Shown: in pieces, positions 1 to 35,804 of the stretch
Numbering within the stretch: position 1 is the first letter of the stretch
Layout: each line of letters starts with the position of its first letter
IMG/VR virus record: IMGVR_UViG_3300012357_000254
Location: 1-35,804 of that record
Length of the DNA stretch: 35,804 nucleotides
Reading direction: 5' to 3' (one strand)
DNA from: a virus
Made by a program: the position numbers and the translations under genes
Notes under the pieces: generated by a model
Told to the model about the DNA's origin: nothing
The model's database searches: none
The model's input: only the letters and a program-made list of their open reading frames with translations

Positions 1-499
1 CACTTTGTATCAAGCGATGGATGCTCCGAAAGAGGATGCTGGGTGTGCAAACCCAGTGTTCATCAATCTTTTAGAGCATCCTTTCTTGTTTGGCTACCTA
101 AATCAGTGAATAATCCAGGCTAGACGGGGATTCTGGAGTTGATAAAACGAAGCGCGGCAAAACGAGCAAGATCGTGGCAATTACAGGCCGCCATGGTATT
201 CCGGTCCGTGCACGTAGCCAGCTCTACACTGTCTGAAACCCGGTTGGTGCGACCGACGCTCGATCAAACCTGCCTCTGCCCCGTACCTGCCCGAAAGAGC
301 CTTGGGTCGCGACTTGTCGACACGGAAGGTCGAGCACTTCTTTGCCTGGTTGCACAATTTCGCCACCAACGTAACTCACTGAGAATACTATGACAGTAAC
401 TTCCTTGGCATGGGTGCAGCTGGCTTACATCCTCATCCTGCTGGGCAGTTATTTACGAGATAGCTTCTACTACCTTCTCCATCTGCGGGCGGGGGCTGA
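1..499. other. Left flank, no supported gene
   Basis: I see no convincing gene here. An 84-codon plus-strand frame at 139-393 has no recognisable domain or ribosome site and is matched by an equally plausible frame on the other strand. A weak hairpin pairs AGGATGCT (33-40) with AGCATCCT (75-82). The stretch is probably decayed intergenic DNA next to the mobile-element remnants that follow. Confidence 0.4.
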
Positions 500-546
500 G
501 CCTGCGACCTACGGATTATGAGTCCATCGCTCTAACGGCTTGGCCA
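500..546 (-). pseudogene. tRNA-Met(CAT)-like fragment
   Basis: Read on the minus strand, this stretch matches the middle of an elongator tRNA-Met or tRNA-Ile(CAT): the end of the D arm (GTTAGAGCG), a 5-bp anticodon stem ATGGA/TCCGT around the loop CTCATAA, the variable region, and the start of the T arm (GTCGCAGG). The anticodon CAT lies at 518-520. The T arm does not close, and I find no acceptor stem on either side, so it is not a working tRNA. tRNA genes are common phage attachment sites, and this piece lies about 590 bases from the 3' end of the integrase, so it may be an old integration scar. A chance resemblance is less likely given how well the anticodon arm is preserved. Confidence 0.4.
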
Positions 547-768
547 GATTGTTGTCCGCCGTTCGGTGCCCATTTTGGGCTTAAGGCAGGGAAAGCATCC
601 AGATCCTATTAAAACGAGTTTAACTTTACTTCTTGCATGATTGAGATGTCAAGTGAAAATCTTGCCCTGTAGATGCTCATGAATAATGTTGAGGCTATAT
701 TCTGCCACACGAAGTAATATCACCCTCAGAGGATGGTGACGTTGAGTAAGACCTAAGGAAAAGATAGA

Positions 769-840
769 GTGGTTGAAAAGATAGTGGACGGGAAGTTGAG
801 CGCACGCGAAGCTGCCGGTCGACTAGTCCTCATGGAGTGA
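769..840 (+). pseudogene. N-terminal fragment of a helix-turn-helix transposase
   Basis: Starting at GTG 769, the frame reads VVEKIVDGKLSAREAAGRL and stops at 840. This matches the usual opening helix-turn-helix of ISNCY-type transposases (a motif like 'V..KI.DGKLS.REAA..LG.S.RQV'). Only about 23 codons remain, and the recognition helix is cut off at LVLME-stop. The IS110 remnant begins less than 100 bases downstream, so an IS110 insertion or a deletion probably removed the rest. The assignment rests on a short motif. Confidence 0.4.
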
Positions 841-926
841 CCGGTTCCAATGCGCTGTTCGTGGGTTAGGCTGTGAGTCGAAGAGAAGCACAGTCCAGCG
901 CCACAAGCGGGAGAAGAACCGGTCAT

Positions 927-1124
927 GAAGGAGAAGGTACGTTTTTGGGTTTGGATGTCTATGCCGAGACGATCGCAGTCGCCATTGCCGAACCAGACGG
1001 CGAAGTTCGCAACCTGGGAATAATACCTAACCGTGCGGAGCCGATACGCAAGCTCATAAAGCAGCTTGGTGAAGGTGGAGCATTTGCTGGCCTGACTGAA
1101 ATCTCAACTAGAGTTTCATACTGA
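927..1124 (+). pseudogene. IS110-family transposase, frameshifted N-terminal remnant
   Basis: The frame contains FLGLDVYAETIAVAIAEPDG followed by a spacer like 'NLGIIPN.AEPIRKLIKQLG'. This is the start of the DEDD (RuvC-like) domain of IS110 transposases, including the first catalytic Asp in GLDV. The natural ATG is at 927 (MKEKVRF) but is out of frame with GLDV. Adding one T to the run of five at 942-946 would join them, so a one-base deletion is likely. Similarity ends after KQLGEGG, where the family motif CYEAGP.GY should follow, and the frame stops at 1124. The lost C-terminal three quarters and the adjacent integrase suggest that a deletion or the prophage end lies at about 1085-1132. 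IS110 elements encode a guide (bridge) RNA in their noncoding end; I cannot identify one here. Confidence 0.65.
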
Positions 1125-1132
1125 CCCGTTAC

Positions 1133-2239
1133 TCAGAATCCAACGCTTGCGTTTCTCTTCTTCGGCAAGATAGCAGACAGCGCTGCCTTCTTGGCCGCGA
1201 TCCGCGTGTGCGAATAGTGTTCCAGCATCTCCCGCCGGACATGGCCGGCGATCGCCATCACCGTATTTTCCGGAGTGCCAGCCTCCAGCAGTTTGGTGAT
1301 GATCTGATGTCGAAGGTCATGCGGAGTGATGCGGAAGGGGATGATTTCCCTTTGAATTGCCGCGTCCACCAGTTTTTTCCAGATCTTCTTCAGCCACGAT
1401 TCCGAGGTGGGTCGCGTAGGATCGTAAAAGTTGCGCTTCACGCGAAAGGGAAATATGTAATGGTCAGGTTGCGTGGCGCCGAGCGACGAAGCACGGTCCA
1501 ACATGCGCCTCATCTGTTTAACGCCGACTTCGTTCAGCCAGATGGTCCGCGGGCGGTATTGATTTTTGCCGTCCGGTACATAAAGTATTGGGTCCTCCTG
1601 GTCAAGCAGTACATGTTTGATCTGCAACATGCGGAGCTCCACTCCTGACGCTGACGTGTTGCTGGTCAGGCTGGCCACCCAGTAAGCCAGGGCCCAATCC
1701 TGGTTCGAGGCCGCCAGCTTGAAGAAAGCATTTTCCTGTTCTTCGGTAAGAACTTTAGGCGGACGCCACTTGGGGACCTTAAGCGGCCTATAGTGTTCCT
1801 GCATAGGTTTCCATAGGTTGGCTTTGCGTAACATCTGGGATACGGCATTTAAATCATGGTTAACGGCTGTAGGATGATACCTCCCGGCGTTTTGTCGCTG
1901 GTACTCTTCAAAGTGACCTATATGAATATCTCTAAGCCTTAAGCCAGAGAAGCCCTGTATGGCTCGATGTAAATAATCGCGATAGGATTTGATGGTCTTA
2001 GGTGCGTTATGTAGTTTCTTTGATTCCAGCCACTTTTCAGCGGCATGCTCAAAAATAAGTTCGGCAAACTGCGGGGCGCTGAGCATTGTCTTCACTGTCC
2101 TCTTACATTCTGCGGTTAGGCCAGGCGGGAAATTAACAAAGTATCGTATTCGCTTTTTATTCGCAACCGCAAAATCTGGTGGTTTTATTTTGGGGGGCAC
2201 CCCAAATGTAGGCAGGCGCACCTTTGTTTTAGGCTTCAT
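1133..2239 (-). CDS. Tyrosine recombinase / phage integrase
   Basis: This 368-aa site-specific recombinase probably integrates and excises the element. Residues about 55-160 form a SAM-like N-terminal core-binding domain (KTIKSYRDYLHRAIQGF, then VNHDLNAVSQMLRKANL). The catalytic domain carries HDLRH (H307, R310), a GH motif (H333) and the nucleophile in EHYSHTR (Y342). The usual first catalytic Arg sits in a 'TG.R..EL..L' context, but here that place reads TSASGVELRMLQ, with Ser where Arg is expected; the nearby ELR might substitute. The ATG at 2239 directly follows the TGA of the upstream small gene (TGAATG), so translation is probably coupled. The gene runs towards the IS110/tRNA scar, the likely attachment side. 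Identification as a tyrosine recombinase is secure; that it still works is not. Confidence 0.88.
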   Translation of the reverse strand: MKPKTKVRLPTFGVPPKIKPPDFAVANKKRIRYFVNFPPGLTAECKRTVKTMLSAPQFAELIFEHAAEKWLESKKLHNAPKTIKSYRDYLHRAIQGFSGLRLRDIHIGHFEEYQRQNAGRYHPTAVNHDLNAVSQMLRKANLWKPMQEHYRPLKVPKWRPPKVLTEEQENAFFKLAASNQDWALAYWVASLTSNTSASGVELRMLQIKHVLLDQEDPILYVPDGKNQYRPRTIWLNEVGVKQMRRMLDRASSLGATQPDHYIFPFRVKRNFYDPTRPTSESWLKKIWKKLVDAAIQREIIPFRITPHDLRHQIITKLLEAGTPENTVMAIAGHVRREMLEHYSHTRIAAKKAALSAILPKKRNASVGF

Positions 2240-2437
2240 TCATGGAGAGCCCGCAAGGTTAGAAAACTGCAATAAATGACCGCATGGAAAACAAAGGCGC
2301 CCCATTCTGCGATAGAGCGGACGCGCTGCCGTTTTTTGACGCGATCCAGCATGGTTCAACGCAGCAAAACAGGCACCGCAGAACCGAGTGCCTTCCGCGG
2401 CTACCAAGAAGGGAAGTTCTGATTTGGGCAGGGACAT
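2240..2437 (-). CDS. Small zinc-ribbon protein upstream of the integrase
   Basis: This 65-aa protein has two CxxC pairs, in FCGACFAAL and LCFPCGHLL, about 32 residues apart, which is a plausible four-Cys zinc ribbon. Its TGA abuts the integrase ATG, and such coupling is the best evidence that it is real. In this position a small DNA-binding protein could act as a recombination directionality factor or as an integrase partner, but I do not recognise a family. The start is uncertain: ATG 2437 has a poor ribosome site, and a TTG at 2470 would add 11 residues. A competing plus-strand frame (2284-2643) overlaps it but has no recognisable motif. Confidence is moderate. Confidence 0.5.
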   Translation of the reverse strand: MSLPKSELPFLVAAEGTRFCGACFAALNHAGSRQKTAARPLYRRMGRLCFPCGHLLQFSNLAGSP

Positions 2438-2763
2438 CCGTGGATGAAAATGGCCGCGCGAGAAGGGCAAGAAACAGTGAGAAGAATAGGTTCAGCGATA
2501 GCTGTATAGCTGTGCTAACGAAGAAGTGCATGGCTCAAACCTATTTATATGCTAATAGGCAATTCGTCGTTGACTATCCAACTAACCTGCCCGCAGCCGC
2601 TCGCATCCTATATCATTTCTACCTATTGCCAGGCAATGAGTGAAGATGGTGGCTTGCTCGCCGCTTGACATAAAGATATGATATTGCTGCCCAACCGCCC
2701 TACATCGAGCTAGCTATCTCCTTTTAGGAAGCCGGAGGTGTGATCGATCGGGGGACAAAAAGT
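2438..2763. other. Divergent intergenic region
   Basis: This region separates the leftward integrase operon from the rightward propeller gene, so it should hold both promoters. A TTGACA occurs at 2665-2670 on the plus strand, but there is no good -10 box at 16-18 bases, so I do not call a promoter. The region is A+T-richer than the flanking genes. I see no repeat or RNA gene. Confidence 0.35.
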
Positions 2764-4599
2764 ATGACGATGCAAGGGGAAGGAATGACAACCACAAAGA
2801 ACAGCGTCTTACGGCGCGGTCTGTTGATTGCAGCTATGGCTCTGGTCACCAGCTCCATTTGCCGCGCGCAGACAATTCTAACCACTGTGACCGACCCTGG
2901 CGCCAACCAGCCTCAAACGCTCGCGGTAAACCCAGCCACCAACAAGATCTACATTGCAAACGCGGGATCTCACACCGTTACCGTTGTGGACGGTAGCACC
3001 AACACAGTATCGGCCAGCTTGCCGCTGGGAACGCAGGTGTTCTTAATGGCGACTAATCCCGCCACCAATAAAGCCTATACGGTCGGCAATGGGACCGGGG
3101 ACATCGATGTCATCGACGGTGCAACCAACAGCGTGAAGACAATCACCAGCAGCAATACCATCTTGCCGCTGGCGCTTGCCATCAATGGGACTACCAACAG
3201 GATTTACGCAGCTAATTTCGGTATCGGAAATGATCTCGGTAACAATACCTTGACGGTCATCGACGGCGCTACGGACAGGATCATCGCAACCACGAGTGTC
3301 GGGACGTTTCCACAAGCCCTCGGAGTGAATGAAGTTACCAACAAGATCTATGTAGGCGCCCGGGACCAAAACATCCTTAACGTGATTGACGGTATCAGCA
3401 ACCGCACGACCGGTCTGGTGCCAATCGGAACGGGCGCTTGCGCCCTGGTGGTGAACCAGGTGACAAACAAGATCTACGTGGCCAACTGCGGCGGCAACGA
3501 TGTTACGGTGATTGACGGGGCCACCAACTCCACGGCCACCGTGCCCGTCGGGGGTTCGCCGGCGGCGATTGACGCCAACCCCGTCACCAACAAAGTATAT
3601 GTCCGCAATACTGACGGCACGGTCACGGTGATTGACGGCGCCACCAACGCTACAACCTCCGTGCCTACAGGAGCTGGGGGACTGAGCCTGCTGGTGGTCT
3701 CGGCCACCAATAAGGTCTATTTGCCCAACATCTCCGCCAACAACATCACCGTGCTCGACGGAGCTACAAATGCGCTGACCACGCTGACTGATCCGAATGC
3801 CCTGGGGCCGTATGCGGTTGCAGTGAACAACTCCACCGGCCGAGTCTATGTGACCAATACCGCCAGCGGCAACCTTACGGTGATTGACGGCGGACCGGCA
3901 AGCCCACCGCCGACGCCAACACCGACTCCAACTCCTTCGCCAACGCCAACGCCGACGCCGATGCCCGGGCCGCCGGGACCTCCCGGACCGCAAGGACCAG
4001 CTGGGCCGCAAGGGCCGCAAGGTGATCCAGGTCCGGCGGGACCACAAGGACCAATCGGTCCGCAAGGCGTTCCCGGTCCTGCAGGACCGCAAGGACTTGT
4101 TGGGCCACAAGGGCCGATAGGACCAATCGGGCCGCAGGGTTTAACCGGACCACAAGGACCGCAAGGTTTGACGGGACCACAAGGTCTGATGGGCGCACCC
4201 GGTTTGCCTGGCCTGCAAGGACCAATTGGACCAACCGGGTCTCCGGGGCCAATAGGACCGGCCGGCGGCCAGATCTGGAACAGCTACATACCTGCGCCGT
4301 TTGACCGGACTGTTGTTGTGTCAATTCTTACGCCGAGCAAAAACATTACGCTCACGCGAATTCAGGCGCAGGCGCTGTTGCCGCCCGCAGGCTGCAGGAC
4401 AAATGCAGCCTTGCAGGTGAGTGACGGCACGGTTGCCGGTACGGTCACGCTTCCCCTGGCAGCCGCGGCGAATGACAGTGGCGTGCTGTCTCTGAACTAC
4501 GCCGCGGGGGCTCCGCTGAAGCTGTCCGTGCTTCCGCCAGCTGGATGCTCAACGGAACCGCTGTCGATCAATGTGGCAGCGCAGTACAACGGACGGTAA
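2764..4599 (+). CDS. Secreted YVTN-type beta-propeller with collagen-like tail
   Basis: From ATG 2764 the product is 611 aa. ATG 2785 (MTTTKNS) is an equally good start, with GGGGAAGGA just before it. A Sec signal peptide ([15 protein letters not shown], cleavage near CRA-Q) leads into eight propeller repeats of about 40-45 residues, each with NPATNKIY-like and VTVIDGATN-like strands, as in YncE/YVTN surface-layer propellers. A Pro/Thr linker of PTPTP repeats follows. Next comes a collagen-like stretch of roughly 35 Gly-X-Y triplets ([11 protein letters not shown] style), then a C-terminal domain of about 110 residues with four Cys. The layout is that of an exported adhesive or filament-like surface protein; collagen-like stretches also occur in phage fibres. 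It is transcribed away from the integrase and ends at a strong terminator, so it is a single-gene unit, perhaps lysogenic-conversion cargo. Confidence 0.8.
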
Positions 4600-4622
4600 A
4601 ACTTACGGGCGGGAAAACCATG

Positions 4623-4653
4623 GGGCGGGTGCTCTCCGCATCCGCCCTTTATT
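4623..4653 (+). terminator. Rho-independent terminator after the propeller gene
   Basis: A 10-bp stem pairs GGGCGGGTGC (4623-4632) with GCATCCGCCC (4638-4647), including one G-T pair, around the loop TCTCC. It is followed by TTTATTTA. It lies 24 bases after the stop of the propeller gene and is oriented to end that transcript. Confidence 0.8.
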
Positions 4654-4798
4654 TACTGCTCACAATCTTCATTTTCCTTCGGTGCGCGACGAGTTCGTCA
4701 AACTCCTGCGGGGACACGCGATGGATTGAAGTGAGCAGACTGACCAAGGCGTATAATCCGGCTGCACTTTGGTTGTCTCAATATTTTGTGAGGGCTTC

Positions 4799-5104
4799 AT
4801 GTCGCAGGCAATTATTTGTGGTGCCATCGCCGCTAGAAATCTGATCCAGTTCTATTACACTGGCACCAAGGCTCCAGGACTTCGTGTGGTCGAGCCGTAC
4901 ATGCTCGCCAACAATCAGAGGGACCATCTTGCGCTCGTCGCGTGGTTCCTGTCTGGCGAGAGTGAGTCACACTTAGGTCAGGGCTGGCGTGAATATCTGC
5001 TCCCCGAGATGACCCGGATAAGCGTGCTGCCTCAGCAGTTCGTCGCCCGCCCTGACTATAACCGGGACGACGAGAGGTTTCATAATATTCAGTGCGCCTT
5101 GTAG
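4799..5104 (+). CDS. Small WYL-like domain protein
   Basis: This 101-aa protein starts at ATG 4799 behind GAGGG. The pattern is AIAARNLIQFYYTG, then RVVEPYML, then HLALVAWFLSG, then WREYLLPEMTRISVL, then a terminal F.ARPDYNRDD segment. It matches the strand order of stand-alone WYL-like sensor domains ('i..R..l.f.Y.g....R.veP..l......L.aw...g.s.......w..f.l..I..i.vl...F'). WYL domains are ligand- or nucleic-acid-responsive regulatory modules. It has no DNA-binding domain of its own. The regulator gene begins 93 bases downstream on the same strand, so the two may work together. The family call comes from pattern recall. Confidence 0.55.
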   Translation: MSQAIICGAIAARNLIQFYYTGTKAPGLRVVEPYMLANNQRDHLALVAWFLSGESESHLGQGWREYLLPEMTRISVLPQQFVARPDYNRDDERFHNIQCAL

Positions 5105-5160
5105 CCTTTTTCCGGTCAGCTTCCATTTCCAGGGTCTTGCGCCTGGCCGCTACAAATATA

Positions 5161-5183
5161 ATTCGCTATTCGCGAATTGCGAA
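5161..5183. promoter_or_regulatory. Palindromic operator candidate before the winged-helix gene
   Basis: ATTCGC (5161-5166) and GCGAAT (5178-5183) are inverted arms around a nested perfect palindrome ATTCGCGAAT (5168-5177). The A+T-rich stretch continues with TATATAC up to the regulator ATG at 5198. The position is typical for an autoregulatory operator overlapping a promoter. The inverted symmetry is seen directly; its role is inferred. Confidence 0.5.
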
Positions 5184-5197
5184 TATATACTATTTGT

Positions 5198-5746
5198 ATG
5201 GTGCTCAAACCCCAGGACGTTGTCGTGGTGCTCAAGTTCTGCGAGTTCACCGGCGACCGACCGACCTTTGCCCGGATCGCGGAAGAGCTGTCCATGAGCG
5301 TCTCTGAAGTTCATGGAGCGGTCAAGCGGGCCCAGGCAGCGCGACTCTTGCATGGTCCTGAACTCAGTGAACGTCCAAACACCCATGCGCTGGAAGAGTT
5401 TCTGGTCCACGGGTTGAAGTATGTCTTTCCCGCCCAGCACGGAGTGATGACTCGTGGCATGCCCACGTCCTACGCAGCAGAGCCGTTGCGGCGGTTCGTC
5501 AAAGCGGGAGACGAGCCCCTACCCGTGTGGCCGAGCAGAGACGGTCCGGTGCGCGGCGCAACCTTTGAACCTCTGTACCACAGCGTGCCGGAGGCGGCCA
5601 AGCGAGATCCTTATTTATACGAATTGCTTGCCCTGGTCGATGCCATCCGCGACGGGCGTGCGCGGGAGCGCAAGATTGCCGAGAGGGAACTCATTGCCCG
5701 GCTTCGTGCAAAAGCGCATGGCTCGAAGAAGAATGGCAAATCGTAA
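5198..5746 (+). CDS. Winged-helix (MarR-like) transcriptional regulator
   Basis: The product is 182 aa from ATG 5198. Residues about 5-55 form a winged helix-turn-helix: DVVVVLKFCEF, then TFARIAEELSMSVSEVHGAV (recognition helix) and KRAQAARLL. The rest includes a conserved-looking block (LEEFLVHGLKYVFPA, then TRGMPTSYAA) and a helical basic C-terminus. I recognise this as a widespread two-part protein whose N-terminus resembles MarR and whose C-terminus has no known function. A palindrome just upstream suggests autoregulation. It lies between integrase and lysis genes, where a lysogeny regulator would sit, but nothing in the sequence proves control of the prophage. It converges on the holin-like gene. 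Confidence 0.65.
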   Translation: MVLKPQDVVVVLKFCEFTGDRPTFARIAEELSMSVSEVHGAVKRAQAARLLHGPELSERPNTHALEEFLVHGLKYVFPAQHGVMTRGMPTSYAAEPLRRFVKAGDEPLPVWPSRDGPVRGATFEPLYHSVPEAAKRDPYLYELLALVDAIRDGRARERKIAERELIARLRAKAHGSKKNGKS

Positions 5747-5815
5747 TCTCGAATTGCTCATCTTGCAAGTCTCTAAGCGGATAGAAATCAATCGATGTAA
5801 ATTGCGAGCGAGTGG

Positions 5816-6076
5816 TTACACTCCCGGCGTTCCCGGCGGGGGACCGTTCTTCCCCCATCCTGCACGGATCTGGTTCGCGCCGTAGAGTACGCTGACGAAG
5901 CCTCCAAGTTCGATCAATGCCGGCAGAACGTGATTATGGTGGACCAGCGCGGTCACCCACCCGCAGGCGAAGGCGACGACTACGGCCGTAGCCACGCGCG
6001 AGAAGCTGGGCGTGCCATCCGGTTCTGAGAATACGCCGCGCCAGAATCCGGCAAAGCCTTTGAAGTTTTCATTCAT
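5816..6076 (-). CDS. Holin-like small membrane protein (86 aa)
   Basis: ATG 6076 has AGGTGG upstream. The N-terminus NENFKGFAGFWRGVFSEPDG is followed by two hydrophobic segments, VATAVVVAFACGWVTALV and ALIELGGFVSVLYG, then a Pro/Gly-rich tail. Small size, two membrane segments and position beside Rz and endolysin genes fit a class II holin, which would permeabilise the inner membrane at the time of lysis. A dispersed repeat separates it from the Rz-like gene. A longer frame (to 6265) runs into repeat DNA and is not used. A second holin candidate lies at 7380-7700, so which one is the holin is unresolved. Confidence 0.6.
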   Translation of the reverse strand: MNENFKGFAGFWRGVFSEPDGTPSFSRVATAVVVAFACGWVTALVHHNHVLPALIELGGFVSVLYGANQIRAGWGKNGPPPGTPGV

Positions 6077-6178
6077 GGGTCCACCTGGGATCAGGATTTC
6101 TTCGGCACAATTAACGTTATTCACGCAGGGAGGCTTCTCCACGTGAGAACGCCTTGATGCTGTATTCATGACGCTAAA

Positions 6179-6560
6179 ATTCTTGGGATCCTTCGACTGC
6201 GCGCTCGCATGCGCTCGCCCTTCGCTCCGGTGACAAATCCCAATGCAGTCAGTTACCTTCAGCACTGGGAAAAGCCATACCGCCTTAGTTTGTCATCTTG
6301 AGCGCAGTCCGAACGACCGAAGGGAGCGAGGCCGGAGTCGAAAGATCCCGACGCTGTATTATCCACCATGCAGCGTCAGGGAGTTCTTCCTGTTTCGTGA
6401 GAACACCTCGATGCTGCGTCTTGTGACAAGCATTCTCGGGATGACAGGCTCCCTCGGCTGCGCTCGGGATTTCGGCTGGTGGCTCAAACGCCGCCAAAAC
6501 ACCTCAACTTCGACTACGCGCTCGCATGCGCTCGCGCTTCGCTCAGGATGACAGACATAA
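6179..6560. repeat. Dispersed repeat R2 (CATCCTGAG/CGAAG family), composite copy
   Basis: The block contains the modules shared by all R2 copies: TCGAAAGATCC..., GCAGCGTCAGGGAGTTCT, GTGAGAACNCCTCGATGCTG..., GACAGGCTCCCTCGGCTGCG, and CGCTTCGCTCAGGATGACAG. The ends carry inverted motifs (GTCATCTTGAGCGCAG near the left, GCTCAGGATGACAG at the right). The gap between the holin-like and Rz-like genes (6077-6648) is almost wholly this element; no gene is supported in it. Other copies are near 7799, 28387, 29940, 34885 and 35506. Confidence 0.7.
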
Positions 6561-6648
6561 GGTTGTTCGCATCACGACTGAAACTCGTGTCCTGAGGTAA
6601 GCGCAAAAACAGGCGCATAGCCGGTGAGGCTGCGTCTCACGACTATCA

Positions 6649-7380
6649 TCATTTCGCTGCGCTGGCGCTCGACGCGCTGGAATTCGTCGCAACTTTGCGC
6701 GATCCGCACTTCCACAACCACAGGCATCGCGCCGACCGGTACTTTGGCGGATGCAGGTTGTACAACTCAGCGAACTTGCTCTCCAATTGATCAATGTAGG
6801 TATCTTTCGCCTGCATCGCGTCCAGCCGCGCTGCGGCCGTTTGGTTGGATGCGTCCGTGTTTTTTTGTTCCGCGGCAATCTTCTCTTCCTCAGCCTGGAC
6901 TTGCTTCTGGCACAGCGGGTATTGCGTGACGCATTCAGCCAGAGCGCGCTCTTCCACGGGAAGGTAGCCCGGAGATTTGTCGCTGGCCGCGCGCAGGTTC
7001 AGCGCGCCCACAACGTAGCCATGCAGATCGGAGTCCGGAAGCGCGGACACTTTTCCTTCACCCGCGGTGCGCTGTTTGGCCAGGTCGCCCAGGATGCCGG
7101 CCAGCTTTTGCAGCGCGTCGTCGGCGGCCTGATGTTGTTTCTCGGCGTCGGCCAGGACGCCGTTGGCTTTGTCGACCACCGCTTGCATGTCTTTGCGGTC
7201 CTGCTGGCGGGCCTTCTCCAACTCCTGCTGTTGCGATTGCGCGGCTTCATCGCGTCCGGCGCGTCTGCCTTCCGCCAAAAAATAGGCGCGGATGCCCAAT
7301 GCGAGCGCGGCGATGATCGCAACTTCAATCCCGAGCCTGGCCCACTTGTTGCCGAGGAAAGGAATCAGTGCGGTAAGCAT
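6649..7380 (-). CDS. Rz-like inner-membrane spanin candidate
   Basis: This 243-aa protein starts at ATG 7380, sharing its A with the TGA of the upstream gene (TGATG), so translation is coupled. An N-terminal membrane anchor (ARLGIEVAIIAALALGIRAY) precedes a long charged, Gln/Ala-rich coiled coil (AAQSQQQELEKARQQDRKDM and onward) of about 170 residues. Single anchor plus periplasmic coiled coil beside holin and endolysin is the design of Rz (i-spanin), which fuses inner and outer membranes in Gram-negative hosts. It is longer than lambda Rz (about 153 aa). I found no Rz1-type lipoprotein nested in or after it, so the partner is missing or unrecognised. The last 30 residues (CLWLWKCGSRK...) look unrelated to the coiled coil. 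Confidence 0.6.
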   Translation of the reverse strand: MLTALIPFLGNKWARLGIEVAIIAALALGIRAYFLAEGRRAGRDEAAQSQQQELEKARQQDRKDMQAVVDKANGVLADAEKQHQAADDALQKLAGILGDLAKQRTAGEGKVSALPDSDLHGYVVGALNLRAASDKSPGYLPVEERALAECVTQYPLCQKQVQAEEEKIAAEQKNTDASNQTAAARLDAMQAKDTYIDQLESKFAELYNLHPPKYRSARCLWLWKCGSRKVATNSSASSASAAK

Positions 7381-7700
7381 CACAGCCTCCGTTTGACCGC
7401 TGCGGCGATCTTCTGTTCTTCCGCCTCGATCTTGCCGGCGATCTTTGCCGCGCGAACTTTGAGCGTGGCGATCCTGGCATGGCTGTAACTCTGGAACCAG
7501 CCAAGGAGAGTGAGCAGACGGTCTTTGAGCCAGTCGATGAAGTTGTATCCCACCTGGTCTTCGCTGGTGCTGGTGAGCAGCCCGCCGAGCGCGAGAAAAA
7601 GCAGCGCGGTAGAGACGTGGCATGCCACGTCTTTACGCAAGGTGATCGCGAACAGGACCGCCAGAACCGCCAGACTGATGAATAGTGCAAATCGGAACAT
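7380..7700 (-). CDS. Small membrane protein, second holin candidate
   Basis: This 106-aa protein starts at ATG 7700 with AGGGGG upstream. Two hydrophobic segments (FALFISLAVLAVLFAITL and ALLFLALGGLL) are followed by an amphipathic basic tail (IDWLKDRLLTLLGWF, then KVRAAKIAGKIEAEEQKI). It is coupled to the Rz-like gene by a one-base stop/start overlap. Holins are commonly encoded just before Rz-type genes, so this is a good holin or antiholin candidate. The region between the two hydrophobic segments is encoded by a 20-bp perfect palindrome, which looks like a dispersed repeat taken into the gene. The longer frame to 7934 runs through repeat DNA and is rejected. Confidence 0.6.
   Translation of the reverse strand: MFRFALFISLAVLAVLFAITLRKDVACHVSTALLFLALGGLLTSTSEDQVGYNFIDWLKDRLLTLLGWFQSYSHARIATLKVRAAKIAGKIEAEEQKIAAAVKRRL
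7613..7632. repeat. 20-bp perfect palindrome inside the holin candidate
   Basis: AGACGTGGCA is followed directly by its reverse complement TGCCACGTCT. The symmetry continues outwards with one mismatch (GTAG/TTAC, about 28 bp in all). It lies inside the 7380-7700 coding sequence and encodes KDVACHVS on the minus strand. Confidence 0.75.
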
Positions 7701-7798
7701 GGGTCCCCCTTGGTTATGAAAAGTTGGGATTGCGAAAGATTGGAAAAGTCGGTGGTGGAAGGCCATGCGGCACAGGTGGCCTCGCCACGGAGGAACGA

Positions 7799-8050
7799 AG
7801 CTCAGGTTTGTCATCCTGAGCGCGCAGTCGAAGTTGAGGTGTTTTGGCGGCGTTTGAGCCGCCAGCCGAAATCCCGAGCGCAGCCGAGGGAGCCTGTCAT
7901 CGCGAGAATGCCTGGAGCGTAATTGCAGAAGCAAAGCGTTCTCACAAGAGAACTCCCTGACACTTCATGGTAAGCAAAAACATCACAGGGATCTTTCGAC
8001 TTCGGCCTTGCTCCCTTCGGTCGTTCGGCCTGCGCTCAAGATGACAGACC
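7799..8050. repeat. Dispersed repeat R2 copy
   Basis: It begins with GTTTGTCATCCTGAGCGCGC and contains CGAGCGCAGCCGAGGGAGCC, GTTCTCACAAGAGAACTCCC, the AGGGATCTTTCGACTTCGG module and ends with CTGCGCTCAAGATGACAG. The order of modules is opposite to the copy at 29940. Positions 7701-8162 hold this repeat and a short hairpin (GGCCTGGCTGAAGCCGTGCC, 8105-8124), with no gene that I can support. Confidence 0.7.
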
Positions 8051-8162
8051 AAAGCGACGTGGTTTTCCTGCCGCTAAATGCTGTGTCTCTGATTTACATC
8101 TTTCGGCCTGGCTGAAGCCGTGCCTCATACGAACCTCGTCACGAAAAGTGTCTCCGCAACGG

Positions 8163-8747
8163 TTACCCCGCCGCTCGGCGCAGCCAGCCGTCGAGGTTCA
8201 CAGCTTGTGCTGGATTCACCGCTGCAATGTGCCGATAGTGCGACTCAGAAAATCCAACCATGGCCTTGAGCATCTGTGCTGGAACGAGTCTGTTGATCTG
8301 TTCCAGCGTTCTGGGGCCGATGATTCCGTCCTCGGTCACTCGACTCGCAGGCGAGGGCGCCTGCGCTCCATTGGTCGTCTCAGCATCACTCAAGCGGACC
8401 TGCGCTCCGCCTGTTGCGATCAGAAAATTTATCGCACGCTGGGCCAGGACCGCGGCCTGGTGTACGCCCATGTTCACGCCCATATCGAACAGTTTGTTGG
8501 CGACGCTCTGATCTTCGACGCTATCCAACCTGAGCGGTTTCCAGTACCGCTCCAACTCGATCTCTTCGGCCTGAGAGCGAGCTTCGCCGGCGGGGCCGGT
8601 AAAGAATTCTTCCGGCAGATCGGGATGGAACTTGTCCGCGATGCCGAAGCGTGTGCGACCGCCGGCGTCATGCGTAACTTTTCCGGGATGGTTGGGGTCA
8701 TCTTCAAATTGCATGGTGTGGGTGAATGCGAGTGAGAAATCAGACAT
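8163..8747 (-). CDS. Phage endolysin, GH108 / zliS-type muramidase
   Basis: This 194-aa enzyme should cleave peptidoglycan glycan strands during lysis. The start is ATG 8747, behind a perfect GGAGG. Residues 8-40 (FTHTMQFEDDPNHPGKVTHD, then AGGRTRFGIADKF) match the GH108 core, with E15 the likely catalytic acid, although the usual EGG signature reads EDD here. A helix-rich middle (YWKPLRL, then VANKLFDMGVNMGVHQAAVL) follows. The C-terminal part (VTEDGIIGPRTLEQIN) is a peptidoglycan-binding domain of the type usually paired with GH108. There is no signal peptide, so export should depend on a holin. It lies in the lysis block, 26 bases after the 72-aa gene. Family call is good; the altered EGG motif is worth noting. 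Confidence 0.85.
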   Translation of the reverse strand: MSDFSLAFTHTMQFEDDPNHPGKVTHDAGGRTRFGIADKFHPDLPEEFFTGPAGEARSQAEEIELERYWKPLRLDSVEDQSVANKLFDMGVNMGVHQAAVLAQRAINFLIATGGAQVRLSDAETTNGAQAPSPASRVTEDGIIGPRTLEQINRLVPAQMLKAMVGFSESHYRHIAAVNPAQAVNLDGWLRRAAG

Positions 8748-8773
8748 GGCGATGCGTTCCTCCAGATGAGTTT

Positions 8774-8992
8774 TCAGTTTGGCGCTCCGGCGCCGTTGCG
8801 CTTGTCCGGAAAGAGGTGTTGAACCACGGTCGGCTCGTATCCTTCGGGATAAACAATGGAGCCGTTGATATGGCGATGTGGAGGGAAGTCCTTCAGCACG
8901 GTAAACACGCGATTGGCGGCGCGGATCACGTAAGCGGCAGCCGTCATGATCGTTACTAGTTCTGCGGTGTGAAATGTCAAATCGAAATTCAT
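8774..8992 (-). CDS. Hypothetical 72-aa protein before the endolysin
   Basis: ATG 8992 (MNFDLTFHTAELVTIMTAAA) has a weak AAAGG upstream. A mildly hydrophobic helix (VTIMTAAAYVIRAANRVFTV) is followed by a polar tail with a PPHRHINGSIVYP segment. I recognise no family. It may be the first gene of the lysis block; the hydrophobic stretch is too interrupted by Arg and Asn to call a membrane segment. The longer frame to 9133 crosses a hairpin repeat and is rejected. It reads straight on to the endolysin gene with 26 bases between. Confidence 0.5.
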   Translation of the reverse strand: MNFDLTFHTAELVTIMTAAAYVIRAANRVFTVLKDFPPHRHINGSIVYPEGYEPTVVQHLFPDKRNGAGAPN

Positions 8993-9018
8993 GGGGTACC
9001 TTTGGAAAATCTTGTTTA

Positions 9019-9096
9019 TGTGGGACAGGCACTCCTGCCTGTCCCAAGGTGTCCCTCTTGAGGATGCAAGCACCGGCAGGAGTGCTGGCGCCACAC
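9019..9096. repeat. Short inverted-repeat element R1 (MITE-like), copy 1
   Basis: The element is about 78 bp. Near-palindromic ends (TGTGGGACAGGCACTCCTGC and CGGCAGGAGTGCTGGCGCCA) flank a centre containing GTCCCTCTTGAGGATGCAAG. The same element in the opposite orientation lies at 14000, 21144 and 27575. It fills most of the gap between fibre gene 1 and the 72-aa gene. Confidence 0.75.
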
Positions 9097-9151
9097 AAGG
9101 GGTGTAGGGTTTGTTCATAACCCTAAGGGCCATCTTTCCACCAATGGCCCT

Positions 9152-11095
9152 CTAGTTTCCTACGCAGACAAAATTGATTACGTCCGTTCCGGTTCCGGTG
9201 AACGTTACGCTTGTTCCAGAAGCCTGGTTCACGCGGACCGCATTGGCTGCGGTTGCGTCGGTGGCGGTGCAGCGATAGCTGGACGAACTGGTGAACGCCG
9301 CCGCGCCGGTCAGCGTCACGGCGCAATTGCTCCCCAGCGTGCACGTGTCTTCAATGATATGAACGGACGTTTGCAGAGTTCCCGCGGCGTTGTAGGTTGC
9401 AGCGATTCTGGTGGAGCGCAGCTCACCGCCCACGTTGCCTTGCGTTCCATTTCCCAGCGCCACAACGCCGGCACTGATGCGTGACAGGCCCGTATCGGTT
9501 GCGAGATTTGCTGCGCCTGAAGTCCAGCCCCGCACGCCATTCGATCCCAGGGCATATACACCGAGCGCGCCTACGCCAAGATCAGCACCGCTTGTCGACG
9601 CAAAGTTGAACTGAGCGCCTGCCGCTCCTAAGACTGCTCCCGTGTTGCCCTGGGTACCATTACCAAACGAGACGAACGGAGAACCGGTGGTCGATATTCC
9701 TACGTTCGTTCCGAATTTAAGCAGCCCGGTTGCGGGTAAGGCCAAGGTTGTGGCGCTCAGGGTGCCGCTACTGTCGCCGGCTGTACCGTTGCCGACAGCC
9801 ACACTGGCAGCCGCGGTGCGGGAAAGCCCGGCATCGGTTGCGCCTAGCGTGAGCGGGCCGAGCGTTGTGATTCCCGCACTGCCGCCGACGGAGACAATGT
9901 CGCTCGTGTTCTTGCTCAGCCCGGCAATGTCCGCGGTGTTGGCGTTGTTGCGGAAAGCGATGGCCGTGTCGCCGGTTGCTACGCGCAGGACCCCCGTCGC
10001 CGCCGGGTTCGCGCCGCCGCTGATGAATGGAGCGCTGGACGCAAGACAGCTTCCGCCGCCGCTGTTGCGACACGCGAGGTTGCCGGTACCGCTGTCACCG
10101 TAGATCACAATATTGCCGGCGGAAGGACTCGCCGGCGCGGCCTGGTTCACAAACGTATGCGTGCTGCCGATCGCGGCGCCGATGTTCGGTGTGACCAGCG
10201 CAGGAGATGTCGCCAGAACCACGGCGCCTGATCCCGTGGTCCCGTTACTCAGGTCGGCTGCCGCCGGCTGCGATCCCGCGGGAACGCCGGAAGTGGAAAT
10301 GGAGTTGATCCACTGATGGGCCACCGCCGCGAACGACTCAACGCCGCCGAGCGTCGTCGGGCTGGGATTCGGAAGCTGCGCGCCACTAAATGTTCCACTG
10401 AGTCGCGCTGTAGGAATGATGCCGGACTGAAGAGTGCCGGTCACATCCACGGTCCACAGGTCTGTGCTGTTGGCGAAGTTGCGGAAGTGCTCAAAATTTC
10501 CCGTGGGTGAGGTGTCCGTGGCGCGCTTGCCGAAGATGGCGTCATTGCCGTTGGCTGCCTGATTGATGGTGGCGTTGCTGGCCGTGAATGCGGACGGAGT
10601 AACGGTCATCGCGCCGGTGACGCTCAGGTTGCCGTTGATGGTCAGGTTGCCCACGGTTCCGTTCGATGCCGGTGCGATGAATGACGGAAACGTAGGCGCG
10701 TAATTGTCAAAGTTGAACGTTGCGCCGGTAAAGGCAACCTGCAGGTAGCGCAGGACCTCCTGCCCGGTCGTTGTGTCCTTCACGGTGATGCGATAGTAAA
10801 TTCCGGCGGGCTGCGTGTTGGCCGGGTTCGGAACGGTGAACGATGTCACGGCGCCGGTCACAATCGGCGTGCAGTATCCGCGACGCAGGGCCTGGCCTCC
10901 TCCTCCAATCTGCGCGGAGAGAGGAACATCATTTTGATCGGTGATGAGAAAACATAATTGGCCGGAGGCAAGCTTTACGCCGTTGATGTCCTGTATGTTC
11001 GACGCGCTTACCGTCGTAAGATTCTGCGCGCATGCCGTGAGCGTGAACCCGAGAGACAGGCACACGAACGCGAAGAGTGAGAGCGGCTTTTTCAA
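9152..11095 (-). CDS. Tail-fibre-like secreted protein 1
   Basis: The product is 647 aa. The start is TTG 11095, with AGGAGA upstream, as in its two paralogues. A Sec signal peptide (KKPLSLFAFVCLSLGFTLTA, cleavage near CA-Q) precedes a shared N-domain (SNIQDINGVKLASGQLCF, then YCTPIVTGAVTSFTVPNPAN). One copy of a 50-residue fibre repeat follows (QLPNPSPTTLGGVESF, then HQWINSIST), then Gly/Ala/Ser/Thr-rich beta repeats (VAVGNGTAGDSSGTL type). The C-terminal domain (HIIEDTCTLGSNCAVTLTG...) differs from fibres 2 and 3. LGGV-type repeats and low-complexity beta structure are typical of trimeric phage fibres, but an export signal is not. It is the last gene of the tip-fibre block and the most likely to vary in target. 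Confidence 0.75.
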   Translation of the reverse strand: MKKPLSLFAFVCLSLGFTLTACAQNLTTVSASNIQDINGVKLASGQLCFLITDQNDVPLSAQIGGGGQALRRGYCTPIVTGAVTSFTVPNPANTQPAGIYYRITVKDTTTGQEVLRYLQVAFTGATFNFDNYAPTFPSFIAPASNGTVGNLTINGNLSVTGAMTVTPSAFTASNATINQAANGNDAIFGKRATDTSPTGNFEHFRNFANSTDLWTVDVTGTLQSGIIPTARLSGTFSGAQLPNPSPTTLGGVESFAAVAHQWINSISTSGVPAGSQPAAADLSNGTTGSGAVVLATSPALVTPNIGAAIGSTHTFVNQAAPASPSAGNIVIYGDSGTGNLACRNSGGGSCLASSAPFISGGANPAATGVLRVATGDTAIAFRNNANTADIAGLSKNTSDIVSVGGSAGITTLGPLTLGATDAGLSRTAAASVAVGNGTAGDSSGTLSATTLALPATGLLKFGTNVGISTTGSPFVSFGNGTQGNTGAVLGAAGAQFNFASTSGADLGVGALGVYALGSNGVRGWTSGAANLATDTGLSRISAGVVALGNGTQGNVGGELRSTRIAATYNAAGTLQTSVHIIEDTCTLGSNCAVTLTGAAAFTSSSSYRCTATDATAANAVRVNQASGTSVTFTGTGTDVINFVCVGN

Positions 11096-11238
11096 AAGGT
11101 ATCTCCTGTTCGTCTTCCGCTCAGGGGTGATGAGCAAAGTGGAAGACGCGAAAAATGAATGGATGTGGACCAAAGCTGCCATCGACGGCATGTGCAGCCC
11201 GCGCGAGCGAAAATATTAAGAGCGGCAACGGCCTCGGA

Positions 11239-13917
11239 TCACTGCGTCCGGCGAAAAGTGATTTCTGCGCCGTAGACATCAGCATTGGTTGCGGTGCCGG
11301 TGGTGTCCACGCGTTTGAGCCGCAGGTGCATGATCTGTCCGGCGGAACAAGGCGCTGTCAGGCCGGTGATGGAAACCAGGTTCATCGCGTTGACGGTTGC
11401 AGACGCGGTCGAAATCGCGGGCGTCCACAACGCGGACCATGCCGGATCGTCGGTGAAGCCGATCGACGTACAAGTGGCGTCGACGGCCCACTGCACGGTT
11501 CCGGAAGCCGTGCCGGTCGTCCAGAGGAGATTGATGTCCATCGATCCGCTGGTCTTGGTGTCTGACGGCATTTGATAGTGGAACTGGGCGGTTTGTCCGT
11601 TGGCTGTATACCGCAGCAGGCCTTTGACCACGTTGGCGCCGGCCACACACACAGCGGCGGGAATGGACGTGGCGCCCAGGTCCCAGTAGCCGGTGAATGC
11701 GCTGTTCTGGCAGCCGCCCGCCTGGTACCAGATTTTCATTGGCTGCGTGATGCTATTTCCGCTTGCCTCGGCGTCGATCGATTTGTTGGTGAACGTATCG
11801 GTTGTGGCGGCGCCGGCCACCGAATCTGTTCCGGCATTATTGTTGTTCATTCTTAATCGATGCGCGGAGGAGTCGCTCCACAGAACGTCAAGGCTTGCGG
11901 CCCCGGAAGGCGCTGCTGTTTCTGCGATGCTCGTCGCGCCGGTGATCGCCACTCCCGCGTTGCCGCCGATGGACACCTGGTCACTCGTGGTCTTGCTCAA
12001 CGCAATCACGTCAGACGCGCCGGCGTTGTTCCGGAAGACGACGGCGCTATCGCCCGAAGCTACGCGCAAAATTCCCGTCGCTGCCGGGTTCGCGCTGCCG
12101 CTGATGAAGGGAGCGGTCGTTGAGGCAGTGAAACAGCTTCCGCCGGAGGTGGTACGGCACGTGAGATTGCCGGTGCTACTGTCACCATAGAGCACGATGT
12201 TGCCTGCCGAAGGATTGGCCGGCGCGGCCTGGTTCACAAACGCATGTGTGTTCGATGTAATGCTCAGAGCTTTCAGCGTACCGCTGCTATCGCCTGCCGT
12301 GCCGTTGCCGACGGCCAGGATTGCGGCGGCGGTGCGGGAAAACCCTGCGTCGGTTGCTCCGATGGTTAACGGTCCTGGCGTTGTGATTCCCGCGCTGCCG
12401 CCGACCGTGATTACATCGCTGGTGGTCTTGGTCAATGCGGCGATGTCAGCGGAGTTGGCGTTGTTCCGGAACGCGATGGCGGTATCGCCGGTCGATACCC
12501 GCAGGACTCCTGTTGTCGCCGGGCTTGCGCTGGCGCTTGTGAACGGAGCACTCGCCGTGGCGATCAGGCAGTTGCCGCCGGAGCTGTTGTGACAAGTAAT
12601 GTTGCCGGTGCCGCTGTCACCGTAAAGCACAATGCTGCCGACGGAGGGAGTTGCAGGCGCAACCTGATTTACAAACGTGTGCGTCGTGCCGGTAACGGCG
12701 CCAAGATTCGGTGTAACCAGGATCGGGCTGCTGGCTAGAAGCGTGGTTCCTGATCCTGTGGTTCCGTTGCTCAGATCAGCCGCCGCGGGCTGTGACGTCG
12801 CGAGAACACCCACTGTCGAAATGGAATTGATCCACTGATGGGAGACAGCCGCGAAGGACTGCACGCCGCCCAGAGTCGATGAGCTGGGATTGGGCAATTG
12901 TGCGGGGATTGTCGTGCCGCTGATGTCGGCAAACGATGGCTGCGATCCTGCGGGAACGCCGGACGTGGAAATAGAGCTGATCCACTGATGAGACGGAGCG
13001 GTGAAGGACTGAACGCCGCCCAGAGTCGACGCGCTGGGATTCGGCAACTGTGCGGGGATTGCCGTGCCGCTGATGTCGGCAAACGATGGCTGCGACGCGG
13101 CGGCGGCACCGGAAGTGGAGATGGAGTTGATCCACTGATGAGATAGAGCGGTGAACGACTGCACGCCGCCCAGCGTTGATGCGGTGGGCGCGGGAAGCTG
13201 TGCAGCGCTGATTATTCCACTGAGTCGCGCAACCGGAACAGAGCCGGCCTGGAGCGTGCCGGTTACGTCCACGGTCCAAAGGTCGGCGGAATTGGCGAAG
13301 TTGCGGAAGCGCAGAAAATTTCCCGTGGGTGAAGTGTCCGTAGCGCGCTTACCAAAGATGGCGTCATTGCCATTGGCCCCCTGATTCATGATGGCATTGG
13401 CGGCCGTAAATGCCGACGGCGTGAATGACATGGAGCCAGTCGCGCTCAACGCGCCGGTGATGTTCAGATTACCTACGGTTGTGTTGCTCGCGGCGCCGGT
13501 GAAGGTTGGAAGCGCAGGCGCAAAATTATCAAAGTTGAAAGTCGCGCCGGTGAACGCGACCTGCGTGTAGCGTAGAACTTCCAGGCCGGTGCTCGAGTCC
13601 CTGATAGTAACGCGGTAGACGGTCCCGGATGGCTGCGTGTTGGCCGGATTCGGCACGGTGAATGACGTTGCCACGCCATTGGTCACCGGAGAACAATATT
13701 GGCGACGGAGCGCCTGGCCTCCTCCGCCGATCTGGAAACTGATGATCTGGTCCGACTGGTCCGTGGCTTGAAAGCAGAGTTGGCCGGCGGCGAGCTTGGA
13801 ACCGTTGATGTCCTGTATGTTCGACGCGCTCACGGTGGTAAGGTTCTGCGCGCGCGCAGTGAGCGCGATCCCAAGTGACAGACACACGAACGCGAAGAGT
13901 GAAAAAAACTTTCTCAA
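11239..13917 (-). CDS. Tail-fibre-like secreted protein 2
   Basis: The product is 892 aa from TTG 13917 (AGGAGA upstream), the longest paralogue. A Sec signal peptide (RKFFSLFAFVCLSLGIALTA, cleavage near RA-Q) leads into the shared N-domain (SNIQDINGSKLAAGQLCF). Three tandem 50-residue LGGVQSF/HQWI repeats lie at about 220-370, followed by a long series of beta repeats (SAPFTSASASPATTGVLRV type). The C-terminal head of about 165 residues (WYQAGGCQNSAFTGYWDLGA, ending GAEITFRRTQ) also occurs in fibre 3. Adjacent genes are FN3 protein upstream and fibre 1 downstream, all leftward. It is presumably a receptor-binding or surface-attachment protein; the export signal makes location on a virion doubtful. 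Confidence 0.75.
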   Translation of the reverse strand: MRKFFSLFAFVCLSLGIALTARAQNLTTVSASNIQDINGSKLAAGQLCFQATDQSDQIISFQIGGGGQALRRQYCSPVTNGVATSFTVPNPANTQPSGTVYRVTIRDSSTGLEVLRYTQVAFTGATFNFDNFAPALPTFTGAASNTTVGNLNITGALSATGSMSFTPSAFTAANAIMNQGANGNDAIFGKRATDTSPTGNFLRFRNFANSADLWTVDVTGTLQAGSVPVARLSGIISAAQLPAPTASTLGGVQSFTALSHQWINSISTSGAAAASQPSFADISGTAIPAQLPNPSASTLGGVQSFTAPSHQWISSISTSGVPAGSQPSFADISGTTIPAQLPNPSSSTLGGVQSFAAVSHQWINSISTVGVLATSQPAAADLSNGTTGSGTTLLASSPILVTPNLGAVTGTTHTFVNQVAPATPSVGSIVLYGDSGTGNITCHNSSGGNCLIATASAPFTSASASPATTGVLRVSTGDTAIAFRNNANSADIAALTKTTSDVITVGGSAGITTPGPLTIGATDAGFSRTAAAILAVGNGTAGDSSGTLKALSITSNTHAFVNQAAPANPSAGNIVLYGDSSTGNLTCRTTSGGSCFTASTTAPFISGSANPAATGILRVASGDSAVVFRNNAGASDVIALSKTTSDQVSIGGNAGVAITGATSIAETAAPSGAASLDVLWSDSSAHRLRMNNNNAGTDSVAGAATTDTFTNKSIDAEASGNSITQPMKIWYQAGGCQNSAFTGYWDLGATSIPAAVCVAGANVVKGLLRYTANGQTAQFHYQMPSDTKTSGSMDINLLWTTGTASGTVQWAVDATCTSIGFTDDPAWSALWTPAISTASATVNAMNLVSITGLTAPCSAGQIMHLRLKRVDTTGTATNADVYGAEITFRRTQ

Positions 13918-13999
13918 AAGGATCTCCTGTTAGTCTTTGCGCTTGCAGCACGAAGGACAGAGTCGAAGACGGCCCTGTAGGACCGTGAAAGGCCTGGAT

Positions 14000-14076
14000 T
14001 GTGGCACCGGCACTCCTGCCGGTGCTTGCATTCTCAAGAAGAACACTTTCGCACAGGCAAGAGTGCTTGTGCCACA
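14000..14076. repeat. Inverted-repeat element R1, copy 2
   Basis: The 77-bp element begins TGTGGCACCGGCACTCCTGC and ends GGCAAGAGTGCTTGTGCCAC-A, imperfect inverted termini about 26 bp long. The rest of the 13918-14218 gap has a short hairpin (CCCACGCCTGAAGGCATGGG, 14159-14178) and no gene. Confidence 0.75.
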
Positions 14077-14218
14077 TTTTTCTGGTTCACGCTTACAGTG
14101 AAACTGCTCTAAAGCCCGTCGTCTAATAGACCTTTACGCGGCCCATTCGCTTCGCTCGCCCACGCCTGAAGGCATGGGCTGGGGCTGCTCTTCCATCAAC
14201 GCTGTTCTTCCACCTACG

Positions 14219-15391
14219 TTACTGGGCAATTTTGTGGTTCGTGTGGCCGTCCTGATGTCCAAGGCCGATGATGGTTTTTGTCCCCGCTCCGGCGGAACGG
14301 CCAACAGCATTGGAAGCCACCACGTTGTAGGTATAAGAAGATTTCTGGTTGACCGCGGTATCAGTGAATGTGGTGATGCTGGGACCGAGCGTTACGAAAT
14401 CGGCCGGCGTGCAGCCGCCGCCAAGGCATCTCTGCAGGATGTTGCTGGTTGCATTGCCGGCGTTGTTCGTCCAGCTTGCGGTAATGGACGTGTTGGAAAA
14501 ACTCAATGACAAGGCCGATGGCGCAGCCGGGGCCGACGGCGTAGTGGCAAATGTTGTTGTCGAGCAGCTTGTGCCGCCGGAGTTCACCGCACAGGTCTGA
14601 TATCCGTAGATTGTTCCAGGGCTGACTCCGGACGCGTCATTGAAGGAGGTGGAGCCGGAAGCCAGCCCGGTGGAATACGAAGTGGGCGCACACGAGGCGC
14701 CCGCGCACTTGTTGATCTGGTAGGACGTTGCGTTGACGCCGGCATTGTCCGTCCAGGCGAGCCCGTTGGAAAGCCCGTTGGCTGCGGGCGTTACGGACAA
14801 GCTGGTTGGCGCTGCCGGCGGTGGAATGAGAATTCCTTCAGTCCAGATGTCCCAGACTTCGATAATGCCAAAGCCAAAGCCGTCGCCTACAGTCAGACAG
14901 ACATCGACTCGCAAAGCGCTGAGCGATTGCCCCGGAGACAAGCTCACGCTGTCTGTTCCCTGCGACCATCCAGTCCCGGAGGAGGCGGTTGTCGAAGAGC
15001 GGACTACCGTCCAGGTGGAACCACTATTAGTCGAATACCTGATGGCGCAATTGCTTTCCTGGGAGCCGATGTTGCCGGTAACGGAGCACAATGAGTTGAC
15101 TTTCAAATTCAGAGAGCTGTAACCACCGCTGGCAGAGGCCCAGGAAGAAAAGATCCTGCTCTCGTTGAACTGGCCGGTATTGTTCGAAAGGGAATCAGCC
15201 GTGGAAAGGCCGCTTGCATCGTGCGCATTCGCCATTGAACTCGATGCCGTGTTTGTTCCTGCGCTGCACTGCCCGTTGTTTCCGCTGTCTGCGTCCGTTG
15301 ACGGGCGCCTTACCTCTTGCGCCGTGGCGAGCAAGCTGAGCGAGACCAAGCTGAGCGAAACAAAGACACAGATTCGAAGAATTGCTTTCAT
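14219..15391 (-). CDS. Secreted fibronectin type III protein
   Basis: This 390-aa protein starts at ATG 15391 with GAGG upstream. A Sec signal peptide (MKAILRICVFVSLSLVSLSL, cleavage near ATA-Q) precedes a domain of about 170 residues rich in Ser/Thr with four Cys (NAHDASGLSTADSLSNNTGQ, then CAIRYSTNSGSTWTVV). Two fibronectin type III domains follow (SLSVTPAANGLSNGLAWTDN... and LSLSFSNTSITASWTNNAGN...), each with the W core residue and a Tyr-containing F strand (GYQTCAV, YTYNVVASNAVG). FN3 domains are common in phage tail proteins and in bacterial exoproteins; they mediate adhesion. It sits between fibre 2 and the C-part of fibre 3 and is read in the same direction. A longer start at 15472 is rejected because it lacks a signal peptide at the N-terminus. 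Confidence 0.72.
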   Translation of the reverse strand: MKAILRICVFVSLSLVSLSLLATAQEVRRPSTDADSGNNGQCSAGTNTASSSMANAHDASGLSTADSLSNNTGQFNESRIFSSWASASGGYSSLNLKVNSLCSVTGNIGSQESNCAIRYSTNSGSTWTVVRSSTTASSGTGWSQGTDSVSLSPGQSLSALRVDVCLTVGDGFGFGIIEVWDIWTEGILIPPPAAPTSLSVTPAANGLSNGLAWTDNAGVNATSYQINKCAGASCAPTSYSTGLASGSTSFNDASGVSPGTIYGYQTCAVNSGGTSCSTTTFATTPSAPAAPSALSLSFSNTSITASWTNNAGNATSNILQRCLGGGCTPADFVTLGPSITTFTDTAVNQKSSYTYNVVASNAVGRSAGAGTKTIIGLGHQDGHTNHKIAQ

Positions 15392-15425
15392 GGAATGGAC
15401 CTCGCGCTGGACTATGAAATGCGCT

Positions 15426-16445
15426 CTACTTTGTTCTGCGATACGTGATTTCCATGCCGAACACATCAGCATTCGTGGCGGTGCCGGTGGTGTCCACGCG
15501 CCTGAGCCGCAACTGCATGATTTGTCCGGCGGAACAAGGAGCGGTAAGACCGGTGACAGAAGCGGAGTTCATCGCATTCGCCGTGGCGGACGCGGTAGAA
15601 GTTGCCGGCGCCCACAACGCCGACCACGCGGGATCATCGATGGAGCCGATCGAGGTGCACGCGGAATCGACGGCCCACTGGACCGTGCCGGAAACAGTGC
15701 CGGTTGTCCAGACGAGATTGATGTCAAGTGTCCCGCCGGCCTTGGTGTCACCGGGCATTTCGTAGTGGACCTGCGCGGCTTGTCCGTTGGCCGTGTAACG
15801 GAGCAGACCTTTGATCACGTTGGCGCCATTCACGCAAACAGCCACGGGAATAGAGCTGGCGCCCATGTCCCAGTAACCGGTGGGTGCGTTGTTTTGGCAG
15901 CCAGCCGATTGGTACCACAGTTTTACCGGATGTGTGATGCTGTTGCCGGTTGCTTCGGCGTCGATCGTCTTGTTGGTGAAAGTATCGGTTGTAGCGGCGC
16001 CTACAACGGAATCCGCACCAGCGTTATTGTTGTTCATCTTCAGACGATGAGCAGTGGAATCACCCCACAGGAGGTCCACAGCCGCAACTCCGGAAGGCGC
16101 CGCGATTTCTGACGCGCTCACCGGACCGGGAGTTGCGATGCCCGCGCTGCCGCCCACGGTGACAACGTCACTCGCATTCTTGGTGAGCGCCGCGATGTCC
16201 GCGCTGTTGGCGTTGTTGCGGAAGGCGATAGCGATGTCGGTGGAAGTGGCGCGCAGGACTCCCGTGGTTGCCGGATTCGTGTTGCTGCTGATGAAGGGGG
16301 CCGCCGCCGCGGCCGTAAGGCAGCTTCCACCAGAGGCGTTGCGGCACGTGATGTTGCCCGTGGCGGTGTCACCGTAGAGCACAATGTTGTTGGCGGGCGG
16401 ATTGGCGGGCGCGGCCTGGTTCGCAAACGTGTGCGTTGTACCGGT
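15426..16445 (-). pseudogene. Tail-fibre protein 3, C-terminal part (cut by the inversion)
   Basis: This is an open frame of 339 codons without its own start. At 16445 it joins foreign sequence. From TGTTHTFANQAAPANPPANN onwards it aligns with fibre 2 (TGTTHTFVNQ...) through the beta repeats to a C-terminal head (WYQSAGCQNNAPTGYWDMGA, ending GMEITYRRTK) very like that of fibre 2. Its missing N-terminus is on the opposite strand at 17638-18861. Joining the two halves at 16445/18861 gives NIGAA-TGTTHTF, the sequence expected from fibres 1 and 2, and a 747-aa protein. In the present arrangement this half should not be translated unless a downstream ATG (16382) is used. Confidence 0.8.
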
Positions 16446-17585
16446 GCTGTGATCGCCAACACCGCATTCACATTGAACCAGACATGGCAGAGATTCTCAG
16501 TAACAAACACGGCGGCGGCCAGTGCGACAGGCATTAGATGTTTCCTCTATAACCCTTCGTCAACCTCCATCGCCTATCACTATTGGGGCGCGCAACTGGA
16601 GCAGGCCTCCTCGCCATCCAGCTACATCCCTACTACCGCTGCATCGGTCACGGTGGCCTCTCCGAATTGGGGCGGCTGCTCGGTTTGGGTTTCTCCAGAC
16701 AACGCGACCTATGCACAGGCTGGAAAAATGTACGGCCCTTCGCGCATGGGCGTGCTCACGGCTCTACTGTCTTCCAGCGCGGACCCCGACACCACGCACA
16801 CACTGTCCGTGGATGTTGCCAAATCTACGGGCATCCTGAATGGCGGCACCGCTTCTGACGCCGATAACTTCCGCACGCTGTGCTACGTTGATGGCGAGTT
16901 GATCAGCTTCCAAACGGCCTCGCTCACTAGCGCATTCCATTACAACCTTGCCACCCGGCTTCGGCGCGGCGTATTTGGTTCGCCCGTCAACACGCACGCC
17001 GCAGGCGCTGCTTTCCTCCGCCTGGATGACGGGGTCTTCGTCTGGGAAGCCGACCCCACCCTGGTCGGCACAACAATTTATTTCAAATTCACCAGTTTTA
17101 ATAAGTTCGGGTTGATGGAGCAATCGTTGGCGAGCGCCACGGCCTATAGCTTCGCTTTCAACGGTTCGTTCGGCAATATCGGCGATCCGCCGGCGAACAA
17201 TGCCACTGTTGATTCCATCTTTGTCAGCGGGAGCGATGACAGCATCCGCGTCTATGGCCCCGGTGGAGTCGGGACCTCTTATACGACATGGAAAAAAGAC
17301 CAGACCACGCGCACAATTCCCGCGCAGACCATCACCATGGTGGAAGAGACGGGAGCATCTCCGCAAACTACCACGGTTTATTGGGTGAGCTACGACTTCA
17401 ACTCTGGAACCCATCGTGCCTGGCGCAATTACAACAATTATGTTCAGGCCGTCGGCCGCGGACAGATGAGAATTAGCGCTACTATCACTGTCAATTCAAG
17501 CAACACTGGCGGAAGCACTGGCGGCCAGGGTGATTCCGGTGACGGCGGCTCTGGCGATATTGGCCGGATACTGCCGGCCATATAA
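16446..17585 (+). pseudogene. Tail-tip protein, C-terminal part (cut by the inversion)
   Basis: An open frame of 379 codons with no credible start; the nearest is GTG 16431 in foreign sequence. It opens with AVIANTAFTLNQTWQRFSVT and YHYWGAQLEQASSPSSYIPT. That is the second half of the jelly-roll, carbohydrate-binding-like domain whose first half ends the minus-strand tip fragment. It continues with the baseplate/tip C-terminal region (WVSPDNATYAQAGKMYGPSR, LLSSSADPDTTHTLSVDV, LRRGVFGSPVNTHAAGAAFL), typical of the tip protein of RcGTA-type and related tails, and ends in a Gly/Ser-rich tail. Joined to 18862-21099 it restores a 1,125-aa tip protein. Confidence 0.82.
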
Positions 17586-17637
17586 CGACGGGGTAACACC
17601 TTTCGCCGCACCCCCTGCAAATCTTCAGGAGACAACT

Positions 17638-18882
17638 TTGAAAAAGCTACGCTCACTCTTCGCATTCGTGTGCCTGTCTCTTGGGTTCTCGTTCAGTGTT
17701 TACGCGCAGAATCTTGCGACCGTCACTGCGTCGAACATACAGGACATTAACGGCTCCAGGCTTGCCTCGGGCCAACTCTGTTTTCAGGCCACCGATCAGG
17801 CTGACCAGATCATCAGCTTTCAGATCGGCGGTGGAGGCCAGGCGCTTCGGCGGCAGTACTGCTCTCCGGTGACCAACGGCGCAGTGGCTTCATTCACTGT
17901 GCCGAATCCGGCCAACACGCAGCCCGCGGGGATCTACTACCGAATCACCGTCAGGGACTCAAGCACCGGTCAGGAAGTTCTGCGTTACACCCAGGTTGCT
18001 TTTGCCGGGGCCGCTTTCAATTTTGATAATTATGCGCCCACGGTCACAACTACCACCACGCCGTCCACGAACGCGACCATGGGCAATCTGACCATCAACG
18101 GCAATCTGAGTGTTACCGGCGCGATGACGTTTGCTCCGTCCTCTTTCACCGCCAGCAATGCCACGCTCAACCAGGCTGCCAATGGCAATGACGCCATCTC
18201 CGGCAAGCGCGCCACCGACACTTCGCCCACGGGAAACTTTGAGCGCTTCCGCAACTTTGCCAACACCGCCGATCTATGGACTGTGGACGTAACCGGCACA
18301 CTTCAGTCCGGCACTGTTCCGACGGCGCGACTCACTGGAACTTTCAGCGGCTCGCAGCTTCCGAATCCCACTGCATCGACGCTGGGCGGCGTGCAGTCGT
18401 TCGCGGCCGTTTCACATCAGTGGATCAACTCGATCTCCACTTCCGGTGTTCCCGCGGCATCGCAGCCGTCATTTGCCGACATCAGCGGTACAGCGACCGG
18501 ATCGCAGTTACCCAATCCCAGCGCAACCACCTTGGGCGGCGTGCAGTCGTTCACAGCCGTGTCACATCAGTGGATCAATTCTGTTTCCACTTCCGGCGTT
18601 CCCGCGGCGTCGCAACCGTCGTTTGCCGACATCAGCGGTACAGCGACCGGAGCGCAGTTGCCCAATCCCAGCGCGGCAACTCTGGGTGGCGTGCAGTCGT
18701 TCGCGGCCGTGTCGCATCAGTGGATCAATTCCATTTCTACTTCGGGTGTTCCCGTAGCCTCACAGCCGGCAGCGGCTGACTTGAGCAATGGAACCACAGG
18801 ATCAGGCGCGGTTGTTCTGGCCACCAGTCCCGCGCTGACAACTCCCAACATCGGCGCGGCCAAACGCCTGATCTTCAATTAG
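17638..18882 (+). CDS. Tail-fibre-like secreted protein 3, N-terminal part (truncated by inversion)
   Basis: It starts at TTG 17638 behind AGGAGA, the same arrangement as in fibres 1 and 2. A Sec signal peptide (KKLRSLFAFVCLSLGFSFSV, cleavage near YA-Q) precedes the shared N-domain (SNIQDINGSRLASGQLCFQA) and three 50-residue repeats. At codon 408 (18861) the fibre sequence ends, and six foreign codons (KRLIFN) lead to a stop, giving a 414-aa product without C-terminal head. It is on the plus strand while its paralogues are on the minus strand. It could still be made as a headless exported protein if a plus-strand promoter reaches it. The missing part is at 15426-16445. Confidence 0.8.
   Translation: MKKLRSLFAFVCLSLGFSFSVYAQNLATVTASNIQDINGSRLASGQLCFQATDQADQIISFQIGGGGQALRRQYCSPVTNGAVASFTVPNPANTQPAGIYYRITVRDSSTGQEVLRYTQVAFAGAAFNFDNYAPTVTTTTTPSTNATMGNLTINGNLSVTGAMTFAPSSFTASNATLNQAANGNDAISGKRATDTSPTGNFERFRNFANTADLWTVDVTGTLQSGTVPTARLTGTFSGSQLPNPTASTLGGVQSFAAVSHQWINSISTSGVPAASQPSFADISGTATGSQLPNPSATTLGGVQSFTAVSHQWINSVSTSGVPAASQPSFADISGTATGAQLPNPSAATLGGVQSFAAVSHQWINSISTSGVPVASQPAAADLSNGTTGSGAVVLATSPALTTPNIGAAKRLIFN
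18337..18786 (+). repeat. Three tandem 150-bp repeats in fibre 3
   Basis: Three copies of a 50-codon unit, each containing QLPNP, TLGGVQSF, SHQWIN, STSGVP and SQP, lie head to tail. Nucleotide identity is high, especially for GGCGTGCAGTCGTTC-like stretches. Fibre 2 has three diverged copies and fibre 1 has one, so the unit number has changed by unequal recombination. Confidence 0.85.
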
Positions 18883-21099
18883 CATGTTGATGGTGGGCGA
18901 TCCAGACGCGGCCTTGAGCCAGCAGCTGAATGTGAAGGGCCGATTTGCGGGTGACAATGGAGGCGTGACCAATTGCCCGACGGCTGTTTCTGTGCTGAGC
19001 GTTGAATATACCACCGCGTCCGCCGTGGTCCCGCCCAATGGGTCGACCACAGAATTTGCTGTCACGCTGGTGACGTTGCTCTTGGTCCACGCGGCATCGT
19101 CGAATTGTTCTGACTTCAGCAATAAGTTTGTCCGACCGCCGGATGCACCAATCCACACTTCATAGTTACCGGTCAGGGAAAGCCGGTCATTGGCTTCAAA
19201 GATCACCGGAGCATTCACCGCGCCCGGGTCCGCGTTGGCCTGAGGGACGAATCCGGCGCCCGGCTGGTGCGGGTAGAGCGTTGGCGTGGCCGTGCCCCAG
19301 GGGAAGTCTTCCGCATCAATCTGGATGGTGCCATTTTCGTCTTCGCGCATGGCGGTGATGCGGACCGGCTTCTTGTTGTATCCCAATTCCGGGATGGTAA
19401 GCGTGAGCAGGTCCATGGGCTCAAGCAGGTTGAACTGCCAGCCCAGATTGAACGTGTAGGTGGCGCGAATCTCCACCGAGCGTTTACGCAGCAGGTTCGC
19501 GGCGAATTTGGCCACTTCTTTCGTGGTGATGGAGTGGGCCTGCATCGGCTGGGCTTTGCGCAGACCGTACAGGGCGATCATGGCGTCGTCTTTGTCTTCG
19601 GCTACGTCCACGTTGTAGTCGTTGGCGCGATTGACCCACTCCACGCTGACCGCGTTCATCACTTCGGCAACGCTTGGGCGCTTGACCACCACCTGGCTCA
19701 GAAGGTCCGCGGTGGTCAGGTCATAGATAGGTTGCGTGTTGGGAATAAAGGTGACGCCATTGTTCACGACCGTGGTGTCGCCGTACGGAATAATTTTCAG
19801 AACGCCTTCACTCCACACTGCCGCGGCGTTGGTGACGTCAAGTAATTCCTGGATCCACGCTGCGGCGGTTTTCTGCGCGTCGAGCACGGGAGAAAGGAAG
19901 AGTCCGTTGGCGGTGCAGAATTTTCGGTACTGCGTGAGGTCGCCAGGAGTGACTGTGCCGGCAAGACCATAGAAAGGATTGCCCAGCAGGTCGGCGATGA
20001 TCGACGAAGGTTCGGCATCGGTTATGCCGCCGCCGAACGGCAGCGCGCCCAGAACTTCAAAGCTCAGGTTCGGCATGGTCCCGCTTTCGCCCAGGTCCAT
20101 GTTGGAGGACGCTACATACGCAATGCCGTTGTAGCCCAGGTCCTGGCCGGGATGCGCGGAAGTCAGATAGCTCCAGGGTGTCTGCGGCCGCGTACCGGTG
20201 AACAATGTCAGACTAAGTTTTTGCGCAGGATCACCATTTGAATTTGAATCCGGTACAGAGTAAACATAGGTGATCGTCATCACCTTGCCGGCGTCAGACG
20301 GGGAAAAATTAAAGGTGGAGCCGGATTGCGTATACTGTCCCGCGCCGGGCGAGCCGCCGACCAGCGCCATCGGCGTCTGCTGGTTGCCGGAGAACGCGAG
20401 CGAAGCCGTACCGCCCGATGTGTAAGCTCCGTTACCCGTAGTGCCATTCAACGTAAAAGTGTTGGCGCCCGTCTTGGTGATGACCCAGATCCCATTGGCA
20501 GCCGTGTTTCCGCCTACACCGGAGATCGATACCGTTTGCCCTGTGATGTAGCCGTGAGCAACATCGGTGATGCTGATCGGAGAAGCATTGCTGGCGCCAG
20601 TGATTTTGGTTGGCGCATCAGAGCCGAAATCGGTGTTGGCCAGGCTGTATGCATCATTTCGGCTCACGCCGGTATGCATCTTGAACACGCCGGAGGCGGG
20701 CGGAGTTACCTGGAACCCGCCACCACCGCCAGGCACCATATACGGCACCGTGTTGGTAACCAGAGTGAGCCGGCCCTTGGTGTCCCAGACGTTTTGAATA
20801 TTGACGATCGGCCCCATGCAGAGCGCCATCGCGACGGCTGTCTGATATGTGTACGTGGTGTTGGTGATAGCGTTGCCGCCGCCCGATCCCAGGCCTTTGC
20901 CGCCGACCTTGGTGGTGGACGTGTGCGGGATCGCCGTAAAATCGCCCGCCCAGATTAACCGTGCCGCGATGCGGTTCTGGCCGTAAAGAATCGGAATCAC
21001 CTGGCCGTACGAGCTGGTCTGGATGCGTAGCGCGCTCAGCAAGTTCGGTTTTGCCGCGAGAGCATTCTTGCCGCCGCCTTTTCCGCCTAGCATTCCCAT
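18802..21099 (-). CDS. Tail-tip / host-specificity protein, N-terminal part (truncated by inversion)
   Basis: The start is ATG 21099 (MGMLGGKGGGKNAL), with AGGAA upstream. The first 746 codons are tip protein. These hold the N-terminal hub (LSALRIQTSSYGQVIPILYG, then LIWAGDF), an inserted FCCH-like beta domain at about 163-236 (ITGASNASPISITDVAHGYI, then NGTTGNGAYTSGG) and the tip core (QYRKFCTANGLFLSP, AAAWIQELLDVTNAAAVWSE). A further segment (AEDKDDAMIALYGLRKAQPM) leads to the first half of a jelly-roll domain from residue 657 (TNLLLKSEQFDDAAW). At 18861 the sequence switches, and 19 foreign codons lead to a stop at 18802. It belongs to the family that includes gp15 of RcGTA and J-like tip proteins, which bind the host and organise the tail end. 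The other half is at 16446-17585. Confidence 0.82.
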   Translation of the reverse strand: MGMLGGKGGGKNALAAKPNLLSALRIQTSSYGQVIPILYGQNRIAARLIWAGDFTAIPHTSTTKVGGKGLGSGGGNAITNTTYTYQTAVAMALCMGPIVNIQNVWDTKGRLTLVTNTVPYMVPGGGGGFQVTPPASGVFKMHTGVSRNDAYSLANTDFGSDAPTKITGASNASPISITDVAHGYITGQTVSISGVGGNTAANGIWVITKTGANTFTLNGTTGNGAYTSGGTASLAFSGNQQTPMALVGGSPGAGQYTQSGSTFNFSPSDAGKVMTITYVYSVPDSNSNGDPAQKLSLTLFTGTRPQTPWSYLTSAHPGQDLGYNGIAYVASSNMDLGESGTMPNLSFEVLGALPFGGGITDAEPSSIIADLLGNPFYGLAGTVTPGDLTQYRKFCTANGLFLSPVLDAQKTAAAWIQELLDVTNAAAVWSEGVLKIIPYGDTTVVNNGVTFIPNTQPIYDLTTADLLSQVVVKRPSVAEVMNAVSVEWVNRANDYNVDVAEDKDDAMIALYGLRKAQPMQAHSITTKEVAKFAANLLRKRSVEIRATYTFNLGWQFNLLEPMDLLTLTIPELGYNKKPVRITAMREDENGTIQIDAEDFPWGTATPTLYPHQPGAGFVPQANADPGAVNAPVIFEANDRLSLTGNYEVWIGASGGRTNLLLKSEQFDDAAWTKSNVTSVTANSVVDPLGGTTADAVVYSTLSTETAVGQLVTPPLSPANRPFTFSCWLKAASGSPTINMLIEDQAFGRADVGSCQRGTGGQNNRA

Positions 21100-21143
21100 G
21101 TCGGTTGGTTCCTACGTGTATGAATTGGCTTTGGTGTGGTGTG

Positions 21144-21220
21144 TGTGGCATCGGCACTCCTGCCGGTGATTGCATTCTCAAGAAGGACACTTCAGCACAG
21201 GCAAGAGTGCCTGTGCCACA
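21144..21220. repeat. Inverted-repeat element R1, copy 3
   Basis: TGTGGCATCGGCACTCCTGC at the left and GGCAAGAGTGCCTGTGCCAC-A at the right form imperfect inverted ends around ATTGCATTCTCAAGAAGGAC. It lies between tip and NlpC/P60 genes in the same orientation as the copy at 14000. Confidence 0.78.
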
Positions 21221-21317
21221 ACCCCAAGGGGGTCGCCCGGCTCACACGGTGTTAAAGCGCGATAGATGTTTCATGAACAACTGAAGTGAAGAGTACCTAC
21301 GAAGCCATTTACGCCTT

Positions 21318-21779
21318 TCACGTTCTCACTTCAAAAAACTTAATCTCACGTCCAATCATCTCGCCGTCGCGCAGCGCGTCGCCCAGTTGGACGCCGTGGG
21401 GGATGTAGCTATGGATAATGATTGGCCACTCCACCACGATCGCGCCGTGAGAAAAGGCGCGTCCGAATTTGAAGACGACAAAATCCGCGGACGACGGACG
21501 CCATCCGGCTGCGCTGCTCACGTCCGCGGGGACTTCCTGCGCGAACGGCTCGATGGTCTTCAGGTACATCTCATCCGACCGGTGCAGGTGCCATTGCATG
21601 GAATATTGCGGCGGGTCGAAATCTCGTGGAAGCACACCGCATTCCTGATAGACCGCCAGCGGAAACATGGCGCAATCCGCGCCGGCTTTCTTGACGCGCG
21701 CCTGGTGATGGTAAGGAGTGCCCAGCCACTCCCGGGCCGCGCGCACGATGTTGCGACGTTGTTCGTCAGTCAATGGCAT
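21318..21779 (-). CDS. NlpC/P60 tail-associated cysteine peptidase
   Basis: This 153-aa protein starts at ATG 21779. The motif KKAGADCAMFP gives the catalytic Cys (C36), FSHGAIVVEW the His (H111), and IIHSY the third polar residue (H123). It is a compact NlpC/P60 fold of normal length for tail-tip peptidases (gp14 of RcGTA, lambda K). Such enzymes cut peptide cross-links in peptidoglycan while the tail injects DNA. It lies in the canonical place between DUF2163 and tip genes. The ribosome site is weak, and the 5' end abuts the R4 hairpin (21792-21895), which may have replaced the native leader. Confidence 0.88.
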   Translation of the reverse strand: MPLTDEQRRNIVRAAREWLGTPYHHQARVKKAGADCAMFPLAVYQECGVLPRDFDPPQYSMQWHLHRSDEMYLKTIEPFAQEVPADVSSAAGWRPSSADFVVFKFGRAFSHGAIVVEWPIIIHSYIPHGVQLGDALRDGEMIGREIKFFEVRT

Positions 21780-21791
21780 AAAACTCTTTCA

Positions 21792-21895
21792 CCACAGAGG
21801 ACACAGAGAACAAAGAGAGGAAAAAGAGAAAACGATAGTGCGTCATAGCGCCTGATGCCATTGTTTCTCTCTGTGTTCCTCTGTGCCCTCTGTGG
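21792..21895. repeat. Hairpin repeat R4, copy 1
   Basis: CCACAGAGGACACAGAGA at the left pairs imperfectly with TCTCTGTGTTCCTCTGTGCC and CTCTGTGG at the right, across a centre of about 60 bases. It fills nearly all the gap between DUF2163 stop and NlpC/P60 start. A related copy is at 33584-33733. Confidence 0.8.
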
Positions 21896-21902
21896 TTATG
21901 GT

Positions 21903-23321
21903 TTAGATCGCTGTTTCCGGCACCGGGACATACGGCATGCCTTCAAAGTTCACCAGGTTGCCGAACTTGTTCGTGCAGGTCGACTGTGTCTTATCGCATC
22001 CCGGATACGCGATGAAGGTGTCGCCGGCATTCGGGGGAAACGGCAGCGGAGAATTGAATGTGAACTGCTGGCCCAGAAATGTCTTGATTGCCTTGACCAA
22101 TCCGGCGTTTGGTCCGGTGATAAAAGCGAGCTGGCCATTGTCAAAATAGGCGTCAGGCTTCGCGGAAAGCGAGATGATCTTGTTCGCCGTTGCGGACTGC
22201 ACGACGTTCCACTCGGAGAATGAAGCGCCCGAGGTTGTAGTGCTTGTGTAGGACGTGGCCGTCGGGCCAAGTTCAAGCTGCGCGCCCCAGACATAGATGA
22301 AGTCACCCGCCGCGCCGCCCAGGCCTCCGATGCTGCTGGTGGTAACGCCGATGTCCGCGCGGTTTGCCGCGGGCGATGCCACCGCGGAGCCGGTGATCGA
22401 GCATCGATACCATCCGTTCCCGACGGCAACTATGGAAGCTTTGCCCGTGTACGACGATCCGGTAAATGCGATGATCCCATTCGTTAGATCGAAGGCAACC
22501 ACGCTGCTAGGAGGTGTGGGGTCCACGTAGATCAGTCGCAGGTCCAGGAATGCTCCTGCCGTTCCTGCCTTGGCATAGCATGACATCGTCAGTGGCGTGC
22601 CGGCTGCAACGGCGATCCTGGTTTGCGTTGCCGAAGCTTCCGTGGTGACTGTGGCAACGCGAGTAATTTTGTCAGCGTTCGATGTTCCATCGGGCGCCAC
22701 GGTCGCGTTGGGCGTAACCGATAAATTTGTCAGGATCCACGCCGGGTTGTCGACCTGCTCTGAGAATTGCAGCATGTTCGTTTTCACCAGCGTGCACCGC
22801 GCGTCGAAGAGCGTGTTGGTGCAGGCGGGTTGCAGGAGGATCGCCGGCAGGTCCATCTGGAGCAACTTGGTCCCGGATTCAATTTGCAGTTTGGCCGAGC
22901 TGCGCGTTAGTTCGTCAACCGCGCCGATGAAACCGGCAAAACGAATTACCGTGCCGATCTGCTGGCCCGTCGCATCCATGAATAAGCGCTCGATCTTGAA
23001 GGCAGCTCCGTCAAACAATCCCAAGCCAATGGACTGCAGGACCGGTACGCCGTTCAGCAAATCGGCGAGGCTGGCCGTAATGGTGACGTCGATGGTGCTT
23101 ATGTCCATGCCCAGTTTTTCTTCAATGGCCGTGCGGGCGATGTTCGGCGGTCCGGTAAGAAAAGTATTTCCGGACACCACCAGGTTGGTGTCCCAGGTGG
23201 TATAGCGCAGCACGGTCCCGGCTTTTAGCGTGATGGTGTAGAGATCGGCCATGCGGATCTCAGTTGCGGTCTGCAACCACATGGACAAGACGTTACTGCC
23301 GATGTTAGTAGGGGTTTTCAT
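21903..23321 (-). CDS. DUF2163 tail-tip hub protein with an inserted jelly-roll domain
   Basis: The product is 472 aa from ATG 23321 (MKTPTNIGSNVLSMW). ATG 23252 is an alternative, but the helix LQTATEIRMADLYTITLKAG fits the usual DUF2163 start. Residues 25-190 are the family N-domain, ending with Cys motifs CTNTLFDARCTLVKT. A domain of about 170 residues is then inserted (NMLQFSEQVDNPAWILTNLS ... DFIYVWGAQLELGPTATSYT), the same fold type as in the tip protein. The C-terminal DUF2163 part follows (QLAFITGPNAGLVKAIKTF, then DTFIAYPGCDKTQSTCTNKF). RcGTA gp13 is the model relative, a tail hub protein of about 300 aa, so the insertion explains the extra length. The neighbours are DUF2460 and NlpC/P60, in canonical order. 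Confidence 0.85.
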   Translation of the reverse strand: MKTPTNIGSNVLSMWLQTATEIRMADLYTITLKAGTVLRYTTWDTNLVVSGNTFLTGPPNIARTAIEEKLGMDISTIDVTITASLADLLNGVPVLQSIGLGLFDGAAFKIERLFMDATGQQIGTVIRFAGFIGAVDELTRSSAKLQIESGTKLLQMDLPAILLQPACTNTLFDARCTLVKTNMLQFSEQVDNPAWILTNLSVTPNATVAPDGTSNADKITRVATVTTEASATQTRIAVAAGTPLTMSCYAKAGTAGAFLDLRLIYVDPTPPSSVVAFDLTNGIIAFTGSSYTGKASIVAVGNGWYRCSITGSAVASPAANRADIGVTTSSIGGLGGAAGDFIYVWGAQLELGPTATSYTSTTTSGASFSEWNVVQSATANKIISLSAKPDAYFDNGQLAFITGPNAGLVKAIKTFLGQQFTFNSPLPFPPNAGDTFIAYPGCDKTQSTCTNKFGNLVNFEGMPYVPVPETAI

Positions 23322-23421
23322 AAGAATTGCCACAATTGCCGGCAATGCCAAAATCGCCGAAATTGAAAAGCGCTTGCTGCTTTCAATTTTGGCAATTACC
23401 AGATTTTGGCAATTCCGGCGA
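23322..23421. repeat. Repeat R3, copy 1
   Basis: The element of about 100 bp lies between DUF2460 and DUF2163 and is nearly identical in layout to the copy at 24094-24224. Its landmarks are ATTGCCGGCAATGCCAAAAT, a central hairpin AATTGAAAAGC/GCTTTCAATT, then TTGGCAATTACCAGATTTTG and AATTCCGGCGAT. Confidence 0.8.
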
Positions 23422-23422
23422 T

Positions 23423-24079
23423 CTACTTCCTCACGCTGATCAACTGCACTTCTTTGCACTCATACAGATTGAAATAGAAATTGTTGAACTCAATGCCTTC
23501 TTTGCCGCCGCGCGACGAGCCGGCATCAAAGCGGACACGGTGCAGAAAAGTAAAGTCGGCGGTGACCGGCTGGCCTCCGGGCGGGGCCGTAGTGAAGCCC
23601 ACAATTCCATTGCCGATGGTATAGTCCGTGCCCTGGACCTTCGGCGTTCCGTTCACGTATACGATAGCGCTTTGATTGGCCGGGTTCTGCACCGCCTCCA
23701 GAAAGCCGCCTACGTTACGCACGATCGGAAACAGCTTGTTCACGCCGTCGCCGGCGCCGATAGGCTGACCGGAGTAGACGGAATCTTCCAGGCGTCCCGT
23801 AAGGTCGGTTTGGTTCAGCAGGAAATCATCGAACTGTCCGCCGCGGGCCAGAAAAAACCCAACCAGAGTTTCCAGCGGAGTCTGTTCATTTTCATCGCGA
23901 AATTTAGGATCGTTCAGCAGGAACTCGTAGTGCAGCGTGAACTCCCAGATCGGGTTCTGGAAGTTCTGGATGCGCACTTCGCGCCCGGCCAGCGACTCCT
24001 GAATTTCCGTGCTGAAGGTGGGCGTCTTGGTGATGTCCCAAGCCAGCCCGCGAATTTTGGGGAAGAGAAGATTGCTCAC
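23423..24079 (-). CDS. DUF2460 tail-tip (distal tail) protein
   Basis: This 218-aa protein starts at GTG 24079 with AAAGG upstream. The sequence fits the DUF2460 / TIGR02217 family: FPKIRGLAWDITKTPTFSTE, IWEFTLHYEFLL, FFLARGGQFDDFLLNQTDLT, and a C-terminal TADFTFLHRVRFDAGSSRGG. In RcGTA the equivalent is gp12, the ring that joins tail tube and hub. Length is normal for the family. Its RBS region is the sequence that also encodes the last codons of the tape measure gene, now separated by a repeat insertion with a 16-bp duplication. This shows that the two genes originally overlapped or touched. Confidence 0.88.
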   Translation of the reverse strand: MSNLLFPKIRGLAWDITKTPTFSTEIQESLAGREVRIQNFQNPIWEFTLHYEFLLNDPKFRDENEQTPLETLVGFFLARGGQFDDFLLNQTDLTGRLEDSVYSGQPIGAGDGVNKLFPIVRNVGGFLEAVQNPANQSAIVYVNGTPKVQGTDYTIGNGIVGFTTAPPGGQPVTADFTFLHRVRFDAGSSRGGKEGIEFNNFYFNLYECKEVQLISVRK

Positions 24080-24093
24080 TTGATACCTTTTTT

Positions 24094-24224
24094 ATGGGAA
24101 ATATTGAGCACAGATGATTGCCAAAATCGCCAGTAATGCCAACATCGCCGGAATTGGAAAAGCTGTCTTGCCGCTTTTCAATTCTGGCAATTACCAGATG
24201 TTTGGCAATTCCGGCGATGGCTTT
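24094..24224. repeat. Repeat R3, copy 2, flanked by a 16-bp direct duplication
   Basis: The 131-bp insert contains ATTGCCAAAATCGCCAGTAA, a central hairpin (GAATTGGAAAAGC/GCTTTTCAATTC), GGCAATTACCAGATGTTTGG and AATTCCGGCGAT. It is bounded by identical ACTTGATACCTTTTTT copies at 24078-24093 and 24225-24240. One copy carries the DUF2460 ribosome site, the other the end of the tape measure gene. Confidence 0.82.
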
Positions 24225-26613
24225 ACTTGATACCTTTTTTCTTCAGCGCTTTGGTGACCAACTCGCCGATCATGTGTCCATGCTTCCCGACAGTGTCTTT
24301 GAACGACGCCGAGTCGATGGCATTCACGTTGAAGTGGACATGAACATCACCGCCACCGCCGCCGCCGTTTTCAATCATGTTGCGCAGCCCACTGGCGATG
24401 CCGGCGGGAAGAATCGTTTCGTTCTTATGGACAAAGTTGAGTTGATCTTGGGGCACGATCCACTGCCCCCCGGCGGACGAGTCACCCACGCCCAGGATTG
24501 CTGTTGCTCCGGCTGTCACGGTCGCCGCGGCGCCGGCGGCCACGCCAGGGGCCGCTGCAAGACCAGCTAACCCGGTGGAAGCGGAGGCGGCAAATGCGTT
24601 CGCAAACGTCTGTGCCGCAGCCGAGGAGATTGTGCCGGCAGCTTTCTTATGCATGAAGAGTTTTTCAAAAAGCCAGTCCTCGAGCATCGTCATGGCCTTC
24701 TGTTCCATGTAATTGACCAGGGACATGATCATGGACTGGAACATCTTGGAGAATGCCTGCGCAATGGTTTCCGTGCCCTGGATCCAGCTGTTGAGTTCAC
24801 TGGTAAAGCTGGAACTGATCTGGCTGAAGTACTTATCAAACGCAGCCTTTTGCCGCAGATAGGCTTTCTGGTCCGCCTTTTCGATGTCGGCGTGGTATTT
24901 GTCATTCAGTTTGATGATCGCCGCTTTGACCTTGGCAAACTCCAGGGGGTCCTGCTGGTAGAGACGTTTCTTGATCTCAAGTTCCTTCAGTTCGGCCTGG
25001 TAGGCAACGGTGATCCGGTCGAGCAACAGCTTTTCGTATTGCGCTTCGCTGGTTTGGCCTAGCTGGCGTTCAAACTCCAATTGAGCCAGGTCCTGTTTCT
25101 TGAGCGCCTCCTCGTGGTCCGTTCGGCTCTTGCGTTCGGTTTCGGCCACATTCTCAAACACTTTGGCCAGGTCGCGTTCCGCCTGGCTCTCTTCGGCGAC
25201 CAGTCGTTTAAATTCGTCAGTGTCGGTTTTCTTTTCGCTCTTCAGTTTCTCAACTTCATCGTGGAAGATCTTGACGCGCTCCGCCGAGCCGGCCTTGTAT
25301 GCTTTTGCCTGCTCCTGGACTGCCTGTACTTCATCTTTGAATTCCTTCCTGGTTGCATCCTGGACGGCACGGTCTTTCTCCTCGACCATGTGCTTGTACT
25401 CGGCCGTTTCGTTCTGGCGATGTGCCTCCATTTGCGCGATTTCGTTATTGAGGATCTGGACGCGCTCCTGCGAGCCGTTTTTTTCCGCGGCTACGTTTTT
25501 CTCGACTGCTGCAACCTCATCCTCAAGGCCCTTCCTGGCGACTTCTTTTTGCGCTTCCCAGCGCAGCTGCCGGATCTCCTCCAGGTTCTTCCCTTTGACC
25601 CTGTGGGTTGCAATGATGTCGTCCCAGTACTTGACTTCAGCCTGTGTCGACATGGTATGAAAGGCGTCAAGAGCGTCTTTCTGCTTCTGCAGCCTCTCCT
25701 TGAACCCATGGATTTGCTGCTCTGCGTCCAACCTGGCGGCTGCGAGTTTGTCATTTGTCGTTTCTTCCTTGTGATCTCTCTCGGTAAGCTTTAGCTCCTC
25801 CCTGATTCCCTGGAGGGCCTTGCGTTCTCCTTCGGCTTTCTCTACGGATGCGCCAAAGTACGCAAGTACAGCGTTCCCAAGATCGCCAAATGCGGGGGCG
25901 AAGCCCGCGATTTTAAGGAATCTATCATTGAGTTTCTTTACATTGCCGTCGGCCCGTTTTATCGCTTCGTCGACATCGTGGATTTTTCCGGGGAGCTCGG
26001 CAAAAGTAAAATGCTTCAGGGCCTCCAGGTCTTTTCTGAGGCCTTCGGAAAGTTTGTCGACCTTTTTTCCGGCGAGAATCTGATCAACGTTTTTGGAAAT
26101 TTCAACCAGCTCTTTATCTGCCAGTTTGAGCGCCAGGTGAGCGGCGGCGGCCTGGCCCCGGGTGAGGCGGACATACTCAATCGCGTCCTTGCGCAGCTTG
26201 GCTTGCAGGGAGTCCTCAGAGTCCGCAAGTTTCTTGTTGATTTCCTGCCATTCCTCTTTAGCGCCCTTGAGTGCGATCACATCCTCATAGAGTCCCTTGA
26301 GCGCTGTTGCCACTCCGATCAAGACGCCAATAAATGCAAGGATGCCGCCTCCGCTAAAAAGGGCTGAGAGACCCTGTGCTACCTTTGGCACCTGTTCCAG
26401 GACCCCGGTCATTGAATCGGAAATTTCCAGGCCGGACAATTTCGCGGTTTTTTTCAGATCATCAAGGGCGGTCTGAGATTCCTTGGCCAGTTTCTTGAAC
26501 TGCTTGGCCATGTCATCGGTATGCTCTTGCACCGCGGTCTTGCTTTCCGCCAGGGCGGTCGTGAGCTTCTTCAGATCGACCTCAACTCCGATTTGGATAA
26601 GATTGTCCGGCAT
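24223..26613 (-). CDS. Tape measure protein
   Basis: The product is 796 aa from ATG 26613 with GGAGAAA upstream. It is largely alpha-helical and charged, with long coiled coils (about 115-580). A hydrophobic segment sits near residues 83-110 (LSALFSGGGILAFIGVLIGV), and an Ala/Gly-rich region near 660-720. The terminal motif DVHVHFNVNAIDSASF is the usual C-terminal signature of tape measure proteins. It sets tail length and passes with DNA into the target cell. At the usual 1.5 angstrom per residue it predicts a tail near 120 nm. It lies downstream of the chaperone pair as in nearly all siphophages, except that a lipoprotein gene intervenes. Internal repeats (EKNGSQERVQILNNEIAQME, YKAGSAERVKIFHDEVEKLK) are visible. 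Confidence 0.9.
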   Translation of the reverse strand: MPDNLIQIGVEVDLKKLTTALAESKTAVQEHTDDMAKQFKKLAKESQTALDDLKKTAKLSGLEISDSMTGVLEQVPKVAQGLSALFSGGGILAFIGVLIGVATALKGLYEDVIALKGAKEEWQEINKKLADSEDSLQAKLRKDAIEYVRLTRGQAAAAHLALKLADKELVEISKNVDQILAGKKVDKLSEGLRKDLEALKHFTFAELPGKIHDVDEAIKRADGNVKKLNDRFLKIAGFAPAFGDLGNAVLAYFGASVEKAEGERKALQGIREELKLTERDHKEETTNDKLAAARLDAEQQIHGFKERLQKQKDALDAFHTMSTQAEVKYWDDIIATHRVKGKNLEEIRQLRWEAQKEVARKGLEDEVAAVEKNVAAEKNGSQERVQILNNEIAQMEAHRQNETAEYKHMVEEKDRAVQDATRKEFKDEVQAVQEQAKAYKAGSAERVKIFHDEVEKLKSEKKTDTDEFKRLVAEESQAERDLAKVFENVAETERKSRTDHEEALKKQDLAQLEFERQLGQTSEAQYEKLLLDRITVAYQAELKELEIKKRLYQQDPLEFAKVKAAIIKLNDKYHADIEKADQKAYLRQKAAFDKYFSQISSSFTSELNSWIQGTETIAQAFSKMFQSMIMSLVNYMEQKAMTMLEDWLFEKLFMHKKAAGTISSAAAQTFANAFAASASTGLAGLAAAPGVAAGAAATVTAGATAILGVGDSSAGGQWIVPQDQLNFVHKNETILPAGIASGLRNMIENGGGGGGDVHVHFNVNAIDSASFKDTVGKHGHMIGELVTKALKKKGIK

Positions 26614-26849
26614 CGTTTATTTCTCCGCGGAATAAATGCGCAAGGTCCCGGAATGACGGGCGTGTGGAAGGCCCGCCTGCAAGGCGCAAGGCCAGGCCGA
26701 TGAGCAATGAAAGTTTGAATGAGGTGTGGCGTCAGACGAGCGAAGGCATCATCGCTCAGGGCGGGGTAATGCCTAGGAACCGTGAGCTTGGTTTGGGGCC
26801 AGTCGCTGAAATCTTTTGCTGGCCCAGCGCGGCATGAGCGGCGGCTTGT

Positions 26850-27428
26850 CTACGACCAGGACGTGCAAACCGGCTCATGATTGAAGATGGAGTTGAGGTC
26901 CACCAGGTTGAAGGTTGCAAGCTGAGTCGATCCATCCTTGAGAGTAAACTCAAACTTGAAAGTCTTGGCCTTCAGCATCTGGGCAAGAAGCCTCTTCTCC
27001 GCTGGGTGGCCGATTGGACCAATCGCTTCGCCGTCTGAAAACGCGTTCCATTTCTGACGCGTCAGCGCCGCGTCGTCGAATGCGATTTTCACATTGCCAT
27101 TGGCCGAGGGTGGCACGCTTAAATAGAGAACTGATTCTCGTCCACACCCTATTGCAAGCTTCGCCGCATTCACTTCGTCCTGTGGGTGAATTTTATTGGT
27201 TGCGTTCAGGGTAAGTCGAACCTGAGCGTCCCCGTCGATTGTGTGTTCTGAGCGGGCCCACTTTTCTCCCTTTTCCTCAGCCCGCGAAGCATCCCGGGCC
27301 GCTTTCTCCGCGGCTTGGTCACTCTCACTTGAACAACCGGCCAACAAACCGAGGGCCAGCAATAGCGCCTTGCTCAGGGATAGTCGTCCTCCCAGGTTTC
27401 TACGGATATTCGCTCTGCAAAAAGCCAT
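26850..27428 (-). CDS. Lipoprotein between chaperone and tape measure genes
   Basis: The 192-aa product starts at ATG 27428, preceded by GGAGG. The signal peptide (RLSLSKALLLALGLLAGCSS) has a clear lipobox LLAGC, with lipidated Cys32. A charged linker is followed by a domain of about 130 residues: CGRESVLYLSVPP, then FDDAALTRQKWNAFSDGEAI, then FEFTLKDGSTQLATFNLVDL. This order resembles the periplasmic fold seen in TagO/VasI-type and related proteins, but the match is by pattern only. Virion proteins are not lipoproteins, so this is more likely expressed in the lysogen or host. A superinfection-exclusion role is one possibility, since phage exclusion lipoproteins are known. Positions 26614-26849, before the tape measure start, show no gene I can support. 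Confidence 0.7.
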   Translation of the reverse strand: MAFCRANIRRNLGGRLSLSKALLLALGLLAGCSSESDQAAEKAARDASRAEEKGEKWARSEHTIDGDAQVRLTLNATNKIHPQDEVNAAKLAIGCGRESVLYLSVPPSANGNVKIAFDDAALTRQKWNAFSDGEAIGPIGHPAEKRLLAQMLKAKTFKFEFTLKDGSTQLATFNLVDLNSIFNHEPVCTSWS

Positions 27429-27574
27429 GGCCCCGTTCCTCCAGAGGCGAAAGAATAGCAAAATTGCGTTAGGCACGCAAGGGGTTTTTTCGCTGCAGCC
27501 CGCAGGGCTGCTATTTTCTTTGTTGTGGTACCAAACAGAGGAAGAGACCCTGACATGTTGTGGCACCGAACTTG

Positions 27575-27650
27575 TGTGGCACCGGCACTCTTGCCGGTGC
27601 CTGCATTCCCACGAACGACACTTCAGCACAGGCAAGAGCGCCTTGTATCA
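27575..27650. repeat. Inverted-repeat element R1, copy 4
   Basis: The copy runs from TGTGGCACCGGCACTCTTGC to GGCAAGAGCGCCTTGTATCA, with a decayed right end. It lies between the second chaperone frame and the lipoprotein. Confidence 0.68.
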
Positions 27651-27982
27651 TCACAATCCGATGTCCTTCGGCATGGCTTTCTTGTTGCGATAGATAGCCG
27701 GCAGAGGTCCGGCGTTTCCGCCCAGGCCGAACCTGGTGATCTCGCCGGCGAGCTCTTCGCGTAGGGCGCCCGATTTTTTCCTGCTGCGCGTGCTTGCCTT
27801 CATGTGGACCGCCGCCAGGATCAGGTGCGCCGGCGGATGCTCCGTCCAATACTCCATGAGTTCATGCACGTCCCAGAGCGTGAGCTGGTCGATCACCGCG
27901 TAGGTCCAGCCGCCGGACGAGGTGGCGATGTGTGGATAGAGCCAGCCCAGATTTAGACCGGCGCCACCTGCACCGGCATCGC
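27651..27982 (-). CDS. Tail-assembly chaperone, frameshifted extension (T-like)
   Basis: An open frame in the -1 frame relative to the upstream chaperone gene. It runs open through the end of that gene and continues as GLNLGWLYPHIATSSGGWTY, then LWDVHELMEYWTEHPP and LILAAVHMKASTRSRKKSGA, to a stop at 27651. It has no ribosome site of its own at the first ATG (27896). Lambda-type phages make a G-T fusion by -1 slippage just before the tape measure gene, and the position, order and frame relation match. The fusion would be about 213 aa. The helical, charged sequence fits a chaperone that coats the tape measure protein. Confidence 0.65.
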
Positions 27983-28291
27983 TTCCCCCGCTTCCGCTCC
28001 TGAAGCCGACTTCTTCAGTCCGCTCACCTCCAGCACAGCGCTGAAGACCACGTTGAAGTCATCGAGCGTGAGCCCGTTCTCCAGCGTCTCCAGCGTGAGG
28101 TCTTGATGGACCTTGCGCGCGCTGGCGAAGATGAGGGGCATGTACTTGAGAAGAGATCCGATGTTGCTGCCGGCGGCTGTGTCAGTCCCCACGGAGGTGA
28201 AGAGCTGATCGAGTTGGCGAAGTTCGCCCAGGGTGAGCGACGAAACGGTGAGTGGTCCGAGCGAGGTAGGAACGGTTTGCTGCTTTAACAT
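27953..28291 (-). CDS. Tail-assembly chaperone (G-like)
   Basis: The 112-aa product starts at ATG 28291, preceded by GGAGG at good spacing. A TTG five codons earlier lacks a ribosome site. The sequence (PTSLGPLTVSSLTLGELRQL, then LLKYMPLIFASARKVHQDLT, then LENGLTLDDFNVVFSAVLEV) is the usual small acidic helical pattern of tail-assembly chaperones ahead of tape measure genes. The C-terminus is Ala/Gly/Pro-rich, as expected after the shift region. It is followed by an overlapping -1 frame (27651-27982). RcGTA has equivalents (g10/g10.1). Assignment relies on pattern and position. Confidence 0.72.
   Translation of the reverse strand: MLKQQTVPTSLGPLTVSSLTLGELRQLDQLFTSVGTDTAAGSNIGSLLKYMPLIFASARKVHQDLTLETLENGLTLDDFNVVFSAVLEVSGLKKSASGAEAGEAMPVQVAPV
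27983..27989 (-). other. Candidate -1 frameshift site G GGG GAA
   Basis: In the chaperone reading frame the codons are GCG GGG GAA GCG, so the heptamer is G-GGG-GAA. Slipping back one base keeps the P-site pairing perfect (GGG) and changes the A-site from GAA to GGA. The new frame is exactly the open T-like frame. The lambda site is G-GGA-AAG, which is similar but not identical, so efficiency is uncertain. No downstream structure was computed. Confidence 0.45.
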
Positions 28292-28386
28292 AAATTTGTC
28301 CTCCAACGTTTGTGGTTAAAAATTATCTGGCGATGCCGATTCGTATCAGGGCACGAGGTGCGGGTATGCGCGAATCAAACTTACGT

Positions 28387-28584
28387 CTGTCATCCTGAGC
28401 GGAGAGCGAGCGCATGCGAGCGCGCAGTCGAAGGATCCCGAGAGAGTCTGGGTAATGAGTGCCGCATCAAGGCGTTCTCACGAGAGAACTCCCTGACGCT
28501 GCATGGTGAATCACACACCGTCGGGATCTTTCGACTCCGCCCTTACTCCCTGCGGTCGTGCGGCCTGCGCTCAAGATGACAGGT
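28387..28584. repeat. Dispersed repeat R2 copy
   Basis: It starts TGTCATCCTGAGCGGAGAGC and contains GTTCTCACGAGAGAACTCCC, GCTGCATGGTGAATCACACA, CGGGATCTTTCGACTCC and ends with TGCGCTCAAGATGACAGG. It occupies the chaperone / tail-tube gap (28292-28640), which has no other content I can support. Confidence 0.7.
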
Positions 28585-28640
28585 TGATGAGATCACGCGA
28601 CCACCCGATCCCCCGATCAACATATCTCCCGATCTTCCTA

Positions 28641-29411
28641 TTACTCAGCCGAGTAGATGTCCAGCACCTTGCCAGCCGGGTTGGCGAAGGCCTCAAAATC
28701 CATTTCCGGGATGATGAAGTCTTCCTGCTTGGTGGCAAAGGTAAGTTTGGAAACCAGGCAGTTGTACAAGACCACGTTGAACTGGTTGTTGTTGTAGATG
28801 GCTTCCAGCACCATCTGTACGATCGGGGCAAAGCCCATGAATTGGTTACTGACTTGGATCTGGTTGCCGGTCGCGGCGCTGGGTGCGTACATATAGCTGA
28901 TGAGCACATTCGCGTTTGCGTCCCCAGAAAAAAATGTGTATTTTCCGATCGTTACATCCACCGAATACTGGCCTATCGCTGTAGGTGACGAAACCTTGGT
29001 CAAGGGTACGCCGGTGGTGGCGTAGCGAACGCCCTGGTCGCCGCGAATCGTATCGTTCAAATAGGTACCTGACGAAGGCGGAGCCAGGGTTACCGTAAAA
29101 GGTGTCACCGCTGGAACGCCGGCTGCCTGGTTCGACGAGATCTGAACCATGCCTGCGAGCAGCGTCTGACCGAAGAACAGATCATTCATTTGCTTGGCGT
29201 TGATCCAGGCGTATTTCGCTTTGCCCGTGACCTTGCACTTGCCGCGGGCGATGGCTTCAGGGAATTGCTTCTGGCCGTAAAGCTGTTTGACGTCGCCCGA
29301 GATATCGAGCGAGACATCCTGCAGTGTGCCAAAAAAAGTCGGGGTGCCGGGGAGCGTGGTGTTGCCGCCCACCGGTTGACCCCAGAGTGAACCTGCTCCA
29401 AACTCAAACAT
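28641..29411 (-). CDS. Major tail tube protein
   Basis: This 256-aa protein starts at ATG 29411 behind AGGAGA. The pattern FFGTLQDVSLDISGDVKQLY, then GQKQFPEAIARGKCKVTGKA and NDLFFGQTLLAG, is typical of siphophage tail tube proteins that stack into hexameric rings. An extra beta-rich middle (FTVTLAPPSSGTYLNDTIRG ... YTFFSGDANANVLISYMYAP) and a conserved-looking C-terminus (FIIPEMDFEAFANPAGKVLD) follow. Its position directly upstream of the chaperone genes supports the call. It would form the tube whose length the tape measure sets. It follows the tail-completion gene with a 25-base gap. Confidence 0.82.
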   Translation of the reverse strand: MFEFGAGSLWGQPVGGNTTLPGTPTFFGTLQDVSLDISGDVKQLYGQKQFPEAIARGKCKVTGKAKYAWINAKQMNDLFFGQTLLAGMVQISSNQAAGVPAVTPFTVTLAPPSSGTYLNDTIRGDQGVRYATTGVPLTKVSSPTAIGQYSVDVTIGKYTFFSGDANANVLISYMYAPSAATGNQIQVSNQFMGFAPIVQMVLEAIYNNNQFNVVLYNCLVSKLTFATKQEDFIIPEMDFEAFANPAGKVLDIYSAE

Positions 29412-29436
29412 TTTTGTATCTCCTTCAGTGAGAAAT

Positions 29437-29886
29437 TTAAGAACCTTGGATCAAAGTGACTGGCACAACCGCCATCGCCATGGCGCCGGCGACGTTTTCC
29501 ACGATCTCGATTTTTCCGTCGATGCGCGCGGTATAAACTTTTCCGCCCAGCGTTTGCGCCAGGCCTTTCGCGGCATTGGGAAGCGCGGCTTCCACCGCGT
29601 CGATCAGGTTATTCAGCTCCGTTGAAGGTACGGTAAGCGGCGATGTGTCCCCGGCGCTGTAGATCACCAGGTCCACCTTTGCGTTCCAGTGCAATGGCAA
29701 GCCGGCGATTTTTTGTGACGTGGCCGCAACCTCGCCGGTCTCCACCTGGTAGAACGCGGGACGGTCCGCGGGCGAGATCAGATCGGGCGACTGCCAGCGC
29801 CGCGACATGGTCTTAAAGGTCGCCCCAAGCGCGCTCTGCAACTGCGCAAACAAAGCGGCATAAATGGTTTCACGCGCGATGATCAT
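29437..29886 (-). CDS. Tail terminator / completion protein (gpU-like)
   Basis: The 149-aa product starts at ATG 29886 with GGAG upstream. It opens with a helix (RETIYAALFAQLQSALGATF), followed by beta strands around PAFYQVETGEV, LHWNAKVDLVIYSAGDTSPL and an Asn-rich helix (TELNNLIDAVEAALP). The end is GKIEIVENVAGAMAMAVVPV. Size, order and position between the HK97 gp10-like protein and the tail tube protein match tail terminators. These cap the finished tail and attach it to the head. No catalytic motif is expected. Confidence 0.68.
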   Translation of the reverse strand: MIIARETIYAALFAQLQSALGATFKTMSRRWQSPDLISPADRPAFYQVETGEVAATSQKIAGLPLHWNAKVDLVIYSAGDTSPLTVPSTELNNLIDAVEAALPNAAKGLAQTLGGKVYTARIDGKIEIVENVAGAMAMAVVPVTLIQGS

Positions 29887-29939
29887 TTCTTCTCCGGTTT
29901 AGGTTTGCCGACTCGTCAGGGAAAATAGATCGCCACCAG

Positions 29940-30208
29940 CCTGTCGTCTTGAGCGTAGACCGAACGACCGAAGGGAGCGAGGGTGGAGTCGAAAAATCCC
30001 GGCGATGTTTCATTTACCATGCAACGTCAGGGAGTTCTCTTGATGCTCGTGAGAACGCCTTGATGCTGTATTCATGCCGCAAGCGTCCTCGGGATGACAG
30101 GCTCCCTCGGCTGCGCTCGGGATTTCGGCTGGCGGCTCAAACACCGCCAAAACACCTCAACTTCGACTTCGCGCTCGCATGCGCTCGCACTTCGCTCAGG
30201 ATGACAGA
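29940..30208. repeat. Dispersed repeat R2 copy
   Basis: The block contains TGTCGTCTTGAGCGTAGACC, GCAACGTCAGGGAGTTCTCT, GTGAGAACGCCTTGATGCTG, GATGACAGGCTCCCTCGGCT, CGGGATTTCGGCTGGCGGCT and CGCTTCGCTCAGGATGACAG-type ends. The gap 29887-30282 holds this repeat and no supported gene. Confidence 0.75.
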
Positions 30209-30282
30209 GGTAAATGGGCCGTTCTTCCACCAAGAACCAAAAGCCAAAAGCTGGTGCTCGTTCTTTCCACCAAAACAAAATC

Positions 30283-30771
30283 TCACGTCTGTTTCAATGC
30301 CCGTCTCACCGCTTCGCGAAGCTGATCGGGGAGCGTTGCTTCCATGTCCTTCATCGTCGGTTGCAAGTAAGGACGCGGCGGCAGGTAGGGCCTTCTTCCA
30401 TTTTTTTTCTTGAACGGACCTGCCCGGCCGGCCACGCCACCGTATTCTTGTATCCGCGCATAGGGCAGGGACGAACCTATGTGGGCCGTGATTCTTGTTG
30501 TGCTGTCACTGGGAGCCGGTGGATCCATGCCGGTGTCCGCCGATGCCAGCAATGAGCAGGCCAGCGCTCCACTGCGGGATGTGACCAGGCTGGTGGTTGG
30601 CCCGCCCCTGGGCCCCGATCCGGCAAAATATTTCTGCACCGCTGTCTGCGCGCCCTGATAAAGCGCGGTCTTGAGCGTTTGATGCGCTTCCGCCATCAGT
30701 CTGGGGCCAAGAGTGGCAAGAGATTGCTCCAGACGCTTCTGGCTTTCCGGGTCAATGCTGAATTGGATCAC
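30283..30771 (-). CDS. HK97 gp10-like head-tail joining protein
   Basis: This 162-aa protein starts at GTG 30771 with GAGAGGGG upstream. It shows an N-terminal helix (PESQKRLEQSLATLGPRLMA), the repeated small-residue segment SGPRGGPTTSLVTSRSGALA, and the family core YARIQEYGG followed by basic and aromatic residues (GRRPYLPPRPYLQPTMKDME). YARIQEYGG and RPYLQP are the hallmarks of HK97 gp10-like / minor tail (neck) proteins. It would link connector and tail terminator. It is encoded directly after the gp6-like adaptor (30-base gap). Confidence 0.8.
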   Translation of the reverse strand: MIQFSIDPESQKRLEQSLATLGPRLMAEAHQTLKTALYQGAQTAVQKYFAGSGPRGGPTTSLVTSRSGALACSLLASADTGMDPPAPSDSTTRITAHIGSSLPYARIQEYGGVAGRAGPFKKKNGRRPYLPPRPYLQPTMKDMEATLPDQLREAVRRALKQT

Positions 30772-30801
30772 GGGCCCCTCTCTTCGAACGCAGGCGCGCT
30801 C

Positions 30802-31386
30802 TTACAGCGCGACCCTGCGATACTGGCTAAACACGCACAGTGAACGCGGCGGAGCTTCACTCATGTCGAACGACAAAGTCACCTGGCCGCCCATCGAGTT
30901 TGATTTCTCGCCGATGTGCGTGCGCTGCCGATACGTCAGTGCAAAAGCCTCAAGCGCCGCCTGTTTCAGATCGAGCGGGATCGATGTATATCCAGCTGTG
31001 TAACTAACGGCTACGTTCTGCACGCCGCGAGAAAAGCGGAAGCCGCGCAGCAGGATGCGACGGGAATCCCACAGGTATCCGACCACCTGAGTGCCGGAGC
31101 TGAAGCCCTGGCTTTGCTGGATGGGCACTCCGTCCACCGACACGGAGGTCACGGAGAGGACAGGGAAGTTGCGCGGCAGGAGCCGGTCGGAATCATTGCC
31201 GTCGTAGGTTTCGTTCAACGTGCCAAGTACGCTGGCGAGAATGTGTGGCCGGTCAAGATATTGCAGAATTTGCAGGCTACCGTTGGAGATAAGGCTTTGC
31301 AGCGCGGTATCGTCATTGCTCCCCTGGTTGGGGAGCCACGCTTTGAGCTCAGCCAGAGTGCAGAGATCGTCAGGCGCAGCAGCCAT
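30802..31386 (-). CDS. Head-tail adaptor (gp6-like connector)
   Basis: This 194-aa protein starts at ATG 31386 with AAAGGTGA upstream. It opens CTLAELKAWLPNQGSNDDTA and continues LQSLISNGSLQILQYLDRPH, the helical start of gp6/Gp15-like connectors, with a beta part (FPVLSVTSVSVDGVPIQQSQ, then RFSRGVQNVAVSYTAGYTSI) and a C-terminal helix (LKQAALEAFALTYRQRTHIG). The ring formed by such proteins sits under the portal. RcGTA gp6 is the analogue. Upstream is the major capsid protein, after a 566-base gap filled mainly with repeats. Confidence 0.8.
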   Translation of the reverse strand: MAAAPDDLCTLAELKAWLPNQGSNDDTALQSLISNGSLQILQYLDRPHILASVLGTLNETYDGNDSDRLLPRNFPVLSVTSVSVDGVPIQQSQGFSSGTQVVGYLWDSRRILLRGFRFSRGVQNVAVSYTAGYTSIPLDLKQAALEAFALTYRQRTHIGEKSNSMGGQVTLSFDMSEAPPRSLCVFSQYRRVAL

Positions 31387-31952
31387 GGGTCACCTTTCGT
31401 TTGCAGATGTATATATAAGGATAAGAATGTGGTTGTGGACCGCAGGCACCCTCGCCTGCGTTTTGTTCGCGCCAGGCGCAGAAGTGGTGGAAGAGCGGCC
31501 CTTTGGCGAAACAGGTTCATATCAGGGCACGAGCTTCAGCCGTGCCAAGGTCCACGCTTAGCCCGGCAGGGCGGAATTATTGAGCCCACTCGCGTAAGCG
31601 GTGGGTAAGGTGCAATCAATAACAAGCCCCGCAGGGGCGACATTTGGTTCTTTCATGAATAGAGAATGTGTTGTACGACATGCGGGGAAGCGTATGCCGC
31701 CCCGCTGGGGCTTAACCGTCTTCTCGATTACCCAGGCCTTACGGCCTGGGCTCAATAATTTCGCGCCTGCTGCGCTCGGATTTCGCGAGCATCCGTCTCA
31801 TGCGAGGCCACCAATCACGTAATCAAAAAAAATAAAATTTAAGGAACGCGATGGGAGGACAATCGCACCGCGTTCCTTTGGGCCTGAAGCGTGCTGGCGC
31901 AGCACTCATCAGGGTTTCCAGCGGTCACCAGGCTGTGGGACCGCTGGAAGGT
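31387..31952. other. Repeat-filled gap between adaptor and capsid genes
   Basis: The gap contains a GC-rich hairpin near 31431-31462 (CGCAGGCACC/CTCGCCTGCG), a GGCACGAGCTTCAGCCGTGC hairpin near 31525-31544, and the R5 element (31561-31778). The rest (31779-31952) is A+T-rich around 31824-31842. The plus-strand frame beginning at 31851 is only the antisense of the capsid gene. A portal gene is not here. Confidence 0.55.
31561..31778. repeat. Repeat R5, imperfect inverted repeat
   Basis: The ends GGCGGAATTATTGAGCCCA and CTGGGCTCAATAATTTCGCG are inverted copies. Inside, GCCCCGCAGGGGCGACA and GCCGCCCCGCTGGGGCTTAA pair again. It looks like a mobile or structured repeat, not a coding region. Confidence 0.7.
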
Positions 31953-33467
31953 TTAGCCGTTGCCGATGTTTGCGATCACGCCCAGACCGAGCGGTGCGCG
32001 GCATACCAGAACTTCGTCCGAGTACACGCCGTAGACGTACTGGCGGGAAACGAACGGCCACTCGATCTGGTAATAGTCGCGCCGGCAGCGGACCAGGCTG
32101 ACTGCACCCACTTCCGCCATCGGATAGGGAATTTCATTGGTCTTGAACAGGATGGTTCCGGCCGGCATCGCGGGATGGATGTTCAGGTCAATCCACTGCG
32201 CGGTGAACTTGTTCCAATACTTCGCCACCGACGTGCCGCCCATGATGAACGGTTCGTTGGCCTGCTGCGTGGTGAACCGCACCAGCGAACTGGTCCCGGC
32301 GTTGATGATTTTCTTGTTGATGTTGCGCGCTTCCTGGGAGTGGACCCAGATCTCATTGGGGCTGAGACGGGCGTTGTCCCAGAAGCTTTGCAGTGCGGCG
32401 TCAATCTCCACGATGCCATTGGCGCCGTCCGACGTGAGGAAAGCGTTGTCCAGGGTCTTGTAATAAGCGCCGCTGTTGGTTTTCTGCGCCAGCGTCAGGA
32501 AGCCGTCAAACTCGGTGGCGTTCGCGGAGTTGTCGGAGGTGACCCTGGCGTCATTGGCTTTTTGCGGACTGGCCGCATTGGCGGTGAGCGTAACAAAGTT
32601 GGTGGTGGTGATGGCGGCCAGCCCGGCGCCGGCTGCGCCACTGCCGCTGGGACCAAGATACCAAGCGTAAGCAGCAGCGCCCTTTACCGCGGCCACGGTG
32701 GCGGTAAACGAGTTCGTGGTGCCGATCGTTCCGGTGGTGTTGAAGTTGGACGCTCCGCTCACGATCGAATTGCCGCCGCCGAACGTGGTGCTGGTGCCGT
32801 CAATGTTCGGACGGCTCACCTGGCCCGCAACCAGATTGCCGCTGGTCACCGGGTTCAATCCCAGTCCATTGATGTTGCCGGTGGCCAGGCGCAAACCTTC
32901 CAGCGTGAGCGCCACAACGAAGACGACACAGGATTGACTCGCGGTGATCGTCCCGCCGGCGATTGCAGCGGACAATACCGGAGCCGCGGGCTGCGTCAGC
33001 ACCAAGGAGGCATTTCCCCCCAGCAGCACCATCTCTTCCGCGATCATTACGGAATTGAGCAGCGCCTTGGTCAGCGTGGCTTTGTTGTCAAACACCTTTC
33101 CGCCGGCCCACACAGCTTCCCAGTTGATGGAGGCTTCCAGACCCAGTCCGGCGTAGGTTGCCAGGAAGTCCTGCTCGGTGACGGAGATTTCACCGCCGCG
33201 CCTGCCTTCCGCAACGCCCGCGGTTACGATGCCGGTGTTGACGGCGGTAATGGCTTTCCAGCGTGTGGCCGTGTCGCCCTGCTGGCTGAGCTCGCGCGGC
33301 AGCGTGTTACGCAACGGCGTGAGTACGGGAAAAAGGTTTACCGCCGGCCCGCGCAGATCAACAGCATTCAGGCCGAGACTTTGCGCGACCGTCGTTTTGG
33401 ACAGTGCGCCTCCTACGGGCATCTTGTTCAACAGATCAATCGTCTGCTGCGTCACATCTTCGAACAT
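31953..33467 (-). CDS. Major capsid protein, HK97 fold with inserted domain
   Basis: This 504-aa protein starts at ATG 33467. Residues 1-155 (QTIDLLNKMPVGGALSKTTV, EVSVTEQ-like region GGEISVTEQDFLATYAGLGL, LLNSVMIAEEMVLLGG) and the C-terminal part (LQSFWDNARLSPNEIWVHSQ, ITFKTNEIPYP-like region PAGTILFKTNEIPYPMAEVG, REYY-type segment RRDYYQIEWPFVSRQYVYGV) are capsid-like. Residues about 158-302 are an inserted beta-rich, Thr/Ala/Gly-rich segment (PAAPVLSAAI... TVAAVKGAAAYAWYLGPSG), like an Ig-like capsid decoration. No obvious N-terminal delta/scaffold domain is seen; the scaffold-like coiled coil is fused to the protease gene instead. It forms the head shell. Confidence 0.85.
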   Translation of the reverse strand: MFEDVTQQTIDLLNKMPVGGALSKTTVAQSLGLNAVDLRGPAVNLFPVLTPLRNTLPRELSQQGDTATRWKAITAVNTGIVTAGVAEGRRGGEISVTEQDFLATYAGLGLEASINWEAVWAGGKVFDNKATLTKALLNSVMIAEEMVLLGGNASLVLTQPAAPVLSAAIAGGTITASQSCVVFVVALTLEGLRLATGNINGLGLNPVTSGNLVAGQVSRPNIDGTSTTFGGGNSIVSGASNFNTTGTIGTTNSFTATVAAVKGAAAYAWYLGPSGSGAAGAGLAAITTTNFVTLTANAASPQKANDARVTSDNSANATEFDGFLTLAQKTNSGAYYKTLDNAFLTSDGANGIVEIDAALQSFWDNARLSPNEIWVHSQEARNINKKIINAGTSSLVRFTTQQANEPFIMGGTSVAKYWNKFTAQWIDLNIHPAMPAGTILFKTNEIPYPMAEVGAVSLVRCRRDYYQIEWPFVSRQYVYGVYSDEVLVCRAPLGLGVIANIGNG

Positions 33468-33583
33468 TGTCGTGGTCCGTTTTCTCAGCCTGGTAAAAGA
33501 GTGGTTGGTGTGCGCCTGTAAATGTTGGACTTGCTTCGATGCTGCGTGAGGTAAAAGTGTGCCGGCCCGCCCCGCCTATGAAA

Positions 33584-33733
33584 CATCCACCACGGAGGCA
33601 CGGAGACACGGAGAAGAATTGGGAAAGATCTAAACCCAGAAGTTTCAAGTTCACTCTTGCCGGCTTGGTTTACACAATTCAGTCTTCAATTTAATTTGTT
33701 TTTCTCCGCGTCTCCGTGCCTCCGTGGTGGATG
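33584..33733. repeat. Hairpin repeat R4, copy 2
   Basis: 32-bp inverted arms at 33584-33615 (CATCCACCACGGAGGCACGG...) and 33702-33733 (...CGTGCCTCCGTGGTGGATG) match at 31 of 32 positions. The centre of 86 bp is A+T-rich. It fills much of the 33468-33741 gap between capsid and protease genes, next to the protease stop. Confidence 0.85.
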
Positions 33734-33741
33734 TTCTGCCG

Positions 33742-34842
33742 TCAGCGGGCGGAGCGGTAAAAGCCGGGCTGTTCCTGGCTCACTACCGGGTTCATCAGCG
33801 CTTTCTTCATCTCTTCATGCAAGCGCTCTTCCGGCTTTAACTTGGAAAGGTCGGTTGCGCCGGCGCCGTTGTCCTGCTCTTTGGTGATGAACTGCGGTGC
33901 GACAGCGCGGTGGACTTTGTGCACGGCGGCGCCGCTCTCGTCGATGCCGGCCATCTTCCCGATGGTCCTGGTGAGGTTGGCAATGGAGGCCGCAATCTGC
34001 TCCTGCCCTTTCTTCATCTCCGCCACCGCCTCTTCTACTTCCTCGATTTTCGAGAGCGAGGAAGCGGAATCGGCGCGGGCCCTTTCCAACTGCTCTTTTT
34101 CTCTTGGATCCAACATTTGTAGCTCTCCGGTTTGAATTTCCGGCGTCTCCGCCGAATGTTTGTGAACTTGTGCGCGTGTGTACCTCTGTGCGCCGCTCTC
34201 GTCTTTGTCGGCCAGCGCGGCGCAGTGGTCCTGGGCGTCGGCTGCGGCCTGGGCAATTTTGCCCAGATACTTGTGGATGGCGTCGTGATGCGCCCTGGTT
34301 TCCGCCGAATGCCTGGCGCCGACCTTGCTCAGATCTTCCTTTGTCATCGCGAACTTCCTTATCTCGATTTGTCCGTCCGCCTTCACCGCCGTGAAGTGCG
34401 CGCCGGAAACGCAGGGATTGTCGACCACGCTGATCTCCGCCGGGTTGGCGGTGAAGCGAACACACTCACCGTCTTTCCACGCCTTCACGTACTGGCCGCC
34501 GATAGAGAACCCGGTGTAGACGCCCTCAGTGCATTTCTGCCACGCAAGGTCATCGATGATCTTTGCGCCAACGCAAATCTGTTTCAGGTCATCATTGAAC
34601 TCGAGCGCGACGAGCTTGCCTACGGCCGAAGGCTCATGCATCTCGCGCACGTTGCCCAGGCTCTTGCCGTCCGTGGCCTTGGCGATCTCTTCGGACCAGG
34701 CTTTGAAGTAGGGCTTGCTGCTGGCGTAGTCGAAGATCTCGCCTTCCTTGTCGACCATCTCAGCCGTGGCCACGCCCCAGACCTCATGCCTGGATTCGTC
34801 GATCTTGGCCAGTTGAGCAAACAGGTGTAGAGATTTGTTCAT
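33742..34842 (-). CDS. Prohead serine protease with C-terminal scaffold-like region
   Basis: The product is 366 aa from ATG 34842 (MNKSLHLFAQLAKIDESRHE), with AGGAG upstream. The longer frame to 34968 is repeat DNA. The N-terminal 190 residues fit the XkdF/prohead protease type: EVWGVATAEMVDKEGEIFDY, H69 in REMHEPSAVGKLVALEF, S113 in GVYTGFSIGGQY, and the typical NPAEISVVDNPC. After a linker, residues about 260-330 form a coiled coil (KIEEVEEAVAEMKKGQEQIA) and an end rich in charged residues, which resembles a scaffold. The enzyme should cut scaffold or capsid precursors during head maturation. It is the first structural gene visible; portal and terminase, normally just upstream, are absent. 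Confidence 0.85.
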   Translation of the reverse strand: MNKSLHLFAQLAKIDESRHEVWGVATAEMVDKEGEIFDYASSKPYFKAWSEEIAKATDGKSLGNVREMHEPSAVGKLVALEFNDDLKQICVGAKIIDDLAWQKCTEGVYTGFSIGGQYVKAWKDGECVRFTANPAEISVVDNPCVSGAHFTAVKADGQIEIRKFAMTKEDLSKVGARHSAETRAHHDAIHKYLGKIAQAAADAQDHCAALADKDESGAQRYTRAQVHKHSAETPEIQTGELQMLDPREKEQLERARADSASSLSKIEEVEEAVAEMKKGQEQIAASIANLTRTIGKMAGIDESGAAVHKVHRAVAPQFITKEQDNGAGATDLSKLKPEERLHEEMKKALMNPVVSQEQPGFYRSAR

Positions 34843-34884
34843 GGTGTCTCCTGAAAATAGAAAAAGTGGAAGACCACATCGTCG

Positions 34885-35112
34885 TACTCTGTCATCTTGA
34901 GCGCAGGCCGACCGACCGAAGGGAGCAAGGCCGGAGTCGAAAGATCCCCGTGAGGCGTCATCTACCATGCAACGTCAGGGAGTTCTCTCGATACTTTGTG
35001 AGAACGCCTTGATACCGCATTCATGCTGTAAGCATTCTCGGGGTCCTTCGAACTGCGCGCCCATCAGCGTCGTTTGAAGAAAAACTACGCGGCGCTTCGC
35101 TCAGGATGACAG
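34885..35112. repeat. Dispersed repeat R2 copy
   Basis: It contains GTCATCTTGAGCGCAGGCCG, GGAGTCGAAAGATCC, GCAACGTCAGGGAGTTCTCT, GTGAGAACGCCTTGATACCG and CGCTTCGCTCAGGATGACAG. The stretch 34843-35266 holds this repeat and otherwise no supported gene; the small minus-strand frame 35021-35383 is repeat plus antisense of the zinc-finger gene. Confidence 0.75.
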
Positions 35113-35266
35113 ATGTAAAGTGTTGTTCGTGACACGACAAAAGCCGTCCATCCTTTGCGGTTTTTGCGAAGGGATTCGACTCTGATGTTGCAAATGGCGC
35201 AACATGGCGTTCCAAGTGGATCACATTGACCTGTGTGCCCAGCGGTGCGTGTTGTACTATCCGCGA

Positions 35267-35440
35267 ATGAAGAGCAGGGACTTGACTCCGAAACAGATAC
35301 TGTCCGTGCCTTGTCCTACATGTGAAGCAGCGGTCAATGAGCCTTGTGGACTCACTTCGGGCGGCCAGCGCACCGGACCACATCGCGACCGCAAATATTC
35401 CGCAGCCGAGGCCCTGGAAGCAAAGCTAAAGAAACGATGA
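35267..35440 (+). CDS. Small zinc-finger protein (57 aa)
   Basis: ATG 35267 (MKSRDLTPKQILSVPCPTCE) leads to a zinc-binding motif with C16, C19, C27 and H39 in VPCPTCEAAVNEPCG and RTGPHRDRKYS, then a basic C-terminus. The pattern 'CP.C.A..EPC...G...HRDR' is common in small phage and bacterial zinc proteins of unknown role, perhaps DNA binding. It is on the plus strand, away from the structural genes, with repeats on both sides. The ribosome site is weak, and an upstream ATG at 35204 is possible. It could be host or phage. Confidence 0.6.
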   Translation: MKSRDLTPKQILSVPCPTCEAAVNEPCGLTSGGQRTGPHRDRKYSAAEALEAKLKKR

Positions 35441-35505
35441 CCTGGTTCGAGGCACTGTACGTATCTGTCTTCGCGCTTCAGCGCTGGGAAAAACCGCATC
35501 GCCTT

Positions 35506-35700
35506 AATCTGCCATCTTGAGAGCAGGCCGAACGACCGAAAGGGAGCAAGGCCGAAGTTGAAAGACACCGGTGAGTCGTCATCTACCATGCAGCGTCAGG
35601 GAAGTTCTCTTGTGAGAACGCCTTGATGCTGCATTCATGCCGCAGGCATTCTCGCGATCCTTCGACTACGCGCTCCGCATGCGCTAGTGCAGTGTCCAAC
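35506..35700. repeat. Dispersed repeat R2 copy (partial)
   Basis: It starts CTGCCATCTTGAGAGCAGGC, contains GCAGCGTCAGGGAAGTTCTC, GTGAGAACGCCTTGATGCTG, GCAGGCATTCTCGCGATCC and CGCTCCGCATGCGCTAG, and then ends abruptly at TGCAGTGTCCAACAAATAAC, where different sequence begins. No gene is seen between 35441 and 35742. Confidence 0.65.
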
Positions 35701-35742
35701 AAATAACTATACATACTAACCGGGGCCTATTATCCTTCGGTG

Positions 35743-35804
35743 ATGGGTAAGGCATGTCCGCTTTCCACCGTGGAGCAGCAGAAAATTGAGCAGTGGATCG
35801 CAGC
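35743..35804 (+). CDS. Start of an unknown gene, possibly a transposase (partial)
   Basis: An ATG at 35743 opens MGKACPLSTVEQQKIEQWIA and runs off the window. A short, helical, Gln/Glu-rich beginning with 'LS..EQQ.I..WIA' resembles the leading helix-turn-helix of some transposases, but about 20 codons are too few to decide. The preceding junction at about 35690-35710 cuts the R2 repeat, compatible with the end of an insertion element. Low confidence. Confidence 0.3.
   Translation, partial: MGKACPLSTVEQQKIEQWIA

Follow-up and report, generated by a model that had tools for sequence, protein, structure and literature searches.

Gene Content of the Viral Contig

The window, i.e., the whole stretch of DNA analyzed here, is an entire IMG/VR virus record. 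It is 35,804 bases long and represents an uncultivated virus by a linear contig that contains no runs of N. Profile matches to tail, head, and integrase genes characterize it as a temperate tailed-phage element. Terminase and portal genes were absent among the ORFs scanned, and the contig is therefore probably incomplete. The features relevant to this study are listed in Table 1. Two tail genes, encoding a tail-tip protein and a third tail fibre, are each found in two parts on opposite strands, and the fibre gene has two intact paralogues in the contig.

Outside the tail module, an Acido-Lenti-1 RNA (RF01687) is located at 31731–31776 (+), within a gap of the head module. Between the integrase and lysozyme genes, and on the opposite strand, 2740–4599 (+) encodes a 619-aa protein with a beta-propeller and collagen repeats; the 6-kb stretch around this gene has next to no match with related elements.

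Table 1. Positions of the inverted segment, the split and intact tail genes, the integrase gene, and the interspersed repeats in the window.
Feature	Position	Strand	Match or basis
Inverted segment, 2416 bp	16446–18861		Conceptual inversion, relatives' order, microhomology
Tail-tip N-part (J / GTA Rcc01698-like), 746 codons to 18862, then 19 out-of-context codons and stop	18802–21099	-	PF13550 Phage-tail_3, 3.4e-26; phrog_1101 tail protein, 3.3e-90
Displaced tail-tip C-part, 379 codons	16446–17585	+	PF23666 Rcc01698_C, 3.4e-13; phrog_1101 profile positions continue those of the N-part
Third fibre gene N-part, 408 codons to 18861, then 6 out-of-context codons and stop	17638–18882	+	78% aa identity to paralogue N-part 12697–13917 (-)
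Third fibre gene C-part, 339 codons, not moved	15426–16445	-	72% aa identity to 11242–12258 (-)
Fibre 2, intact paralogue, yardstick	11239–13917	-	
Fibre 1, intact paralogue, yardstick	9152–11191	-	phrog_32740 tail fiber, 2.1e-11
Tyrosine integrase	1133–2239	-	PF00589, 8.5e-17; phrog_1 integrase, 6.8e-37
First repeat family, 7 copies	6126–6235, 6257–6595, 7818–8068, 28346–28593, 29934–30213, 34868–35060, 35476–35685		
Second repeat family, REP-like palindromic, 4 copies between tail genes	9018–9097, 14000–14077, 21142–21220, 27573–27646		GCACAGGCAAGAGTGCYTGTGCCACA core

A Balanced Inversion Splits Two Tail Genes

When 16446–18861 is inverted in silico, the tail tip becomes a single frame of 1125 aa with the junction ...INMLIEDQAF/AVIANTAFTL... 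(slashes mark breakpoints), and the third fibre becomes a single frame of 747 aa with the junction ...TPNIGAA/TGTTHTF...; neither frame contains a stop. The first-pass annotation had proposed that a 2.4-kb inversion splits these two genes and that flipping it repairs both in frame, and its coordinates proved right. The inversion is balanced to the base, with nothing lost or gained and with reciprocal junctions. Once it is undone, Phage-tail_3 is followed by Rcc01698_C in a single open frame, which is the order of J / Rcc01698-type proteins. In the form present in the window, both products are truncated (746 + 19 aa for the tip and 408 + 6 aa for the fibre), and alternative C-termini are not provided. 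The tip breakpoint lies inside an inserted carbohydrate-binding-like domain, which weakly resembles CBM_4_9 at a score below the curated cut-off. The fibre breakpoint lies at a module border, and both paralogues in the window align over it without a gap (NLGAVTGTTHTF and NIGAAIGSTHTF).

The same annotation had noted that each of the two genes is joined at a codon boundary. The frames do join, but the coincidence says little. Inversion of 16445–18862 or 16447–18860 yields a product identical to that of 16446–18861, owing to a TG/CA microhomology. With three equivalent cut positions, one of them necessarily falls between two codons of the first gene, and by simple arithmetic the second gene agrees by chance in one case out of three.

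The three fibre starts, at 17638 (+), 13917 (-), and 11191 (-), each carry a stretch that resembles a Sec signal peptide (e.g., LRSLFAFVCLSLGFSFSVYAQ). The N-parts of the fibres of related elements match from residue 1, and a signal-peptide-like start is odd in a virion fibre.

Gene Order Among Related Elements

Scans of viral contigs found 54 loci with the N-part of the tip and 20 with the C-part, largely on the same contigs. A distinct contig or genome was counted as a relative when it contained the N-part as well as the C-part of the tip (n = 33). The first-pass annotation had suggested comparing related strains for the uninverted form, and this form was found throughout: in all 33 relatives the tip is collinear, on one strand, and in one open frame without a stop, such that the count of inverted relatives is 0/33. 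Likewise, the fibre N-part is on the strand of the tip in 23/23 relatives with a recognizable N-part nearby. Three relatives (L025, L026, and L027) possess the carbohydrate (sugar)-binding-like domain and align without a gap over the tip breakpoint of the window (e.g., LIEDQTGAVIVNT), where NMLIEDQAF/AVIANTAF of the window corresponds to NLLIEDQTGAVIVNTAF of the relatives. Elsewhere in the window, conserved coding blocks are on the minus strand, matching the relatives. Because the relatives are collinear, with three of them gapless at the tip breakpoint and the two paralogues of the window gapless at the fibre breakpoint, the window is, as judged by sequence comparison, the derived, inverted form, and the inversion is exact between the two breakpoints.

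A search of other viral contigs found no exact copy of the tip junction in its ancestral form or of the left junction in its inverted form. The fibre C-part had only one match among viral contigs, a distant one. Tip relatives in known phages are distant only, the best reaching about 40% over the main matches, and the further tip relatives among 297 genomes surveyed across the phylum are also distant only.

Crossover Sites and Recombinases

The crossovers share T/G on one side and C/A on the other and no further bases, in agreement with the earlier observation that TG alone is common to them. In a simulation on the window sequence, 16.6% of random inversions had at least 2 bp shared (P = 0.166), and the TG therefore does not point to a site. 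In register, the crossovers are identical at 6/26 positions, and the longest inverted word common to them within 20 bp is 5 bases, which is equaled by 68% of random pairs. No repeated word of at least 10 bases spans either junction in the contig, and a repeat-driven assembly misjoin within the genome was rejected for this reason. Two candidate recombination sites were rejected as well. The long inverted repeats in the region are the fibre paralogues turned antiparallel by the inversion, and they lie off the crossovers. Direct repeats of 77 nt occur at 14000 and 21144, but these positions do not match the breakpoints.

For recombinase genes, the first-pass annotation had no invertase in view. 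This holds for serine invertases: PF00239 (resolvase/invertase) is absent from every frame of the probably incomplete contig, whereas it matches 10 of 14 control genomes. However, a tyrosine integrase gene is present and is the sole recombinase gene found in the contig. It is conserved in the relatives, after the fibre and lysozyme genes, and a temperate phage is expected to carry such an integrase.

These patterns make it very unlikely that the inversion is a programmed reversible switch between a tip-less (OFF) and a complete (ON) particle, operated by this integrase or by a recombinase encoded outside the contig. Such a switch is not supported: the crossovers have no inverted repeat, no invertase gene was found in the probably incomplete contig, none of the relatives is inverted, and the products are truncated. 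A serine recombinase would require just such a 2-bp core, but identity in register ends there; an invertase could sit outside a contig that seems incomplete, and a tyrosine integrase is present, although the latter occupies the ordinary phage-integrase position of the relatives. The exact balance of the inversion and the undecayed half-genes are consistent with a switch, whereas the benefit of a tip-less phage is not evident. None of the 33 relatives is inverted, whereas the closest yardstick, the P segment of prophage e14, spans 1797 bp in stfP/stfE, has 16-bp inverted repeats, and occurs in both orientations, with 33% of 562 genome sequences carrying it inverted (PMC12529663). It is highly improbable that a temperate phage toggles its entire tail tip by a reversible inversion without repeats, through a recombinase for which a 2-bp core is enough. 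If the two orientations did coexist, an unlikely case, this would reveal a novel type of phase variation in phages.

State of the Half-Genes

Stops and frameshifts are absent from all four half-genes. The dN/dS values of the two third-fibre halves relative to fibre 2 are 0.16 and 0.20, compared with 0.19 between the N-parts of the intact paralogues; a short terminal branch is invisible to this test. Given the intact reading frames and the similarity of the fibre-half values to those of intact paralogues, it is unlikely that the inversion was fixed long ago. The lack of decay implies that the inversion is recent, unfixed, or an artifact of the record that is not in the source DNA.

The last of these explanations, in which an assembly misjoin, an amplification chimera, or a data-handling error produced the inversion in the contig alone and the source phage retains the ancestral order, is a substantial possibility, although short of an even chance. 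It would account for the undecayed half-genes and for the uninverted order in 33/33 relatives, and the record is a linear uncultivated contig of which no second copy was found. However, the two junctions mirror each other base for base; a single chimera would create just one junction, and two independent chimeras are unlikely to match exactly. The 2-bp overlap is also shorter than those of amplification chimeras, which are usually 5–8 nt with a peak at 6 (PMC4595205), and within the genome there is neither a junction-spanning repeat to mislead an assembler nor a run of N. If the inversion is an artifact, it serves as a warning that one contig is a poor basis for inferring switches or lost genes.

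Host-Type Repeats and a Proposed One-Off Inversion

The window contains 11 repeat blocks of a kind characteristic of Acidobacteriota chromosomes, which belong to two interspersed families (seven and four copies) and total 1.9 kb. Relatives of the element are present in two Acidobacteriota MAGs, as found by a genome scan with the tip. In two Acidobacteriota MAGs, one query of the first family matched 26 and 21 places, whereas a coding control of the same length had 0 matches. The second family matched 6 and 12 places, and its core is dispersed in these genomes. In comparison, only three sites that resemble the first family were found in the 33 relatives (477 kb). Several intergenic gaps are wider than in the relatives, including the mcp-adaptor gap (566 bp vs. 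at most 307 bp), the gap downstream of the tube gene (tube-g117; 334 bp vs. at most 158 bp), and the neck-terminator gap (396 bp vs. a median of -4), and the repeats occupy some of the widened head and tail gaps. Based on the host-type repeats and the widened gaps, the prophage has probably been resident in a chromosome for a long time, although repeat density and gap lengths do not prove defectiveness.

Taken together, the best explanation is a one-off, repeat-less inactivating inversion in a long-resident prophage of an Acidobacteriota (Terriglobia-type) soil bacterium, a reading that we consider about evenly poised between right and wrong. The 2416-bp segment would have flipped once without flanking repeats, possibly by double-strand breakage and rejoining or by some other illegitimate route involving 2 bp of microhomology. 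The tip would then stop after 746 residues inside the carbohydrate-binding-like domain and lose Rcc01698_C, and the domain order suggests that particles would be non-infectious or unassembled. The event may be recent or limited to this lineage. Long residence as a prophage, which is probable for this element and during which it appears to have accumulated host repeats, may explain why such a loss was tolerated. The reciprocal in-frame junctions, the collinearity of 33/33 relatives, the 2-bp crossovers, and the host-type repeats all count for a one-off inversion. The undecayed halves count against it, as they require that the event be very young or that the inverted form be a minority or an artifact. 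A fixed inactivating event or an artifact, which the first-pass annotation had named as alternatives to the switch, fits better than the switch. If real in the sampled DNA, the inversion would provide a clean example of a resident prophage losing infectivity by a single event before gene decay.

Comparison With Known Systems

Invertible tail-fibre segments include Mu G, P1 C, and the e14 P segment, which are inverted by the serine invertases Gin, Cin, and Pin. Similar to these, the inversion in the window is about 2 kb long, and its breakpoints each interrupt a (pro)phage tail gene. However, it differs from the Gin/Cin/Pin switches in lacking inverted repeats, a detectable invertase gene, alternative C-termini, and inverted relatives. 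At neither crossover was an inverted-repeat site of that type found (2 bp shared, 6/26 in register, longest word 5), and where those switches yield full-length fibres in each orientation, the inverted form here truncates both tip and fibre. Nor is there the identical overlap of several base pairs that accompanies inversion by a tyrosine recombinase, as the identity is 2 bp.

Illegitimate inversions at the level of microhomology also disrupt genes in resident prophages. The inversion in the window resembles these in its occurrence in one genome only, its 0–2 bp at the junctions, and its split genes. Compared with them it is unusually clean, with neither loss nor gain of bases and with genes that are so far undecayed. 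Finally, once the inversion is undone, the tip resembles the Lambda J / GTA Rcc01698-type tail-tip (host specificity) proteins, with PF13550 followed by Rcc01698_C; unlike those proteins, it carries an inserted carbohydrate-binding-like domain, and it is in this domain that the break falls.
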